Assembly: GCF_035989265.1 (NCBI RefSeq)
Contig: NZ_JAYKZX010000003.1
Span: 1,426,001-1,490,000, forward strand
DNA length: 64,000 nt
Origin: Sphingobium sp. HWE2-09
GTDB lineage: Bacteria > Pseudomonadota > Alphaproteobacteria > Sphingomonadales > Sphingomonadaceae
Direction: 5' to 3'
Positions 1-64,000 of this stretch are shown here, piece by piece. A program made the position numbers and the translations under genes. The notes under the pieces were generated by a model, which was given only the letters and a program-made list of their open reading frames with translations, had not been told where the DNA came from and searched no databases. Position 1 is the stretch's first letter; every line of letters begins with the position of its first letter.

Positions 1-40
1 TTTTTGTGAGGTTTAAGTTGGAAGCAGACTGTCGGTTACT

Positions 41-167
41 CTGCCCCTCCCGTAAACGGGAGGGGCAGCGAGACTTAATGAGCGTAGCGAATTTAGTCGC
101 AGCGGGGTGGGCATTTCCGACGTGGCGCAGGCCCACCCCCTAACCCCCTCCCGCTAGCGGGAGGGGG
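41..167. repeat. Paired-palindrome intergenic repeat (family B)
   Basis: Two GC-rich palindromes, at 41-68 (arms CTGCCCCTCCCG / CGGGAGGGGCAG) and 144-167 (CCCCCTCCCG / CGGGAGGGGG), bracket a spacer that contains GCGAGACTT and TAGTCGCAGC. GGGGTGGGC near 105 can pair with GCCCACCCC near 131. The same layout recurs at 41714-41869, including both spacer motifs, and in a shorter form at 42928-43033. It probably forms a long hairpin in RNA and may terminate transcription from the left. No gene is seen in the first 216 bases. Confidence 0.75.
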
Positions 168-216
168 AATATTGTCCGCTCTTAGCCGGTTCCCGATCGA
201 CCGCTTTCACGCCGTC

Positions 217-633
217 CTAAATCCGCCGCTTCGCGTCGAACGGCTCGACGATCTGGCAGCGGTAGGAGCGCACTTCGTCGATCAAGCCCGCATGGAGTTC
301 GGTCGACAGGATCAGGGTCGATCGGTCGAGCCGTTCCAGCCGCCGCGTGTCGCTGAGCAGGCCGCTGATGATGCCGCCGCCCTGCTGCACCAGGGTGATC
401 GTCGCATCGTCCTGCGCGGCGATCTTGGTCCAGCCCTGGCCGCCTTCGCGCCAGCGGCCTGCGGTGAAGTCGATCACGATCTCCCTGACCGATCGATCAT
501 CGCCGGTGCAGGACAGGCCACGGACCTGGGAAAGCGTGGGCACGACGGCTGGCGGCAGCGCTGCCGCGATAAGGGGCGTCGCGAGCAACCCGCTGAATAG
601 GGTCAAGATAGTCGAGGCCGATCGGATGCGCAT
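217..633 (-). CDS. Secreted protein of unknown function
   Basis: I do not recognise this family. The protein is 138 residues. The N-terminus MRIRSASTILTLFSGLLATP followed by LIAAALPPA looks like a Sec signal peptide, so the product is probably periplasmic. Two cysteines (in GLSCTGDD and SYRCQIV) could form a disulfide. The body has a lipocalin-like feel, with short alternating strands, but that is only an impression. The ATG at 633 was chosen because AAGGTGG lies a few bases upstream; a longer reading to 687 has no such site. It is followed on the same strand by family B repeat DNA. Confidence 0.6.
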   Translation of the reverse strand: MRIRSASTILTLFSGLLATPLIAAALPPAVVPTLSQVRGLSCTGDDRSVREIVIDFTAGRWREGGQGWTKIAAQDDATITLVQQGGGIISGLLSDTRRLERLDRSTLILSTELHAGLIDEVRSYRCQIVEPFDAKRRI

Positions 634-696
634 GCACCACCTTACCAGAGGCGCACGCCCCAGCAAACCGGTTAGCGCACATCGCAATGGGCCGGC

Positions 697-888
697 TTAT
701 CTCTGCTCCAGCGCAGGCAGGTCCGGTCCCGGGATCGCGCTGATCGCGACATTGCCGAACATGACGAGGCCCGCCAGGATCATCAGGCCACCGCGCTTGC
801 GGTCGCCTTTCTTCACGATCGCATAGATGCCGCCGCCGGTCAGCAGCACGCCCGCGAGCATCAATATCGATAAAATCGTACCAGCCAT
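697..888 (-). CDS. Small two-helix membrane protein
   Basis: This is a 63-residue protein with two hydrophobic segments, about residues 4-24 (ILSILMLAGVLLTGGGIYAI) and 35-52 (LMILAGLVMFGNVAISAI). They are separated by a strongly basic loop, KKGDRKRGG. By the positive-inside rule the loop is probably cytoplasmic. The start at 888 puts the first helix at the N-terminus; an upstream extension to 1071 runs antisense into rpiB and is unlikely. Function is unknown. It is divergent from rpiB and upstream of the 217-633 gene, 63 bases away, possibly in the same transcript. Confidence 0.55.
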   Translation of the reverse strand: MAGTILSILMLAGVLLTGGGIYAIVKKGDRKRGGLMILAGLVMFGNVAISAIPGPDLPALEQR

Positions 889-990
889 GCGGCCATGCCA
901 TAGTCGGCAAGCTGGACGGTGGCAATTGCCCGCCTCTCCCCCTATGAGGCGCGCAGAACGAATCACCCCATGGACGCAGGGCCAGCCGCC

Positions 991-1428
991 ATGAAAATCG
1001 CCATCGCTTCCGATCATGCCGCCATCGACCTGAAGGCGGAGCTTGCGCAGTGGCTGCGCGACGAAGGGCATGAGGTCGCCGACCTTGGTCCCGCGACCGC
1101 CGACCGCGTCGATTATCCCGATTATGGTTACAAACTCGCGTCAGCGGTCGCATCGGGCGCGGCGGAACGCGGTATTGCGCTCTGTGGCTCCGGCATCGGC
1201 ATTTCGATCGCGGTCAACCGCAATCCGGCCTGCCGCTGCGCGCTGGTGGGCGAGCCTTTGTCGGCCGCGCTGTCGCGCGAACATAATGACGCCAATGTCA
1301 TTGCCATGGGCGCGCGCCTGACCGGCGTGGACATGGCGAAAGCCTGCGTCACCGCGTTCCTTACCACCGATTTCGGCGGTGGCCGCCATAGTGGCCGCGT
1401 CGACAAACTCTCCCAGCCCGCGCTCTGA
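991..1428 (+). CDS. rpiB: Ribose-5-phosphate isomerase B
   Basis: RpiB interconverts ribose 5-phosphate and ribulose 5-phosphate in the pentose phosphate pathway. The 145-residue product is full length for the RpiB/LacA family. It starts with the family signature MKIAIASDHAA and carries the catalytic Cys65 in ALCGSGIGISIAVNR, and SREHNDANVIAMGAR with the conserved His and Asn. The start at 991 gives the usual N-terminus; an in-frame ATG at 970 would add seven residues. Only 12 bases separate it from glyA, so the two are very likely co-transcribed, linking pentose and one-carbon metabolism. Confidence 0.95.
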   Translation: MKIAIASDHAAIDLKAELAQWLRDEGHEVADLGPATADRVDYPDYGYKLASAVASGAAERGIALCGSGIGISIAVNRNPACRCALVGEPLSAALSREHNDANVIAMGARLTGVDMAKACVTAFLTTDFGGGRHSGRVDKLSQPAL

Positions 1429-1440
1429 AAGGACGTTTCG

Positions 1441-2748
1441 ATGAGCATCGACACCCTCGCCCCCGCCATCCGTCAGGACGGCTTCTTCAGCGAAAACCTC
1501 GCCAGCGCGGACCCCGAAATCTTCGGCGCGATCGGCAATGAACTGAAGCGCCAGCAGGACAAGATCGAACTGATCGCGTCCGAAAATATCGTGTCCAAGG
1601 CGGTGCTGGAAGCCGCCGGTTCGATCTTCACCAACAAATATGCCGAGGGCTATCCGGGCAAGCGCTATTATGGCGGCTGCGAATATGCCGACGTCGTGGA
1701 GACGCTGGCGATCGAGCGCGCAAAAGAATTGTTCGGCGCGAATTTCGCCAATGTGCAGCCCAATAGCGGCAGCCAGATGAACCAGGCCGTGTTCCTGGCG
1801 CTGTTGCAGCCGGGCGATACCTTCATGGGCCTGGACCTGTCGTCGGGCGGCCACCTGACCCACGGGTCGCCGGTGAACATGTCGGGCAAGTGGTTCAACC
1901 CGGTCGCCTATGGCGTGCGCCCCGACGATCATCTGATCGATATGGACGAGGTCGCCCGCATCGCGCGGGAGAGCAAGCCCAAGCTGATCATCTGCGGCGG
2001 CACCGCCTATTCGCGCGTTTGGGATTTCAAGCGGTTCCGCGAGATTGCCGACGAAGTGGGCGCCTATCTGCTGGCCGACATGTCGCACTTCTCCGGCCTG
2101 GTCGCGGGCGGCGCGCATCCCTCGCCGGTGCCTTATGCCCATGTCACAACCACCACGACCCACAAGTCGCTGCGTGGCCCACGGTCCGGCATCATCCTGT
2201 CCAATGACGAGGCGATCGCCAAGAAGCTGAACAGCGCGATCTTCCCCGGCCTGCAGGGCGGCCCGCTGATGCACATCATCGCGGCCAAGGCGGTGGCGTT
2301 CAAGGAAGCGCTGACGCCCGAGTTCAAGGCCTATGCGCATCAGATCGTCGCCAATGCCCGCGCTTTGAGCGAGACGCTGGCCGATGCCGGGCTGTCGATC
2401 GTGTCGGGCGGCACCGACAATCATCTGATGCTGGTCGACCTGCGGCCTAAGAACACAACGGGCAAGGCGGCGGAAAAGGCGCTGGATCGCGCCTTCATCA
2501 CCTGCAACAAGAATAATGTGCCGTTCGACACGGCCAGCCCGTTCGTCACCTCGGGTGTCCGTTTGGGTACGCCCGCGGGCACGACGCGCGGCTTCCGGGA
2601 GGACGAGTTCCGCGAGATCGGCCGCCTGATCGCGGAGGTCGTAGAAGGGCTGAAGCGCAACGGCGACGAAGGCGATGGGCAGGTCGAAGCGCATGTGCGT
2701 GAGAAGGTGCTGGGGCTGACGGCGCGGTTCCCGATCTATCAGGGGTAA
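1441..2748 (+). CDS. glyA: Serine hydroxymethyltransferase
   Basis: GlyA is the cytosolic PLP enzyme that converts serine and tetrahydrofolate to glycine and 5,10-methylene-THF, the main one-carbon source. The 435-residue length is normal for the alpha-class family. Key motifs are [11 protein letters not shown] near residue 40, [15 protein letters not shown] near 67-80, and [15 protein letters not shown] with the PLP lysine at K242. GAATGAAAGGACG-type sequence (AAAGGACG) just upstream of the ATG gives a good ribosome site. It lies directly after rpiB. nrdR follows after a short hairpin repeat. Confidence 0.98.
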
Positions 2749-2754
2749 ACCAAG

Positions 2755-2821
2755 CCGTTCGTGTCGAGCGAAGTCGAGACACGCTCGCGCAGACGTTTCT
2801 CGACACGCTCGAAACGAACGG
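2755..2821. repeat. Inverted repeat, GTTCG/GAGCG family A
   Basis: Two 16-base arms, CCGTTCGTGTCGAGCG at 2755-2770 and CGCTCGAAACGAACGG at 2806-2821, can pair with one mismatch to form a hairpin in the glyA-nrdR gap. The right arm ends 11 bases before the nrdR start. Related arms are found at 3319-3345, 3676-3702, 4475-4535 and 32512-32589. Confidence 0.8.
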
Positions 2822-2832
2822 AGTTTATATAA

Positions 2833-3294
2833 ATGCGCTGCCCCTTCTGCGCCCATGAAGACAGCCAGGTGAAGGACAGCCGGCCGACGGAGGATGGCAA
2901 CGCCATCCGCCGCCGCCGCCAGTGCGAAGCCTGCGCCGCGCGCTTCACCACGTTCGAGCGTATCCAGTTGCGCGATATCTGGGTGGTGAAGAGCGAGGGG
3001 CGCAAGGAAGCGTTCGAGCGCGACAAGCTGGCCCGCTCCATCGGCATCGCCTGCCGCAAGCGGCCGATCGATCCCAGTCGGCTGGAAAAGCTGATCTCCG
3101 GCATTCAGCGTCAATTGGAAACCAGCGGCGACAGCGAAGTGCCCGCTCGCGCGATCGGTGAACTGGTGATGGAAGGGCTGAAACGCCTGGACAGCGTCGC
3201 CTATATCCGCTTCGCCAGCGTGTATAAGGACTTTACCGACGCCAAGGATTTCGAGGAATTTGCGAGCACGGTGAAGGAGGTTGGGCGGGAGTGA
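2833..3294 (+). CDS. nrdR: Transcriptional repressor NrdR
   Basis: NrdR is the nucleotide-sensing repressor of ribonucleotide reductase genes. The 153-residue protein has the expected two parts. The first is an N-terminal zinc ribbon with Cys3/Cys6 ([18 protein letters not shown]) and Cys31/Cys34 ([18 protein letters not shown]). The second is an ATP-cone domain from about residue 49 to 139 ([20 protein letters not shown] onwards). Start and length match the family. The glyA-nrdR order is common in Alphaproteobacteria. The start codon lies just after the right arm of a hairpin repeat, in an AT-rich stretch (GAGTTTATATAA) with only a weak ribosome site. Confidence 0.97.
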
Positions 3295-3318
3295 GGGGTG
3301 CTGCGTCCAGTTCTCCAT

Positions 3319-3345
3319 CCGTTCGCCCTGAGCGAAGTCGAAGGG
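3319..3345 (+). repeat. Left arm of 27-bp perfect inverted repeat
   Basis: The 27-base arm begins CCGTTCGCCCTGAGCG and ends AAGTCGAAGGG. Its exact reverse complement is at 3676-3702. The two arms bracket the GIY-YIG nuclease gene, which starts 33 bases inside this arm. The sequence belongs to repeat family A. Confidence 0.9.
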
Positions 3346-3377
3346 CTCGACCGAGCGCAGCGAGGTCCTAATCCGCG

Positions 3378-3827
3378 ATGACCTTTCACACCTATATGCT
3401 GCGCTGTTCGGATGGCTCCTATTATACTGGCCATACGGACAGCTTTGAGACGCGGATAGCACAGCATCAATCCGGGTTGATCAAAGGCTATACCTTCGAT
3501 CGCCGTCCGGTCGAACTGGTTTGGTCTGCAGAATTTGAGACGCGCGCCGAGGCACTCACTTGCGAGCTTCAGATCAAGGGATGGTCACGCCATAAGAAAG
3601 AAGCCCTCATCGCGGAAGATTGGGATAAGTTGAAAAAAGCCGCTATTTCCCACACTTCGCCTTCGCTCAGTGACGCCCTTCGACTTCGCTCAGGGCGAAC
3701 GGAGGGAGAGGCTGTTCAAAAGAATGATATGATGAACTCCATCCTTACTCCTCCCCCTCCCCCGTCATCGTCCTGGTCCGCCCGCAATTGGGCGAGAATA
3801 TCGGGAAGGCCGCGCGGGCTATGCTGA
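3378..3827 (+). CDS. GIY-YIG family nuclease (URI type) with repeat-derived tail
   Basis: This is a small single-domain GIY-YIG protein of the UvrC-intron-endonuclease (URI) type. These are predicted metal-dependent DNA nucleases; most have no known cell role. The fold is seen in residues 1-95: FHTYMLRCSDGSYYTGHT (the GIY and YIG strands), TRIAQHQSG, RRPVELVW and ELQIKGWSRHKKEALI. Normal members end near residue 95-100. Here the frame has no stop there and runs through the right inverted-repeat arm (3676-3702, coding part of DALRLRSGRTEG), ending in low-complexity PPPPPSSSW that overlaps the next gene. The tail is probably not functional. A perfect inverted repeat encloses the gene. Confidence 0.8.
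   Translation: MTFHTYMLRCSDGSYYTGHTDSFETRIAQHQSGLIKGYTFDRRPVELVWSAEFETRAEALTCELQIKGWSRHKKEALIAEDWDKLKKAAISHTSPSLSDALRLRSGRTEGEAVQKNDMMNSILTPPPPPSSSWSARNWARISGRPRGLC
3676..3702 (-). repeat. Right arm of 27-bp perfect inverted repeat
   Basis: This is the exact reverse complement of 3319-3345. It lies inside the open reading frame of the GIY-YIG gene and supplies its C-terminal codons. A partial copy, CTTCGCTCAG at 3661-3670, precedes it, which suggests slippage or a second insertion. Confidence 0.9.
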
Positions 3828-4465
3828 ATTTCGGGCTGACCGAAATGCGGCTGGTCAGCCCACGCGATGGCTGGCCCAATCCCGATGCGGGGCCGTCGGC
3901 GGCGGGCGCGGACTTCATTCTGGATCAGGCGCAGGTCTATGAGACGCTGGCGGATGCGGTCGCGGACTGCGCGCATGTCTATGCCACCACCGTGCGCAAG
4001 CGCGGCGTGACCAAGCCGGTCGTGACGCCGGAGGAAGCCGCGCGCGAAGTCCATGCCGCGCAGGGCCGCTGCGCCTATGTGTTCGGGCCGGAACGGTCGG
4101 GGCTGGAGACGGAGGATGTCGCGGTCGCGCGCAAGATCCTGACCGTGCCAATCAATCCGGAGTTCGGATCGCTGAACCTGGCGCAGGCGGTGATCCTGTG
4201 CGCCTATGAATGGTCGAAGCAGGCTGACCTTGTGCAACCGACCATCACCGACCTTGGCGAACCGGCGCCGCAGGAGGAACTGGAAGGGATGATCGGGCAG
4301 CTGGATGCGCTACTGGTCAAGGTCGGCTATTTCTTCCCGCCCGACCGCGCCGGTGCGACGCGGTTGACGTTACGCAACCTGCTGACCAAGCCGGGCTGGA
4401 ACCATCTGGAAGTGCGGACGCTGCGCGGCGTGCTGTCACATCTGGCGCGGCCGCGGGAACGTTGA
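3788..4465 (+). CDS. TrmJ-like tRNA/rRNA methyltransferase (SPOUT), N-terminus disrupted
   Basis: This is an RNA 2'-O-methyltransferase of the SpoU/TrmH family, closest in layout to TrmJ, using S-adenosylmethionine. The visible protein has the SPOUT motifs GENIGKAARAMLNFG, AYVFGPERSGLETEDV and SLNLAQAVILCAYEW. The only standard start is TTG3788, which cuts off the first beta strand. The missing residues VIVLVRPQL are encoded in the same frame at 3764-3790. The proper ATG (3729 or 3732, MNSILTPPP) is one base out of frame, across a run of five C at 3759-3763. One more C would restore the normal N-terminus. Either the sequence has a 1-base error or this copy is frameshifted. Confidence 0.8.
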   Translation: MGENIGKAARAMLNFGLTEMRLVSPRDGWPNPDAGPSAAGADFILDQAQVYETLADAVADCAHVYATTVRKRGVTKPVVTPEEAAREVHAAQGRCAYVFGPERSGLETEDVAVARKILTVPINPEFGSLNLAQAVILCAYEWSKQADLVQPTITDLGEPAPQEELEGMIGQLDALLVKVGYFFPPDRAGATRLTLRNLLTKPGWNHLEVRTLRGVLSHLARPRER

Positions 4466-4474
4466 ACCCAGTCT

Positions 4475-4535
4475 CCGTTCGGTTCGAGCCCGTCGAGAAG
4501 GTAGCACATGTTCTCGACAGGCTCGAACCGAACGG
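4475..4535. repeat. Hairpin repeat, family A, between convergent genes
   Basis: CCGTTCGGTTCGAGCC at 4475-4490 is the perfect reverse complement of GGCTCGAACCGAACGG at 4520-4535, with further pairing inward (GTCGAGAA / TTCTCGAC). It lies between the convergent trmJ-like and chorismate mutase genes and probably serves as a two-way terminator. Confidence 0.85.
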
Positions 4536-4544
4536 ATGTGAGTT

Positions 4545-4841
4545 TTATTCCCGCGTCCGATCGAACTCCGCCATCTCGTACGCGATCGACGCTTCGACCA
4601 GTTGCTCCCACACCGCCTCGATCAGGTCGCATGGCACGCCCAAAGCCTCCGCTTCGGCGCAGGCATTGGCGATGACCTCCGCCTTGCGCGCTTCGTCGCG
4701 GACGGCGTCGCGATCCGGCTTGATCCGGGCGGCGGCGCGCATATGGGCGAAGCGCTGCGCGAGCAGGGCGACGATCTGCCGGTCGAGATTATCGACGCCC
4801 GCACGGACCTGCGTCATGGTGGAGTAGCTTTCGGGATTCAT
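4545..4841 (-). CDS. Chorismate mutase, AroQ class
   Basis: This small all-helical enzyme converts chorismate to prephenate for phenylalanine and tyrosine synthesis. The 98-residue product has the AroQ pattern: an N-terminal helix VRAGVDNLDRQIVALLAQRFAHM, the KPDRDAVRDEARKAEVIANA loop with conserved Arg and Lys residues, and a last helix CDLIEAVWEQLVEASIAYE. It is a free-standing domain, not fused to PheA or DAHP synthase. The protein could also start at the internal ATG at 4817 (MTQVRAG). Members of this fold include isochorismate-pyruvate lyases, but nothing nearby suggests a siderophore role. It is divergent from rpsD. Confidence 0.85.
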   Translation of the reverse strand: MNPESYSTMTQVRAGVDNLDRQIVALLAQRFAHMRAAARIKPDRDAVRDEARKAEVIANACAEAEALGVPCDLIEAVWEQLVEASIAYEMAEFDRTRE

Positions 4842-4879
4842 GGCGCTGGATTAAGCCGCCGCCGTCCGCGTGTCGAGGC

Positions 4880-4908
4880 TTGACTCATCGCCCCCTTATG
4901 GTCATAGG
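4880..4908 (+). promoter_or_regulatory. Candidate promoter for rpsD
   Basis: TTGACT (4880-4885) and CATAGG (4903-4908) are separated by 17 bases, a sigma-70 style spacing. This would give a leader of about 125 bases before rpsD. The -10 element is a weak match. Confidence 0.35.
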
Positions 4909-4932
4909 CGCGCCTTCGCGATTGGTCCCGCA

Positions 4933-5012
4933 TCCCGGTGAAGCGGTGGCCCTGCCCCTGAAAAATGGACGTAGGCGATACCGGGAATGATGCTCGCCCT
5001 TTCAGGGTGGGC
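4933..5012 (+). promoter_or_regulatory. Structured rpsD leader, possible pseudoknot
   Basis: Two helices are interleaved. TCCCGGT (4933-4939) pairs with ACCGGGA (4980-4986). CCCTGAAA (4956-4963) pairs with TTTCAGGG (5000-5007), extended by GCCC (4949-4952) with GGGC (5009-5012). The order 5'a-5'b-3'a-3'b is that of an H-type pseudoknot. The rpsD ribosome site AAGGA follows about 20 bases downstream. S4 represses its own operon in E. coli by binding a pseudoknot, so an autoregulatory role is a reasonable inference. The helices may instead be alternatives to each other. Confidence 0.5.
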
Positions 5013-5041
5013 TTAGTTGTTAGCTATTGTAAGGAATTACC

Positions 5042-5656
5042 ATGACGAAGCGCACCAGCGCCAAGTACAAGCTCGACCGTCGCATGGGCGAGAATATCTG
5101 GGGCCGTCCCAAGTCGCCTGTCAACAAGCGCGAATATGGTCCCGGCCAGCACGGCCAGCGCCGCAAGGGCAAGGTTTCGGACTATGGCATTCAGCTGCGC
5201 GCCAAGCAGAAGCTGAAGGGCTATTATGGCGACATCACCGAGAAGCAGTTCAAGAAGAACTATTTCGAAGCGAGCCGCATGAAGGGCGACACCGGCCAGA
5301 ACCTGATCGGCCTGCTGGAACGCCGCCTGGACGCCGTCGTGTACCGCGCCAAGTTCGCGCCGACGATCTTCTCGTCGCGCCAGATCGTGTCGCACGGCCA
5401 CATCTATGTGAACGGCGTGAAGTGCAACATCGCGTCGCGTCTGGTGAAGCCGGGCGACGAGATCACGCTGGGCAAGAAGGCGCAGGAAATGGCGCTGGTG
5501 ATGGAAGCACAGGCTTTGGCCGAGCGTGACATCCCCGACTATGTCGCCCCCGACGGCGCGACCAAGGTCACCTATGTCCGCGTGCCGACGCTGGATGAAG
5601 TGCCTTACCCGGTGAAGATGGAACCGAACCTGGTCGTCGAATTCTATTCGCGCTAA
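5042..5656 (+). CDS. rpsD: 30S ribosomal protein S4
   Basis: S4 is a primary 16S rRNA-binding protein that starts small-subunit assembly. The 204-residue protein has the N-terminal basic region ([20 protein letters not shown]) and the S4 RNA-binding domain at about residues 95-155 ([20 protein letters not shown], then [20 protein letters not shown]). No zinc-binding cysteines are present in the N-terminal part, as in most proteobacterial S4 of the C-minus type. AAGGA sits 7 bases before the ATG. The gene stands alone, as is usual in Alphaproteobacteria, with a structured leader upstream and a clear terminator downstream. Confidence 0.98.
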
Positions 5657-5681
5657 TCGGTTTTCAACCAAGCGATACGAC

Positions 5682-5713
5682 AAAGGGCGGCCCTGCGAAG
5701 GAGCCGCCCTTTT
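5682..5713 (+). terminator. Rho-independent terminator after rpsD
   Basis: AAAGGGCGGC (5682-5691) pairs with GCCGCCCTTT (5703-5712) around an 11-base loop, followed by TTTTCTTT. Confidence 0.9.
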
Positions 5714-5788
5714 CTTTGTGCGCAACATTCTTGCGCGACCCTCCGCACGGTGGCACATCTGTCCGATCGTAAAACAGAGGGTGTCCCC

Positions 5789-7459
5789 ATGCGTAGCTCC
5801 ATTACGGCGATTGCCGCCATTCTTGCCCTGTCTGCGCCGGTCGCTGTCCCTGCCGCGCCTGCCAAGTCTTCAGCCGCCAAGGGGGTCGAGCCGTCGATCG
5901 ACACGATGAAGCGGCTGGTAAAGGAACTGTCGTCGGACGCCTATGAAGGGCGTGCCCCCGGATCGGCGGGGGAGGAAAAGACGCTCGCGCTGCTGTCCGC
6001 GGAATTTGCCAGGCTGGGCCTGAAACCTGGCAATAAGGGCAGCTGGTTTCAGGACGTGCCGCTGGTAGAGATCAGCGCGAAGAATGTGTCGCCGCTGTCG
6101 TTTACAGGCGGCAAGAGCGCCGTCTCCGCCGCCTATGGTCCGGAGATGGTCGTGGGCACATATCGCACCACTGAAAAACATATCGCGATCAAGGACAGCC
6201 CCGTCGTCTTCGTCGGCTATGGCATCCATGCGCCGGAAAAGGGCTGGAACGACTATGCCGGACTGGACGTGAAGGGCAAGACGGTCGTCATCCTGGTCAA
6301 TGACCCCGACTATGAGACCCAAGGGCTAACCGGGCCGTTCAATGGCCGGGCGATGACCTATTATGGCCGCTGGACGTATAAGTTCGAGGAAGCCGCACGG
6401 CAGGGCGCGGCCGCCGCGATCATCGTGCATGACACGGTGCCCGCCGCCTATGGCTGGAATGTCGTGCAGTCGAGCTGGACCGGGGCGCAGCATGTCGCCG
6501 ACAGCGCCAATGGCAATGCCGACCAGAGCCAGGCGATCGGCTGGATCCAGAAGGACAAGGCGGCCGCCCTGTTCGCCAGTGCGGGCCTGAACCTGGACGC
6601 GCAGATGGCGGCGGCGAAGAAGCCGGGGTTCAAGGCGGTGCCGCTGACCGGGGTGAAGGCCAGCCTGTCTTTCGACAACGACCTGCGCAAGCATAGTTCG
6701 AAGAATGTCGTGGCCCTGCTGCCCGGCAAGACGCGGCCGGACGAATATGTGCTTTATAGCGCGCACTGGGACCATCTGGGCCATTGCCAGGCGGCGCCCG
6801 ACGGCGACGATATCTGCAACGGCGCGGTGGACAATGCGACCGGCACCGCGGCGCTGGTCGCCTTGGCGCAGGCCAATGTGAAGGCCGGGCCGACCGACCG
6901 CAGCCAGGTATTTCTGGCAGTGACGGGCGAGGAATCGGGACTGTTGGGATCGGCCTATTATGGCAAGAACCCGGTCTTCCCTTTCGCCAAGACGGTGGGC
7001 GGCGTGAACATGGATGCACTGAGCGTCGCGGGGCTTGCCAAGAATGTCGTGGTGATCGGCAAGGGCAAGTCGCAGCTCGACGCCTATCTCGACCGGGCGC
7101 TTGCCGCGCAGGGCCGGGTTGCGACGCTGGAGCCGACGCCGGAAAAGGGCTTCTACTATCGTTCCGACCATTTCAGCTTCGCCAAATATGGCCTGCCGAT
7201 GCTCTATTTTGAGGGCGGCGAGGATCTGGTGAAGGGTGGCACGGCGGCGGGCCTGGCCGCGGCGGAGGATTATACCAAGAACCGCTATCATGGTCCCAAG
7301 GACGAATATGATCCCAATTGGGATTGGGCCGGGGTGCTGGCGGATTTGAAGCTCTATTACAGCGTCGGGCGCGATCTGGCGACGACAAGCGACTGGCCCA
7401 ATTGGGTGGTCGGCGACGAGTTTCGGGCTATTCGGGACAAGGATCGGGCGGGGAAATAG
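5789..7459 (+). CDS. Secreted M28 family zinc aminopeptidase with PA domain
   Basis: This is a predicted exported metallopeptidase that removes N-terminal residues from peptides. The 556-residue protein starts with a signal peptide (MRSSITAIAAILALSAPVAV). A protease-associated insert follows in the middle (about residues 130-290). The M28 core carries the two-zinc ligands and catalytic glutamate: H326 and D328 in SAHWDHLGH, D348 in GAVDNATGTAAL, E381/E382 in TGEESGLLG, Asp in NMDAL, and His in YRSDHFSFAKYG. The start at 5789 follows AGAGGGTG; an in-frame ATG at 5750 would bury the signal peptide. A single-gene unit, ended by a hairpin. Confidence 0.9.
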   Translation: MRSSITAIAAILALSAPVAVPAAPAKSSAAKGVEPSIDTMKRLVKELSSDAYEGRAPGSAGEEKTLALLSAEFARLGLKPGNKGSWFQDVPLVEISAKNVSPLSFTGGKSAVSAAYGPEMVVGTYRTTEKHIAIKDSPVVFVGYGIHAPEKGWNDYAGLDVKGKTVVILVNDPDYETQGLTGPFNGRAMTYYGRWTYKFEEAARQGAAAAIIVHDTVPAAYGWNVVQSSWTGAQHVADSANGNADQSQAIGWIQKDKAAALFASAGLNLDAQMAAAKKPGFKAVPLTGVKASLSFDNDLRKHSSKNVVALLPGKTRPDEYVLYSAHWDHLGHCQAAPDGDDICNGAVDNATGTAALVALAQANVKAGPTDRSQVFLAVTGEESGLLGSAYYGKNPVFPFAKTVGGVNMDALSVAGLAKNVVVIGKGKSQLDAYLDRALAAQGRVATLEPTPEKGFYYRSDHFSFAKYGLPMLYFEGGEDLVKGGTAAGLAAAEDYTKNRYHGPKDEYDPNWDWAGVLADLKLYYSVGRDLATTSDWPNWVVGDEFRAIRDKDRAGK

Positions 7460-7466
7460 GAGGCTG

Positions 7467-7494
7467 CCGTGCTCCCGCCTGCGCGGGAGCACGG
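7467..7494. terminator. Hairpin between convergent genes
   Basis: CCGTGCTCCCGC (7467-7478) and GCGGGAGCACGG (7483-7494) form a perfect 12-bp stem with a 4-base loop. CCTTTCC follows on the plus strand. It lies between the M28 gene and the minus-strand DUF6265 gene. The core is similar to the hairpin at 37118-37137. Confidence 0.75.
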
Positions 7495-7513
7495 CCTTTC
7501 CGAGGCGCGACGA

Positions 7514-7966
7514 TCACTCCCCCGCCGGGGTATAGGTCCAATTCTGCGCCTGACTGCCGTCCATTTTCGCGGTTTCGGCCATCAGCAGTCGCCCTTCGCG
7601 CCAGTAGCGGATGCGCTGGGGATAATCATGGTCGGGGTTAGCGAAGCTGATGTCGCGTACGCCTTCCGCCACGGCGCGGAAGATGGTGACGGCTCCGCCC
7701 TCCGGCGACGCATGGAGCGTGAGCGATCCGTCCGCCGCGCGGACGATGCGCAGCACTTCCCAGGATCGCAGCGTTTCGCCGCGCCCGGTGCGACCAACGC
7801 CGATCATCGTCCCGCCGCGCGGCAGCGTCCAGACCTCTTCGGTCCAGCGATCGTCGCGCTTTTGCAGCCATTCCCCGGTCAGCCAGTCGGGCAATTCGCC
7901 CGCGCTGGCCCCGGCGGACAGCCCCAGCAATAAGAGCGTTGCGATCTTTACCACTATTGTCTTCAT
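7514..7966 (-). CDS. Exported DUF6265 family protein
   Basis: This 150-residue protein begins with a signal peptide (MKTIVVKIATLLLLGLSAGA, then SAGELPDWL). The mature part has the pattern I associate with DUF6265: WLTGEWLQKRDDRWTEEVW, then PRGGTMIGVGRTGRGETLRS, and a late FANPDHDYPQRIRYWREG segment. The function of the family is not established; the fold is probably a small lipocalin-like barrel. The ATG at 7966 was chosen because the signal peptide starts there; the frame is open for eight more codons upstream. It is divergent from aguA, with about 100 bases between. Confidence 0.7.
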   Translation of the reverse strand: MKTIVVKIATLLLLGLSAGASAGELPDWLTGEWLQKRDDRWTEEVWTLPRGGTMIGVGRTGRGETLRSWEVLRIVRAADGSLTLHASPEGGAVTIFRAVAEGVRDISFANPDHDYPQRIRYWREGRLLMAETAKMDGSQAQNWTYTPAGE

Positions 7967-8063
7967 CGCCTCAGCCCTCTGTCCAGACACTGTCCGGCAC
8001 GCTATGGAGCGCGCATAATCCCGCTATCACGGATCGCCCCCCGGTCGAGCAAGGACAAAAGCC

Positions 8064-9050
8064 ATGACTTTCCGCATGCCCGCCGAATGGGCGCCGCACG
8101 ACTGGACCTGGATCGGCTTTCCGACCAACCCCGCCGAATGGCCCGGCGCGTTCGAGGAGGCGCGCGCGCAGATCGCGGCCTTCGCCAGCGCGCTGCATGC
8201 CGATGGCAAAGGCGAAGAGGTGCGGCTGGTGGTCGCGAACGAAGGCGATGCGGCGGCGGCGCGGGCGCTGGTCGCGCCGGGCGTCACTATCGTCGTGCAG
8301 GCGCTGGGCGATGTGTGGTTGCGCGATACCGCGCCGATCGCGGTTTTGAATGGTGCGGGAGGCCGGGCGCTGGTCGATTTCGGCTTCAACGGCTGGGGCG
8401 GCAAATATCAGATGCCGGGGGACGAGGATATCGGCGCGCGGCTGGCGGCGACAACTGGCTTGCCTGTATCGACCCAGAATTGGGTGTTCGAAGGTGGCGC
8501 TATCGATACCGATGGCAGCGGCCTGTTCGTCACGACCGAGCAATGCCTGCTCAACCCCAACCGCAACCCGGATCTGGATCGCGGCAAGATCGAGACGCTG
8601 CTGGCGGGGAGCCTGGGCCTGTCCGACCTGCTGTGGCTGGGCAATGGGTTGCTGAACGATCATACCGACGGGCATGTGGACAATCTGGCGCGCTTCGTGG
8701 CGCCAGGTACGCTGGCGCTGCCGATCGCGACGACGCAGGACGATCCCAATGCGGCGATCTACGCCGATGCGCGGACGCGCGCGCAGGCGCATGGCGTGGA
8801 GGTCGTGGACATCCCCTCCCCCGGCCTGGTGCTGGTGGATGGGGAGGCGATCCCGGCCAGCTATATGAATTTCTATGTCGGCAATGCCGCCGTCATCGTG
8901 CCGATCTATGGTCAGCCCAACGATCAGGCCGCGCTCGACGCCTTCCGTCCCTTCTTTCCCGGGCGGGATATTGTCGGGCTGCGCAGCGATGCCATATTGT
9001 CGGGCGGTGGCAGCTTCCATTGTTGCAGCCAGCAGATGCCATCCGTCTGA
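8064..9050 (+). CDS. aguA: Agmatine deiminase
   Basis: AguA hydrolyses agmatine to N-carbamoylputrescine and ammonia, the first of two steps from decarboxylated arginine to putrescine. The 328-residue protein belongs to the guanidino-modifying superfamily. Visible active-site segments are DVWLRDTAP (Asp), NWVFEGGAI (Glu), DHTDGHVDNLARF (His) and the C-terminal GGGSFHCCSQQMP, where C320 after His is the expected nucleophile. Length is a little short for the family (about 340-370) but all motifs are present. The partner aguB starts 17 bases downstream, so the two form an operon. Confidence 0.95.
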   Translation: MTFRMPAEWAPHDWTWIGFPTNPAEWPGAFEEARAQIAAFASALHADGKGEEVRLVVANEGDAAAARALVAPGVTIVVQALGDVWLRDTAPIAVLNGAGGRALVDFGFNGWGGKYQMPGDEDIGARLAATTGLPVSTQNWVFEGGAIDTDGSGLFVTTEQCLLNPNRNPDLDRGKIETLLAGSLGLSDLLWLGNGLLNDHTDGHVDNLARFVAPGTLALPIATTQDDPNAAIYADARTRAQAHGVEVVDIPSPGLVLVDGEAIPASYMNFYVGNAAVIVPIYGQPNDQAALDAFRPFFPGRDIVGLRSDAILSGGGSFHCCSQQMPSV

Positions 9051-9067
9051 TAAGTTCAGGGACAGAC

Positions 9068-9916
9068 ATGACCAAAGTTACCGTAGCCGCGCTTCAGCTT
9101 AGCTTTTCCGACGATATGGGCGAGAATATCGCCAAGGTCGCTGACCATGTACGCAAGGCCGCGATGCGCGGCGCGAAGATCATCCTGCCGCCGGAATTGT
9201 TCGAAGGGCCGTATTTTTGCCGGCAAGAGGATGAGGCGCTGTTCGCCAATGCGCAGCCGACCGACAGCCATCCTGCCGTGCAGGAAATGCGCAAGCTGGC
9301 GAAGGAACTGGGCGTCTATATCCCCACCAGCTTTTTCGAGCGCGACGGCCATCATCATTATAATTCGCTCGCCATGATCGATGACGAGGGCGAGATCATG
9401 GGCGTCTATCGCAAAAGCCATATTCCCGACGGGCCGGGCTATGAGGAGAAATATTATTTCCGCCCCGGCAATAGCGGCTTCAAGGTGTGGCCGACCAAAT
9501 ATGGCACGATCGGCGTCGGCATCTGCTGGGACCAATGGTATCCCGAAACCGCGCGCTGCATGGCGTTGATGGGGGCGGAGATGCTCTTCTACCCCACCGC
9601 GATCGGTTCCGAACCCTATGACAGCGAGTTGGACACCAGCCGCATGTGGCGGCGGGCAATGATCGGCCATGCGGTCAGCAATTGTATGCCGGTGATCGCC
9701 GCCAACCGGATCGGGGACGAGGAAGGCCAGGTCTTCTACGGCTACAGCTTCATCACCGACGAATGGGGCGATTTCGCCGCCGAAGCCGACGCGAAGGACC
9801 AGGGCGCGCTGGTAGCGACGCTGGACCTGGCGAAGGCGCGGACGCATCGCGCGGGCATGGGCTTTTTCCGCGATCGGCGGCCGGACCTGTATGGCCGCAT
9901 CGCGCAGGATATCTGA
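9068..9916 (+). CDS. aguB: N-carbamoylputrescine amidase
   Basis: AguB releases CO2 and ammonia from N-carbamoylputrescine to give putrescine, completing the agmatine route. The 282-residue product is a nitrilase-superfamily amidase with the Glu-Lys-Cys triad: E43 in LPPELFEGPYFC, K116 in MGVYRKSHIPDGPGY and C153 in GVGICWDQWYPE. The frame stays open upstream through aguA, so the start had to be chosen: ATG9068 gives the family N-terminus MTKVTVAALQL. It is tightly linked to aguA, and its TGA is immediately followed by the GTG of the next small gene. Confidence 0.96.
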   Translation: MTKVTVAALQLSFSDDMGENIAKVADHVRKAAMRGAKIILPPELFEGPYFCRQEDEALFANAQPTDSHPAVQEMRKLAKELGVYIPTSFFERDGHHHYNSLAMIDDEGEIMGVYRKSHIPDGPGYEEKYYFRPGNSGFKVWPTKYGTIGVGICWDQWYPETARCMALMGAEMLFYPTAIGSEPYDSELDTSRMWRRAMIGHAVSNCMPVIAANRIGDEEGQVFYGYSFITDEWGDFAAEADAKDQGALVATLDLAKARTHRAGMGFFRDRRPDLYGRIAQDI

Positions 9917-10147
9917 GTGAGCGAGACCGATAGCGAGATGGTGGAGGCGGAAGGCGACGACCTCAGCCGACCGCAGAAGCGCCTGTTGAAGCGGCTCTAT
10001 AATGGGCGCACCCTCCCGGTTATGGCGGACGAGCGGCCATTCCTGCGCTACAAGGATGCAGCGCGCTATCTATTGTCGCTTGATCCGGACGCGCGCGCAG
10101 CCGCCTATGCGCAGATGAAGGCGCAGGCCAGGGACGGGGCGCGATAG
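9917..10147 (+). CDS. Small unknown protein coupled to aguB and folK
   Basis: I do not recognise this 76-residue protein. It starts with GTG directly after the aguB stop (TGAGTG) and ends with TAG inside the presumed start of folK (ATAG). The N-terminal third is acidic (SETDSEMVEAEGDD) and the rest is basic and helical (RPQKRLLKRLYNGRTLP, RYKDAARYLLSLDPDARAAAYAQM). There is no signal peptide or membrane segment, so it is cytoplasmic. Its placement implies co-translation in the aguA-aguB-folK run. Confidence 0.6.
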   Translation: MSETDSEMVEAEGDDLSRPQKRLLKRLYNGRTLPVMADERPFLRYKDAARYLLSLDPDARAAAYAQMKAQARDGAR

Positions 10148-10635
10148 CCACGCCCTATCTTTATGCGCTGGCGCTAGGGTCGAACCGGCCGCTGTCCGCG
10201 CGGCGCACGCCTGTCCGGTTGCTGGCGGAAGCGGTCGCGCTGATCGGCGCGGAGATGCGGGTTCTGGGCGTAGCGCCGATCCTTGCCACCGCGCCGATCG
10301 GGCCGTCGACCCGCCGCTTCGCCAATGGTGCGATGCTGGTCGAAAGCGCGTTGCCGCCCCCTGCTATGCTGGCCTTCCTTCAGGGCATCGAGAAGCGGTT
10401 GGGCCGCCGCCGTCATCGCCGCTGGGGCGCGCGCAGCATCGATATCGACATCATCCTCTGGTCTGGCGGCCTATGGCGCAGCCGTGCGCTGACCATTCCC
10501 CATGCCGCCTATCGGACGCGCGCGTTCGTGCTGACGCCGCTGCTGGCGATCGTGCCGGACTGGCGTGATCCGCTTCTGGGAATCCGTGTGCGTCATCTGC
10601 ACGCCCGCCTGCAAAAAGCCGCGTCAAAGAGTTGA
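10144..10635 (+). CDS. folK: HPPK (6-hydroxymethyl-dihydropterin pyrophosphokinase), non-standard start
   Basis: FolK transfers pyrophosphate from ATP to hydroxymethyldihydropterin in folate synthesis. The frame encodes the N-terminal strand and loop YLYALALGSNRPLS and the signature RRWGARSIDIDIILW. No ATG, GTG or TTG occurs in this frame between the stop at 10081 and the TTG at 10219, which is already inside the protein beyond the GSNR motif. The best start is ATA10144, after AGGGACGGGG and overlapping the upstream TAG as ATAG; this gives 163 residues, a normal length. Either initiation is unusual or one base differs from the true sequence. The C-terminus is rather basic. Confidence 0.8.
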   Translation: MATPYLYALALGSNRPLSARRTPVRLLAEAVALIGAEMRVLGVAPILATAPIGPSTRRFANGAMLVESALPPPAMLAFLQGIEKRLGRRRHRRWGARSIDIDIILWSGGLWRSRALTIPHAAYRTRAFVLTPLLAIVPDWRDPLLGIRVRHLHARLQKAASKS

Positions 10636-10677
10636 CCAGCGGGGCCGCCGCCTTTAGGGCAGCCTCCACCGCCTAGG

Positions 10678-10753
10678 GGGTCCATAGCTCAGTCGGTAGA
10701 GCAACTGACTTTTAATCAGTAGGTCGCTGGTTCGAACCCAGCTGGACTCACCA
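10678..10753 (+). tRNA. tRNA-Lys (anticodon TTT)
   Basis: Cloverleaf: acceptor GGGTCCA / TGGACTC (one G-T pair), D arm with AGCTCAGTCGGTAGAGC, anticodon stem ACTGA / TCAGT with loop CTTTTAA (anticodon TTT), T arm with GGTTCGAACC, and encoded CCA at 10751-10753. The convergent glgX stop codon begins on the next base. Confidence 0.98.
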
Positions 10754-12619
10754 TTATCGCTCCGGTCGAAACAGTGCGACGGAGCGCCCACCTACCTCGA
10801 TATCTTCGTTCGATAGATGGAATTGGCAGGTGTCCGCGTCGCCATTGATGCAGACGACTACCCCGCTCGCACGGTAACGCAGCGTCAGGCGGCGGCGGGC
10901 CGGGTCTTCCCATTGCGCGACCGTCAGAGGCTGGCCTTCGTAATCCAGCCATTCGACATCGGCGTCGGATAGCAGGGTGACGCCGTGCAGGTCGGGCGTG
11001 TCCGCACGCAGCGCCGCCAGCGCGAAGCTATGTGCCTCCAGATCGCGGTCACGCCCTTCCCAGTCGATCCAGCCGATCGCATTGTCCTGCGCATAGGCAT
11101 TGTTGTTGCCCTGCTGGGTGCGGCCGAATTCGTCGCCAGCCGTCAGCATGATCGTGCCGCGCGATGCGAAGAGGGTGGCGAGCAAGGCCTTGATATCGCG
11201 GGTGCGGGCGGCCTCTACGGTGGCATCGTCGCGTGGCCCTTCGACGCCGTTGTTCCAGCTGAAATTTTCGCCGTGGCCGTCGCGATTCTCTTCGCCATTG
11301 GCGTCGTTGTGGCGCTGTTCGTAGGCGGTCAGGTCGGCCAGGGTGAAGCCGTCATGAGCGGCAAGGAAATTGACGCTGCGGGTCGCACTGCCGGTGAAGA
11401 TGTCCGACGATCCGGCCAGCCGCGTCGCCAGGGCGCCCAGCATGCCCGCGTCGCCGCGCCAGAAACGGCGCATGTCGTCGCGATAGCGGTCGTTCCATTC
11501 CAGCCAGCCCTCGCCGAAATGACCCAGTTGATAGCCGCCCGGCCCGATGTCCCATGGTTCGGCGATCAGGATGCGGTCGGCCAATATCGGATCGGCGCGC
11601 ATCTCCTGCAACAGGGGGGCGTGTGGATCGAAACCGTCCGCCATCCGCCCGAGCGCTGGGCCAAGGTCGAAACGGAAGCCGTCAATCCTGGCCAGCGTCA
11701 CAAAATGGCGCAGCGAATTGAGGATCAGGCGGCGCGCGATCGGTGCGTTGCAGGCGATACTGTTGCCGGTGCCCGTGTCATTAATCAGCCGCCCATCGGT
11801 GTCATGGCGGAAATAGCCGCGCGCATCCAGGCCGCGCAGCGACAGGGTCGGTCCCTGCGCATCGCTTTCGCCGTCATGATTATAGACCATGTCGAGGATG
11901 ACGCCGATGCCCGCATCATGCAGCGCCGCCACGGTGTCGCGCAGTTCGGCCATGCCGCCGGGCGCCAGTCGCGGATCGAGCGCGAAATAGCTGACCGGGT
12001 TATAGCCCCAGGCGTTGGTCAGACCCAGCGGTCCCAGATGCCGCTCGTCGATCCAGGCGTTGATCGGCATGAGTTCGATTGCTGAGACATACAGGCTTTT
12101 GAGATGTGCGATGATGGCCGGGTGCGCCAGGGCGGCTATCGTGCCGCGCTGCGCTGACGGGACGTCCGGGTGCAGCATCGTGAAGCCGCGCACCTGCACT
12201 TCGTAAATCAGGCCGCCGGGCGCGAAGCGGGGCGGCTCCGGCGGCAGCGGCGTGGCTGGCGCCATCACCACACCCTTGGGCATCAGCGGCGCGGTGTCGC
12301 TGCCCTCGCCGCGTGGTGTGCCCAGCGTCGGATCATAGTGGAACGGCCGGTCGATCGCCTGGGCGTAGGGATCGAGCAGCAGCTTGTCGGGGTCGAACCA
12401 CAGGCCCGCCTCCGGATCATAGGGACCATCGGCGCGCAACCCGTAGCGGGCGCCCGCGCCGACGCCTGCCGCCTCGGCGTGCCAACATCCGTCCGCATCG
12501 CGCAGCATCGGTATGCGGGTTTCGCGATCGGCGTCATCGAAAAGGCAAAGCCAAAGCTGCGTCGCCTCGGGGGACCAGACCGTAAAGCGCGTGCCGGTTG
12601 CGCTGACCATCGGCCCCAT
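10754..12619 (-). CDS. glgX: Glycogen debranching enzyme GlgX
   Basis: GlgX cuts alpha-1,6 branches from limit dextrins left by glycogen phosphorylase. The 621-residue protein has an N-terminal CBM48 domain (TRFTVWSPEATQLWLCLF) and a GH13 barrel with DMVYNHDGES, IDGFRFDLGPALG (nucleophile Asp), ILIAEPWDIGPGGY (acid Glu) and FLAAHDGFTLADL (third Asp). ATG12619 lies two bases after the glgA stop; the frame is open further into glgA but that part lacks homology. It is the last gene of the glg operon. Its TAA touches the CCA end of the convergent tRNA-Lys gene. It is slightly shorter than E. coli GlgX. Confidence 0.95.
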   Translation of the reverse strand: MGPMVSATGTRFTVWSPEATQLWLCLFDDADRETRIPMLRDADGCWHAEAAGVGAGARYGLRADGPYDPEAGLWFDPDKLLLDPYAQAIDRPFHYDPTLGTPRGEGSDTAPLMPKGVVMAPATPLPPEPPRFAPGGLIYEVQVRGFTMLHPDVPSAQRGTIAALAHPAIIAHLKSLYVSAIELMPINAWIDERHLGPLGLTNAWGYNPVSYFALDPRLAPGGMAELRDTVAALHDAGIGVILDMVYNHDGESDAQGPTLSLRGLDARGYFRHDTDGRLINDTGTGNSIACNAPIARRLILNSLRHFVTLARIDGFRFDLGPALGRMADGFDPHAPLLQEMRADPILADRILIAEPWDIGPGGYQLGHFGEGWLEWNDRYRDDMRRFWRGDAGMLGALATRLAGSSDIFTGSATRSVNFLAAHDGFTLADLTAYEQRHNDANGEENRDGHGENFSWNNGVEGPRDDATVEAARTRDIKALLATLFASRGTIMLTAGDEFGRTQQGNNNAYAQDNAIGWIDWEGRDRDLEAHSFALAALRADTPDLHGVTLLSDADVEWLDYEGQPLTVAQWEDPARRRLTLRYRASGVVVCINGDADTCQFHLSNEDIEVGGRSVALFRPER

Positions 12620-12621
12620 CG

Positions 12622-14070
12622 TCACGCCGCCTCCGCGATCAGCGAGCGATACAGTTGCGCATATTTGGCGGCACTGTTGGTCCAGGAGAAATCGGCGCGC
12701 ATTCCTGCGCGCTGGATCGCCTGCCATGCCGTCTTGTCAGCGTGCAGCTCCATCAGCCGGTTGATCGCGCCATGCAGCGCCAGCGGATCGGACGGCGGGA
12801 AGACGATGCCGGTGGCCGCACCAGCCCCCACCGCCGCTTCATTGGCGTCGATCACCGTGTCCGCCAGCCCGCCGACCCGCGCCACCACCGGCACGCAGCC
12901 ATAGCGCAGCGCATAAAGCTGGGTCAGGCCGCACGGTTCGAAGCGCGAGGGAATGAGGATGGCGTCGCCGCCCGCCTGCATCAGGTGGGACAAGGGCTCG
13001 TCATAGCCGATCTGTACGCCGATCCGCCCGCGATGCCGGTCCGCCGCGCCCAGCAACGCGCCCTCCAGCGGGTGATCGCCCGATCCCAGCACGGCCAGCT
13101 TGCCACCCGACGCGACCAGATGTTCGGCCGCTTCGATCATCAGGTCCATGCCCTTCTGCCAGGTCAGGCGGCTGACGATGATGGCGATCGACGCATCGTC
13201 AGGGTCCAGCCCGAACCGCCGTTCGAGTGCGCGACGGTTTGCCGCCCGGCCGCCCATCGCCCGCGCGCTGAACGGCTTGGCGATCAGACTGTCGTTCGCC
13301 GGATTCCAGATATCGGTATCGACGCCATTCAATATGCCGTGCAGCCGGTCGACCCGCCCGTTGATGAGGCCGTCCAGCCCCATGCCATCTGCTGGCGACC
13401 GGATTTCCTGCGCATAGCTGGGGCTGACCGTGGTGATCGCGTCGGCGGACACTAGGCCCGCCTTCAGATAGCCGGTGCCGCCATAATATTCGACGCCGTC
13501 CACGCCCCAGGCTTCGGGTGGCAGACCCAGATGCGGAAAGATATCGGCATGGAAGCGTCCCTGGAAAGCGAGATTGTGGATCGTCACGACCTTGGGCACA
13601 GGCGCCGCCGGGCCGAAGCGCATATAGGCGACGGTCATGGCCGCCTGCCAGTCATGGACATGGACGATGTCGGGCCGCCAGCCCTTCACACCGTCCGCCG
13701 CAATGTCCGCGCCGACGCGTGAGAGCGCCGCGAAGCGCCGCCAATTGTCGATCCAGTCATTGCCGCCATGATCGCCATAGGGACCGCCTTCGCGTGCGAA
13801 GAAATCCGGCGCGTCCAGGATCAGCAGGTCCAGCCCATCGACCTGCGCCGCCAGCACGCTGGCCGCCGCGCCGAACAGACTGTCATAGCGGCGCACGACC
13901 TTGGCCTTGCCCAGTCGCGCGATCACGGCGGGATAGCCCGGCACCAGGGTGCGGGCCGCAACGCCCTGCCCCGCCAGCGCGCCCGGCAAAGCGCCGACGA
14001 CATCGGCCAGCCCGCCGGTCTTGATCAGGGGATAGATTTCGGACGCGACCGCCAGCAGCTTGATCGTCAT
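12622..14070 (-). CDS. glgA: Glycogen synthase
   Basis: GlgA (GT5) adds glucose from ADP-glucose to the growing alpha-1,4 chain. The 482-residue length is standard. The N-terminus carries the ADP-glucose-binding KTGGLADV at K17-V24 (LIKTGGLADVVGALPGAL), and the C-terminal domain has SRLTWQKGMDLMIEA and PSRFEPCGLTQLYALRYG. It sits between glgC (7 bases) and glgX (2 bases), consistent with one transcript. Confidence 0.97.
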   Translation of the reverse strand: MTIKLLAVASEIYPLIKTGGLADVVGALPGALAGQGVAARTLVPGYPAVIARLGKAKVVRRYDSLFGAAASVLAAQVDGLDLLILDAPDFFAREGGPYGDHGGNDWIDNWRRFAALSRVGADIAADGVKGWRPDIVHVHDWQAAMTVAYMRFGPAAPVPKVVTIHNLAFQGRFHADIFPHLGLPPEAWGVDGVEYYGGTGYLKAGLVSADAITTVSPSYAQEIRSPADGMGLDGLINGRVDRLHGILNGVDTDIWNPANDSLIAKPFSARAMGGRAANRRALERRFGLDPDDASIAIIVSRLTWQKGMDLMIEAAEHLVASGGKLAVLGSGDHPLEGALLGAADRHRGRIGVQIGYDEPLSHLMQAGGDAILIPSRFEPCGLTQLYALRYGCVPVVARVGGLADTVIDANEAAVGAGAATGIVFPPSDPLALHGAINRLMELHADKTAWQAIQRAGMRADFSWTNSAAKYAQLYRSLIAEAA

Positions 14071-14077
14071 GGGTCGG

Positions 14078-15337
14078 TCAGGCTGCCAGCCGGTCGATCA
14101 TCGGCTGCGTCACCAAGCAGACGCCGCTGTCGGTGCGGCGAAAGCGTAGCGCATCCTCCTGCGGATGTTCGCCGATGACGAGGCCGGGAGGGATGATGAT
14201 GCCCGAATCCAGCACGCATTTGTGGAGCCGCGCGCCGCGCCCGATCTGGCAATCGGGCATGATGATGCTTTCGGTGACCGAAGAAAAGCTGTGCGTGCGC
14301 ACGCCGGAGAAGAGCAGGCTGCGGTGCAGCGACGATCCCGACACGATGCAGCCGCCCGCCACCAGCGAGGATGTCGCGGAGCCGCGGCGGCCATCTTCGT
14401 CATGCACGAATTTGGCGGGCGGGGTGACTTCCGAATAGGTCCAGAGCGGCCAGCTGCGGTCGTAAAGGTCGAGCGAGGGGACGACATCGGTCAGGTCGAT
14501 GCTGGCCTGCCAATAGGCGTCGATCGTGCCGACATCGCGCCAATAAGGTTCCAGCTCGCTTTCGGCGCGGACGCAGCTGCTGGAGAAGCGATGCGCGACC
14601 GCTTTGCCATGCTTGACGATATAGGGGATGATGTCGCCGCCGAAATCGCGCTTGCTGGCGGGGTCGTCGGCGTCGCGGCGCAATTGTTCGATCAGGAAGC
14701 GGGTCTGGAAGACATAGATACCCATCGAGGCCAATGCTATATTGGGCTGGCCGGGGATGGCGGGCGGGTCTTTGGGCTTTTCGATGAAGGCGGTGATCAC
14801 GTCCTGCTCGTCCACGTGCATGACGCCGAAGCCGACCGCCTCCATGCGCGGCACTTCCAGGCAGCCGACGGTGACGTCCGCGCCGCTGTCCACATGCTGT
14901 TGCAGCATCAGCTCATAGTCCATTTTATAGACATGATCGCCCGCCAGCAGCACCATATATTCGGGCGCATAGCTTTCGATGATGTCGATATTCTGGAACA
15001 CGGCGTCGGCCGTCCCTTCATACCATTGGCTTTCCGACACCCGCTGGCTGGCGGGCAAGATGTCGAAACTTTCATTGCGTTCGGGGCGCAGGAAGTTCCA
15101 GCCGCGCTGGAGATGCCGGATCAGCGAATGCGCCTTATATTGGGTGGCGACGCCGATGCGACGGATGCCGCTGTTGAGCGCGTTGGACAGGGCGAAATCG
15201 ATAATCCGCGCCTTGCCGCCGAAATGGACGGCGGGCTTGGCGCGCTTGTCGGTCAGTTCGGCCAGCCGACTGCCGCGTCCGCCCGCCAGCACATAGGCCA
15301 TGGCGTCGCGCGCGATCGGCTGATGTCTCGTCTGCAT
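14078..15337 (-). CDS. glgC: Glucose-1-phosphate adenylyltransferase
   Basis: GlgC makes ADP-glucose from glucose 1-phosphate and ATP, the committed and allosterically controlled step of glycogen synthesis. The 419-residue protein has the nucleotidyltransferase motif [12 protein letters not shown] (about residues 14-25), the lysine segment [19 protein letters not shown], and a C-terminal left-handed helix ([18 protein letters not shown]). ATG15337 is preceded by GAGGAGAGGC, an excellent ribosome site, and was preferred over an ATG five codons upstream. Confidence 0.97.
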
Positions 15338-15380
15338 TAAGCCTCTCCTCATTCCGCCCGCGTGCGCGCGCTGTCGATGT

Positions 15381-17543
15381 TCAATAATCCAGTTCCAGCA
15401 TCAGGGTTGCAAAGGGCGGGATGGTGATGTTCGCCCATCCTTCCTCGTCCGCCTGCACCTGCCCCATATTGCCCGCGCTGCTGCCGCCATAATCGGCCGC
15501 GTCGCTGTTCATGATCTCCCGCCACAGCCCGCCGGAAGGTAGGCGCATGCGATAGCCATGGCGCAACAAGGGGGTAAAATGACTGATCACGACGATCGGC
15601 CGGACGCCGGGTGCGCGGCGTTGCCAGGCAAAGATGGAGTCCGCCGCGCCATCGACCAGTACCCATTCGAACCCTTCGGGTTCGCAATCGCGTTCGTGCA
15701 GCGCCCGACGGGAGCGGTAGAGATGGTTGAGGTCGGCGACGAGCCTCTGCACACCCAGATGCGGGGCGTGGTCGAGCAGATCCCAGTCGAGAGCGCGCTC
15801 CTCGCTCCATTCGCCGCGCTGGGCGAATTCCTGTCCCATGAATAGCAGCTTCTTGCCGGGATAGCCCCACATGAAACCGTAATAGGCGCGCAAGGTCGCG
15901 AATTTCTGCCAGTCGTCGCCCGGCATCTTGTGCAGCAGCGACGCCTTGCCATGGACAACCTCGTCATGGCTCAGCGCCAGCACGAAATTTTCGGTAAAGG
16001 CGTAGAGCAGGCCGAAGGTGATATCGTCATGATGATGGGCGCGGTGCACCGGATCGCGCTGCAGATAGCGCAGCGTATCGTGCATGAAGCCCATATTCCA
16101 TTTGAAGCCGAAGCCCAGCCCGCCGGCATCGACGGGTTGCGATACGCCGGGCCAGCTGGTCAATTCCTCGGCAATGGTCATGATGCCGGGCTGTGCCCCG
16201 TAAAGCGCCTTGTTCATCTGCTGGAGGAAGGCGACCGCCTCCACATTTTCGCGTCCGCCCTGGTCGTTGGGAATCCATTCGCCGGGCTGGCGCGAATAAT
16301 CGAGGTAGAGCATGGAGGCGACGGCATCGACCCGCAGGCCGTCGACATGGTAGCGTTCCGCCCAGAACAGGGCGTTGTTGACCAGAAACTGCGACACTTC
16401 GCGCCGCCCGAAATTATAGATGGCGGTGTTCCAGTCGGGGTGGAACCCCTTGCGCGGGTCGGCATGTTCGTAGAGCGCGGTGCCGTCGAAATGGGCGAGG
16501 CCGTGTTCGTCGGTCGGGAAATGGGCGGGCACCCAATCCAGGATGACGCCGATCCCGGCCCGATGCGACCCATCCACAAACCGCGCGAAGCCCGCCGGAT
16601 CGCCGAAGCGCGCGGTCGGCGCATACAGGCCCAGCGTCTGATAACCCCAGCTGGGATCATAAGGATATTCGCTGATCGGCAGAAATTCGATATGGGTAAA
16701 GCCCATGCCCGCGACATAGGGGATCAGCCGCCGGGCAAGGTCGTCCCACGGCAGGAAATCGCCATGCTCGTCCCGCTGCCATGATCCGGCATGGACTTCG
16801 TAGATCGACACCGGCTGGCGGCGGGCGTCGGTGGTGCGCCAATGCTCGCGGTGCCGGTCGTCACCCCATTTGTGGTCGAGCGGGGGCGCGACGATCGAGG
16901 CGGTGGAGGGGCGCAATTCGCTCTGGAAGGCATAGGGGTCGGCCTTGAGCGGCAAGCGCACGCCATCCGCGCCGATAATCTCATATTTATAGGCGCTGCC
17001 CGGCCCGACTTCGGGCAGGAACAATTCCCACACGCCTGCATCGGCGCGGTGGCGCATCAGGCCGCGCCTTCCGTCCCAGCGGTTGAAGTCGCCGACCACC
17101 GACACGCGCCGCGCATTGGGCGCCCAGACCGCGAAATGGGTGCCGGTGACGCCCTCATGCGTCATGACGTGAGCGCCCAGCTTGTCGAACAGGCGGCCGT
17201 GCGATCCTTCCGACAGATAATGGTCGTCCATCGGCCCCAGCACCGGCCCGAAGCTGTAGGGATCGACCAGAGCATAGCTGCCGCCATCACCATAGGTGGC
17301 GAGATAGCGCAGCGGCTGGCGCTTGGCGGTGGCAACCTTGCCGAAGAACAGGCCGTCGCCATGGACCTGCGTCAAGTCGCCGACCGGCTTGCCGTCCAGC
17401 GTCTGCGCTTCGACCCGCACGGCTTCGGGCATCAGGACGCAGGCAGTAAAATCCTTTCCGGCCGGATGCACGCCAAGCGTGGCGAAGGGATCGTCATCCA
17501 GCCCGCTGACCAGCCGGTCGATCTGTTCCGGCGTCAGCATCAC
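15381..17543 (-). CDS. glgB: 1,4-alpha-glucan branching enzyme
   Basis: GlgB introduces alpha-1,6 branches into glycogen. The 720-residue protein has the long-form layout: an N-terminal GlgB-specific domain, a CBM48 domain around residues 120-210 ([20 protein letters not shown]), a GH13 barrel, and a C-terminal all-beta domain. Catalytic segments are [20 protein letters not shown] (nucleophile D406) and [11 protein letters not shown] (E459/E460). Gaps are 19 bases from glgP and 43 bases to glgC. Either of the first two ATG codons could serve as start. Confidence 0.97.
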
Positions 17544-17561
17544 CCTATCCCCTGCACCGGA

Positions 17562-20030
17562 TCATGGCGCGATCTTCCAAATGTCGGCCGCATATTCGCG
17601 GATGGTGCGGTCGGACGAAAACCATCCCATGCGCGCGACATTGTGGATCGCCTTCTTCGCCCAGAGCGACTGGTCGGCCCACAGCGCATCGACGCGGCGC
17701 TGGGCGGCCGAATAGCTGTCGAAATCGGCGGCGAGCATGAACCAGTCATGGTCGTAAATGCCCTGCACCAGACCCTTGTAGCGATCCGGATCGTCGGGCG
17801 AGAAGACGCCGCTGGCGATGGCGTCGAGCGCCTGGCCCAGTTCGCGGCTCTGGCCGATGACGTCGCGCGGATTGTAGCCGTTGGCGCGCCGGTCGTTCAC
17901 TTGCTGCGCCGTCAGGCCGAAGATGACGATATTATCTTCCCCCACATGATCGCGCATTTCGACATTGGCGCCGTCCAGCGTGCCGATGGTCAGCGCGCCG
18001 TTGACCGCGAACTTCATATTGCCGGTGCCCGACGCTTCCATGCCTGCGGTCGAAATCTGTTCGGACAGGTCGGCGGCGGGGATCATCACCTCCGCCATGG
18101 AAACATTATAATTGGGCACGAATTGCAGTTTCAGCAGCCCCTGCACCGCTGGATCATGATTAACCGCGCGGGCCACGTCGCCCGCCAGTTTGATGATCAG
18201 CTTGGCGTTGTGATAGCTCGATGCCGCCTTGCCGCCGAACAGTTTCACGCGCGGCACCCAGTCCCGTTCCGGGTGCGAACGGATCTGGTCGTAGAGCGCC
18301 ACCGCTTCCACGATATTGAGCAGTTGCCGCTTATATTCGTGGATGCGCTTGATCTGGATGTCGAACAAAGCGGCGGGATCGATCCGGGCGTTGATCCGCT
18401 GGCGCAGCAAGTCGGACAAGGCGGCCTTGTTGGCGCGCTTCACTGCGACGAACTTATCCTGGAAGGCGCTGTCGTCGGCGAAGGTATCCAAGTCGCGCAA
18501 CGCTTGCGGATCGTCCATGAACCGGTCGCCGATCGCTTCGCGGATCAGGCCGGTCAGGCCCGGATTGCACTGCATCAGCCAGCGACGGAAGGTGACGCCA
18601 TTGGTCTTGTTGTTGATCCGTGTGGGATAGAGCGTGTGGAGGTCAGCGAAGACGGTGACCTTCATGAGATCGGTATGCAGCGCCGATACGCCATTGACGC
18701 TGTGCGACCCGGCAAAGGCGAGATTGCCCATGCGCACGCGCCGCTCGCCGCCTTCATCGATCAGCGAGATGGTGCCGATGGCGTCATCACTGAACTGGCC
18801 CGATTTGCGCGCTTCGCCCAGCAGCTTGCTGTTGATCGCATAGACGATCTGCATGTGCCGGGGCAGCAGCCGTTCGAACAACGGCACCGGCCAGCTTTCC
18901 AGCGCTTCGGGCAGCAGCGTGTGGTTGGTGTAGCTGAAGGTGCGGCGGGTGATGTCCCACGCGTCGCCGAAATCGACGCCATGATCGTCCAGCAGGATGC
19001 GCATCAGCTCCGCCACCGCGACCGCCGGATGGGTGTCGTTCAGCTGGATCGCCGCCTTGTCCGGCAGCGTGCGCACGTCCCCGAAATATTGGATATGCCG
19101 CCGGACGATGTCCTGGATGGAGGCGGAGGAGAAGAAATATTCCTGCCGCAGCCGCAATTCTTGGCCCGCGGACGACGAGTTGGCGGGATAGAGGACGCGG
19201 GTCAGCGATTCCGCCCGGTTGCTTTCGGCCAGCGCGCCCAGATGGTCGCCCGCGTTGAACTTGTCGAGCAGGATCGGGTCGATCGGCTGCGCTTCCCACA
19301 GGCGCAGCGTATTGACCCGCTTGCCGCGCCAGCCCGCGATCGGCGTGTCATAGGGCGTGGCGATCACGCGTTCGGCGGGGCGCCAGTGCATCTGGTGCGG
19401 CCCGGCGTCGTCACCCTCGGCCGGATCGACGCGACCGCCAAAGCCGATCTCGTAACTCGCCTCGCGCCGTTCGAACTCCCAGGGATTGCCGTGCGCCAAC
19501 CAGTTTTCGGGCAGTTCCACCTGCCAGCCGTCGCTGATTTCCTGCCGGAACATGCCGTTCACATAGCGGATGCCATAGCCATAAGCGGGGACGTCCACCG
19601 TCGCCATGCTTTCCATGAAACAGGCGGCCAGGCGACCAAGGCCGCCATTGCCCAGCGCCGCATCCGGCTCCAGCGCGGCGATGATGTCGATGTCGACGCC
19701 CAGCGAGGCGAGCGCCGCCTGCATGTCGTCCAGCATTTCCATGTTGGACGCCGCGTCGCGCATCAAGCGGCCGATCAGGAATTCCAGGGACAGATAATAG
19801 ACCCGCCGCCCTTCCTGTTCATAGGTTTTCTGGGTAGAGGTGATCCAGGCGTCGATCACGCGATCGCGGATCGCCAGGATGACGGCGTGCAGCCAGTCGT
19901 GCGGCTTGGCGGCTTCCGCATTTTTCCCGATGCGATAGGTCAGGCGCTCGACAATTTCATGGGCGAGGACTTCCGGGTCCACCTGTCGCGGCGCGGGTTT
20001 GGGAAGTATGGTCTGGCCCTTGAGGTTCAT
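17562..20030 (-). CDS. glgP: Glycogen phosphorylase
   Basis: GlgP releases glucose 1-phosphate from the non-reducing ends of glycogen. The 822-residue GT35 enzyme has ALGNGGLGRLAACFMESMAT near residue 120, NDTHPAVAVAELMR and the PLP lysine K673 in EASGTGNMKFAVNGALTIGT. It is the first gene of a five-gene operon (glgP-glgB-glgC-glgA-glgX), so breakdown and synthesis enzymes are produced together. The promoter would lie in 20031-20162; no clear sigma-70 match is seen there. Confidence 0.97.
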   Translation of the reverse strand: MNLKGQTILPKPAPRQVDPEVLAHEIVERLTYRIGKNAEAAKPHDWLHAVILAIRDRVIDAWITSTQKTYEQEGRRVYYLSLEFLIGRLMRDAASNMEMLDDMQAALASLGVDIDIIAALEPDAALGNGGLGRLAACFMESMATVDVPAYGYGIRYVNGMFRQEISDGWQVELPENWLAHGNPWEFERREASYEIGFGGRVDPAEGDDAGPHQMHWRPAERVIATPYDTPIAGWRGKRVNTLRLWEAQPIDPILLDKFNAGDHLGALAESNRAESLTRVLYPANSSSAGQELRLRQEYFFSSASIQDIVRRHIQYFGDVRTLPDKAAIQLNDTHPAVAVAELMRILLDDHGVDFGDAWDITRRTFSYTNHTLLPEALESWPVPLFERLLPRHMQIVYAINSKLLGEARKSGQFSDDAIGTISLIDEGGERRVRMGNLAFAGSHSVNGVSALHTDLMKVTVFADLHTLYPTRINNKTNGVTFRRWLMQCNPGLTGLIREAIGDRFMDDPQALRDLDTFADDSAFQDKFVAVKRANKAALSDLLRQRINARIDPAALFDIQIKRIHEYKRQLLNIVEAVALYDQIRSHPERDWVPRVKLFGGKAASSYHNAKLIIKLAGDVARAVNHDPAVQGLLKLQFVPNYNVSMAEVMIPAADLSEQISTAGMEASGTGNMKFAVNGALTIGTLDGANVEMRDHVGEDNIVIFGLTAQQVNDRRANGYNPRDVIGQSRELGQALDAIASGVFSPDDPDRYKGLVQGIYDHDWFMLAADFDSYSAAQRRVDALWADQSLWAKKAIHNVARMGWFSSDRTIREYAADIWKIAP

Positions 20031-20102
20031 AGGCGCGTCGGTCCCCCGGTCTGAGTCGTGCCCGATGATGACACAGGCTTTCCACCGCCGCCATCGCCAT
20101 TT

Positions 20103-20125
20103 TTGCAGCGCAGCAAGAAATATTG
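20103..20125. other. Short hairpin in glgP upstream region
   Basis: In the 132-base gap between glgP and the serine hydrolase, GGCTG-TTTT-CAGCC (near 20128-20141) forms a short stem followed on the plus strand by GTTTTTAAG. On the minus strand it could act as a weak terminator for the gene ending at 20163. Nothing else stands out in the gap. Coordinates cover the A/T-rich stretch leading into the stem and are approximate. Confidence 0.3.
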
Positions 20126-20162
20126 GCTGTTTTCAGCCGTTTTTAAGTGGAACCTTCCGGCT

Positions 20163-21365
20163 CTACCGGCGTGTCAGCGCTTCGGCCACCCCGGCGCGCA
20201 GTTCGGCGCGGACGGGATAGGTGCTGGACGGCAGATGCTGAGTCATGAAAATACCGATCAGCCGCGCCACCGGGTCGATCCAGAAATAGGTCGAAAACAC
20301 GCCGCCCCAATAATATTCGCCGCCTTCAAGGCCCATGGCGAAGCCAAGGCCGAAGCCGACGCCCTGATAGTCCGCCTCGCTGAACATGGCGCTGGACAGG
20401 CTGGAGAGGTCGCCGCCGCCCGGCAGTTGGTTGGTGCGCATTTGCGCCACCGTCTGCGCCGACAGCAGGCGCACCCCGTCCAGTTCGCCGCCGCGCAGCA
20501 ACATGCGGGCGAAGCGGTGATAATCGGCGACGCAGGATACCAGTCCGCCGCCGCCCGACTGGAAGCGCCCCGTCCGCCGCCAGCCGCTGCGCGCACCCAG
20601 GTCGGCGATGGCGAGGCTGCCCGTTTCCTCCAGCCGCCAACAGTCGGTCATCCGGTCCGCCTTGTCGTCGGGCAGGACGAAGGTCGTATCGGCCATGCCC
20701 AGCGGATCGAAGATGCGGGTGCGGAACACATCTTCCAGGTCCATGCCGGTCAACCGTGCGATCACCACGCCCAGCACGTCGGTCGCCACCGAATAATTCC
20801 ACTGGTCGCCGGGTGAAAATTCGAGCGGCAGGGTCGCCAGATCGGCAATGAACTGGTCGGCGGTGCGGTTCTGCTGGAAATCATCCAGGCCAAGCGCACG
20901 ATAGCGCGCGTCGATCGGCGTCTGGCGTTGCAGGCCGTAGGTCAGGCCCGACGTATGACGCAGCAAATCGATCATCAGCATGGGCCGCCTGGGGCGAGCG
21001 CGGTTGGCCTGCCCCACGCGCAGGTCGGCAAATTCGGGAATGACGGCGGTGACCGGCGTGTCGAGCGCGACCTGTCCTGCCTCCACCAGCATCATGAAGG
21101 CGACCGAGGTGATCGGCTTGGTCATCGACGCGATGCGGAACAGCCCGTCGTCGCGCAGCGGTTCGCCGGTCGCCCGCGCCTGCCCGCGCGCCAGGGACAG
21201 CACCGTCTGTTCGTCGCGGGACAGCAGCAATTGCATATGGGGCAGCTTGCCGGTGGCGAGATAGGTGCGGTCAAGATGATCGACCAGCGCGCCCAGCCGG
21301 TCGGGGTCCATGCCCGCCGCCAGCGCCGCCTGCCTGTCGATCCCGTCCGTCATATCGCCTGCCAT
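20163..21365 (-). CDS. Serine hydrolase of the beta-lactamase / PBP4* family
   Basis: This is a 400-residue serine hydrolase of the class C beta-lactamase fold (PF00144), a family that includes esterases and peptidases more often than true lactamases. The nucleophile motif is S80-x-x-K83 in FRIASMTKPITS, and the Tyr motif is WNYSVATD. A C-terminal GGEYYWGGVFSTYFWIDP segment gives the third motif region. No signal peptide is visible, so it is probably cytoplasmic. ATG21365 follows GGCAAGGGA; the longer frame to 21512 has no ribosome site. The natural substrate cannot be told from sequence. It is divergent from the sigma factor gene. Confidence 0.85.
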   Translation of the reverse strand: MAGDMTDGIDRQAALAAGMDPDRLGALVDHLDRTYLATGKLPHMQLLLSRDEQTVLSLARGQARATGEPLRDDGLFRIASMTKPITSVAFMMLVEAGQVALDTPVTAVIPEFADLRVGQANRARPRRPMLMIDLLRHTSGLTYGLQRQTPIDARYRALGLDDFQQNRTADQFIADLATLPLEFSPGDQWNYSVATDVLGVVIARLTGMDLEDVFRTRIFDPLGMADTTFVLPDDKADRMTDCWRLEETGSLAIADLGARSGWRRTGRFQSGGGGLVSCVADYHRFARMLLRGGELDGVRLLSAQTVAQMRTNQLPGGGDLSSLSSAMFSEADYQGVGFGLGFAMGLEGGEYYWGGVFSTYFWIDPVARLIGIFMTQHLPSSTYPVRAELRAGVAEALTRR

Positions 21366-21490
21366 TCCCTTGCCTTTCCGTCCCGCTAACGCAGGCACGC
21401 GGGCAGGTAAACAGCTTGGCCGTTGCCAAGACCCCACCCGCCCCTCTATGGCAACGCGCCAGAACGGCATAAACTGGACACAAGACAGGC

Positions 21491-22003
21491 ATGGCCACCG
21501 GCCTCTCCGCAATCTTCATGGCCAACCGCCCCGCCCTGCTGCGCTTTTTGCGCGCGCGCGGCGCGGGCGAGGATTGCGAGGATCTGTTGCAGGATATGTG
21601 GATGAAGCTGGAGGCCAAGGATCTTGGCCCGGTGGCCGACCCGCTGCCCTATCTCTATCGCATGGCCAACAATCTGATGCTGGACCGATATCGCTCCGCC
21701 ACGCGGCGCGGGCGGCGGGAACAGGATTGGGCGGAGGGCGCAGGCGGGGTGATGGCCGATCCGAGTGAGGATATCGCCATCGACGATCGCATCATCCTGA
21801 ACGAAGCGCTGGAGCAGGCGCGCGCGGTGCTGCGCGACCTGGGGCCGCGCGTAGAACTGGTGTTCCGCCGCTTCCGGATCGAAGGAGTCGGACAAAGGGT
21901 GATCGCCGACGAATTGGGCGTCAGCCTGACCACGGTCGAGAAGGATCTGCAAAAGGCCTATCGGGCGATGCTGACGCTCAAGCAGAAACTGGATACGGAA
22001 TGA
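21491..22003 (+). CDS. FecI-like ECF sigma factor
   Basis: This is a 170-residue extracytoplasmic-function sigma factor. Region 2 covers about residues 10-75 (ALLRFLRARGAGEDCEDLLQ, DPLPYLYRMANNLMLDRYRS) and region 4 about 110-165 (LGPRVELVFRRFRIEGVGQR, IADELGVSLTTVEKDLQKAY). The adjacent FecR-like gene and STN-domain TonB receptor define a cell-surface signalling system, in which ligand binding at the receptor frees the sigma factor to transcribe the receptor operon. The start was chosen to give a normal N-terminus; an upstream site is weak. Confidence 0.92.
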   Translation: MATGLSAIFMANRPALLRFLRARGAGEDCEDLLQDMWMKLEAKDLGPVADPLPYLYRMANNLMLDRYRSATRRGRREQDWAEGAGGVMADPSEDIAIDDRIILNEALEQARAVLRDLGPRVELVFRRFRIEGVGQRVIADELGVSLTTVEKDLQKAYRAMLTLKQKLDTE

Positions 22004-22058
22004 GCGGGTCGGCGGCGTCAGTGGTGACAAGGGGCACAAAAGAAACGGGGCTGGAGCC

Positions 22059-23015
22059 ATGATCAACGAGGAGGCGCTGGGCTGGATCGTCCGCACGCGC
22101 GATCCCGACTTTGCCGATTGGGACGCCTTCACGCTATGGCTGGAGGCTGATCCTGCGCACGCATCCGCCTATGATGCGTTGATGCTGGCGGACAGCGAGT
22201 TGGACAATTTCCTGCCGTCGCAGCCTGTCGCCATGCCCCCAAAACTGCCAGTCCCGGCGAACGATCCGGGCGTGCGCGCGCGGCGTCCGCTGCGCTGGAT
22301 CGCGGGCGGGGCGGTGGCGGCGGCGCTTGTTGCAACTGTCTCCATCGCCGTTCTCAATCGCAGCGATATTTATAGCGTCACCACCAAGCCGGGCGAAACC
22401 CGCGTGATCGCGCTGGACGATGGCACCACCGTCGAACTGAACGGCGGCACGACCATGCGCTTCGATCGCAAGAATGCGCGCTTCGCCGCGCTGGACGCAG
22501 GCGAGGCGGCCTTCACCGTGCGCCACGACGCCACCGACCCGTTCCGCGTCATCGTGGGTGACACGGTGTTCGAAGATGCCGGGACGGTCTTCAACATCGT
22601 CCACACGGATGTCGCGACCCGGATCGGCGTGTCGGAAGGCAAGGTGATCTATAATCCTGAAGCCGAAGCGATATCGCTGCCCGCCGGGCGCGCTTTGGCC
22701 GAAGACGCGCAGGGGCTGCGCGTCATGGATGTGGCGCCAGCCGCCGTCGCCAGCTGGCGGCAGGGTCGGCTGGTCTATGCCAATGCGTCCGTCGCAGATA
22801 TCAGCCAGGATATCGGCCGATCGCTGGGCGTAGCGCTGACCGCGACGCCGGGCGCGGGCGCGATGCGCTTTACCGGCACGATCCGGCTGGACCGCGATCC
22901 GGCGCTGTTCTTTGCGCAGGCCGCGCCGCTGATGGGGTTGAGCGCCGTGCGTCAGGGCGATGGCTGGCTTCTGAAGGAAGGGCCGACTAAGGAAGGGAAT
23001 GGGCCGCAGAGCTGA
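22059..23015 (+). CDS. FecR-family anti-sigma factor
   Basis: This 318-residue inner-membrane regulator has the FecR layout. It has a cytoplasmic DUF4880 region (MINEEALGWIVRTRDPDFAD, then FTLWLEADPAHASAYDAL), one membrane helix at about residues 77-97 (WIAGGAVAAALVATVSIAVL), a periplasmic FecR domain (TTKPGETRVIALDDGTTVEL) and a C-terminal STN-like region ending LMGLSAVRQGDGWLL. It should hold the preceding sigma factor inactive until the receptor signals. Its last 17 bases overlap the receptor gene start, so the two are translationally coupled. Confidence 0.93.
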   Translation: MINEEALGWIVRTRDPDFADWDAFTLWLEADPAHASAYDALMLADSELDNFLPSQPVAMPPKLPVPANDPGVRARRPLRWIAGGAVAAALVATVSIAVLNRSDIYSVTTKPGETRVIALDDGTTVELNGGTTMRFDRKNARFAALDAGEAAFTVRHDATDPFRVIVGDTVFEDAGTVFNIVHTDVATRIGVSEGKVIYNPEAEAISLPAGRALAEDAQGLRVMDVAPAAVASWRQGRLVYANASVADISQDIGRSLGVALTATPGAGAMRFTGTIRLDRDPALFFAQAAPLMGLSAVRQGDGWLLKEGPTKEGNGPQS

Positions 23016-25443
23016 CCGCCTTTTCGTCACCGCTCCCGTCATCGCGATCATCGCAGCGATAGCTACGCCCGCGTCAGGGGCGGAAAGACAGGATATCAGC
23101 ATCGCCCCCGGACGGCTGGGCGAGGCCGTGGTGGCGCTTGGCCGTCAGACCGGGGCCAGCATCGGCATGTCCGATCAGTTGCTGGCGGCACTGCGCACCC
23201 CTGCCATCCAGGGCCGGATGAGCGCAGCGGACGCGCTGCGGCAATTGCTGAAAGGCAGTGGCGCGCAGGCGCAGCGGATCGGCGGTAATGGCTGGCGCAT
23301 CGTCCGTACGCGGTCGGCGCGAATGCCATCCACCGCGAACCCGGCGATCCAGGCAGCGTCGGTGGCCGAACAGGTGCCTGCCGAAATCATCGTCACCGCC
23401 TCCAAGCGCGATACGCCCCTGCCCCGCTACGCCGGGATGGTGGATGCGCTGGATGCGCAGATGTTCACCACGGCCGAAGCGGCGGGCGGCACCGCTACCC
23501 TATTGTCGCGCGTCGCGAGCCTGAGTTCCACCCATGCAGGCTCCGGCCGCAACAAGCTGTTCATCCGCGCCATTGCGGATTCGGGCGTGGCGGGGCCGAC
23601 CCAGGCGACCACCGGCCAATATCTGGGCGACATGCGGCTCAACTATGCCGCGCCGGACCCCGACCTCAAACTCTATGATGTCGGCCGGGTCGAGGTGCTG
23701 GAAGGGCCGCAGGGCACGCTTTATGGCGCTGGGTCGCTGGGCGGCATCGTGCGTGTCATGCCCAATGCGCCCAACTTGGCCGAATGGGGCGGCCAAGTGT
23801 CGGCGGGTGGATCTGCCACGCAGCATGGCGACCCGGGCGGCGATCTGTCGGGGACGCTCAATATTCCGATCCTGTCGGAAAAGCTGGCGCTGCGCGTGGT
23901 CGGTTATGGGGTGCAGGACGGCGGCTATATCGACGACGTCAATCGGGGCCGGGACGACGTCAACCGCACCCGCACCTATGGCGGCCGCGCAGCGTTGCGT
24001 TTTGCGCCCGATGCCGACTGGACCATCGATCTGAATGGCGTGTACCAGCATATCCAGGGCGACGACGCCCAATATGCCAACCGTTCGGTCGGTCGGCTGG
24101 AGCGCGCGTCCTCGGTGACCCAGCCCTATCGATCGGACTATCTGCTCGGCAATCTGCGGATCGAACGGCAATGGGACAGCCTGCGCTTCGTGTCGTCCAC
24201 CGGCTATGTCCGCCACGTCCTGGCCGAAAGCTATGATGCGACCCAGCCAGGCGGGCCGCCCGCCCTTTTCCGCCAGCGCAACAAGGTGAATATCTTTTCC
24301 ACCGAAAACCGGCTGGTGCGCGATCTGGACAATGGGCTGGGCTGGATATTGGGCGCATCCTATCTGCAGAGCACGTCCGACCTCAACCGGTCGCTGACAT
24401 CGTTCGGCACCGCCGACGTGCAGCCCGTCATCATTCCGGGCGTCGCGATGTTCGGCCGCGGCATGGCCGCCGCCGCGACCGGCGTGCGCAATATGGTGAA
24501 GGAAGCGACGCTGTTTGGCGAAGCCTCGTTCGAGCCGGTCAAGGGATTGATCGCGACCTTCGGCGGGCGGCTGACCAACAGTCGGTTGTCGGGCAAGGCG
24601 CTCGATCCGGTCGCAGCCCTGTCCGACAGCGAACTGGCCCGGGCCGAAGCGCAGGCGGATCGGAGCGAGACGATGTTCCTGCCGTCCGCCTCCATCCTGA
24701 CCGACGCGATCCCCGACGTGACGCTCTATGCCCGCTTCCAGCAGGGCTTCCGCCCCGGCGGCCTGGCGGTGGACGACCAGCGGGTGCGGCGGTTCCAGAA
24801 TGATCGTATATCCACGGTCGAGATCGGCGCGCGCAAAGGGGTGCCGGGCCGCGACCCGATCGCGATCAGCGCCAATGTCGCCTATACCGACTGGCGCAAT
24901 ATCCAGGCGGACGTCACCGATCGCATCGGCCTGCCCACTACCGCCAATATTGGCGACGGGCGCATCTATACGGTCGAAGGGCGTGTGGTCGCCCGGCCGA
25001 CGCAGCAACTGACGCTGGACGGCAGCGTCATCTATAATGACAGCCGCCTGAGCCAGCCCACCGATTTCGTGCGGGCGCTATCCTATGAGGGGCGATCGCT
25101 GAGTTTGCCCAACGTCGCCAATCTGGGCGCGCGAATGGCGTTCGATTATGCGACGCCATTGGGCAACGCCATGCGGCTGCGCCTGTCCGGCTCCGCCCGC
25201 TATGTCGGCAAGTCGCGGCTGGGCGTGGGGCCGATATTGGGCCAGACGCAGGGCGATTATGTCGATACCAGCCTGTCGGCGGGGCTGACCCGGGGTCCGG
25301 GGCAATATTCGCTGGCGCTGACCAACCTGTTTGACAGCAACGGCAACCGCTTCTCGCTCGGCACGCCATTCGACCTGCGCACCGACTATTATACGCCGCT
25401 GCGACCCCGAACGATACGCATCGGCATCGATTTCGCTTTCTGA
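22999..25443 (+). CDS. TonB-dependent receptor with STN signalling domain
   Basis: This 814-residue outer-membrane receptor has a signal peptide (LFVTAPVIAIIAAIATPASG) and an STN (secretin/TonB short N-terminal) domain at about 33-97 (ISIAPGRLGEAVVALGRQTG). A TonB box-like EIIVTASKRD follows, then the plug (LFIRAIADSG, VEVLEGPQGTLYGAGSLGGI) and a barrel ending RTIRIGIDFAF, with the usual terminal Phe. The plug GPQGTLYGAGSLGG pattern is shared with sphingomonad receptors for small organic ligands as well as siderophores; the ligand is unknown. The STN domain identifies it as the transducer for the FecI/FecR pair in front of it. Confidence 0.92.
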   Translation: MGRRADRLFVTAPVIAIIAAIATPASGAERQDISIAPGRLGEAVVALGRQTGASIGMSDQLLAALRTPAIQGRMSAADALRQLLKGSGAQAQRIGGNGWRIVRTRSARMPSTANPAIQAASVAEQVPAEIIVTASKRDTPLPRYAGMVDALDAQMFTTAEAAGGTATLLSRVASLSSTHAGSGRNKLFIRAIADSGVAGPTQATTGQYLGDMRLNYAAPDPDLKLYDVGRVEVLEGPQGTLYGAGSLGGIVRVMPNAPNLAEWGGQVSAGGSATQHGDPGGDLSGTLNIPILSEKLALRVVGYGVQDGGYIDDVNRGRDDVNRTRTYGGRAALRFAPDADWTIDLNGVYQHIQGDDAQYANRSVGRLERASSVTQPYRSDYLLGNLRIERQWDSLRFVSSTGYVRHVLAESYDATQPGGPPALFRQRNKVNIFSTENRLVRDLDNGLGWILGASYLQSTSDLNRSLTSFGTADVQPVIIPGVAMFGRGMAAAATGVRNMVKEATLFGEASFEPVKGLIATFGGRLTNSRLSGKALDPVAALSDSELARAEAQADRSETMFLPSASILTDAIPDVTLYARFQQGFRPGGLAVDDQRVRRFQNDRISTVEIGARKGVPGRDPIAISANVAYTDWRNIQADVTDRIGLPTTANIGDGRIYTVEGRVVARPTQQLTLDGSVIYNDSRLSQPTDFVRALSYEGRSLSLPNVANLGARMAFDYATPLGNAMRLRLSGSARYVGKSRLGVGPILGQTQGDYVDTSLSAGLTRGPGQYSLALTNLFDSNGNRFSLGTPFDLRTDYYTPLRPRTIRIGIDFAF

Positions 25444-25541
25444 CTATTTAGTCATCGCATTGTCGGACGGGAGCCACGGCCCGGCGTCGTCCCATGCATA
25501 TACGCGCCGTTGAAACAGCGCGAAATGCAGAGGGAGACATC

Positions 25542-28500
25542 ATGCGACATCTACTGGCCTGCACGGCGATCGCGCCCGTGCTCGCGGCCCTTACCGTGGC
25601 CAATGCGGCAGCGGAAACCAGCATCGCCACCGCCACCACCGCCCCCGTCAGAACCGCTACCGTGGCCAACGGCGCAGCGGACGACATCAGCATCACGTCG
25701 GCTGGCTCCATCACGCTGACGAGCGGAACCGGCGTTACGGTCGACAGCAACAACAAGGTGACGAACGCAGGCACCATCACCATCAACAATGCCGATAACG
25801 TTAACGGCATCCTGATCGCGCCCGGCACCAGCGGCGCGATCACCAACAGCGGCACCATCACGCTGACGGAAGATTATACCGCGACCGATACCGACAGCGA
25901 CGGTGATATCGACGGCCCCTTCGCCAAGGGGACGAACAAGAACGGCATCTGGGTCCAGTCCGGCGCAGGCCATAGCGGGGCTATCGACCATAGCGGCACT
26001 ATCACGATCGAAGGCAATAATTCCGCGGGCATCCGCCTGGACGGGGCGTTGACCGGCAACCTGTCGACCAGCGGGACCATATCGGTCGTCGGCGACAACA
26101 GCTATGGCGTGGTCGCCAACGACGTGACCGGCAATGTCACGCTGCGCGCGTCGACATCGGTCACGGGCGCCAACAGCATCGGTGCGGCCTTGCTGGGCGA
26201 CATCGACGGCGCGCTCAAGATCCAGGGCACGATCGCCAGTACCGGATATCGCAGCACGACGCGGCCCAGCGACGTGACGAAGCTGGACGCGGACGACCTG
26301 CTGCAGGGCGGATCGGCCGTGGTGATTGCGGGCAATGTGACGGGCGGCGTGATTTTCGACGTGCCGCCCACGTCGAGCGACACCGACACCGATGTCGATG
26401 ACGACGGATTGGCCGATAGCAGCGAAGGCTCCGCGGCGGTCGTCACCTATGGCAAGGCGGCGGCGGTGCAGGTCGGCGCGGCCGATGCCGATACCGTGAT
26501 CGGCGCCGTGGCGGCGGGCAATACCGGCTATGGCCTGATCGTGAAGGGCAGCATCGCAGGCTATGGCATCTATGACGGCGTCGATGCCAACGGCCTGGTG
26601 ATCGGCGGTTTGGGCGGCGGCGTGTCGATCGCCAAGGGCGTGCAGATCGGCGGCACCGTGGCCGCCGTGTCCTATGACAGCAATGCGACCGCACTGCGGC
26701 TGGGGTCGGGCGCGCGGGCCGACACGATCGACGTCAGTGGCACGGTCAGCGCCAGCGGCTCGTCCAAGGACGGCACCATCGCACGCGGGCTGATGATCGA
26801 TGCGGGCGCAACCGTCAGTAGCATCAAGATCAGCGGCTCCGTTGGCGCCACCGCCGGGGGCGACAAGGGTGCGGCGACCGCGATCCTGGATTCGTCCGGC
26901 ACCGTGTCCAGCCTGTCCAACAGCGGCAGGATCAGCGCCACAGGGGGCAAGAGCGGCAGCAATGTCGCGATCGACCTGACGGCCAATAGCAGCGGCGTGA
27001 CGCTGAGCCAGGCGCTGGCGTCGGCCACCGCCTCCGCGCCCAGCATCGTCGGCGACATCCGCCTGGGATCGGGCAATGACGCGCTCGCCGTATCGGCAGG
27101 GACGATCACCGGCAATCTCAGCCTGGGCGCGGGCAATGACAGCGTTTCGCTGTCGGGCGCATCCAGCCTGACGGGCGACATCGCCTTTGGCGCGGGCGCA
27201 TCGAGCCTGAACCTGGCGGACACGGCCAAGGTCACGGGCGCGGTCGATTTCGGCGGCGGCGCGGGAACGTTGACGCTGGGCGGCACGTCGTCGCTGACCG
27301 GCGCGATCAGCAATGGCAGTGGCATGGCGGTGGTGCTGAACGGCGGCACGTTGAACGCGACCAACACCAACTCGGTGGCGCTGGCGTCGCTGTCCGCCAG
27401 CGGCACGTCGACGCTGGGCGTCACCATCAATGCCGATACCGGCGCGCATACCGTCTATGACGTCGCCGGGGCGGCCAGCTTCGCCAGCGGATCGCAGGTG
27501 AAGGTCAACCTGACCCAGGTCGGCGGATCGGCGGGCGATTATGTCATCGTGCGCGCGGGATCACTAAGCGGGTCGCCGAGCCTGGGTGCTACCACCTTGC
27601 TGCCCTATATCTTCAAGGGCAGCGTGGCGGGCGACAGCGCGACCGGCAATGTCACCCTGTCGATCGCGGCCAAGAGCGTGGCGGAACTGGGCCTGAGCGG
27701 ATCGACCGCCAGCGCCTATTCGGCGATCTTCAACGCGCTGGACAATGACGCAGACGTCGCGGGCGCCTATCTGGCGATCGGCGATGGGGCGACGCTGACC
27801 AAGAGCCTGCGCCAGATGCTGCCGGATCATGCCGGCGGCACGTTCGAAGCCGTGACATCCGGGTCGCGGGCCACCGCGCGCATCCTGTCCGACCCCAACG
27901 GCATCTACCGCACCGCGGACGGACGTTTGGGCTTCTGGCTGCAGCAGGTGGCGTTCGGCAGCGCCAAGAGCGTGGGCAGCACGGCATCCTACGACATTAC
28001 CGGCTGGGGCGCAGGCGGTGGGCTGGAATATCTGAGCGACCTGGGCGCGTTCGGCGGTTCCTTCGCCTATATCCATGGCAGCGACAGCAGCGGCAGTGCC
28101 AACAATGCGGTCGATTCCGACCAGTTCGAACTGGCGGCGCACTGGCGCGGGCAATGGGGCGCGCTCCAGAGCTTCGCGCGGTTGTCGGCCGCGCACATCA
28201 AGTTCGATGGCACCCGCCATTTCGAAAGCCGCGATGTCGTCCGCACCGCCGACGGCAACTGGACCGGCAAACTCTATTCCGCCACGGCAGGCGCGTCCTA
28301 CCAATTGCAGATGGGCCGTTTCGGCCTGCGTCCCGCGGTCGGCATCGACTATTACCGGCTCAAGGAAGACGGCTATAGCGAAAGCGGCGGCGGCGATGCG
28401 TTCAACCTGACCGTGTTGGGGCGGACCAGCGACGAACTGACCGCCAACGGCACGGTGACGGCGGGCTATGATTTTGGCAGCCTGAACAAGGAAGATGGCT

Positions 28501-28748
28501 GGGTCCGGCTGGAACTGGAAGGCGGCCGTCGTCAGATCGTGGGCGGGTCGCTGGGCGATACCACGGCCTATTTCAAGGATGGCGAACGCTTCACCCTGGT
28601 CGCGGAAGACCGGACCAATGGCTGGACCGGGCGCGCGCGGCTCTATGGCGGCACCGACACGTTCCGCGTCGGCGGCGAGTTCGGCGCAGAGGAGCAACAA
28701 AATCACGTCGCCATCTCATTTAGGGCGACGGTTAACTTCGTGCTGTGA
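25542..28748 (+). CDS. Autotransporter outer-membrane protein
   Basis: This is a type Va autotransporter of 1068 residues. It has a signal peptide (MRHLLACTAIAPVLAALTVA) and a long low-complexity beta-helical passenger (about 30-770) built from repeats such as GTITNSGTIT, LGAGNDSVSLSGASSLTGDI and LGSGNDALAVSAG. A C-terminal barrel of about 280 residues follows (FWLQQVAFGSAKSVGSTASY onwards). The passenger is rich in Gly, Ser, Thr and Asp and has one Asp-rich stretch (SSDTDTDVDDDGLADS) that could bind calcium. No protease or esterase triad is visible, so an adhesin-like role is most likely. The chain ends in NFVL, not in an aromatic residue. AGAGGGAGAC precedes the ATG. It lies 98 bases after the receptor gene. 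Confidence 0.9.
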   Translation: MRHLLACTAIAPVLAALTVANAAAETSIATATTAPVRTATVANGAADDISITSAGSITLTSGTGVTVDSNNKVTNAGTITINNADNVNGILIAPGTSGAITNSGTITLTEDYTATDTDSDGDIDGPFAKGTNKNGIWVQSGAGHSGAIDHSGTITIEGNNSAGIRLDGALTGNLSTSGTISVVGDNSYGVVANDVTGNVTLRASTSVTGANSIGAALLGDIDGALKIQGTIASTGYRSTTRPSDVTKLDADDLLQGGSAVVIAGNVTGGVIFDVPPTSSDTDTDVDDDGLADSSEGSAAVVTYGKAAAVQVGAADADTVIGAVAAGNTGYGLIVKGSIAGYGIYDGVDANGLVIGGLGGGVSIAKGVQIGGTVAAVSYDSNATALRLGSGARADTIDVSGTVSASGSSKDGTIARGLMIDAGATVSSIKISGSVGATAGGDKGAATAILDSSGTVSSLSNSGRISATGGKSGSNVAIDLTANSSGVTLSQALASATASAPSIVGDIRLGSGNDALAVSAGTITGNLSLGAGNDSVSLSGASSLTGDIAFGAGASSLNLADTAKVTGAVDFGGGAGTLTLGGTSSLTGAISNGSGMAVVLNGGTLNATNTNSVALASLSASGTSTLGVTINADTGAHTVYDVAGAASFASGSQVKVNLTQVGGSAGDYVIVRAGSLSGSPSLGATTLLPYIFKGSVAGDSATGNVTLSIAAKSVAELGLSGSTASAYSAIFNALDNDADVAGAYLAIGDGATLTKSLRQMLPDHAGGTFEAVTSGSRATARILSDPNGIYRTADGRLGFWLQQVAFGSAKSVGSTASYDITGWGAGGGLEYLSDLGAFGGSFAYIHGSDSSGSANNAVDSDQFELAAHWRGQWGALQSFARLSAAHIKFDGTRHFESRDVVRTADGNWTGKLYSATAGASYQLQMGRFGLRPAVGIDYYRLKEDGYSESGGGDAFNLTVLGRTSDELTANGTVTAGYDFGSLNKEDGWVRLELEGGRRQIVGGSLGDTTAYFKDGERFTLVAEDRTNGWTGRARLYGGTDTFRVGGEFGAEEQQNHVAISFRATVNFVL

Positions 28749-28848
28749 CGTCTTGATCGTGAAAGGACGGGCCACACCCCACAGACCCTCCCGGTCCGTC
28801 CCTTCGCTCCGGCATATATCCCTCCCCAAGGGCGCCGGACATAAAAGA

Positions 28849-28879
28849 GGGGCGTCGCTGGTCCCCCCGGCGGCGCCCC
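28849..28879 (+). terminator. Terminator after the autotransporter gene
   Basis: GGGGCGTCGCTGG (28849-28861) pairs with CCGGCGGCGCCCC (28867-28879), 13 bp including two G-T pairs, followed by TTATTTAT. Confidence 0.7.
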
Positions 28880-29013
28880 TTATTTATGCGATGGCGGCTT
28901 TACGTCGGCCCCGGCGTTCGCATCTTTGATCACGTTGATAACTGGCCGCACCTTGTGCCCCGGCGCAGGCCGGGGAACGGCGAGCCATCAGCCATCATAT
29001 TATGACTAACGAG

Positions 29014-29043
29014 AAAGGGAGCGCCCTTGCGGCCGCTCCCTTT
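29014..29043. terminator. Bidirectional terminator, gatB side
   Basis: AAAGGGAGCG (29014-29023) pairs with CGCTCCCTTT (29034-29043). T runs follow on the plus strand and A/T on the other side. It lies 25 bases after the gatB stop on the minus strand. Confidence 0.85.
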
Positions 29044-29068
29044 TCATATGCATCGATGGCGCGGCGGC

Positions 29069-30568
29069 TTAACCCGCCAGCGCCTTCTTCACCAGTTCGT
29101 TGACGACCTGCGGGTTGGCCTTGCCCTGCATCGCCTTCATCGTCTGACCGACGAAGAAACCGAACAAGGCTTCCTTGCCGCTGCGATATTGTTCGACTTT
29201 GTCGCCATTGTCGGCCAGCACCTTGGCTACCGCCGCTTCGATAGCGCCGGTATCTGAAGTCTGCTTCAGCCCCTTTTCCTCGACGATCTTGCCGGGCTTG
29301 TCGCCGGTTTCCAGCATGATTTCGAACACCTGCTTGGCGATCGTGCCGCTGATCGTGCCGTCGGCGACCAGCGCCAGCAATTCGGCGCCTTCCTCTGGGC
29401 TTACCGGACTGTCTTCCAGGCTTTTGCCGATGCGGTTGAGCGCGCCGTAAAGTTCGGACAGCAGCCAGTTGGCCGATGCCTTGGCAACGTCGCCCTCGCT
29501 CTTGTTCTGGATGCGGGCGGCCTGCGCCACCAGCGTTTCGAACCAGCGCGCGGTGTCGGCGTCGGCGGTCAGGGTCGCGGCATTATAGGCGGACAGGCCC
29601 AGTGCCTGCTCGTAGCGCTTGCGCTTGACGTCGGGCAATTCGGGCAGCGAGGCGCGGCATTCCTCCAGGAACGCGTCGTCCAGTTCCAGCGGCAACAGGT
29701 CGGGATCGGGGAAGTAGCGATAGTCGTGCGCATCTTCCTTCGACCGCATCGAGCGCGTTTCGTTGCGGTCCGGATCGTAGAGCCGCGTTTCCTGCACGAT
29801 CTTGCCGCCCGCTTCCAGCACATCGACCTGCCGGTTCGCCTCATGCTCGACCACGGCCATGACGAAGCGGACCGAATTGACGTTCTTCGTTTCGGTGCGG
29901 GTGCCAAATTCCTCGCCGGGCTTGCGGACCGACACGTTTACGTCGGCGCGCATCGACCCCTGGTCCATATTGCCGTCGCACGAGCCGACATAGCGCAGAA
30001 TTGTGCGCAACTTCGCCAGATAGGCACCAGCTTCGGCAGGCGATCGCATGTCCGGCTTCGACACGATTTCCATCAGCGCGACGCCCGACCGGTTGAGATC
30101 AACATAGGAGCTGGTGGGATGCTGGTCGTGCATCAGCTTGCCCGCGTCCTGTTCGACATGGATGCGCTCGACCCCGATCACCTTGGTGCTGGTGTCGGGG
30201 TTCTTTTCGTCCAGCACGATCTCGATCTGACCTTCGCCTACGATCGGGTGATAGAGCTGGCTGATCTGATAGCCCTGCGGCAGATCGGCGTAGAAATAAT
30301 TCTTGCGGTCGAAGCGCGACCATTTGTTGATCTGCGCATCGATCGCCATGCCGGTGCGCACCGCCTGACGGATGCATTCCTGATTGGGGACGGGCAGCAT
30401 GCCGGGCATGGCCGCGTCGACCAGGCTGACCTGCGTGTTCGGCTCCGCGCCAAAGGCGGTGGCGGCGCCCGAGAAGAGCTTGGCGTTCGACGTCACCTGG
30501 GCATGGACTTCCAGGCCGACCACGACCTCCCACTCGCCGGTTGCGCCCTGGATGCGATAGCTGCTCAT
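29069..30568 (-). CDS. gatB: Asp-tRNA(Asn)/Glu-tRNA(Gln) amidotransferase subunit B
   Basis: GatB is the kinase and tRNA-binding subunit of GatCAB, which converts misacylated Glu-tRNA(Gln) and Asp-tRNA(Asn) to the correct amides. The 499-residue protein has the signature [20 protein letters not shown] near residue 15, [20 protein letters not shown], and [20 protein letters not shown] in the central part. The C-terminal YqeY-like tail domain runs from about 350 to 499 ([20 protein letters not shown]). The start overlaps the stop of the membrane-protein gene by four bases (ATGA). Confidence 0.98.
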
Positions 30569-30984
30569 TTTTTCAAGTTCCGATGATGAATATAGTTGAT
30601 CGTGGTCAGGACGGCGTTGCTGCCGAGCAGGCCGAACACCCAGCAGGCGGTCAGGACGCGCAGGACGACGACCTCAAACCCCAGTTGCGCCCCGACATGG
30701 TGGGCGAACAGCGCCGCCAGCAAAGCCCCGGCCAGAAACAGGCCGCCCATCCAGAATTCGCCGCGCAGGATGACGGCATTGCCGACGCACAGTCCCAGGA
30801 TGAACAGCGCGATCAGGACGAAGAATTTGGCAAGCAGCACATGGTCGAACCGCACATTATCGATGTCAGCCAGCGAATTGCCGACATAGGCGCTGAGGAT
30901 CGCGCCGAAGGCGACGTTCAGCGCATTCTGCGCCTCTCGCAGCACTTCGACATTGCGTTCCCGAAAACCGCCCGGTCTGAACAT
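30565..30984 (-). CDS. Membrane protein between gatA and gatB, unknown function
   Basis: This 139-residue protein has three clear hydrophobic helices: about residues 53-73 ([20 protein letters not shown]), 77-97 ([20 protein letters not shown]) and 103-123 ([20 protein letters not shown]). A weaker fourth lies near residue 20-37. The N-terminus ([20 protein letters not shown]) is basic and cytoplasmic-looking. I do not recognise the family. It lies 33 bases after gatA and overlaps gatB by 4 bases, so it is translated together with the amidotransferase genes, though no link to tRNA amidation is evident. Confidence 0.7.
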
Positions 30985-31017
30985 GCGTTCTCCGTCTCTG
31001 GGCCTTGCCTCTCTAAC

Positions 31018-32502
31018 TTACCACCACTTGCCCGGCCGTGCGACGAAGCCCGCCCGTTCTTCGATCGCCAGACCCGCGTTCAGCACGGTCTGTTCGTCCA
31101 GCGCCTTGCCGATGATCTGGAGGCCCAGCGGCAGACCCGCCGAATCCAGTCCGCCCGGCACGGCCATGGCGGGCAACCCGGCCAGCGAGGCGGGCACGGT
31201 GAAGACGTCGTTCAGATACATGGCGAGCGGATCGGCCTGCTTTTCGCCTAACGCGAACGATGCGCTCGGCGCGGTCGGGGTCAGCAGCAGGTCGCATGTC
31301 TCGAACGCCTGTTCGAAGTCGCGTGCAATCAGCGCCCGGACCTTCTGCGCCTGGGTATAATAGGCGTCATAAAAGCCCGCCGACAGCACATAGGTGCCGA
31401 TCATGATGCGGCGCTTGACCTCCGGACCGAAACCGGCGGCGCGGGTCGCGGCATACATGTACTGCAAGCCTGCGCCGTCGGGCAGGTCGCGCTGGCCGTA
31501 GCGCACGCCGTCATAGCGGGCGAGGTTGGACGAGGCTTCGGCAGGCGCGATGATATAATAGGTCGGCAGCGCATATTTCGTGTGCGGCAGCGATACTTCG
31601 ACCACGTCGGCCCCGGCATCCTTGAGCCAGGCGATGCCGCGATCCCACAGGGCGGAGATTTCCGGGTTCAGGCCGTCAGGGCGATATTCCGTGGGAATGC
31701 CGACCGTCTTGCCCTTAAGGTCGCTCGACAGATTGGCTTCCCACTGGGGCACGGCCAGATCGAGGCTTGTCGAATCCTTGGGATCGAAGCCCGACATGAC
31801 TTCCAGCAGGATCGCATTGTCACGCACCGTCCGCGCCATCGGCCCGGCCTGATCGAGCGAGGAGGCGAAGGCCACGATGCCCCAGCGCGAGCAGCGGCCA
31901 TAGGTCGGCTTGATGCCGCTGATGCCGGTGAAGGCGGCGGGCTGGCGGATCGAGCCGCCGGTGTCGGTGCCGGTCGCAGCCGGGCAAAGCCGCGCCGCGA
32001 TGGCGGAGGACGAACCGCCCGACGAGCCGCCCGGGGCCAGCGCGGCATTGCCGCCGTCATTGCGCCGCCAGGGCGAGATTACATTGCCATAATAGCTCGT
32101 TTCGTTGGACGATCCCATGGCGAACTGGTCAAGGTTGAGCTTGCCCAGCATCCCCGCGCCTGCCGCCCACAGCTTGCCCGACACGGTCAATTCATAGGTC
32201 GGTACGAAGCCTTCGAGCATATGGCTCGCGGCGGTGGTCTGCGTGCCCTCGGTGCAGAACAAGTCCTTCATGCCGATCGGCACGCCAGCCAGCGCACCTG
32301 TCGTTTCGCCGGCCGCTTTCGCCTTGTCGGCGGCGTCGGCGGCTTCCAGCGCCTTGTCCGGCGTTTCCACGATGAAGGCGTTCAGCGCACTGGCGGCGGC
32401 GACATTGGCGTTGAACGCGCTCGCCACTTCGCGTGCGGAAAAATCGCCCGCGCGGAAACCGTCGCGAATGTCGGCTACGGTAAGATCAGTCAGATCAGTC
32501 AA
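31018..32502 (-). CDS. gatA: Asp-tRNA(Asn)/Glu-tRNA(Gln) amidotransferase subunit A
   Basis: GatA is the amidase subunit that releases ammonia from glutamine for GatCAB. It has the amidase-signature Ser-cis-Ser-Lys fold: the Lys in [13 protein letters not shown], the Ser pair in [16 protein letters not shown], and [19 protein letters not shown]. The family N-terminus [18 protein letters not shown] starts at TTG32502, giving 494 residues. The frame is open to 32574, but that part translates repeat DNA and is unlikely to be made. GGGAAAAAG before the TTG is a usable ribosome site and comes partly from the repeat. Order on the minus strand: gatC, gatA, membrane protein, gatB. Confidence 0.95.
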
Positions 32503-32511
32503 AATCTTTTT

Positions 32512-32589
32512 CCCGTTCGGGCCGAGCCTGTCGAAGCCCTGCCCTTCTTGAAAAGAAAAACGGCCCTTCGACAAGCTCAGGGCGAACGG
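32512..32589. repeat. Imperfect inverted repeat, family A, between gatC and gatA
   Basis: Left arm CCCGTTCGGGCCGAGCCTGT (from 32512) and right arm ACAAGCTCAGGGCGAACGG (to 32589) are imperfect reverse complements. The right arm differs from the 3676-3702 arm only around its middle. The element separates gatC from gatA and ends 10 bases upstream of the gatA TTG. Confidence 0.8.
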
Positions 32590-32606
32590 TGCTTGAGGGC
32601 GGCGCC

Positions 32607-32894
32607 CTATTCAATGACTTTGGGCACCGCGAAGAAGCCATGTTCGGCTTGCGGCGCGTTGGCCAGCACCTTGGCCCGGACATTGCCGTCGGTGACGACG
32701 TCCTGGCGCAGGCGTTGATGGTTGGGGATGACGGCCGTCATCGGCTCCACGCCGGTCACGTCCACCTCGCCCAATTGCTCCACCCAGCCAAGGATGTTGT
32801 TGAGTTCGGGCACCATCGCTTCCGCTTCGGCGTCGGTCACCGAAATGCGCGAGAGGCTGGCGATCTTTTTTACGGTCTGAAGGTCTATCGACAT
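32607..32894 (-). CDS. gatC: Asp-tRNA(Asn)/Glu-tRNA(Gln) amidotransferase subunit C
   Basis: GatC is the small subunit that holds GatA and GatB together. The 95-residue protein matches the family along its length: [20 protein letters not shown], then [40 protein letters not shown] and the C-terminal [10 protein letters not shown]. It is the first gene of the gat operon and is divergent from the DUF3089 gene, with 126 bases between the two starts. Confidence 0.96.
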
Positions 32895-33020
32895 GGGCCG
32901 CCGCTACCACCCGCGCTCGCTGGCTTCAACCCGTTTCGCGCCTCTTGCGCCCACTCTCCCCTTGCGCCAGACAGACGGCAGCAATTGGGGGCGGCGCGCC
33001 CCTTCTTTCGGAGAGCATGG

Positions 33021-34139
33021 GTGGCCCGCAAATTTCTCTATGTCATCGCGACATTGATCGTGCTGGTGATCGCGGCGCTGCTTGTCTATCGCATCTGGGG
33101 GATGCAGCTGATCCGCATGGTGATGGTGCCGCGCCAGCCCTTTACCCAATTGCCGCCCCTGCCCGCCAATGCCTATGACAGCGCGGCCATGTGGCTGGCG
33201 CGGCCGGACATTGTGAAGGACAATGCCGCGCTCTGGACGCCTGCGGGCGTGACCACGCCCAGGACCGGGCAGAAGGCCGCGATCTTCTTCATCCATCCCA
33301 CCAGCTACATCACCACCTTCGGCAGCGCCCAGTGGAACGCGCCGATCGGCGACAAGGATGCGGACGCCACCGCGCGGCGCTTCGTCATGAGCCAAGCCAG
33401 CGCGTTCAACGCTGCGGGCGCGGTGTGGGCGCCGCGCTATCGCCAGGCCAATTATGGCGCATTTCTGACCGACCAGCCTGCAGGCGACCAGGCGTTGGCG
33501 ATAGCCTATCGCGACGTGGCGCAGGCCTTTGCGGCGTTCCTGAAGGCCAATCCCACCGGCCCGCTGATCCTGGCGGGACATAGCCAGGGGTCGCGCCACC
33601 TGCTGCAATTGTTGCGGGAGCAGGTGGCGGGCAAGCCGGTGGCCGACCGCGTGGTCGCCGCCTATGTCGTGGGCTGGCCGGTGTCGGTGGAAGCGGACCT
33701 GCCTGCGCTTGGCTTGCCCGCCTGCGCGCGGCAGGACCAGTCGCACTGCATCGTCAGTTGGCAAAGCTATGCCGAACCGGCCGATCCGTCCGCCGTGGTC
33801 CAGAGTTTCGAACGCAACACCGGCTATACCGGCAAGCCACGCAAGGGCACGCATATGCTGTGCACTAATCCCATCACCGGCGCGTTCAACGGCGCGGCCC
33901 CGGCCAGTGCGAACAAAGGTACGCTGGATTCCCGTGTGCAGGGCCAGCCGCCCAAGCTGCTGACTGGCATCGTGCCTGCCCGCTGCGATACCAGCGGCGT
34001 GCTGATGATCGGGGAGCCGGTGGACATGGGTCCGTTCACGCTGCCGGGCAACAACTACCATGTCTATGACTATAGCCTGTTCTGGGGCAATGTTCGGGAG
34101 GATGCGCAGAAACGGCTGGCGGCCTTCACCAGCAAGTGA
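33021..34139 (+). CDS. DUF3089 family alpha/beta hydrolase-like protein
   Basis: This 372-residue protein has one N-terminal membrane anchor ([20 protein letters not shown]) followed by a periplasmic alpha/beta-hydrolase-like domain. The nucleophile elbow is GHSQG in [29 protein letters not shown] and [11 protein letters not shown] precede it, and a candidate late histidine is in [22 protein letters not shown]3089 is a recognised family without an assigned substrate. GTG33021 was chosen because GGAGAG lies just upstream and the frame before it is antisense to gatC. Confidence 0.8.
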
Positions 34140-34170
34140 CTTACGTCCAAAGACGTGGCAGGGCGGCGCC

Positions 34171-34644
34171 ATGACATTGGTAACAACGGATCGCGTCGCA
34201 TTCCGCACGGCGCTGCCCCAGGGCGGGCGGCTGATCGGCATGGATGTCGGCACCAAGACGATCGGCCTGGCGCTGTGCGACGCCGAATGGTCGATCGCCA
34301 GCCCGGCCTATACGGTCACGCGCGGGAAGTTCAGCAAGGACAAGATCGGCCTGGCCGCCTTCATCACGCAGCAGAATGTGAAGGGCATCGTCATCGGCCT
34401 GCCGCTCAACCTGGATGGCACCAATTCGCCGCGCAGCCAGTCCAGCCGCGCCTTTGCCCATAATGTCGCGGACCTGGGGTGCCCGGTGCTGCTGTGGGAC
34501 GAACGCTGGTCGACGCAGGCGGTGACCCGTACCCTGCTGGAAGCCGACGCCAGCCGCGCCCGGCGCGACGAACTGGTGGACAAGCTGGCGGCCAGCTACA
34601 TATTGCAAGGGGCGATCGACGGGTTGGTCGCGGGGATGGAGTGA
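34171..34644 (+). CDS. ruvX: Holliday-junction resolvase-like / pre-16S rRNA nuclease YqgF
   Basis: RuvX (YqgF) belongs to the RNase H-fold resolvase family. In E. coli it trims the 5' end of 16S rRNA precursors; a Holliday junction role was proposed earlier. The 157-residue protein has the first acidic motif [15 protein letters not shown], the glutamine and glycine-rich [17 protein letters not shown], and the last two acidic positions in [20 protein letters not shown] and [23 protein letters not shown]34171 gives the usual N-terminus; the longer frame overlaps the upstream gene. Confidence 0.95.
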
Positions 34645-34686
34645 CCGCCCTGCGCCATCGCCCGGTATAATCACGAGACTGAACCC

Positions 34687-35091
34687 ATGTATCCTCGACA
34701 TCTTCTCTACGCCGCTGTCCTCACTACGGGCGCGTTCCTGCCGGTTGCGGCGCAAGCGGGCTTCTACAGTGGCGATGATCTTTACGCGGTCTGCACGACC
34801 GACAAGGACGGCAAGGATTATTTCGAGAAAAGCTATGAATGCGTCGGCTATATCAGCGGCGCGGTGGATGCGTTCAATACGACGCGGGAAGCCAACAATC
34901 TCAAAAGCTGTATTCCGAGCGGCGTGACGATCAGCCAGTTGCGCACCGCCACGGTGAATTATCTTGGCAAGAATCCGATCGATCGGCAGCAGTCCGCGTC
35001 GTCGCAGGTGTTCGCCGCGATGCGCAAAGCATGGCCGTGCCCGACCGCCAAGAAAGCGCCCGCGAAGAAGGCCGCCCGCAAGAAGCGCTGA
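34687..35091 (+). CDS. Secreted Rap1a/Tai-like protein
   Basis: This 134-residue protein has a signal peptide (MYPRHLLYAAVLTTGAFLPV, AAQA) and a compact domain with the pattern seen in Rap1a/Tai proteins: GDDLYAVCTTD, then YECVGYISGAVDAFN and CIPSGVTISQLRTATVNYL, with several cysteines likely in disulfides. Rap1a and Tai were described as immunity proteins for type VI effectors that attack peptidoglycan or membranes, but many chromosomal members have no effector nearby, as here. The C-terminus is a Lys/Ala-rich tail (KKAPAKKAARKKR). It is convergent with the L,D-transpeptidase gene, 3 bases away. Confidence 0.65.
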   Translation: MYPRHLLYAAVLTTGAFLPVAAQAGFYSGDDLYAVCTTDKDGKDYFEKSYECVGYISGAVDAFNTTREANNLKSCIPSGVTISQLRTATVNYLGKNPIDRQQSASSQVFAAMRKAWPCPTAKKAPAKKAARKKR

Positions 35092-35094
35092 CCC

Positions 35095-36699
35095 TTATTC
35101 CCCGTCCCGCCCATAGACGTCGGGCAAGAACTGCACACCCTGCGCGGTCGGGACGGCGGTGAGGTAGGTCAGGAAGACCGGCACCGGCTGGGGCAGTGGT
35201 GCATGCTGTTCGGGCGCGTCGCCGTCTGCACTGGGCGTCTTGCCGAAGAACCAGCGGCCTAGTCGCTGCGCATCCTCCAACCGCACGCAGCCATTGCTGA
35301 AATGGCGGTCGGGCTTGGCGAACAGGTCGCGCTGCGGCGTGTCGTGCAGGTAGATGCCAAGGTCATTAGGGAACATGAACTTGATCCGGCCCATGGCGTT
35401 GGTGCCGCCGGGCAATTGCCGCACGCGCACCTCCGTCCGGCCCGCCGCCACCGCGTTCCAGTCGATCGCGCTTTGCGCCAGTGGCGCGGGATTGGCGCTC
35501 CAGTCGGACAGCGCTTCATAGCGCAGGCTCTTGAGCGTCGCACCGCCCAGAATCTTGGGCGCGACCCGGGTTTCGACCAAGTCGGACGGGATATTCCAAT
35601 AGGGGTTGAGCGTCGCATAGCGGATCATGCCCGCCATCAGCGGCGTCTGCGTTTCCTTGGTCCCGGCCACGACCTTCATCGTGCCGTCCAGCGCGCCCTT
35701 GCTGTAATACCAGAGCCGCGCCGACGCCGCGTCCACCACCACATGCCGGGTCCAAGGACCGGGGAGCAGGCGCGCGCGTTCCAGATTGAGCGCCAACAGG
35801 CGATCGTAGCGGCCCGGACCGTCGTTCAGGGCCGCGACCGTCATCGTGCCTGCAACGCCATCGGGTTTGAGGCCATGGTCGGTCTGGAACGCCTTCACCC
35901 TGGCGACAAGCGGCTTGTCATAGGCGACGCCATCCGCCAGGCCGAGCCGGTGGCGCAGCAGTGCGATTTCGGGCGCCTTACCGCCGGGGCGCAGTTTCAC
36001 GTCTTCGGGGATCTGCACGGCAGGCAAGCCGCCCCACTGGTCGAGATAGCGTGCTCGTGCATTGCGCAATTGCATGTAGAGCGGACTCATCCACCCGGCG
36101 GTCTGGATATAGTCGGTGAGCGACGGGGCGAGCGCGGCGGCGCGTATGATGTCGGCGGGTCCGGGCGGCTTGGGTTCCGCCTCCTGATCGATATAGCGCA
36201 TCTTCACGCCCTTGGCCGGGCGGCGCATGTCGATGACCAGATCGGCAAAGGCGCGCGATAGGGCCAGGTCGGCGCGGGCCAGCGCCTTGGGACTGCGCTC
36301 GCTGTCCGCGGTTTCGATCAGGCGTTTCAGGTCGCGTGCGCCATAGTTGCGGGGATTGAGGCCGTCGGCGTCGCTCTGGTCGATCAGCGCCAGCAGCGCG
36401 TCGGCCTGTGAGTTGACGCGGTCCTTGTCTACCCAGAGCGGCCAATAGCCGCGCGGGGCATAGAAATCCTTATATTTCCCGCTGACGCCCGCGCGGATTT
36501 CGGCCGCAACGCTGGATTGCGCGGCCTTGTCGGCCGCACCGACCTGCGCCAACGCGCCGTGCGGGATAGCTGTGACGGCCAATAGTCCGGCGATCAGCGA
36601 AAGCGAGGGGGCGCGGCAGATGCGCCGCGCCCGCAGGAAGGGGTGGATCAGCCGCGTTCTCCCCGGCGCGAAGGCGGCGGGGGCGGCGGCGGCGGGCAC
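35095..36699 (-). CDS. L,D-transpeptidase (YcbB/LdtD type)
   Basis: This is a periplasmic enzyme that forms 3-3 crosslinks in peptidoglycan. After a signal segment (RRICRAPSLSLIAGLLAVTA) come a scaffold domain, a peptidoglycan-binding domain (VARVKAFQTDHGLKPDGVAG) and the YkuD catalytic domain with HDTPQRDLF and HFSNGCVRLEDA, where the Cys (about residue 471) is the nucleophile. No ATG lies near the signal segment. GTG36699 is the most plausible start (534 residues), making the gene overlap the lipoprotein gene by 52 bases; TTG or CTG codons closer to the signal segment are possible. Confidence 0.85.
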   Translation of the reverse strand: MPAAAAPAAFAPGRTRLIHPFLRARRICRAPSLSLIAGLLAVTAIPHGALAQVGAADKAAQSSVAAEIRAGVSGKYKDFYAPRGYWPLWVDKDRVNSQADALLALIDQSDADGLNPRNYGARDLKRLIETADSERSPKALARADLALSRAFADLVIDMRRPAKGVKMRYIDQEAEPKPPGPADIIRAAALAPSLTDYIQTAGWMSPLYMQLRNARARYLDQWGGLPAVQIPEDVKLRPGGKAPEIALLRHRLGLADGVAYDKPLVARVKAFQTDHGLKPDGVAGTMTVAALNDGPGRYDRLLALNLERARLLPGPWTRHVVVDAASARLWYYSKGALDGTMKVVAGTKETQTPLMAGMIRYATLNPYWNIPSDLVETRVAPKILGGATLKSLRYEALSDWSANPAPLAQSAIDWNAVAAGRTEVRVRQLPGGTNAMGRIKFMFPNDLGIYLHDTPQRDLFAKPDRHFSNGCVRLEDAQRLGRWFFGKTPSADGDAPEQHAPLPQPVPVFLTYLTAVPTAQGVQFLPDVYGRDGE

Positions 36700-36902
36700 G
36701 GCGGACCCTGGACCGCGTGATAGATGCCGTCGGCCGTGTAATAGCCATCGACATAACCATCGCCGTCGCGGTCCGCAGCGACGGTTCCGGCAATGGCACC
36801 GGGGCCGATCGGCGGCGCGGCGGTCACCGGGGCGTCGTTCTTCGCGCAAGCACTCAGGGCCAGAAGCCCGCCAGCGGCTAAGGCCAAATGTCTATATTGC
36901 AT
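36648..36902 (-). CDS. Small lipoprotein with Asp-rich loop and polyproline tail
   Basis: This 84-residue predicted lipoprotein has the signal peptide MQYRHLALAAGGLLALSAC, with a lipobox LSAC. A Gly/Ala/Pro linker follows, then DRDGDGYVDGYYTADGIYHA, whose DRDGDGYVD part resembles an EF-hand calcium loop. The protein ends in QGPPCPPPPPPPPSRRGERG. CAGGGAG lies ahead of ATG36902. Sphingomonad genomes have many such short lipoproteins; the function is unknown. Its 3' end overlaps the presumed start of the L,D-transpeptidase gene, so the two are likely coupled. Confidence 0.7.
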   Translation of the reverse strand: MQYRHLALAAGGLLALSACAKNDAPVTAAPPIGPGAIAGTVAADRDGDGYVDGYYTADGIYHAVQGPPCPPPPPPPPSRRGERG

Positions 36903-37083
36903 ATGCACTCCCTGTACGCCGCATGGCAAAGCCGTGGGCGCCGTTCAACCTCTCGCCGCAATCGATGCGGCTCGACGCTAACGTGCGAGGGCGGGATAAA
37001 ATCCATTACTTGATCGAAATGACGGTGAAGCGTGGCTTGGTAGCGTCCACCTGAAAAGGCGTGCGCTTCGCTCGTCAAGAGCA

Positions 37084-37141
37084 GCGTGTTCCCCGTCGGC
37101 GGGAGCCATGGGACTGGGTTCCCGCCTGCGCGGGAACACGC
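37084..37141. repeat. Nested hairpin downstream of serB
   Basis: GCGTGTTCCC (37084-37093) pairs with GGGAACACGC (37132-37141). An inner alternative is GTTCCCGC (37118-37125) with GCGGGAAC (37130-37137). The element lies just after the serB stop on the minus strand and probably ends that transcript. It is similar in style to 7467-7494. Confidence 0.7.
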
Positions 37142-37144
37142 GGC

Positions 37145-38020
37145 TTATTGCACCCACTCGGCAGACGGGATGCCCTGCGCGTAGAGCAGTACCGACAGGT
37201 CGCCATGGACGATTTCGGCGGCGGCGGCGGCGCGGGTTACGGGCTTGGCATGATAGGCGACGCCCAGCCCTGCACCCTGGATCATCGGAATGTCGTTGGC
37301 GCCGTCGCCCACCGCCAACGTCAGCGCCCGGTCGATGCCGCCCGCGATCGCGGCTTCCAGTTCGGTCCGCTTGCGCGCGGCGTCCACGATCGGCGTGGCG
37401 ACGGTGCCCAGCAGCGCGCCATCGGCGATCTCCAGAACGTTGGCGACATTCGCGTCGAAACCAATTTCTTGCGCCACCGGGCCAGTGAAGCGGGTGAAGC
37501 CGCCCGACACCAGCAACGTCTTCGCGCCGCGCGCCTTCATCGTGCGGACGAGCGCCTTTGCGCCGCCCATGATCACGACGCGCTCCTCGCGGCACTGATC
37601 GATGGCGCTGTCGGGCAAGCCCTTGAGCAGCGCAACGCGGCCATGCAGCGCGCCTTCGAAATCCAGCTCGCCGCGCATCGCCCGTTCGGTGATCTCGGCG
37701 ATCTGCGGCTTGATGCCCGCATAGTCGGCCAGTTCGTCGATGCACTCGACGGTGATCATGGTGGAATCCATGTCGGCGATCAGCAGCTTTTTCTCGCGGT
37801 TGGCGGTCGGTTGAACGATGACGTCCACCTTGTCGCCCACGCCTGCCAGCGCCGCGCGCGCCGCGACCGGATCGGCGGCGAAGACGATGTCGGCGGCCTT
37901 GGCTTCGTCCAGCCATGCGATGTCGCCCGGCTGGCACCCGGCATCGCGCAGGCGGTCCACGGCCTGCGCAATATCCCCCTGCCCGAGTTGATCACTTGCC
38001 ACTAAGGTCGCGACGAACAT
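37145..38020 (-). CDS. serB: Phosphoserine phosphatase
   Basis: SerB dephosphorylates phosphoserine, the last step of serine synthesis. The 291-residue protein has an N-terminal regulatory region (about 1-80) and a HAD domain: motif [13 protein letters not shown] with the nucleophile Asp, the cap with [17 protein letters not shown], motif [15 protein letters not shown] and motif [22 protein letters not shown]38020 is set by a good AGGAG site 8 bases upstream. The start codon shares the palindrome CATG with an ATG on the other strand that could start miaA. Confidence 0.96.
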
Positions 38021-38039
38021 GCACACTCCTGAAACCATT

Positions 38040-38963
38040 ATGGGCGAATCCCGCCCGCGCGTCGCGCTTATTGCCGGGCCGACCGCCAGCGGCAAGAGCG
38101 CGCTGGCCATTGCCCTAGCCAAGGCGACCGGCGGCGTCGTCATCAATGCCGATGCCAGCCAGGTCTATGCCGACCTGGCGATCCTGTCCGCGCGCCCATC
38201 CGCGGCGGAGATGGGCGACGTGCCCCATCGCCTCTTCGGCCATATCGACGGAGCGGAAGCGTGCACCGCGCCGCGCTGGGCGGCCGAGGCGAAGGGGGAG
38301 ATCGCCGCCGCCCATGCTGCGGGCAGGCTGCCGGTGCTGGTCGGCGGCACTGGCCTGTATATCCGCACCCTGCTGGACGGGATCGCGCCGGTGCCTGAGA
38401 TCGACCCCGATATCCGCGCCGCCGTGCGCGCGCTGCCGGTGGCGGACGCGCATGCAGCGCTGGCCCGCGAAGACCCGGAAGCCGCCGCCCGCCTGGCGGC
38501 TGCCGACACGACCCGCGTTGCCCGCGCGCTGGAGGTGGTGCGATCGACCGGCAGGCCGCTCAAGGACTGGCAGCAGCATAAGGCGGGCGGCATCGCCGAC
38601 CGGATCACGCTGGCGCCCATGATCCTGCGTCCGCCGCGCGACTGGCTGATCGCGCGGTGCGACCGGCGCTTTGCCCAGATGATCGCACAGGGCGCGGTGG
38701 CGGAAGTGGCGGCGTTGCTGGCCCGCAACCTCCATCCCGACCTGCCGGTGATGCGCGCCATCGGCGTGCCGGACATTGCCGCTTTCCTGCGCGGAGACAG
38801 CGAGTTGGACAGTTGTATCGCATCGGGCAGCCTGGCCACCCGCCAATATGCCAAGCGGCAATATACCTGGTTCACCAACCAGCCGCCGCCCAGTTGGCCG
38901 CGTGACGAACGAGAGATTGATGCCAAAATAATCAATGAATTAGTAATTAAATTACAACAATAG
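38040..38963 (+). CDS. miaA: tRNA dimethylallyltransferase
   Basis: MiaA adds a dimethylallyl group to A37 of tRNAs that read codons starting with U. The 307-residue protein has the P-loop [19 protein letters not shown], then [19 protein letters not shown] (substrate and catalytic segment), [16 protein letters not shown] and a C-terminal [11 protein letters not shown], all diagnostic. ATG38040 ([10 protein letters not shown]) gives the common N-terminus; ATG38019 would add seven residues and overlap the serB start. Divergent from serB. Confidence 0.95.
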
Positions 38964-39068
38964 AGGGTTGACCGGTCATTTTATGTCCACTAGAGGCAGC
39001 AACCTTGCCATCGCAGGCGTGCTGTCGCAAAGGACGTCGCCCTGCACCCTGAACAGAAGGATTTTATC

Positions 39069-40820
39069 GTGGCCGAAAAGAGCGGCGCGGACATATTGGT
39101 TGAATGCCTGATCGATCTCGGTGTCGAGGTCGTATTCGGCTATCCCGGCGGCGCGGTGCTGCCGATTTATGACGCGCTCTACAATCATCCCACGATCAAG
39201 CATGTGCTGGTCCGCCACGAACAGGGCGCGACGCACATGGCGGAGGGCTATGCCCGGTCGACCGGCAAGCCCGGCGTCGTGCTGGTCACGTCCGGTCCCG
39301 GCGCGACCAATGCGGTCACCGGCATCACCGATGCGCTGATGGATTCGATCCCCATGATCGTCATCACAGGGCAGGTGCCGACGCAGCTGATCGGCACCGA
39401 TGCGTTCCAGGAAGCCGACACGATCGGCATCACGCGCCACTGCACCAAGCATAATTATCTGGTGAAGACGCCTGGCAAGCTGGCCGAAGTCGTGCATGAA
39501 GCCTTTCATATCGCCACCACCGGCCGCCCCGGCCCGGTCGTCATCGACATTCCCAAAAATGTCCAGATCGCGACCGCGCCCTATGCCAGGCCGGAATTGA
39601 AGGTCCACGCGAGCTATCGTCCGCAGACGACGGCGGACGCGGCCGGAATCGACGCAGCGGTCGAGATGCTGGCCGCAGCCGAGCGCCCGATCCTCTATAC
39701 TGGCGGCGGCGTCATCAATTCGGGGCCGCAGGCGTCCGCCCTGCTGCGCGAACTGGTTGCGCTGACCGGCGCGCCCGTCACCTCGACCCTCATGGGTCTG
39801 GGCGCCTTCCCTGCGTCGGGCGACGAGTGGCTGGGCATGTTGGGCATGCACGGCACCTATGAAGCCAATTGGGCGATGAACCAGGCGGACCTGATCCTGT
39901 GCATCGGTGCGCGTTTCGACGATCGCGTCACCGGGCGACTGGATGCTTTTGCGCCCAACAGCCGCAAGATCCACATCGATATCGACCGCAGCTCGATCAA
40001 CAAGATCGTCGATGTCGATGTGCCGATCGTCGCCGATATCGCCAGCGCGCTGGACGACATGATCGCCCTGTGGAAGCATCGCGGCCACCAGAAGGCGGAC
40101 CTGTCCCCATGGTGGGCGCAAATCGCCGACTGGCGCGCGAAGCGCAGCCTGGACTATGCCGAAAACGGTGTCGAGATCATGCCGCAGCGCGCGATCGCGG
40201 ACCTGTATGCCGCGTGCCAAGCGACCGGCAAGGACGTGATCATCACCACCGAAGTGGGCCAGCACCAGATGTGGGCGGCCCAGCATTTCGGGTTCGAAGC
40301 GCCCAATAAATGGCTGACGTCGGGTGGCCTCGGCACGATGGGCTATGGCTTCCCGGCCGCCATCGGCGCGCAGATGGGCAATCCCGACAGCGTCACCATC
40401 TGCATCGCGGGTGATGCATCGGTGCAGATGAATATCCAGGAAATGGGCACCGCGAGCCAATATCGCCTGCCGGTCAAGCTGTTCATCCTGAACAATGAAT
40501 ATATGGGCATGGTCCGCCAGTGGCAGGAACTGACCTATGAAAGCCGTTATTCCAACAGCTATTCGGACAGCCTGCCCGATTTCGTGAAGCTGGGCGAAGC
40601 CTATGGCTGGACCGGCATCCGCATCGAAGAGCCGGAGGAGTTGGAGGCGGGCATCCGCCGGATGCTGGACACCGACGGTCCGGTGATCGTGGATTGCCGG
40701 GTGGCGAAGCTGTCCAATTGCTTCCCGATGATCCCGTCGGGCGCATCGCATACGGACATGCTGCTCGATCCCAACCAGATTGCGGGCGTGATGTCCGACG
40801 AGGCAAAGGCGCTGGTGTGA
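39069..40820 (+). CDS. ilvB: Acetolactate synthase large subunit
   Basis: This is the ThDP-dependent catalytic subunit for the first common step of valine, leucine and isoleucine synthesis. The 583-residue protein has VVFGYPGGAVLPIYDALYNH and HEQGATHMAEGYARSTGKPG (ThDP-activating Glu), an FAD-binding middle domain, and the ThDP motif around CIAGDASVQMNIQEMGTASQ. GTG39069 is preceded by AGAAGGA. The 105-base leader (38964-39068) can form a stem, GCAGGCG with CGCCCTGC, whose meaning is unclear. The small-subunit gene follows after one short unknown ORF. Confidence 0.97.
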   Translation: MAEKSGADILVECLIDLGVEVVFGYPGGAVLPIYDALYNHPTIKHVLVRHEQGATHMAEGYARSTGKPGVVLVTSGPGATNAVTGITDALMDSIPMIVITGQVPTQLIGTDAFQEADTIGITRHCTKHNYLVKTPGKLAEVVHEAFHIATTGRPGPVVIDIPKNVQIATAPYARPELKVHASYRPQTTADAAGIDAAVEMLAAAERPILYTGGGVINSGPQASALLRELVALTGAPVTSTLMGLGAFPASGDEWLGMLGMHGTYEANWAMNQADLILCIGARFDDRVTGRLDAFAPNSRKIHIDIDRSSINKIVDVDVPIVADIASALDDMIALWKHRGHQKADLSPWWAQIADWRAKRSLDYAENGVEIMPQRAIADLYAACQATGKDVIITTEVGQHQMWAAQHFGFEAPNKWLTSGGLGTMGYGFPAAIGAQMGNPDSVTICIAGDASVQMNIQEMGTASQYRLPVKLFILNNEYMGMVRQWQELTYESRYSNSYSDSLPDFVKLGEAYGWTGIRIEEPEELEAGIRRMLDTDGPVIVDCRVAKLSNCFPMIPSGASHTDMLLDPNQIAGVMSDEAKALV

Positions 40821-40830
40821 TGGTGAGGAT

Positions 40831-41190
40831 GTGACCCAACATCTAAAGCTCCGCATCCATGTGACGGAGCCATGGGATTTCGAACGGAGCGCGGGGACAG
40901 CCGATATCACCGGCTGGACCATCGATCATGCCGACCCGGACAATGAGGAATGGGAAGTGCATCTGGATGAAGGGTTCGATTTTCACGAGCGGCATATCGG
41001 CACCTTGCTGGTCGGTCCCCGCTATGTGGGCGAACATCTGTCACGGATGTTCGATGCGGTAACGGGCCTGCCCGTCCGCGTCGCCCATCGGCAGGACGGC
41101 AGTTGGCAATATAGTTTCATCGCGATGATTTCGCAGCGCCACGACGACACGGACGGGCGCGCAGATACGGATAACGGGGCCAGCATCTGA
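40831..41190 (+). CDS. Unknown small protein encoded between ilvB and ilvN
   Basis: I do not recognise this 119-residue acidic protein. It has no signal peptide or membrane helix. It has several strands (LKLRIHVTEPWDFE, EEWEVHLDEGFDFHERHIGT, VRVAHRQDGSWQYSFIAMIS) and a disordered Asp-rich tail (QRHDDTDGRADTDNGASI). GTG40831 is preceded by GGTGAGGA and lies 10 bases after ilvB. Its TGA overlaps the ilvN ATG by one base (TGATG), a classic coupling arrangement. A role in acetolactate synthase expression or assembly is only an inference from position. Confidence 0.75.
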   Translation: MTQHLKLRIHVTEPWDFERSAGTADITGWTIDHADPDNEEWEVHLDEGFDFHERHIGTLLVGPRYVGEHLSRMFDAVTGLPVRVAHRQDGSWQYSFIAMISQRHDDTDGRADTDNGASI

Positions 41191-41705
41191 TGCATATTCA
41201 GGAAGAACTCAGCCAGCGGCACGTGTTGTCGCTGACCGTTTCGAACGAGGCGGGCATATTGGCGCGGATCGCGGGCCTGTTCACCGCGCGCGGCTATAAT
41301 ATCGACAGCCTGACCGTGGCGGACATCACGCAGGATCATGGCGTCAGCCGCATCACCATCGTCACCAACGGCCCGCCTAAAGTGATCGACCAGATCATCG
41401 CCCAGCTCGACAGGCTGGTGCCGGTGCACAAGGTCACCGACCTGACCGAGGCCGGCCCGTTCGTGGAGCGCGAACTGGCGCTGGTGAAGGTCGCGGGTGT
41501 GGGCGAGGACCGGATCGAGGCGCTCCGCCTGGCGGACGTATTTCGCGCCAAGGTGGTCGATACGACGATCGAAAGCTTCATCTTCGAGATCACCGGCACG
41601 ACCGACAAGATCGACAATTTCGTCGGCCTGATGCGGCAGATCGGCCTGGTCGAGGTGGGGCGGACCGGCGTGGTCGGGCTGATCCGGGGCAAAGAGGCGA
41701 ATTAA
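41190..41705 (+). CDS. ilvN: Acetolactate synthase small (regulatory) subunit
   Basis: This subunit stimulates the large subunit and gives valine feedback inhibition. The 171-residue product is of the longer IlvH type. It has an ACT domain at about 10-85 (HVLSLTVSNEAGILARIAGL, FTARGYNIDSLTVADITQDH) and a second ACT-like domain in the C-terminal half (LRLADVFRAKVVDTTIESFI). The start codon overlaps the stop of the preceding small ORF. Confidence 0.96.
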   Translation: MHIQEELSQRHVLSLTVSNEAGILARIAGLFTARGYNIDSLTVADITQDHGVSRITIVTNGPPKVIDQIIAQLDRLVPVHKVTDLTEAGPFVERELALVKVAGVGEDRIEALRLADVFRAKVVDTTIESFIFEITGTTDKIDNFVGLMRQIGLVEVGRTGVVGLIRGKEAN

Positions 41706-42914
<1,209 letters not shown>

Positions 42915-42927
42915 CGGCCACAAAATA

Positions 42928-43033
42928 GCCCCTCCCTTTTAAGGGAGGGGTTGGGGTGGGTGCGAGCAAAGCGAGCTGACGACCTCACCGTCGCAGCGCC
43001 ACTGCGTGGCGCCCCTCCCTTGAAAGGGAGGGG
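42928..43033. repeat. Inverted repeat after ilvC (family B, short form)
   Basis: GCCCCTCCCTTTTAAGGGAG (from 42928) and GCCCCTCCCTTGAAAGGGAG (from 43011) are each palindromic and nearly identical to each other. The spacer contains GTCGCAGC. It probably ends ilvC transcription. Confidence 0.8.
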
Positions 43034-43144
43034 AGCAGACGGCGTAAGCGGGAACGATCCGTTTCCGCATAGGGCTCTGGCGCAATCGCGGGGCGTGGCT
43101 TATTCAAGCTGCGCCCCTTGAGCGTTTTACGGAGAGTTTGTCTT

Positions 43145-43768
43145 ATGAAGAAATTCCTGATCCCCGCCGCCGCCCTGATCGCTATTGCCGGTGGCAGCGT
43201 CGTCGTTGCGCAGATGCCCACCTCGGCCCCCGGCACCAAGGACGTCGCCAAGGTGACCGGCGGCACGTACAAGGTCGATGGCGGCCATACCCAGGTCGTG
43301 TTCGCGTGGAACCATATGGGCTTCACCAACAATATGGGCACGATCGCCGAACCCACCGGCACGCTGACGCTTGACAAGGCCAGCCCGGCCAAGTCGAAGG
43401 TGGCGGTCGAATTCACCATCGCCAACCTGCGCACCGGCGTCGCCAAGCTGGACGAGCATCTGATGAAGGCCGACTTCTTCGATTCGGCCAAATTCCCGAC
43501 CGCGACCTTCGTGTCGACCAGCGTGAAGCCCGAGGGTGCGACGGCGGCTGAGATCACCGGCAACCTCACCATCAAAGGCGTGACCAAGCCGGTAACGCTG
43601 GACGCCGAATTTTTCGGCGCAGGCGTGCAGCCGATGAGCAAGAAGGAAAATGTCGGCTTCGTTGCAACCGGCACGATCAAGCGCAGCGATTTCGGCATGG
43701 GCTATGGCGTGCCCGTCGTCGGCGATGCGATCGAGTTGAAGATCGTCGCCGGTTTCGAAAAGCAGTAA
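43145..43768 (+). CDS. YceI family periplasmic protein
   Basis: This 207-residue exported lipocalin-like protein of the YceI family has a signal peptide MKKFLIPAAALIAIAGGSVV. The core pattern is GGTYKVDGGHTQVVFAWNHM near residues 36-55, then HLMKADFFDSAKFPTATFVS, GNLTIKGVTKPVTLDAEFFG and the terminal RSDFGMGYGVPVVGDAIEL. Family members bind polyisoprenoid or amphiphilic molecules in the barrel; the physiological ligand is unknown here. GGAGAG sits upstream of ATG43145. A strong terminator follows. Confidence 0.92.
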   Translation: MKKFLIPAAALIAIAGGSVVVAQMPTSAPGTKDVAKVTGGTYKVDGGHTQVVFAWNHMGFTNNMGTIAEPTGTLTLDKASPAKSKVAVEFTIANLRTGVAKLDEHLMKADFFDSAKFPTATFVSTSVKPEGATAAEITGNLTIKGVTKPVTLDAEFFGAGVQPMSKKENVGFVATGTIKRSDFGMGYGVPVVGDAIELKIVAGFEKQ

Positions 43769-43790
43769 GTCTTAGCGGTTTGCAAAACCG

Positions 43791-43821
43791 ACGGGGCCGA
43801 CTTGCATGTCGGCCCCGTTTT
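43791..43821 (+). terminator. Terminator after yceI
   Basis: ACGGGGCCGAC (43791-43801) pairs with GTCGGCCCCGT (43808-43818) around a 6-base loop, followed by TTTT. It lies just before the leuA leader. Confidence 0.9.
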
Positions 43822-43830
43822 GCGTTACAG
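43802..43830 (+). promoter_or_regulatory. Candidate promoter for the leuA leader
   Basis: TTGCAT (43802-43807) and TTACAG (43825-43830) are 17 bases apart. Transcription would begin close to the leader-peptide ATG at 43842, making the peptide nearly or fully leaderless. Both elements are weak matches, and they overlap the yceI terminator. Confidence 0.3.
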
Positions 43831-43841
43831 CCCCTTTCATC

Positions 43842-43889
43842 ATGCAGAGCGTCACGCTTCTTACCCTGCTACGACTTACACGCCCTTAG
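43842..43889 (+). CDS. leuL: leuA leader peptide
   Basis: This is a 15-codon ORF, MQSVTLLTLLRLTRP, with five leucine codons (CTT CTT, CTG CTA, CTT) in the middle. It ends in TAG immediately inside the first arm of a set of competing stem-loops, upstream of leuA. Placement, Leu content and downstream structure are what an attenuation leader needs. Scarce Leu-tRNA would stall the ribosome at 43857-43877 and change which hairpin forms. No Shine-Dalgarno site is visible, which fits a leaderless mRNA. Confidence 0.75.
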   Translation: MQSVTLLTLLRLTRP

Positions 43890-43990
43890 GCGTGGCTTTT
43901 GTGCTGCCGTCCGGCTAAGGGCAGCGTCGATCCGCCTAAGGGCATTCATCACAGTCAAGTCGTCTATCGGGACGCGTTCGCACGCCCCGA
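43883..43990 (+). promoter_or_regulatory. leuA transcription attenuator region
   Basis: Arm 1, CCCTTAGGCG (43883-43892), overlaps the leader stop codon. It is the perfect complement of CGCCTAAGGG (43933-43942), and its first 7 bases also pair with CTAAGGG (43915-43921). GCTGCC (43903-43908) pairs with GGCAGC (43920-43925). A last stem, TCGGGACGCG / CACGCCCCGA (43967-43990, 8 of 10 pairs), lies just before leuA. The alternatives exclude each other, as expected for an attenuator. No strong T run is present, so the termination step may differ from the enteric model. Confidence 0.65.
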
Positions 43991-44012
43991 CCGCCAAGAA
44001 GTAGTCTGATCC

Positions 44013-45686
44013 ATGATGCTGACCGATCCTTCCCAGAAATACCGCGCTTTCCCGCAGATCGACCTGCCCAACCGCCAATGGCCAAGCCAGGTCATCACCG
44101 CACCGCCGCGCTGGCTGTCGACCGACATGCGCGACGGCAACCAGTCGCTGATCGACCCGATGAATGCCGAAAAGAAGCGCCGCTTCTTCGACCTGCTCTT
44201 GAAAGTCGGCGTCAAGGAGATCGAGATCGGCTTCCCCGCCGCAGGTGCGACCGAGTTCGACTTCATTTCCGGGCTGGTCCGCGATGGCGCGATCCCCGAC
44301 GATGTGATCGTCCAGGTACTGACGCAGGCGCGTGCCGACCTGATCGCGACTACTTTCGAATCCTTGCGCGGCGCGCCCAAGGCGATCGTCCATGTCTATA
44401 ATGCGGTGTCGCCTGCCTGGCGCAACATCGTGTTCCAGATGAGCCGACCGGAGATCAAGGAGATCGCGGTCAACGCCGCCAAGCTGCTGCGCGACAATGC
44501 AGCGGCGCAGCCGGACACCGACTGGCATTTCGAATATTCGCCCGAGACATTCTCCACCGCCGAACTGGATTTCAGCCTGGAATGTTGCGAGGCGGTGATG
44601 GATATCCTGCAGCCGACGCCGGAAAAGCCGCTGATCCTGAACCTGCCCGCGACGGTCGAATGCGCGACGCCCAACATCTATGCCGACCAGATCGAATGGA
44701 TGTGCCGCAACATTTCCAAGCGCGATAGCGTCGTCATCTCGCTGCACCCGCATAATGACCGGGGCACCGGCGTCGCCGCCGCCGAACTGGGCCTGATGGC
44801 GGGCGCCGATCGCGTCGAGGGCTGTTTGTTCGGCAATGGCGAGCGGACCGGCAATTGCGACCTGGTGACCGTGGCGCTCAACATGTACACGCAGGGGATC
44901 AATCCGCTGCTGGACTTCAGCGACATCGACGAAGTCATCCAGACGGTAGAATATTGCAACCAGTTGCCCGTGCATCCGCGCCATCCCTATGCTGGCGAAC
45001 TGGTGTTCACCGCCTTCTCCGGCAGCCATCAGGACGCGATCAAGAAGGGCTTTGCCGCACAGGAAGCGCGCAACGATTTGATCTGGGACGTGCCCTATCT
45101 GCCGATCGATCCCAAGGATCTGGGCCGCGACTATGAAGCGGTGATCCGCGTCAATTCGCAATCGGGCAAGGGCGGCGTCGCCTGGGTGTTGCAGCAGGAC
45201 AAGGGCTATAAGATGCCCAAGCGGATGCAGGCGGAATTTTCGAAGGTCGTGCAGGCCTTTGCCGACGAAAGCAGCCGCGAACTTAACGCCGCCGACATCT
45301 GGAGCGCGTTCCAGGATCATTATCGCCTGACCGGCGAGCAGGCCTATAGCCTGATCGACTATCATGAGAGCGGCGTGGCGGGGGATCGCATCTTCACCGG
45401 CAAGATCGTTCATGAAGGCGTGGAACGATCGATTTCCGGGCGCGGCAACGGCCTGTTATCATCGGTACTGGCCGCACTGCGCGACGAGTTCGGCGTGCAG
45501 CTGGAGATTGCCGATTATAGCGAACATGCGATCGGCGCGGGCAGCGACGTGAACGCCGCGGCTTATGTGGAATGCCGCGCGCCTGATGGCCGGACGGTGT
45601 TCGGTGTCGGCACCGATGCGGATGTGGCGACAGCGTCGGTACAGGCGGTGCTGTCGGCCGCAAATGGGATTGCGGCGCGGGGGTAA
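44013..45686 (+). CDS. leuA: 2-isopropylmalate synthase
   Basis: LeuA condenses 2-ketoisovalerate and acetyl-CoA in the first leucine-specific step. The 557-residue protein is the long LeuA type, with an N-terminal extension ([20 protein letters not shown]) before the HMGL-like barrel. The barrel has [15 protein letters not shown] (metal-binding Asp), [18 protein letters not shown] and [11 protein letters not shown]. The C-terminal LeuA dimer regulatory domain is at about 430-557 ([20 protein letters not shown]). ATG44013 or ATG44016 may start. A Leu-rich leader peptide and stem-loops precede it. Confidence 0.97.
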
Positions 45687-45694
45687 CGGGATCT

Positions 45695-45762
45695 GTTCCC
45701 CGGCGCAGGCCGGGGTCCAGCTTTGCATGATCCGAACTGGACCCCGGCCTGCGCCGGGGAAC
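45695..45762. repeat. 26-bp perfect inverted repeat between leuA and M20 gene (family C)
   Basis: Arms 45695-45720 (GTTCCCCGGCGCAGGCCGGG..) and 45737-45762 (CTGGACCCCGGCCTGCGCCG..) are perfect reverse complements, 26 bp with a 16-base loop. The element lies between convergent genes and probably ends both transcripts. A single arm occurs near 28958-28980. Confidence 0.9.
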
Positions 45763-45768
45763 GGCCCA

Positions 45769-47136
45769 CTACTTCGCCAACGCCCTGACCACCGCATCCC
45801 ACTGCGCCAGCGATGCCGGGATGCCCGCCACCGGCACCCGCTCGTTCAGCCCATGGGCGAAGCCATCATCCGCTTTCATGAACAGGCTGGACACGCCATA
45901 GCTCGGCACGCCCAGCGCCCGGAAATAGAGACTGTCGGTGGCGCCCGCCGACATGCCCGGCATCACCGCGATGCCTGGCGCTCGCGCGGTCACCGCGTCG
46001 CGTACGGCCTTCATGACGTCGGCGCGCAGGGGCGAGGCGTCGCTGGCCAGCGGATCGCCTAGCGTCTTCACGGTCGCGTCCGGGTCCGCGATCACCCTGG
46101 TCAGTTCCGCTTTCACATCGTCGATCGCCACGCCGGGGAAGATGCGGCAATTCACATCCACCTTCGCGCTTTGCGGCAACGCGTTCAACGCATGGCCCGC
46201 CTGCGCCATGGTTGCGACGCAGGTGGTGCGGACCTGCCCGAGAAATTCTGGCCGTGTCGATAGCAGGTTCGCCGCCGCCACGTCTCCCGTTTCCGCATAG
46301 CGGCGCATCGCCTGCCCCACTTCGCCGTCGATCCGGTCGGCGGACAGGGATAGCGACGCCTTGGTCAATGCATTGCGCATCGGCGGGAATTGATAGGCGG
46401 CGATCCGGTCGATCGCTTTTGCCAGCCGGTAGATCGGATTGCCCGGCGTCGGCGCGCTGGAATGACCGCCGGGGTCGGTAAAGCCGATCTCGAAATCGGC
46501 ATAGGTCTTCTCGCCCGCCTGCAATTGATAGAGGACCGGTTTGCCTTCGTCATTGAGCAGCCCGCCGCCGCCATCGCCGTTCAGCACCAGTTCGGCGTCC
46601 TTATATCGAGCCGCCAGCGCCTTGGTCGTCAGCATCGCGGTTTCTTCGTCGCCCGACAGAGCCAAGATGACGGTGCGGCGCGGTGTCCAGCCCTCCTTGC
46701 GCCACTGGGCCATCGTCGCGACCATCATCGCCACATCATATTTATTATCCTCCGCCCCGCGCCCGAAGATATAGCCACCCTCCTCCACCGGCACGAAGGG
46801 ATCGCGGGTCCAGTCGGCGCGATTCGCGGCCACCACGTCCATATGGCCGATCATCAGCAAGGGTTTGAGTTTGGGGTCGCTGCCTTTGAGCGTCGCTGCC
46901 AGCGACGCCGTCTCACCGATCGGGGTGATGACGATATCCGCATCGGCAAAGCCCGCGCTTTTAAGCACCCCGGCATAATAAGCCGCCAGCTTGGGCACCT
47001 GCCCTGCCCCTTCGACCGTGCGGAATGCGACGGAGCGCATCAATATGGCCTTGGCCGCGTCTGCATCGGCCGCCGCCATCGCGGCGTGCGGCAGGGCCAG
47101 CAAAGCCGCCGCCAGATATGCGTGCCGCATCATCAT
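45769..47136 (-). CDS. Secreted M20 family metallopeptidase
   Basis: This 455-residue exported peptidase of the M20 (carboxypeptidase G2/ArgE-like) family has a signal peptide MMMRHAYLAAALLALPHAAM. The co-catalytic zinc motifs are LLMIGHMDVVAANRADW (His and Asp), YIFGRGAEDNKYDVAMM (bridging Asp) and LALSGDEETAML (catalytic Glu). The dimerisation insert follows with FTDPGGHSSAPTPGNPIYRL. One of three consecutive ATG codons is the start. It is likely a periplasmic dipeptidase or carboxypeptidase; exact specificity cannot be read from sequence. Divergent from the SDF symporter. Confidence 0.9.
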   Translation of the reverse strand: MMMRHAYLAAALLALPHAAMAAADADAAKAILMRSVAFRTVEGAGQVPKLAAYYAGVLKSAGFADADIVITPIGETASLAATLKGSDPKLKPLLMIGHMDVVAANRADWTRDPFVPVEEGGYIFGRGAEDNKYDVAMMVATMAQWRKEGWTPRRTVILALSGDEETAMLTTKALAARYKDAELVLNGDGGGGLLNDEGKPVLYQLQAGEKTYADFEIGFTDPGGHSSAPTPGNPIYRLAKAIDRIAAYQFPPMRNALTKASLSLSADRIDGEVGQAMRRYAETGDVAAANLLSTRPEFLGQVRTTCVATMAQAGHALNALPQSAKVDVNCRIFPGVAIDDVKAELTRVIADPDATVKTLGDPLASDASPLRADVMKAVRDAVTARAPGIAVMPGMSAGATDSLYFRALGVPSYGVSSLFMKADDGFAHGLNERVPVAGIPASLAQWDAVVRALAK

Positions 47137-47317
47137 CTATTTACACTCCCCGATGGACCGATACCCCATCTGTGGCATAGCGGATAACGCCCGCCAATGC
47201 GTTGATTGGGCATAGCGATGGAAAGAGGACCACCTTATCCGCGTTGCATCCCCCTAAAGAATTGCTTGCGCGCAATCGGGACGTCCGTTCCCATATGGCG
47301 CTGGCAAGCCCACAGGA

Positions 47318-48631
47318 ATGAAGCCCATGGCCCTCCATTATCGCAGTTTCGGATTTCAGGTATTGGCCGGCATGGTCGTGGGGCTGTTGCTGGGCTTGGT
47401 CGCGCGCCAGATCGGCGCAGGTCCGGATGGCGACCTCAACTGGTTGGCGACCGCGCTCAAGACGGTGGGATCGATCTTCGTCTCGCTGTTGAAGGCGATT
47501 GTGCCGCCCCTGGTCTTCGCCGCGATCGTCGCGTCGATCGCGAACCTGCGCGCGCTCGACAATGCCGCGCGGCTGGCGGGGCAGACGCTGCTGTGGTTTG
47601 CGATCACCGCATTGATCGCAGTCGCCATCGGCATTGCGATCGGCGTGATCGTGCAGCCGGGCGTGGGCCTCAGCAGCGCGGCGCTGGCCGCGAAGCAGCC
47701 CGAATCAGTGGGCGGCTGGCTCGATTTCCTTAAGGGGCTGGTGCCCGCCAACAGCTTGGCGCTGTCCGGCAGCACCAAGATCAGCGACGGGTCGGCGACC
47801 ACCGGCATCAGCTTCAACATCCTGCAATTGCTGGTCATCTCGATCGCGGTCGGCCTTGCGACCTTGAAGGTCGGGGACAAGGCGGACGCATTCCTGTCCT
47901 TCGTCCGCTCGCTGCTATCCGTCGTGCGTGCGATCCTCGGCTGGGTCATTCGCCTGACGCCGATCGGGTCGGCGGCGCTGATCGGCACCGCCATCGCCAC
48001 CTATGGCTGGAGCGCATTGGCGCAACTGGGCAGTTTCACCGCCGCCATCTATCTGGGCCTCGCGCTGGTGCTGCTGGTCGTTTATCCCACGCTGCTGGCG
48101 GTCAACGGCCTGAAGCCCGGTCCCTTCTTCGCCAAGGCCTGGCCCGCGATTCAGCTGGGTTTCGTGTCGCGCTCCTCGGTCGGCACCCTGCCCGTCACCG
48201 AAGCGGTGACCGAGCGGCTGGGTGTGGAGAAAGGCTATGCCGCCTTCGCCATTCCGCTGGCGTCGACCACCAAGATGGATGGCTGCGCGTCCATCTATCC
48301 TGCGCTGGCGGCGATCTTCGTGGCGGGCTTCTACGGCATCCCGCTACATTTCGTGGATTATGTGCTGATCGTCTTCGTTTCGGTCATCGGATCAGCCGCG
48401 ACGGCGGGGTTGACCGGCGCGATCGTGATGTTGACGCTGACGCTGTCCACGCTTGGCCTGCCGTTGGAAGGCGTGGGATTGTTGCTGGCGATCGACCCGA
48501 TACTGGACATGGGCCGCACCGCCGTAAACGTTGCGGGCCAAGTGCTGGTCGGCGTGATTGTCGCCAAGCGGGAGGGGATATTGGACGAGGCGGCCTATTA
48601 TGGCGCGGGGGATATCGTCGCTGCTGAGTGA
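47318..48631 (+). CDS. Dicarboxylate/amino acid:cation symporter (SDF family)
   Basis: This 437-residue inner-membrane sodium- or proton-coupled transporter of the DAACS/GltP-DctA family (PF00375) has eight transmembrane helices and two re-entrant loops. The diagnostic segments are the serine-rich hairpin SRSSVGTLPVTEAVTERLGV, and STTKMDGCASIYPALAAIFV in place of the usual NMDGT motif, followed by TAGLTGAIVMLTLTLSTLGL and LLAIDPILDMGRTAVNVAGQ. Substrate is probably a C4-dicarboxylate or acidic amino acid; the KMDGC variant departs from glutamate carriers. ATG47327 is an alternative start. Confidence 0.92.
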   Translation: MKPMALHYRSFGFQVLAGMVVGLLLGLVARQIGAGPDGDLNWLATALKTVGSIFVSLLKAIVPPLVFAAIVASIANLRALDNAARLAGQTLLWFAITALIAVAIGIAIGVIVQPGVGLSSAALAAKQPESVGGWLDFLKGLVPANSLALSGSTKISDGSATTGISFNILQLLVISIAVGLATLKVGDKADAFLSFVRSLLSVVRAILGWVIRLTPIGSAALIGTAIATYGWSALAQLGSFTAAIYLGLALVLLVVYPTLLAVNGLKPGPFFAKAWPAIQLGFVSRSSVGTLPVTEAVTERLGVEKGYAAFAIPLASTTKMDGCASIYPALAAIFVAGFYGIPLHFVDYVLIVFVSVIGSAATAGLTGAIVMLTLTLSTLGLPLEGVGLLLAIDPILDMGRTAVNVAGQVLVGVIVAKREGILDEAAYYGAGDIVAAE

Positions 48632-48751
48632 TGACGTTTCGGCTGGATCAACGCGAGGATCGCAAAAACGGCCGATTTCTGGACGGGCGCGCCTTGGTTT
48701 CGTCACCCTATGTCTATAGGCAGGGTTAGCATCGGAACTTAGCGGAGTGAA

Positions 48752-50386
48752 TTGTTGGATACTGTCTCGGTCGTTTTAATCCTGTTGGTCGCCGTCGTCG
48801 TCAGTGGCGCCATATCTCGTATCCTGCCGGTCAACCTGCCCACGCCATTGGTGCAGATTGCCTTTGGCGCGCTGATCGGGCTGGCGGCGGATATCCGGGT
48901 GGAACTGGACCCCGAACTGTTCCTGCTGTTGTTCCTGCCACCGCTGCTGTTCCTGGATGGCTGGCGCATCCCGAAGGATGAGTTGCTCAAGGACGTGTCG
49001 ACCGTCTTCGAACTGGCGTTGGGGCTGGTGCTGCTGACCGTCGTCGGGGTCGGTTTCTTCATCCATTGGCTGATCCCCGCCATGCCGCTGGCAGTCGCCT
49101 TCGCGCTGGCCGCGGTCGTCTCCCCGACCGATCCGATCGCGGTGTCCGCCATCGCCGCGCGCGTGCCCATTCCCAAGCGGATGATGCATATATTGGAGGG
49201 CGAATCGCTGCTGAACGACGCGTCAGGCCTGGTGTGCCTGCGCTTTGCGATCGCGGCGGCGCTGACGGGCAGCTTCTCCATCGGGCAGGCCAGCTTGACC
49301 TTCCTATGGCTGGCGGTCGGCGGATTGCTGGTCGGTGTGGCCGTGACGTTGTTCGTGACCCGGACGAAGGCGTGGATCTCCGATCGGTTCGGCGAGGATA
49401 TCGGGTCGCAGGTGCTGATCAGCCTGCTCATTCCCTTTGCCGCCTATATCATCGCCGAACATCTACATTGTTCGGGCATTTTGGCGGCCGTTGCGGCGGG
49501 CGTGACGATGACCTTTGCCGAAATATCCCGCCAGGCGCTGCCTGCCACGCGGATGCGGCGCAATTCGGTGTGGGACACGATCCAGTTTGCGCTGAACGGC
49601 ATCATCTTCGTGCTGCTGGGCGAACAATTACCCAGCATCCTGGTCGCCGCCAAGCAGACCGTGCACATGACCAACCATAGCAATCCCTGGTGGCTGGCCA
49701 TCTATGTGCTGGCGATCATGCTGGCGCTGGTCGCGCTGCGCTTTGCCTGGGTGTGGGTGTCGTTCCGCCTGACGCTGTTCCGCGCGCGTGAGGAGATCGC
49801 CTATCGACGGCCCAACTGGCGGCTGGTCGCGGCGATGTCCGTCGCGGGGGTGCGCGGGGCGATCACCCTGGCGGGTGTTCTCACCATTCCGTTGACCTTG
49901 GTCGACGGCAGCGATTTTCCGGCGCGCGATCTGGCGATCTGTCTGGCGGCGGGGATCATCATCCTGTCGCTGATCCTGGCGAGCCTGTGCCTGCCGCTGC
50001 TGCTGCGCGGGCTGGAGATGCCGGCCGAGCCGTCGCGATTGGCGCAGGAGAATGCGGCGCGCATCGCGTCTGCGCAGGCGGCGATCCAGGCGATCGAACA
50101 AGCGCAGCATCGGCTGGCCGAAGGCAGCGCCGACGCGGACGTCTATGCAGCGGCCGGATCGCGCATCATGGACCTGTATCGCGAGCGGATCGACAGCCGC
50201 ATCCAGCAGAGCGCCGACCAGGAAGAGGTCAAGCAACTGGCCCGCGTCGATCGCGACCTGCGTCTGGCCGGGTTCAGGGCCGAACGCGACGCCATTTTCG
50301 CCATGGCGCGAAAGCGCGTGATCGGCAGCGAGATCACGCAGAAGCTGGTGCGCGAACTGGACCTGGCCGAGGCGCGCTATCGATAG
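48752..50386 (+). CDS. Na+/H+ antiporter, CPA1 (NhaP) family
   Basis: This 544-residue inner-membrane cation/proton antiporter has about 12 helices in residues 1-420. The ion-binding segments are AVVSPTDPIAVSAIAARVPI and MMHILEGESLLNDASGLVCL (the ND pair typical of electroneutral CPA1 proteins); SVAGVRGAITLAGVLTIPLT follows. A cytoplasmic, mostly helical tail of about 110 residues (PSRLAQENAARIASAQAAIQ onwards) probably regulates it. The start is TTG48752 (or TTG48755) after GCGGAGTG; no ATG is available. Confidence 0.92.
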   Translation: MLDTVSVVLILLVAVVVSGAISRILPVNLPTPLVQIAFGALIGLAADIRVELDPELFLLLFLPPLLFLDGWRIPKDELLKDVSTVFELALGLVLLTVVGVGFFIHWLIPAMPLAVAFALAAVVSPTDPIAVSAIAARVPIPKRMMHILEGESLLNDASGLVCLRFAIAAALTGSFSIGQASLTFLWLAVGGLLVGVAVTLFVTRTKAWISDRFGEDIGSQVLISLLIPFAAYIIAEHLHCSGILAAVAAGVTMTFAEISRQALPATRMRRNSVWDTIQFALNGIIFVLLGEQLPSILVAAKQTVHMTNHSNPWWLAIYVLAIMLALVALRFAWVWVSFRLTLFRAREEIAYRRPNWRLVAAMSVAGVRGAITLAGVLTIPLTLVDGSDFPARDLAICLAAGIIILSLILASLCLPLLLRGLEMPAEPSRLAQENAARIASAQAAIQAIEQAQHRLAEGSADADVYAAAGSRIMDLYRERIDSRIQQSADQEEVKQLARVDRDLRLAGFRAERDAIFAMARKRVIGSEITQKLVRELDLAEARYR

Positions 50387-50517
50387 CGTCTGTTGGGTGC
50401 GCTCGACATGCAGCGGACATCGTCGTTCGGGATGGCGTTTCGACAAATGATTTGCGCCCGTCCGCCTTTTTCCGAACATTCCGATCGTCGGTCCAGCGCC
50501 GAACGAAGGAGACGGCC

Positions 50518-50877
50518 ATGCGCGTGATGATATTGGTGAAGGCGACCGAAGACAGCGAAGCGGGTTATCATCCATCGCCCGAAACGGATGCGATGATGGC
50601 GGCGATGGGCCGGTTCAACGATGCGCTGCGCGAGGCGGGCATTTTGGTGATGGCGGAGGGGCTGACGGAATCATCGCAGGGCAAGCGAGTGGCTTTCGAT
50701 GGCGCCGATCGCACCGTGATCGACGGCCCTTTTGCAAACCCGCGCGAACTGGTCGCGGGATTTTGGCTGTGGGAGGTCAAGGACATGGATGAGGCGATCG
50801 CCTGGGTGAAGCGATGCCCCAATCCCATGCCGGGGCCAAGCGTGATCGAAATTCGGCCCCTGCATGCGTTGGGATAG
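50518..50877 (+). CDS. YCII-related (DGPF domain) protein
   Basis: This 119-residue protein of the YCII/DGPF family has a ferredoxin-like fold, MRVMILVKATEDSEAGYHPS at the N-terminus, RTVIDGPFANPRELVAGFWL with the DGPF motif and a final GPSVIEIRPLHALG. These proteins often sit beside ECF sigma factors of the sigJ/ECF41 type and have been tied to stress responses, but none is next to this one; the biochemical role is unknown. The frame is open far upstream inside the antiporter gene, but AAGGAGAC before ATG50518 fixes the start. Convergent with putA. Confidence 0.9.
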   Translation: MRVMILVKATEDSEAGYHPSPETDAMMAAMGRFNDALREAGILVMAEGLTESSQGKRVAFDGADRTVIDGPFANPRELVAGFWLWEVKDMDEAIAWVKRCPNPMPGPSVIEIRPLHALG

Positions 50878-50883
50878 ACAGGA

Positions 50884-53800
50884 TTAGCCGATCATCATCA
50901 GGCTGGCATTGCCGCCCGCCGCCGTGGTGTTGATGGAAGTCGACTGCTCCTCCAGCAGCCAGTCCAGGCAATAGCCATGGCCGTGATTATCGGCATGGAC
51001 CGACACGATCGGGCCGGGCAGATCGGCGACGCACTGGACCGTGGCGGCGACCTTGGCGGCGTCGCCCTCCACCAGCGCGGCGGCATAATGCCCGGTGGCG
51101 TCAGTGCTGAAGCAGGCGGCGACGTCGGCGGGCAGACCGGGTGGGATCGTCATCCCCTGCACTACGCCGATATTGCCGGTCGCGACGATGGCGGCCATCT
51201 GGCGGAACAGTCCCTGCCGCGTGGCGGGGCGCAGCAGGATGCGGCCGCGAGGATGCAAGGCGTAGAGGTTCCGCTCGCCCACCGGCCCGGGCAGCGTTAG
51301 CTGAACGCCCAGCGCCGACGCGTCGCCGGTGCGGCGGGCCTGGGCCGCGGCCTCCCCTTCCCCCTGCCCGTCGAGCCAGTCGGCGAAGGCATGGATCGGG
51401 GAGCGCAAATGACTGACCCGCGCGGCGAAGACCGGTGGCGTGGCGACCAGTCGGCCCAGATAGAGCGGTCCGCCCGCCTTGGGACCGGTGCCCGACAGGC
51501 CGCAACCGCCAAAGGGCTGCACCCCCACGATGGCGCCGATGACGTTGCGGTTCACATAGATGTTGCCGACCTTCACGCGGGCGGTCACGCGGGCGACGGT
51601 TTCGTCCAGGCGGGTATGCAGGCCGAAGGTCAGGCCGTAGCCGGTGGCATTGATCTGATCGACCAGCGCGTCCAGCCGGTCGCGACGGAAGCGCAGGACG
51701 TGGAGAACCGGGCCGAAGATTTCGCGGTCGAGGTCGGCGATGGATTCGATCTCGATGATGGTGGGCGGAACGAAGGTGCCATGGGCCGTTTCGGGCGGCA
51801 GCGGGCTTTGGTCGACTTTCCGCCCGGCCGCTTTCATCGTGTCGATATGCCGGGTGATGCCGTCCCTGGCTTCGGCGGTGATGACCGGGCCGATATCGAT
51901 ATTCAGCGCGTCGGGGCGACCGATCCGCAACTCCGCCAGCGCGCCTTTCAACATCGTGAGCGTCCGGTCGGCGACATCCTCTTGCAGGCACAGGATGCGC
52001 AGTGCCGAACAGCGCTGGCCAGCGCTGTCGAAGGCGGAGGCGATGACATCGGCGACGACCTGTTCGGCGAGGGCACTGCTGTCCACGATCATGGCGTTCT
52101 GGCCGCCGGTTTCGGCAATCAAAGGAATGGGGCGGCCGTCCGGCGAGAGGCGGGTGGAAAGCTGGCGCTGGATCAGGCGTGCCACCTCCGTCGATCCGGT
52201 AAACATCACCGCGGCGGTTTGCGGCGAGGCGACCAGCGCCGCGCCGATGCGTCCATCGCCGGGCAGCAGGTGTAGCGCGTCGGTGGGCACGCCCGCTTGG
52301 TGCAGCAGGCGGACCGCTTCGGCGGCGATCAGCGGGGTTTCCTCGGCCGGTTTGGCAAGGACCGGGTTGCCCGCCACCAGCGCGGCGGCGACTTGCCCGG
52401 TGAAGATGGCGAGCGGAAAATTCCAGGGACTGATGCAGGTGACGGGACCGAGCGCCGTCTGCGCCGGGTCGAAAGTGCTGCGCGCCTGGGTGGCGTAATA
52501 GCGCAGGAAATCGATCGCCTCGCGCACTTCGGCGATGGCGTTGGGCAGCGACTTGCCCGCTTCGCGCATGATGAGGCCAAGCAGGGTCGGCATCCGCGCC
52601 TGCATGGCATCCGCCGCGCGGTCCAGCATGGCGGCGCGGTCCGCGACCGGTATGTTGGGCCAGCGTGACGCAGCGGCGCTGATGGCGGCGGCGCGCGCTT
52701 CTTCAACGGAGGCTTCGGTCACGCGGCCCACCACATCGCGATGATCGGCGGGGTTGAAGACGGTGCGCGATGGGCCTGTCGCACCTTCTGGCGCGGCGAC
52801 CCAGCTTAGCGTGGCGCTGTGGCGCAACGCGTCGCTCAGGCTGGCGAGCGTCGCTTCATCGCTGAGGTCCAGGCCAGCCGAATTGCGACGGTCGGGATAG
52901 AGATCGGCAGGCAGCGCGATCTGATCATGGCGATGGCCGGGATGCGCCATGGCGCGCACGACATCGACCGGATCGGCGATCATATCCTCGACCGAGACAT
53001 TGGCGTCGGCGATGCGGTTGACGAAGCTGCTGTTCGCGCCATTTTCCAGCAGGCGACGGACCAAATAGGCCAGCAGCGTCTCATGCGTGCCGACCGGGGC
53101 GTAGATGCGGCACGGACGGTTCAGCTTGTCCGCGCCGACAACCTGTTCGTAGAGCGGTTCGCCCATGCCGTGGAGGCATTGGAACTCGTAGCGGCCGATG
53201 GCGAAGTCCGGCCCGGCAAGCTGGTAGATGGTCGCCAGCGTCTGGGCATTATGGGTCGCGAATTGCGGGAAGACGGCGTCCGGCGCATCGAGCAGTTTGC
53301 GGGCGCAGGCGATATAGGCGACGTCGGTATGGACCTTGCGGGTGTAGACCGGGAAGTCGGCCAGTCCGTCCACCTGCGCGCGCTTGATCTCGGCATCCCA
53401 ATAGGCGCCCTTGACCAGCCGCACCATGATGCGGCGGTCGGCACGTCGGGCGAGATCGACGATCCAGTCGATGACGAAGGGACAGCGCTTGCCATAGCCC
53501 TGCACGACGAAGCCAAGGCCGTTCCAACCGGCGAGTTCCGGGTCCGTCGCCAGGCTTTCCAGCAGGTCGAGCGACAGTTCGAGCCGGTCGGCTTCCTCCG
53601 CATCGATGTTGAGACCGATGTCGTAGCTTTTGGACAGCAACGCCAGTTGCTTCACGGCGGGCAGCAGTTCGCCCATGACCCGGTCGGCCTGGGCGCGGGC
53701 ATAGCGCGGGTGGAGCGCCGACAGCTTGATCGAGATGCCGGGGCCAGCGTAGATGCCGCGCCCCGCCGACGCCCTGCCGATGGCATGGATCGCCTGTTCG

Positions 53801-54483
53801 TAATCGGCATAATAGCGCGCAGCGTCGGCGGCGGTGGTCGCGGCTTCGCCCAGCATGTCGTAGCTGTAGGCGAAGCCCTTCGCTTCCAGCGCCCTGGCGC
53901 GTTTCAGCGCTTCCTTGATCGTTTCGCCGGTGACGAACTGTTCGCCCATCATCCGCATGGCGAGGTCCACGCCGCGGCGGATGACCGGCTCGCCCGCACG
54001 GGCCACCAGGCGGGCGAGCGCCGCGCCCAGGCCACGGTCATCGACGCTGCCGACCAGCTTACCGGTCACGACCAGACCCCAGGTGGCGGCGTTGACGAAC
54101 AGCGACTTGTCGCCGCCCAGATGCGCGCCCCAGTCGCCATCGGCGATCTTGTCGCGGATCAGCGCGTCGCGCGTCGCGGCGTCGGGTATACGCAGCAAGG
54201 CTTCGGCTAGGCACATCAGCGCCACGCCCTCCTGGCTGGAGAGCGCATATTCCTGCACCAGTCCTTCGACGCCGGTCCCTTTGTGATTGGCGCGCAGCGT
54301 GGTGACGAGGGTGCGGGCGGTGTCGGCGATGGCGGCCTTCATTTCGTCCGGCAGGGTCGCGGCGGCGATCAGCGGGGCGAGCGCCTCGCCCTCATCACGG
54401 CGATAGGCGGCGGTGATCGCCTGCCGCAGCGGGGTGGGCTGGCGGATGGCGGGGGCGAAGTTGGCGAAGGGCTGATCGGTCAT
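50884..54483 (-). CDS. putA: Bifunctional proline dehydrogenase / P5C dehydrogenase
   Basis: PutA oxidises proline to glutamate in two steps with substrate channelling. The 1199-residue protein starts with a helical arm domain, then a FAD-binding proline dehydrogenase barrel (about 130-480; YKSYDIGLNIDAEEADRLEL-like, LARRADRRIMVRLVKGAYWD). An NAD-dependent P5C dehydrogenase follows (about 530-990), with SAFDSAGQRCSALRILCLQE and the catalytic C825. A C-terminal ALDH-like domain ends the chain. There is no N-terminal ribbon-helix-helix, so it cannot act as its own repressor as E. coli PutA does. The neighbouring Lrp-type gene is the probable regulator. ATG54483 was chosen over an ATG six codons upstream. 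Confidence 0.97.
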   Translation of the reverse strand: MTDQPFANFAPAIRQPTPLRQAITAAYRRDEGEALAPLIAAATLPDEMKAAIADTARTLVTTLRANHKGTGVEGLVQEYALSSQEGVALMCLAEALLRIPDAATRDALIRDKIADGDWGAHLGGDKSLFVNAATWGLVVTGKLVGSVDDRGLGAALARLVARAGEPVIRRGVDLAMRMMGEQFVTGETIKEALKRARALEAKGFAYSYDMLGEAATTAADAARYYADYEQAIHAIGRASAGRGIYAGPGISIKLSALHPRYARAQADRVMGELLPAVKQLALLSKSYDIGLNIDAEEADRLELSLDLLESLATDPELAGWNGLGFVVQGYGKRCPFVIDWIVDLARRADRRIMVRLVKGAYWDAEIKRAQVDGLADFPVYTRKVHTDVAYIACARKLLDAPDAVFPQFATHNAQTLATIYQLAGPDFAIGRYEFQCLHGMGEPLYEQVVGADKLNRPCRIYAPVGTHETLLAYLVRRLLENGANSSFVNRIADANVSVEDMIADPVDVVRAMAHPGHRHDQIALPADLYPDRRNSAGLDLSDEATLASLSDALRHSATLSWVAAPEGATGPSRTVFNPADHRDVVGRVTEASVEEARAAAISAAASRWPNIPVADRAAMLDRAADAMQARMPTLLGLIMREAGKSLPNAIAEVREAIDFLRYYATQARSTFDPAQTALGPVTCISPWNFPLAIFTGQVAAALVAGNPVLAKPAEETPLIAAEAVRLLHQAGVPTDALHLLPGDGRIGAALVASPQTAAVMFTGSTEVARLIQRQLSTRLSPDGRPIPLIAETGGQNAMIVDSSALAEQVVADVIASAFDSAGQRCSALRILCLQEDVADRTLTMLKGALAELRIGRPDALNIDIGPVITAEARDGITRHIDTMKAAGRKVDQSPLPPETAHGTFVPPTIIEIESIADLDREIFGPVLHVLRFRRDRLDALVDQINATGYGLTFGLHTRLDETVARVTARVKVGNIYVNRNVIGAIVGVQPFGGCGLSGTGPKAGGPLYLGRLVATPPVFAARVSHLRSPIHAFADWLDGQGEGEAAAQARRTGDASALGVQLTLPGPVGERNLYALHPRGRILLRPATRQGLFRQMAAIVATGNIGVVQGMTIPPGLPADVAACFSTDATGHYAAALVEGDAAKVAATVQCVADLPGPIVSVHADNHGHGYCLDWLLEEQSTSINTTAAGGNASLMMIG

Positions 54484-54581
54484 CCCGGAACAATAATCCA
54501 CATCAGAATTTCGTTCCGCCTTATGAATGGCTCCTATATTGGTGAAACGACTTATTATGTGGCTAGTGGTAGGCAGATCGG
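54484..54581. promoter_or_regulatory. Divergent putA / lrp-type regulatory region
   Basis: This 98-base gap is AT-rich compared with its surroundings and must hold both promoters. TTTCGTT near 54507 and AAACGA near 54545 form a weak inverted pair, and CCACAT / ATGTGG (near 54498 and 54556) is another. Either could bind an Lrp-type regulator; no single consensus site stands out. Confidence 0.4.
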
Positions 54582-55073
54582 ATGGATAATAAGCATATTG
54601 CAGTGGAGTTGGACGAGTTCGACCGGCGGATCATAGCCGCTTTGGTCGAAGACGGACGGATGACCGTGACCGATCTGGCCGTACAGGTCGGCCTGTCCAA
54701 GACGCCGTGCCAGGTGCGGCTCAAGCGATTGCAGGAAACGGGCGTCATTCGCGGCTTTAGGGCCATGGTTGATCCGGCGAAGCTGGGGATGGACCATATC
54801 GCCTTTACCGAAGTCAAGTTGAGCGACACGCGGGAAGCGGCGCTGGGGGAGTTTAACGCGGCGGTCCGGCGGATTCCGGAGGTCGAGGAATGTCATATGC
54901 TGGCAAGCAATTTCGACTATCTGCTCAAGGTGCGGACGGCGGATATCCGCCGCTATCGCATGGTATTGGGGGAGAAGATCAGCGCCCTGCCCCATGTGGC
55001 GAGTACGTCCACCTTCGTAGCGATGGAGACGGTGCTGGAGGCGGGACACAAGCGGATCAGTCGAAAAGGGTAA
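54582..55073 (+). CDS. Lrp/AsnC family regulator, probable proline-responsive activator
   Basis: This 163-residue regulator has an N-terminal winged helix-turn-helix at about 10-60 (LDEFDRRIIAALVEDGRMTV, VQVGLSKTPCQVRLKRLQET) and a C-terminal Lrp ligand/oligomerisation domain (FTEVKLSDTREAALGEFNAA onwards). It is transcribed away from putA. Alphaproteobacterial PutR, an Lrp-type activator of putA, is found in the same arrangement, so this is its likely counterpart. The last 17 bases overlap the convergent esterase gene. Confidence 0.9.
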   Translation: MDNKHIAVELDEFDRRIIAALVEDGRMTVTDLAVQVGLSKTPCQVRLKRLQETGVIRGFRAMVDPAKLGMDHIAFTEVKLSDTREAALGEFNAAVRRIPEVEECHMLASNFDYLLKVRTADIRRYRMVLGEKISALPHVASTSTFVAMETVLEAGHKRISRKG

Positions 55074-56289
55074 GCGGAATCGCGTCTCCCATCGCTTTAT
55101 AGCCTTTAGGTGAGGGATGGAGAGCGTCGCCGCTGTCATAGGCGGGTAGCAGCCGTTCGGGATGGGGCGGGTCGCGGGTTATGCGGTCAAAGTCGATCAC
55201 CGCGTCGAAATGCCCCGCCGTCCTGATCCAGGCATTGACCGCCTGCCGATCCGCTTCATTGCGGGCATCGGCATGATAATAGCCGTTGCCAATAAAGGGC
55301 ATGATGGTCGCGCCGATTACCTTGATCCCCTTGCCATGGGCGCGGGCGATGATCTGGCGATAGGCGCCGATGATGCGGGCGACATGGGTGTCGTGCGCTT
55401 CGTCGCTGACCGGGGCGTTCAGCGTCAGGGTGCCGAGATCGTTGATCCCTTCGAGCAGGACGAGATGGGTGACGCCGGGTTGGGCAAGCACATCGCGATC
55501 CAGCCGCGCCAGGGCGTTGGGACCAAGGCCGTCGTTCAGTAGGCGGTTGCCGCCGATGCCCTGATTGATGATCGCAATGTCGCGATGCTTCGGGTCCGCC
55601 TGAAGCCGCTGCGCCAGCCGATCGGTCCAGCGGTCGTTGCCGTTGGTGGTGGAGCCTTTGCCGTCGGTGATGGAATCGCCGAGCGCGACGATCAGCTTTG
55701 CGGGCGCGCAGCGTTCGACCTCCAGCGCGGCGAGGTTGAACCAATGATCGAAATTGGCCGCGCCGGTCATGGCATCGTCGCGCAGATGATCGCCGGGCAA
55801 GTGCCAGGATGTGGCGCGCGATCCGGGGTGGGACGTCTGTTCGGGTTCGCCATCATAGCGGATCGAGACGGCGACCGTGTCGAGCGCCTTGACCGGAAAC
55901 GGCACCGGGTCGGACAGATAGTCCGCGCCCGCGGGAATGACGATGTCGGACTTTCCATCGAAACTGAGCGAAACGAGCGAGGCGGCGTCGATGGTCGGCC
56001 GGTCAGAGGCGGCCGCGCGGGCGATGCTGACCCCGGCGAGGCGGAGCGGTTTGGTGCCCGCCAGATTGGACAGGCGCACGCGCAACCGATCGCCCGCAAT
56101 GGAAGGACGGACGATCTGACGCAGCGTCTGATCGGCCAGCGTGCCCGCTGGCAGCACTTGGTCGCCGGTGGGCAGGAACTGCGACGATGCCCAGCCTGCG
56201 ACCCAGTTGGGCGCGCAGGTCTTTGCGTGCATCGGCGTGGCGATCAGGGCGAGTGGCAGGCCGAAGAGAAGAGAGAGACGCATCGTCAT
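55057..56289 (-). CDS. Secreted SGNH/GDSL hydrolase
   Basis: This 410-residue exported esterase-like protein has a signal peptide (MTMRLSLLFGLPLALIATPM). The C-terminal SGNH domain has block I LIVALGDSITDGKGSTTNGN (Ser), block II NQGIGGNRLL (Gly), block III VLLEGINDLGT (Asn) and block V SGDALHPSPKGYKAMG (Asp-x-x-His). The first half is a jelly-roll-like domain (SNLAGTKPLRLAGVSIARAA). Domain order matches secreted carbohydrate esterases that act on plant polysaccharides, which would suit the nearby uronate genes, but the substrate is not certain. Its 3' end overlaps the Lrp-type gene by 17 bases. Confidence 0.88.
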   Translation of the reverse strand: MTMRLSLLFGLPLALIATPMHAKTCAPNWVAGWASSQFLPTGDQVLPAGTLADQTLRQIVRPSIAGDRLRVRLSNLAGTKPLRLAGVSIARAAASDRPTIDAASLVSLSFDGKSDIVIPAGADYLSDPVPFPVKALDTVAVSIRYDGEPEQTSHPGSRATSWHLPGDHLRDDAMTGAANFDHWFNLAALEVERCAPAKLIVALGDSITDGKGSTTNGNDRWTDRLAQRLQADPKHRDIAIINQGIGGNRLLNDGLGPNALARLDRDVLAQPGVTHLVLLEGINDLGTLTLNAPVSDEAHDTHVARIIGAYRQIIARAHGKGIKVIGATIMPFIGNGYYHADARNEADRQAVNAWIRTAGHFDAVIDFDRITRDPPHPERLLPAYDSGDALHPSPKGYKAMGDAIPLTLFD

Positions 56290-56622
56290 GCTTTCATCAA
56301 GGTTACGGCGGCAAAGTTCACACCGTCATTGCTTGTGCTTTCCCACGCTTTTCTGCGGGACAGGCAACGGGACGCACCGCCTACGCGCTCGCGACGCGCC
56401 CCTAACGCGCCTGTGACGCGTCACCTGGGCAATAGCCTCGTCACGCGACATATGGGGAGCGCGGATGGGGAAGGCGCATATTGTTTCACAGGACAGGGTT
56501 GACCAAATTAAATCCAACATTGGAAGGATTTTCTAAGGCCGTCACTGGCTCCCCCACACTGGTCGATCCCAAGAAAAGGGCCGGCGTTGCCGCCGACCCT
56601 GTGAGTTTTCCTTGGGGGAGGA
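56290..56622. other. Intergenic region upstream of the esterase gene, no gene
   Basis: This 333-base stretch lies between two minus-strand genes. It holds the terminator at 56578-56600 and a perfect 12-base palindrome GTGACGCGTCAC (56413-56424) with a half-similar GTCACGCGAC about 15 bases on. The palindrome is operator-like. Short ORFs here overlap repeats or have no ribosome site and are not called. Confidence 0.6.
56578..56600 (-). terminator. Terminator after the uronate-locus TonB receptor
   Basis: On the minus strand GGGTCGGCG and CGCCGGCCC pair (one G-T or mismatch) and are followed by TTTTCTT. It lies 23 bases after the receptor stop. Confidence 0.75.
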
Positions 56623-59541
56623 TCAGAAGCTCGCCCGGATACCGCCCAGTACGGACGTGCCCGGATAGAAGATGGAATAAGGCGCATTGTCGTAGGCGAA
56701 GGTCGACCGGATCGGTTCGTTGGTGATGTTGAGCACATCGACCGTCAGACGCACCGCCTTGTTGAAGAAGGGCAGCTGATAACCGGCCGAAAGATCGAGC
56801 TGGCCGCGCGCATCATTGCCCAGGAAGGCGCTATTGATGCCGTTTTGCGGGCCATTCTGACCAATCGACTTGTCGTTCCAGACATAGTTCAGGCTGACCG
56901 ACAGGCCGCCATTTTCATAGAAGCCCTGCAGGTTGTAGGACCATTTCGGCACGCCGGTCGCTACCAGGCCCGACGACGAGGACTGCTTCAGATAGGTGCC
57001 GTTGGCCGAGAAGCCGAGGCCTTTCACGAAGAAGTCGAGCGGCTGCACCCAAGTCGCTTCAAGTCCCTGAATCTTCAGCGCCTGAAGGTTGATCGGCCGG
57101 TTGACGGTGATCGGCAGGTCGTTGACGGCCAAGCCGGTCAAGGCAGCGCGATCGTTGAGCGCGTTGCGCTGCGTCGACTGGAGGCTGTCGAGCGGAATGT
57201 TCAGCGAGCCGAAGGTCACCTGGCTCTGCTGGGTCAGCGTGAAGCCCTGGATATTTTTCTGGAAAGCAGAAAGACCGACATAGCCGATGCCGCCGGTGTA
57301 GAATTCACCACCGATATCATAATTGTCGGAGATGAACGGCTTGAGGTTGGGATTGCCTGCGGAGGCCACCAGCGCCGATGGATCGGAGAAAGTGACGCCG
57401 GGCAGAATATTGCCCGCTTCCGGCCGCGTCATCGTCCGCGAAGCGGAGAAGCGCAGTTTCAGATTGTCCATCGCGCTCCAGCTCACGTTAAGCGCGGGTA
57501 GGAAATTCTCGTACGTCGAATTCGCGACGATATCGATAATCGCGTTGCCCACTTGGCTCGGGCCAACGACATTCTGCTGCGTGCGAGCGTAGCGCATGCC
57601 CGCATTCACATCCAGATCGCGACCAAGGAAGGTGGTCCGGCCATTGACTTCGAAATAGGCGCCCCAGACCTTTTCATCGACGTCGCCGGTCGCGCCGCCG
57701 GTCACCGCGCCACGCGCTTCGGGCGCGCTGTCGCGGAACTGGTTATAGTTGGTGGCATCGATGATCTTCTGGAAATCGGGACGGATAAACGACGTATAGC
57801 CGATATCGCCGTTGGCCAGATGACCGAAATTGCTAACTGACATGGGCAGCAGATATTGCGGAACCTGGGCATTGGTAATCGACCCGGTCAGACCGGCGCA
57901 GTTGGCGCCGCATACGGTCGCCTGATAGGCCGAGCTGTTGTCATAGGCCCGCACGAACCGCTTGGCACGATCATAGGCGGCGCCCAGCTTCACGTTCAGA
58001 AATTCGTCGCCATAGGTGACGTCCAGATGTGCGCCCTGCGTTTCCGTCTTGCGGCGAACATTCTGCACGTTCTGGCGATACCATTGCCAGCCAGCGTTCG
58101 GGCTGTTGAGATCGATATTGGTGGTGATCGACGGATAATAGCCGTCCGTATTGTCATAATAGACATCGACGCCCGATTGCGGCGTAGTCTGGAAGCCCCA
58201 GGTCGGCTGTTCGCGGAAGAAGCGGCTCTTCGACATATTGAGGTTGGCGACGACCTTCAGCTTGTCGGTCGGCTCCCAGGTGACGCTGGGGTTGATGTTC
58301 CAGAAATGGGTGGTCTGCTTGAACAGGCTTGCTTCCAGGAAGAAGGACGAGTTGGCGAAAGTGCCGCCGGTGACGACATTGTTCTCATCGACGGTCAGGT
58401 CGATCGGGATCATGCCGCCGGTCGATTGTGGGCTGGTGCCCGGTCCGGAATTGCGGACCTGCCAGTTCATGTTGATGCGGCTAAAATCGCGCGTCGATTT
58501 GGCCCATATGCCATCGATGGCGAAGTGCAGCTGGTCGCTGGGCCGCCATTCGACGGATGCAAGCGCGGAAATGCGTGAACGCGTACCTTCGGTCAAGCTG
58601 TTGCGGCCCAAACGCGGAATGAGCGCGTTGCTCAGCTGATCGCGCGTCAGGCCCGACGTTGCGACGACATCGACCGGCTGACCGGCGACCAAGCCATGAC
58701 CGGTATTGCGCGGCACGACCGACGCCCAGTTGAAGTTGTTGCCGCCCGGGTCGGTACAGCCAACGCCGCAGGACAGATTGCCATCGGTCCAACCGACCGA
58801 ATCGAAGCCGTCGACGCGAGTCTTGGTCTTCACGCCTGCGACGCCAAGCAGGATGCCAAACGTGTCGGTGGTGTGGCTGGCGACAATCGCGCCACGCGGG
58901 CCGATGCGGTCATTGGTATTGCTATACTGGCCTTGCGCGACGACCGTCACATGCGTGCCCGGCTTGTCGAAGGGGCGCGCATTACGCAGGTTGACGGTGC
59001 CGGCAATGCCGCCTTCGATGGTGGAGGCGGTCGCCGACTTGGCGAGATCAAGCCGGGTGAAGAGTTCGGACGGGAAGAAGTCAAGATCGACCTGGCGATT
59101 GTCGCCACCGCCGCCGGTGGTGCCGCCGTCGGACGCGACTGCGATCTGCGAGCCGTTCAGCAGAACCTTCGAGAAGCTGGGACCAAGACCGCGGATCGCG
59201 ACCTGCGTGCCTTCACCGGTGATGTCGCGGTTAAGGCGCACGCCGGGCATACGGTTGAGCGTTTCAGCCAGGTTGGTGGCGGGCAGCTTGCCGATGTCTT
59301 CGGCGAAGATCGAGTCGCCAAAGGCTACAGCGTCCTTCTTGGCATTGGTGGCGCTTTGCAGCGAGGCGCGGATGCCGGTCACGACGATGTCGTTGACATC
59401 ACCGTCCTGGGGCGCGGCGGCGGTTGCCGGGTCGGTCTGCGGCGCGGCGTCCTGCGCGGACGCGGCCTGGGCCAGGCTCAGCGAGCCGATCGCGGACGCC
59501 GCGAACAGGGCGCTACGAAACATAAGGGTGCGTGAAGACAT
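56623..59541 (-). CDS. TonB-dependent receptor linked to hexuronate catabolism
   Basis: This 972-residue outer-membrane receptor has a signal peptide (MFRSALFAASAIGSLSLAQA), a TonB-box region NDIVVTGIRASLQSATNAKK and a plug with FAEDIGKLPATNLAETLNRM, GEGTQVAIRGLGPSFSKVLL. The barrel ends YPGTSVLGGIRASF with a terminal Phe. The EDIGKLP...NLAE plug signature and the roughly 1000-residue size are typical of carbohydrate receptors in sphingomonads, Caulobacter and Xanthomonas. Together with exuT, uxaC and uxuB upstream it most likely imports oligogalacturonides or glucuronides. GAGAGGA precedes ATG59541. No STN domain. Confidence 0.93.
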   Translation of the reverse strand: MSSRTLMFRSALFAASAIGSLSLAQAASAQDAAPQTDPATAAAPQDGDVNDIVVTGIRASLQSATNAKKDAVAFGDSIFAEDIGKLPATNLAETLNRMPGVRLNRDITGEGTQVAIRGLGPSFSKVLLNGSQIAVASDGGTTGGGGDNRQVDLDFFPSELFTRLDLAKSATASTIEGGIAGTVNLRNARPFDKPGTHVTVVAQGQYSNTNDRIGPRGAIVASHTTDTFGILLGVAGVKTKTRVDGFDSVGWTDGNLSCGVGCTDPGGNNFNWASVVPRNTGHGLVAGQPVDVVATSGLTRDQLSNALIPRLGRNSLTEGTRSRISALASVEWRPSDQLHFAIDGIWAKSTRDFSRINMNWQVRNSGPGTSPQSTGGMIPIDLTVDENNVVTGGTFANSSFFLEASLFKQTTHFWNINPSVTWEPTDKLKVVANLNMSKSRFFREQPTWGFQTTPQSGVDVYYDNTDGYYPSITTNIDLNSPNAGWQWYRQNVQNVRRKTETQGAHLDVTYGDEFLNVKLGAAYDRAKRFVRAYDNSSAYQATVCGANCAGLTGSITNAQVPQYLLPMSVSNFGHLANGDIGYTSFIRPDFQKIIDATNYNQFRDSAPEARGAVTGGATGDVDEKVWGAYFEVNGRTTFLGRDLDVNAGMRYARTQQNVVGPSQVGNAIIDIVANSTYENFLPALNVSWSAMDNLKLRFSASRTMTRPEAGNILPGVTFSDPSALVASAGNPNLKPFISDNYDIGGEFYTGGIGYVGLSAFQKNIQGFTLTQQSQVTFGSLNIPLDSLQSTQRNALNDRAALTGLAVNDLPITVNRPINLQALKIQGLEATWVQPLDFFVKGLGFSANGTYLKQSSSSGLVATGVPKWSYNLQGFYENGGLSVSLNYVWNDKSIGQNGPQNGINSAFLGNDARGQLDLSAGYQLPFFNKAVRLTVDVLNITNEPIRSTFAYDNAPYSIFYPGTSVLGGIRASF

Positions 59542-59591
59542 GAACTGATCCTCTCCTGAGCGCCGCCCCCGACTCTCCGGTGGGCGTAGAC

Positions 59592-59605
59592 TGGTAGCGC
59601 TATCA
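59592..59605. promoter_or_regulatory. LacI-type operator candidate
   Basis: TGGTAGCGCTATCA is a near-perfect palindrome (one mismatched pair) with the central GCGC typical of LacI-family operators. It lies at about +2 to +15 from the predicted start of the receptor transcript. It closely resembles the xylan-utilisation box recalled for Xanthomonas; that match is from memory. Confidence 0.65.
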
Positions 59606-59613
59606 CTATTGCT

Positions 59614-59641
59614 GCAATAAACTTGCTGCATGCTTTGTCAA
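59614..59641 (-). promoter_or_regulatory. Sigma-70 promoter for the TonB receptor gene
   Basis: On the minus strand, TTGACA (59641-59636) is a perfect -35 element and TATTGC (59619-59614) a partial -10, with a 16-base spacer. Transcription would start near 59607, running into the operator at 59592-59605. Confidence 0.6.
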
Positions 59642-59664
59642 GTTGCCGAAATGCAACATATGGT

Positions 59665-59676
59665 AACGATATCGTT
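59665..59676. promoter_or_regulatory. Second palindrome upstream of the receptor promoter
   Basis: AACGATATCGTT is a perfect 12-base palindrome, about 60-70 bases upstream of the predicted start site and just after the uxuB stop. It could be a second regulator site, or allow looping with the 59592 operator. Confidence 0.5.
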
Positions 59677-59682
59677 TGCAGA

Positions 59683-61152
59683 TCATCCCAGTGCGAAGGC
59701 TGTCAGCGCGCCTTTGGCACCATGCGTTTCGAGCGTCGTCAGCCAATGGGTCAGCGAGGCTTTAAGCTGCGGATCTTCGGCCAATTCAGGCGGGAAAACG
59801 GCATCGAAAGCCAAGATCGCGGCAATGCGGTCGGCAGGTGTGTCCGCATCAACCAGTATCGCGGCAATAGGCGCGGCGAGCGGATCGTCCACGGCATAGC
59901 TGTCGCCTTCGTCGTCTCGCCCGGCCTGCCATCTGATCCAGGCAGCGATGGAGAGCGACAGGGCGTCAATCCCCTGCCCTGCCTTGAGGCGCGCGGCGAT
60001 GGGCGCGAGCAGGCGTTGGGGCAGCTTCTGCGATCCGTCCATCGCGATCTGGCGTGTGCGGTGGCGCAGCGTGGAATTGTCGAAACGGGCCATCAGGGCG
60101 CGGCGATAGGCGGCGATGTCCAGTTCAGGCGGCGGCGATAGCGTGGTTTCCGACTCGTCCCACAGCAATTCCACGAACGTGCGCGCTTCGGGGAGGGCGA
60201 GGACTTCGTGGACATGCTCGATTCCGGCGAGGCCGCCGAGATAGGCAATGCCGCTATGCGCGCCGTTGAGCAGGCGCAGCTTGGCTTCCTCCCACGGCGC
60301 GACGGCGGCGGTCAGTTGCACGCCTGCGCCGAAATCGGGGCGCGGGCCGCAGAAACTGTCCTCTATCACCCATTGGAGGAAGGGTTCGGTTTTGACCATG
60401 GCCTGGTCTGTGACGCCAAGACGGTCGGCGAGCGCCGCGATGTCTTCAGGCGTGGTCGCGGGCACGATGCGATCGACCATGGTTTCGGGGAAAGCGCCCT
60501 CCGCCGCGATCCAGTCGGCCAGGCTGGCGTCATGGCAGCGCGCCAGTTCCAGCACGGCACCCCGCAGGCGCGCGCCGTTATGGGGCAGATTGTCGCAACT
60601 GATCGCGGTGAAGGGCGGCAGGCCTGCTGCGCGGCGGGCGGCGAGTGCGGCGACCAGATAGCCCGGCGCGGTCTGCGGCGCATCGAGGGACATTAGGTCG
60701 GCGGCCATCTGGGGATCGTCGGCGATCAGCGCGCCGGTGGCGGGGTCGAGCTTATAGCCCTTCTCCGTGATGGTCAGCGTGACAATATGGGTGTCGGGCG
60801 ACGCCAGCGCGGCGATCAGCGCTTGCGGGTCTTCCGGGGCGACGATGACGCGCTGGACCGCGCCGATGATGCGGGCCTGCTCCGCCGCACCGTCGCGCAC
60901 CAACATAGTGTAGAGGCCGTCCTGCGGCTGCATCTGGTCGCGCACGCCGGGCGATCGCAGCGATGCGGCGATGATGCCCCAGCGCAGGTCGCCGCTATTC
61001 AGCGCATCGTCGAACACGACTGCTTGATGCGCGCGGTGGAAGGCGCCGATGCCGATATGGACGACGCCGCAGGTGACGGCAGCGCGATCATAGGCCGGGC
61101 GGATGATGTCGACAGGCAGTTGCGCCAGCGTGGCGGAGGATAGGCGCGTCAC
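59683..61152 (-). CDS. uxuB: Fructuronate reductase / mannitol dehydrogenase family
   Basis: This 489-residue NAD-dependent long-chain polyol dehydrogenase has the N-terminal motif VVHIGIGAFHRAHQAVVFDD, then TLTITEKGYKLDPATGAL, FTAISCDNLPHNGARLRGAV and EEAKLRLLNGAHSGIAYLGG with the catalytic Lys. The family includes mannitol dehydrogenase, tagaturonate reductase and fructuronate reductase. Placement directly after uxaC points to reduction of fructuronate to mannonate (UxuB) or tagaturonate to altronate. It starts with GTG61152, overlapping the uxaC stop as GTGA, so translation is coupled. Confidence 0.88.
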   Translation of the reverse strand: MTRLSSATLAQLPVDIIRPAYDRAAVTCGVVHIGIGAFHRAHQAVVFDDALNSGDLRWGIIAASLRSPGVRDQMQPQDGLYTMLVRDGAAEQARIIGAVQRVIVAPEDPQALIAALASPDTHIVTLTITEKGYKLDPATGALIADDPQMAADLMSLDAPQTAPGYLVAALAARRAAGLPPFTAISCDNLPHNGARLRGAVLELARCHDASLADWIAAEGAFPETMVDRIVPATTPEDIAALADRLGVTDQAMVKTEPFLQWVIEDSFCGPRPDFGAGVQLTAAVAPWEEAKLRLLNGAHSGIAYLGGLAGIEHVHEVLALPEARTFVELLWDESETTLSPPPELDIAAYRRALMARFDNSTLRHRTRQIAMDGSQKLPQRLLAPIAARLKAGQGIDALSLSIAAWIRWQAGRDDEGDSYAVDDPLAAPIAAILVDADTPADRIAAILAFDAVFPPELAEDPQLKASLTHWLTTLETHGAKGALTAFALG

Positions 61153-62564
61153 AGCTTATACGCCGCCTTGGCGAGGTCGTAGGCTAGCGCGCGGGCAACC
61201 TCGAAGGCTTCATCCTCCTCCAGCCGATGTTCCGCGACCAGCTGGGCGAGCCAGGCGCAATCCATGCGGCGAGCGACGTCATGGCGCGCTGGGATCGACA
61301 GGAAGGCGCGGGTGTCGTCGTTGAAGCCAACCATATTGTAGAAACCGGCGGTTTCGGTGGTGCGCTCGCGGAAACGGCGCATCCCTTCCGGGCTGTCGTG
61401 AAACCACCATGGCGGCCCCAGTTTGAGCGCGGGATAATGACCGGCGAGCGGGGCCAGTTCGCGGGCATAGACATCCTCGTCCAGGGTGAAGAGGATCAGC
61501 GTCAGCCGAGGATCGTTGCCGTAAAGGTCGAGCAGTGGCTTTAGCGCCTGGACGAATTCCCCGGCGGTCGGGATGTCGCCGCCCTTGTCCTTGCCGAAAC
61601 GCGCCAGCACGGCGGCGTTGTGGCTGCGGTGGACGCCGGGATGCAGTTGCATGACCATGCCGTCTTCGATCGACATACGCGCCATTTCGGTGAGCATATG
61701 GCCGCGGAACAGTTCGGCTTCGCTGGGCGATACGGGGCCGGTCATGACCCTGGCGTAGAGCGCCTCGATCTCCGCGCGCGCCAGGTTGGCGGTGAAGGCG
61801 CTGGGATGGCCGTGGTCGGTGGAGGTCGCACCCGCCTCACGAAAATCGGCGCGGCGCTTTTCGTGGGCGCGGAGGTATCCGGCGAAGCTGGCGGCATCCT
61901 CGCCCGCCATGGCGCAGAAGCGCTGGACGTTGTCGATGAAGCGCGGATCGTCGGGGTCGAGCACCGGGTCCGGGCGATAGGCGGTCACGACCTTGCCGCC
62001 CCAGCCCGACGCGCGGATGGCGCGGTGATGGTCGAGCGGGTCGAGCGGCCCTTCGGTGGTGGCGATGACTTCGATATTATAGCGTTCGAACAGCGCGCGC
62101 GGGCGGAAAGCGTCAGTCTTCAGTGCGGCGTCGATGATGTCGTAATAGTAATCGGCGGTGGCCGCCTCCAGCCGCACGTCGATGCCGAAGGCCTCTGCGA
62201 ACACCCAGTCGAGCCACATGCGCGATGGCGTGCCGCGCAGCAGATGATAGCGCTGCGCAAAGCGGCGCCAGATGGCGCGCGGGTCGCTCTCCGTCGCGCT
62301 GCCATCGACGGTGGGCACGCCCAGCTGGTCGAGCGTCACGCCCTGGCTCATCAACATGCGGAACACATAATGGTCCGGCACGATCAGCAGTTCGGCGGGA
62401 TTGGCGAAGGCTTCGTCATAAGCGAACCAGCGTGGATCGGTGTGGCCGTGGGGGGACAGGATCGGCAAGTCCTTGACCGTGGCGTAGAGCCTGCGCGCGA
62501 TGTCGCGCGTGGCCGGGTCCGACGGGAACAGGCGGTCGGGGTGCAGATGGAGGGGCTTTGTCAT
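61149..62564 (-). CDS. uxaC: Glucuronate isomerase (uronate isomerase)
   Basis: UxaC interconverts glucuronate and fructuronate, and galacturonate and tagaturonate. The 471-residue protein has the family start TKPLHLHPDRLFPSDPATRD, the metal-binding LPILSPHGHTDPRWF near residue 35, TTEGPLDPLDHHRAIRASGW, and the C-terminal KLGPPWWFHDSPEGMRRFRE and YNMVGFNDDTRAFLSIPARH. ATG62564 overlaps the transporter stop as ATGA; the longer frame to 62915 is antisense-like read-through of the transporter gene. The middle gene of a three-gene coupled operon. Confidence 0.97.
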   Translation of the reverse strand: MTKPLHLHPDRLFPSDPATRDIARRLYATVKDLPILSPHGHTDPRWFAYDEAFANPAELLIVPDHYVFRMLMSQGVTLDQLGVPTVDGSATESDPRAIWRRFAQRYHLLRGTPSRMWLDWVFAEAFGIDVRLEAATADYYYDIIDAALKTDAFRPRALFERYNIEVIATTEGPLDPLDHHRAIRASGWGGKVVTAYRPDPVLDPDDPRFIDNVQRFCAMAGEDAASFAGYLRAHEKRRADFREAGATSTDHGHPSAFTANLARAEIEALYARVMTGPVSPSEAELFRGHMLTEMARMSIEDGMVMQLHPGVHRSHNAAVLARFGKDKGGDIPTAGEFVQALKPLLDLYGNDPRLTLILFTLDEDVYARELAPLAGHYPALKLGPPWWFHDSPEGMRRFRERTTETAGFYNMVGFNDDTRAFLSIPARHDVARRMDCAWLAQLVAEHRLEEDEAFEVARALAYDLAKAAYKL

Positions 62565-63856
62565 GCGGGATGTCCGGGAAGAGGAACGACGACCGGCTGG
62601 TAGCGCGGCAGGAGAAGGTGGATGACGCCCAGCGCGACCAGATAGGCGCAGGCGGCGACCGCGAAGATCGGGCCGAAACTGCCGACCGTTTCCAGGATCA
62701 TGCCCGCGAATTTCGCCATCAACATGCCGCCGATAGCGCCCGACAGGCCGCCAAGGCCGACGACCGATCCGGCCATCCAGCGTGGGAAGACGTCTCCGGG
62801 CAAGGCGTAGAGATTGGCGGAGAAGCCCTGATGCCCGGCGCAGGCCAGGCCAATCAGGCCGACCGCGATCCACATCGACGGCGCATGGGCGGCAAAGGCG
62901 ATCGGCACGGCGCATAGCGCGGCCAAAAACATCGCGGACTTGCGCGAGCGGTTGAGGCTCCAGCCCCGGCCCATGAAGCGGGACGAGGCCCAGCCACCCG
63001 CCACCGAACCGACATCGGCCAGCAGATAGACGGCGATCAACGGCGGACCGAAGTCCAGCATCTTGACGCCATATTGTTTGTTAAAGAAATCGGGCAGCCA
63101 GAAGAGGAAGGTCCACCACACCGGATCGATCAGGAAACGGCCGGACATATAGGCCCAGGTCTGGCGATGGCGGAACAGGGTCGCCCATTTGACCGGGCGC
63201 TGGGGTTCGACCGGATCGGTTTCGATCCAGGCCAGTTCCTCGGACGTCAGGCTCTTCTTTTCGCGGGGGCTGCGGTAGAAGGTCAGCCAGGCGGCGAGCC
63301 AGACCACGGTCAGCAGGCCGGTCAGGATGAACGCCCAGCGCCAGCCCAGCGTCACCGCGATGATCGGCACCAGCAGCGGCGTCAGGATCGCGCCGACATT
63401 GGACCCGGCGTTGAAGATGCCGATGGCAAGCGCGCGTTCCTTCTTGGGGAACCATTCGTTGGTCGCGGCGATGGCGGCGGGGAATGTCCCCGCCTCCCCG
63501 ATCGCCAGCGGAATGCGGGCGATGAGCATGCCCGCTGTCGAGGTGAAGAAGATGTGGGCGATATGGCCGATCGTCCACAGCGACACGGCCAGCGCATAGC
63601 CCGCCCGCGCGCCGATCCGGTCGATCAGGCGGCCGAAGAAGACATAGGCGATGCCGTAGCCCGCCTGGAACCAGATGGCGAGGTCGGCATAGCCGCTTTC
63701 GCTCCAGTTATAGCGGGCCTGAAGATCGGGCTTGAGCGTCGGCAGGACGAGGCGATCGACATAGGAGAGAACCACGGCGGCGAAGAGCAGGCCGCAGACG
63801 ATCCAGCGGATTTTTCCGGAGGGTTTTGGGCCGGAGGGTTTGGGGATGTCTGTCAT
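62561..63856 (-). CDS. Hexuronate transporter (MFS, ExuT-like)
   Basis: This 431-residue inner-membrane major facilitator of the anion:cation symporter (ACS) group has 12 predicted helices. Segments include VVLSYVDRLVLPTLKPDLQA in the first helix, WFQAGYGIAYVFFGRLIDRI, RIPLAIGEAGTFPAAIAATN with the ACS signature, and FFNKQYGVKMLDFGPPLIAV. Close relatives carry galacturonate, glucuronate or other sugar acids. It is the first gene of exuT-uxaC-uxuB, overlapping uxaC by four bases. ATG63856 was chosen because upstream codons come from repeat DNA. Confidence 0.9.
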   Translation of the reverse strand: MTDIPKPSGPKPSGKIRWIVCGLLFAAVVLSYVDRLVLPTLKPDLQARYNWSESGYADLAIWFQAGYGIAYVFFGRLIDRIGARAGYALAVSLWTIGHIAHIFFTSTAGMLIARIPLAIGEAGTFPAAIAATNEWFPKKERALAIGIFNAGSNVGAILTPLLVPIIAVTLGWRWAFILTGLLTVVWLAAWLTFYRSPREKKSLTSEELAWIETDPVEPQRPVKWATLFRHRQTWAYMSGRFLIDPVWWTFLFWLPDFFNKQYGVKMLDFGPPLIAVYLLADVGSVAGGWASSRFMGRGWSLNRSRKSAMFLAALCAVPIAFAAHAPSMWIAVGLIGLACAGHQGFSANLYALPGDVFPRWMAGSVVGLGGLSGAIGGMLMAKFAGMILETVGSFGPIFAVAACAYLVALGVIHLLLPRYQPVVVPLPGHPA

Positions 63857-63880
63857 GCGCCGCTCCGATCGAAAGCATTC

Positions 63881-63967
63881 GTCATCCCCGCGAAGGCGGG
63901 GATCCATCTCCGGAGCCATCCCCAGACGCGAGGCCGGGAGATGGATTCCCGCCTTCGCGGGAATGAC
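63881..63967. repeat. Imperfect inverted repeat, family D
   Basis: GTCATCCCCGCGAAGGCGGG (from 63881) and CCCGCCTTCGCGGGAATGAC (to 63967) are arms of about 30 bases that pair with few mismatches, with GATCCATCTCC and GGAGATGGATT continuing the stem inward. It lies 25 bases upstream of the transporter ATG, so the promoter is either inside it or beyond the window. The last 33 bases of the window show nothing further. Confidence 0.85.
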
Positions 63968-64000
63968 GATGATAGGATGAGGAGGCTCACCTAATCACCA

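What the first reader, a model, noticed from the sequence alone, without database searches (positions are those of the whole stretch)
3319..3702. GIY-YIG nuclease gene enclosed by a perfect 27-bp inverted repeat of a dispersed family
The arms at 3319-3345 and 3676-3702 are exact reverse complements and lie just outside and inside the ends of a small GIY-YIG nuclease gene. The same arm type recurs, without a nuclease, at 2755-2821, 4475-4535 and 32512-32589. This is the layout expected if the nuclease mobilises the repeats, as REP-associated tyrosine transposases do for REP hairpins in other bacteria, but with an unrelated enzyme class. From memory, sphingomonad GIY-YIG proteins often carry tails translated from such repeats, which would fit a lasting association. 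No mobility is shown here.
Basis: partly seen in the sequence, partly recalled or inferred. Interest (0 to 1): 0.7.

Follow-up and report, generated by a model that had tools for sequence, protein, structure and literature searches.

The report
Nuclease gene tied to dispersed hairpin repeats
Many small GIY-YIG DNA-cutting enzymes are enclosed by a matched pair of short hairpin repeats that usually also lie scattered through the same genome, which makes them candidates for the long-missing enzyme that spreads a major class of bacterial repeats.

Summary
In detail: a perfect 27-bp inverted repeat (49 nt at 88%) brackets a small GIY-YIG gene between nrdR and trmJ. It is part of a pattern. Six of seven GIY-YIG genes of this genome are so enclosed, by different hairpin families. 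In a Sphingomonadales draw 47 of 76 hits have arms against 1 of 192 nearby ORFs; on the tree, 46 of 56 in two clades and 0 of 17 in others. In named loci 58 of 77 against 1 of 117. CGTC-type hairpins are about 60-100 times denser at the gene's edges than 1-3 kb away. Arm head type changes once on the nuclease tree. Copies of two arm families are commoner where the cognate nuclease is present. Cassettes are present or absent at conserved sites. Most group-1 arms are 'CGTC REPs', which Di Nocera et al. 2013 said lack a dedicated transposase. The layout matches RAYTs, but the enzyme is unrelated and no Y1 transposase was found here. Best reading: a separate class of REP element driven by a GIY-YIG nuclease. 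Cutting and movement are inferred.

The parts
3312..3360 (+). left (upstream) arm, head outward; perfect 27-bp core 3319-3345 (CCGTTCG head plus hairpin GCCC...GGGC)
3378..3827 (+). small GIY-YIG endonuclease gene (group 2 of the repeat-associated clades), 149 aa; the 3' end of the ORF runs through the right arm
3661..3709 (-). right (downstream) arm, head outward; perfect 27-bp core 3676-3702
2755..2821 (.). inverted pair (REPIN-like) of a CCGTTCG subfamily between glyA and nrdR, no nuclease
4475..4535 (.). inverted pair (REPIN-like) of the GTTCGAGC subfamily downstream of trmJ; absent there in several genus members
32513..32589 (.). inverted pair (REPIN-like), GGGCCGAGC / CCCTGAGC stems; site empty (1 bp) in relatives G074 and G068
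2833..3294 (+). nrdR, left neighbour of the slot
3788..4465 (+). trmJ-like RNA methyltransferase (ORF as listed), right neighbour of the slot

Best explanation
The window holds one member of a REP element system whose enzyme is a small GIY-YIG nuclease. A single nuclease gene sits between two inverted copies of a short hairpin repeat (usually head outward, hairpin, tail facing the gene), and related hairpins are scattered through the genome as short inverted pairs without the gene. Proposed mechanism: the nuclease recognises the hairpin, as an extruded cruciform or a single-stranded hairpin on the lagging strand, cuts at its head, and host repair or replication then copies or inserts the pair elsewhere, so that pairs spread as non-autonomous derivatives while the gene stays at low copy. 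Different nuclease clades serve different repeat families: group 1 the CGTC-tagged REPs, group 2 the CCGTTCG-headed repeats of this window. Shown by comparison: specific association, co-divergence, copy-number correlation, presence/absence as a unit. Inferred: hairpin recognition, cutting, causation of spread, and the repair route.
For: Flanking: 47 of 76 GIY-YIG hits with matched inverted arms vs 1 of 192 ORFs in the same loci and 18 of 377 mismatched pairings; 12 of 22 hits left out of that count at first; by clade 46 of 56 vs 0 of 17; 17 of 28 loci in a phylum-wide draw, counted from the printed rows; 58 of 77 vs 1 of 117 control ORFs in named loci. Own genome 6 of 7. Density: 0.722 CGTC-type hairpins per locus in the first 100 bp upstream vs 0.0073 per 100 bp far away, downstream 0.639 vs 0.0108, 133 loci; control ORFs with hairpins on both sides 0 of 182, other GIY-YIG clades with one on either side 0 of 17. 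Co-divergence: head type changes once on the nuclease tree, shuffled minimum 13. Copy number: CCGTTCGNNCTGAGC median 32 in 11 genomes with a group-2 nuclease vs 0 in 49 without, p 8e-6; TCATTCCCGCGNANGCGGGAATCC p 2e-6. Polymorphism at conserved sites. A dispersed repeat shares 48 nt with the cassette end. Active-site residues invariant in 16 proteins. Predicted fold: nearest solved chains UPF0213, then Slx1, a nuclease for branched DNA (weak, E about 0.01), then UvrC. No Y1 transposase match in this genome. Hairpin covariation: 31 cells changed on both sides vs 7.0 shuffled, 0 of 500.
Against: No activity or movement shown. No target-site duplication or target was evident by eye at the sites inspected. 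One own nuclease (L003) has no copy of its arm, and the window's exact arm only 3 near copies, in the 800 kb sampled. Some genomes carry repeats without a detected cognate nuclease (G010 29, G040 28), and two nuclease-bearing genomes have none of the tested motif (G025, G043). 10 of 56 group-1/2 rows and 19 of 77 named loci lack arms by this test. The nearest hairpin has the opposite polarity upstream in 26 of 88 and downstream in 31 of 89 loci. Copy-number tests are not corrected for phylogeny. GIY-YIG enzymes are not known to join strands (recalled), so a full cycle needs host functions.
Confidence: 0.7

Rival explanations
1. The GIY-YIG gene is a homing parasite of the repeat pairs: it cuts the spacer of a gene-less pair and is copied into it by recombination between the arms. 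The repeats spread by something else.
For: The gene sits between two inverted hairpins, where the spacer of a gene-less pair lies; GIY-YIG enzymes are classical homing nucleases (recalled); cassettes of different type replace each other at the nrdR-trmJ slot.
Against: Homing should fill many pairs, but the genome has 146 CCGTTCG heads and one gene with that arm type. It gives no reason for repeat number to follow nuclease presence.
Confidence: 0.12
2. The nuclease is a host maintenance enzyme that trims or resolves REP hairpins, and its own flanking hairpins are regulatory sites (for example autoregulation through mRNA or DNA hairpins). The repeats spread by other means.
For: The gene is found at one slot in several genera (nrdR-trmJ), like a domesticated function; 39 of 121 ORFs overlap the downstream hairpin; the predicted fold's neighbours include Slx1, which processes branched DNA.
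Against: Gain and loss of gene plus arms as a unit, nine bare slots among 25 genus members, and sequence change faster than both neighbours in 20 of 23 same-type pairs do not look like a stable host function. No terminator-like site was scored at the arms.
Confidence: 0.12
3. The enclosure is passive: hairpins mobilised by another enzyme accumulate in small intergenic gaps and the GIY-YIG gene hitchhikes.
For: Repeat pairs also sit beside other genes, and G010 and G040 hold repeats with no detected cognate nuclease.
Against: 1 of 192 and 1 of 117 control ORFs in the same loci are enclosed; arm type tracks the nuclease clade; 8 of 11 group-2 genomes have no match to the Y1 transposase family, the known REP enzyme class.
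Confidence: 0.05

Closest known systems
REP-associated tyrosine transposases (RAYTs, REPtrons) with GTAG REPs and REPINs/BIMEs (Nunvar et al. 2010, PMC2817692; Di Nocera et al. 2013, PMC3733652)
   Same: One enzyme gene between two inverted REPs; cognate REPs dispersed, often as inverted pairs; enzyme and REP co-diverge; enzyme presence predicts REP number; enzyme changes faster than its neighbours.
   Different: Enzyme is a GIY-YIG nuclease, not a Y1 HUH transposase; heads are CGTC-type or CCGTTCG, not GTAG; no PF01797 match in the own genome.
CGTC-tagged REPs (Di Nocera et al. 2013, PMC3733652), including neisserial dRS3 and rickettsial RPE-4/RPE-6 as that paper equates them
   Same: Many group-1 arms fit: CGTC-like tag, 8-bp stem with AT start, 4-5 nt loop, CCA tail; inverted dimers; alpha-proteobacterial occurrence.
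   Different: That paper reports no associated transposase gene; here a GIY-YIG gene is found between them. The window's own CCGTTCG repeats have a different head. dRS3 and RPE themselves were not tested here.
UPF0213 small GIY-YIG proteins (solved: 1zg2, 1ywl)
   Same: Single-domain GIY-YIG fold and size; nearest solved relatives of the window protein by sequence and by fold.
   Different: Other GIY-YIG clades of the order have no arms: 0 of 17 rows. Whether the 1zg2 and 1ywl genes have arms was not tested.
Slx1 structure-specific nuclease (6seh, 4xlg)
   Same: GIY-YIG fold, found as a weak fold match; acts on branched DNA, as proposed here for hairpins.
   Different: Multi-domain eukaryotic enzyme working with Slx4 (recalled); not tied to repeats.
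GIY-YIG homing endonucleases such as I-TevI (recalled)
   Same: Active-site residues at equivalent positions (Y, Y, R, H, E, N; equivalence recalled).
   Different: No intron or intein context seen; single domain; enclosed by dispersed hairpins, one gene per many gene-less pairs.

Membership tests
RAYT / REPtron | encodes a Y1 (HUH) tyrosine transposase | tested here: not met
   protein matches PF01541 only; PF01797 0 matches in the own genome
[quoted passage not shown]
RAYT / REPtron | enzyme and REPs co-diverge | tested here: met
   head type changes once on the tree, 22 CCGTTCG vs 33 CGTC-like rows (five rows relabelled by hand)
RAYT / REPtron | cognate REP number follows enzyme presence | tested here: met
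   two motifs over 60 genomes; not corrected for phylogeny, with exceptions
RAYT / REPtron | enzyme evolves faster than neighbouring genes | tested here: met
   GIY-YIG least conserved of three proteins in 20 of 23 same-type pairs at one slot, pairs not independent
RAYT / REPtron | enzyme binds and cleaves its REP | not testable with these tools
   needs purified protein
CGTC REP superfamily (arms of L003, L004, L006 and many group-1 loci) | CGTC-type tag, 8-9 bp stem, 4-5 nt loop, CCA tail | tested here: met
   L006 ends in CCC rather than CCA, and L002 and L005 lack the CGTC tag
CGTC REP superfamily (the window's own arm 3319-3345) | CGTC tag and 8-9 bp stem with 4-5 nt loop | tested here: not met
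   head CCGTTCG, short GCCC/GGGC stem with long loop
GTAG REP superfamily | GTAG tag | tested here: not met
   the arms of the six own genes begin CCGTTCG, GTT, CCGTC, CGTC, GTG and CGTC, read by eye
Classical insertion sequence | DDE/HUH/serine transposase and target-site duplication | tested here: not met
   only a GIY-YIG domain; no duplication seen at the sites inspected by eye, though divergence limits this
GIY-YIG homing endonuclease | insertion at cognate allelic sites, within intron, intein or target gene | tested here: inconclusive
   cassettes replace one another at one slot, but one gene per many pairs

The most novel reading that the evidence does not exclude
GIY-YIG nucleases are an independent, ancient class of REP-spreading enzymes, present in Pseudomonadota and perhaps several other phyla: the missing partners of the CGTC REP superfamily (and of the CCGTTCG repeats), so that REP/REPIN replicators arose at least twice with unrelated nucleases.
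Probability: 0.6. Interest if true: 0.92.

Novelty: categorically new. Interest (0 to 1): 0.87.

Why it matters
Di Nocera et al. 2013 left open which enzyme, if any, spreads the CGTC REPs; their Table 1 gives no association with transposase genes. A GIY-YIG gene inside matched pairs of these repeats names a testable candidate, would make REP spread a convergent invention by two unrelated nucleases, and would add GIY-YIG nucleases to the enzymes that drive bacterial mobile repeats. It would also suggest a function for many small GIY-YIG proteins and explain their odd repeat-derived tails.

Tried and rejected
Rejected: that the enclosure is chance or a general feature of nearby genes (controls); that all GIY-YIG genes are enclosed (other clades are not); that a RAYT of the same genome does the work; that the arms are intrinsic terminators (none scored at them). 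Target-site duplications and a target motif were looked for by eye at the sites and in the flanks printed; none was evident. The block replaced at the L002 slot has no Rfam match at the gathering threshold (one locus searched).

Limits of the counts. One search listed only part of its matches. One search used its 29 loci (30 hits), the six own loci and 40 further regions. The 23 other matches in that list that I did not take for UvrC were left out at first and fetched at the end: one gave no hit, and 12 of 22 reach the threshold, of which L407's arm is not REP-like by eye. Together that is 59 of 98. In one search, 73 of the 76 hits are in the tree. In one search the script's 19 of 30 counts split domains twice; one per locus it is 17 of 28 (29 loci searched, one without hit), L156 is the same gene as L101, and mismatched pairings reach the threshold in 65 of 866; 133 of 138 kept. 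The 17 other-clade loci are those I had listed as armless; L117 (score 31) was left out there and the UvrC-like L007 gave no hit, so UvrC was not tested. In one search I relabelled L001, L070, L071, L076 and L104 by hand as CCGTTCG, because the automatic label tripped on GTCAC or the like inside the longer arm, and left L117 unlabelled. For one search, 33 of 41 distinct arm rows were aligned; the eight with three mismatches in the assumed stem were dropped, which favours pairing.

Full report
The thing itself. The window (G000 C3:1426001-1490000; a sphingomonad by inference) has a small GIY-YIG gene at 3378-3827 between nrdR and a trmJ-like gene. It is enclosed by a perfect 27-bp inverted repeat within a 49-nt pair at 88%. 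The repeat has a fixed head, CCGTTCG, then a variable hairpin. Subfamilies keep pairing while the stem letters change (GCCC/GGGC, GTTC/GAAC, TTTC/GAAA, TGTC/GACA in the sequences). The motif CCGTTCGNNNNGAGC occurs 146 times in the genome against 2 for the backward pattern. In 800 kb sampled, 24 of 36 such motifs lie in 12 close pairs with heads outward.

A pattern, not a single case. The genome has seven GIY-YIG matches. One lies in a 658-codon frame and is taken to be UvrC (inferred). The other six are enclosed by an inverted repeat, with arms of different families: GTTCCCCGGCGAAGGCCGGGG..., CCGTCATGCTGAAC..., CGTCATTCCCGCG..., GTGTTCCCGCG..., CGTCACCCCGGGC... and the CCGTTCG type. All six can be read as small genes, though the frame of L006 is open for 282 codons upstream. 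In 800 kb of the genome (18%), with up to four mismatches, the L002 family has 28 copies, L005 47, L006 10, L004 14 (overlap with L005 likely) and the exact window arm 3; the reversed sequence gave 0 for each. L003 has none, an exception. Nine L002 pairs all span 66 bp with a 12-nt spacer of varying sequence, in surroundings that look unrelated.

Controls. I aligned 250 bp upstream with the reverse complement of 350 bp downstream. In a 60-genome Sphingomonadales draw, 47 of 76 hits reach the threshold, against 1 of 192 ORFs in the same 10-kb loci and 18 of 377 mismatched pairings. Hits first left out give 12 of 22, so 59 of 98 together. On the tree, 46 of 56 rows of the two repeat-associated clades are armed and 0 of 17 rows of other clades. 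A phylum-wide draw gives 17 of 28 loci. Of 80 named loci, 58 of 77 testable reach the threshold, against 1 of 117 control ORFs. Outside Pseudomonadota these are metagenome or single-cell contigs: Omnitrophota 2 of 3, Elusimicrobia 1 of 1 and Nitrospira 1 of 1 are armed, Anaerolineae 0 of 2, Berkelbacteria 0 of 1; the one Bipolaricaulota match is not REP-like by eye. In 133 group-1 loci CGTC-type hairpins number 0.722 per locus in the first 100 bp upstream and 0.639 downstream, against 0.0073 and 0.0108 per 100 bp at 1.2-2.8 kb. 76 of 133 have one on both sides and 65 with head-out polarity; the nearest hairpin is head-in at 26 of 88 upstream and 31 of 89 downstream sites. By the same finder 0 of 182 control ORFs have both, and 0 of 17 loci of other GIY-YIG clades have either.

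Co-divergence. On a tree of 85 GIY-YIG domains, the CCGTTCG arms fall in one clade (SH-aLRT 98) and the CGTC-like arms in another. After five labels were corrected by hand, head type changes once, with a shuffled minimum of 13; with 'none' as a third state there are 8 changes against a shuffled minimum of 29. Finer matches are visible: one subclade has GTCATTGCGAG arms, another arms with CTTG-type loops. The tree rests on 86 columns and 41 of its 80 inner branches are open.

Copy number. CCGTTCGNNCTGAGC counts in the 11 genomes with a group-2 nuclease (match to the window protein below 1e-20) are 0, 0, 11, 19, 23, 32, 45, 72, 74, 84 and 117. In the 49 without, the median is 0 and the maximum 28 (p 8e-6; within the own family, 8 against 6 genomes, p 0.008). 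TCATTCCCGCGNANGCGGGAATCC counts are 3, 6, 16, 23, 41 and 41 in six genomes with a nuclease bearing that arm; in the 54 others the median is 0 and the maximum 29 (p 2e-6). Exceptions are G010 and G040, and in the other direction G025, whose copy has an in-frame stop, and G043, whose arm is a variant. The tests ignore phylogeny. The own genome and 7 of the other 10 group-2 genomes have no match to the Y1 transposase family.

Presence and absence. At nrdR-trmJ, 13 of 25 genus members have the gene with arms, 3 have remnants and 9 have a bare gap of 41-79 bp. Against G061 the window has 462 bp where the relative has 4; the pair at 32513-32589 lies in 106-109 bp against 1 bp in G074 and G068. Three arm types occupy this slot. 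Types A and GTTC interleave within three species groups (SH-aLRT 98-100). The A-type nucleases form one clade (95) and the GTTC-type ones two (89, 83). So cassettes have been exchanged or re-inserted as units. GIY-YIG frames that run on into trmJ in G005 and G044 show the same slot in other genera. At the L004 slot 15 of 30 loci have the gene, 14 lack it and 1 is partial. At the L002 slot 2 of 30 have it and 2 are partial.

How it probably works. The GIY-YIG active-site residues (Y, Y, G, R, H, E, N; roles recalled) are invariant in 16 diverse group-1 proteins, so the enzyme is likely active. The predicted window protein (mean pLDDT 88) has the GIY-YIG fold; its nearest solved chains are UPF0213 proteins, then, weakly, Slx1, which processes branched DNA, and UvrC. 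In 33 arms the stem shows strong covariation, so what is conserved is a hairpin plus a head. A dispersed repeat shares 48 nt at 92% with the cassette end, beyond the hairpin, as an internally deleted derivative would. The simplest reading is an enzyme that acts on the hairpin and thereby spreads pairs, with the gene at low copy. Recognition, cutting and the repair route are inferred.

Comparison with the known. Nunvar et al. 2010 (abstract and one section read) established RAYTs by inverted REPs on both sides, co-evolution, fast change and correlation with REP number. All four are met here in the tests made (20 of 23 pairs for fast change), with an unrelated enzyme. Di Nocera et al. [quoted passage not shown] The five paper searches that ran listed no paper that by title, abstract start or term counts joins GIY-YIG with REPs, asking for both terms, found none. 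They cover open-licence papers only and lists were cut; seven further searches failed, and I cannot exclude a report elsewhere. A 2025 REP survey (RepRanger, PMC12306157; term counts and passages) has no word beginning with nuclease in its main text.

Verdict. The finding is confirmed and is the local view of a widespread, apparently undescribed partnership of small GIY-YIG nucleases with REP-like hairpins. By enzyme class it belongs to no known REP system tested here, while its layout and genomic behaviour match REPtrons.

Noticed in passing
L347-L371 (L002 slot), between blocks ending near reference 1395 and starting near 1825: Many relatives without the cassette carry a conserved intergenic block of about 98 bp with a hairpin whose stem letters vary in step (core AGGCTGCGCACTTACCTGG ... 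GGTGCAG); no Rfam match at gathering threshold for the one locus searched.
   Followed up: partly
window 3724-3788: The nearby ATG codons (3724, 3729, 3732) are not in the frame of the trmJ body, and a C-rich tract lies between; the listed TTG start at 3788 is inside the conserved N-terminal region (read by eye).
   Followed up: no
L079 (genome G063), nrdR-trmJ gap: A second copy of the 5' end of trmJ lies between a long-type GIY-YIG cassette and GTTC-type arm remains, as after recombination between nested elements.
   Followed up: no
L060:1300-2700: Two GIY-YIG genes with identical domains in tandem, embedded in an array of hairpin repeats.
   Followed up: partly
window 37036-37151: A decayed inverted pair resembling the L005 repeat family, present here but not in G073, G074 or G068 (read by eye, G068 from the length alone).
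   Followed up: partly
L387 (genome G068), L004 slot: The slot holds an inverted pair that begins with the CATGCTGAACTTG family instead of the GIY-YIG cassette.
   Followed up: no
L068, glyA-nrdR gap: A long G+C-rich inverted repeat (AAAGCCCCTCCCGATCGGG ... CCCGATCGGGAGGGGCTTT) unrelated to the REP families, where other species hold REP pairs.
   Followed up: no
window 30560-31018: About 457 bp present here and replaced by 15 bp in G060 and G074; contents not examined.
   Followed up: no
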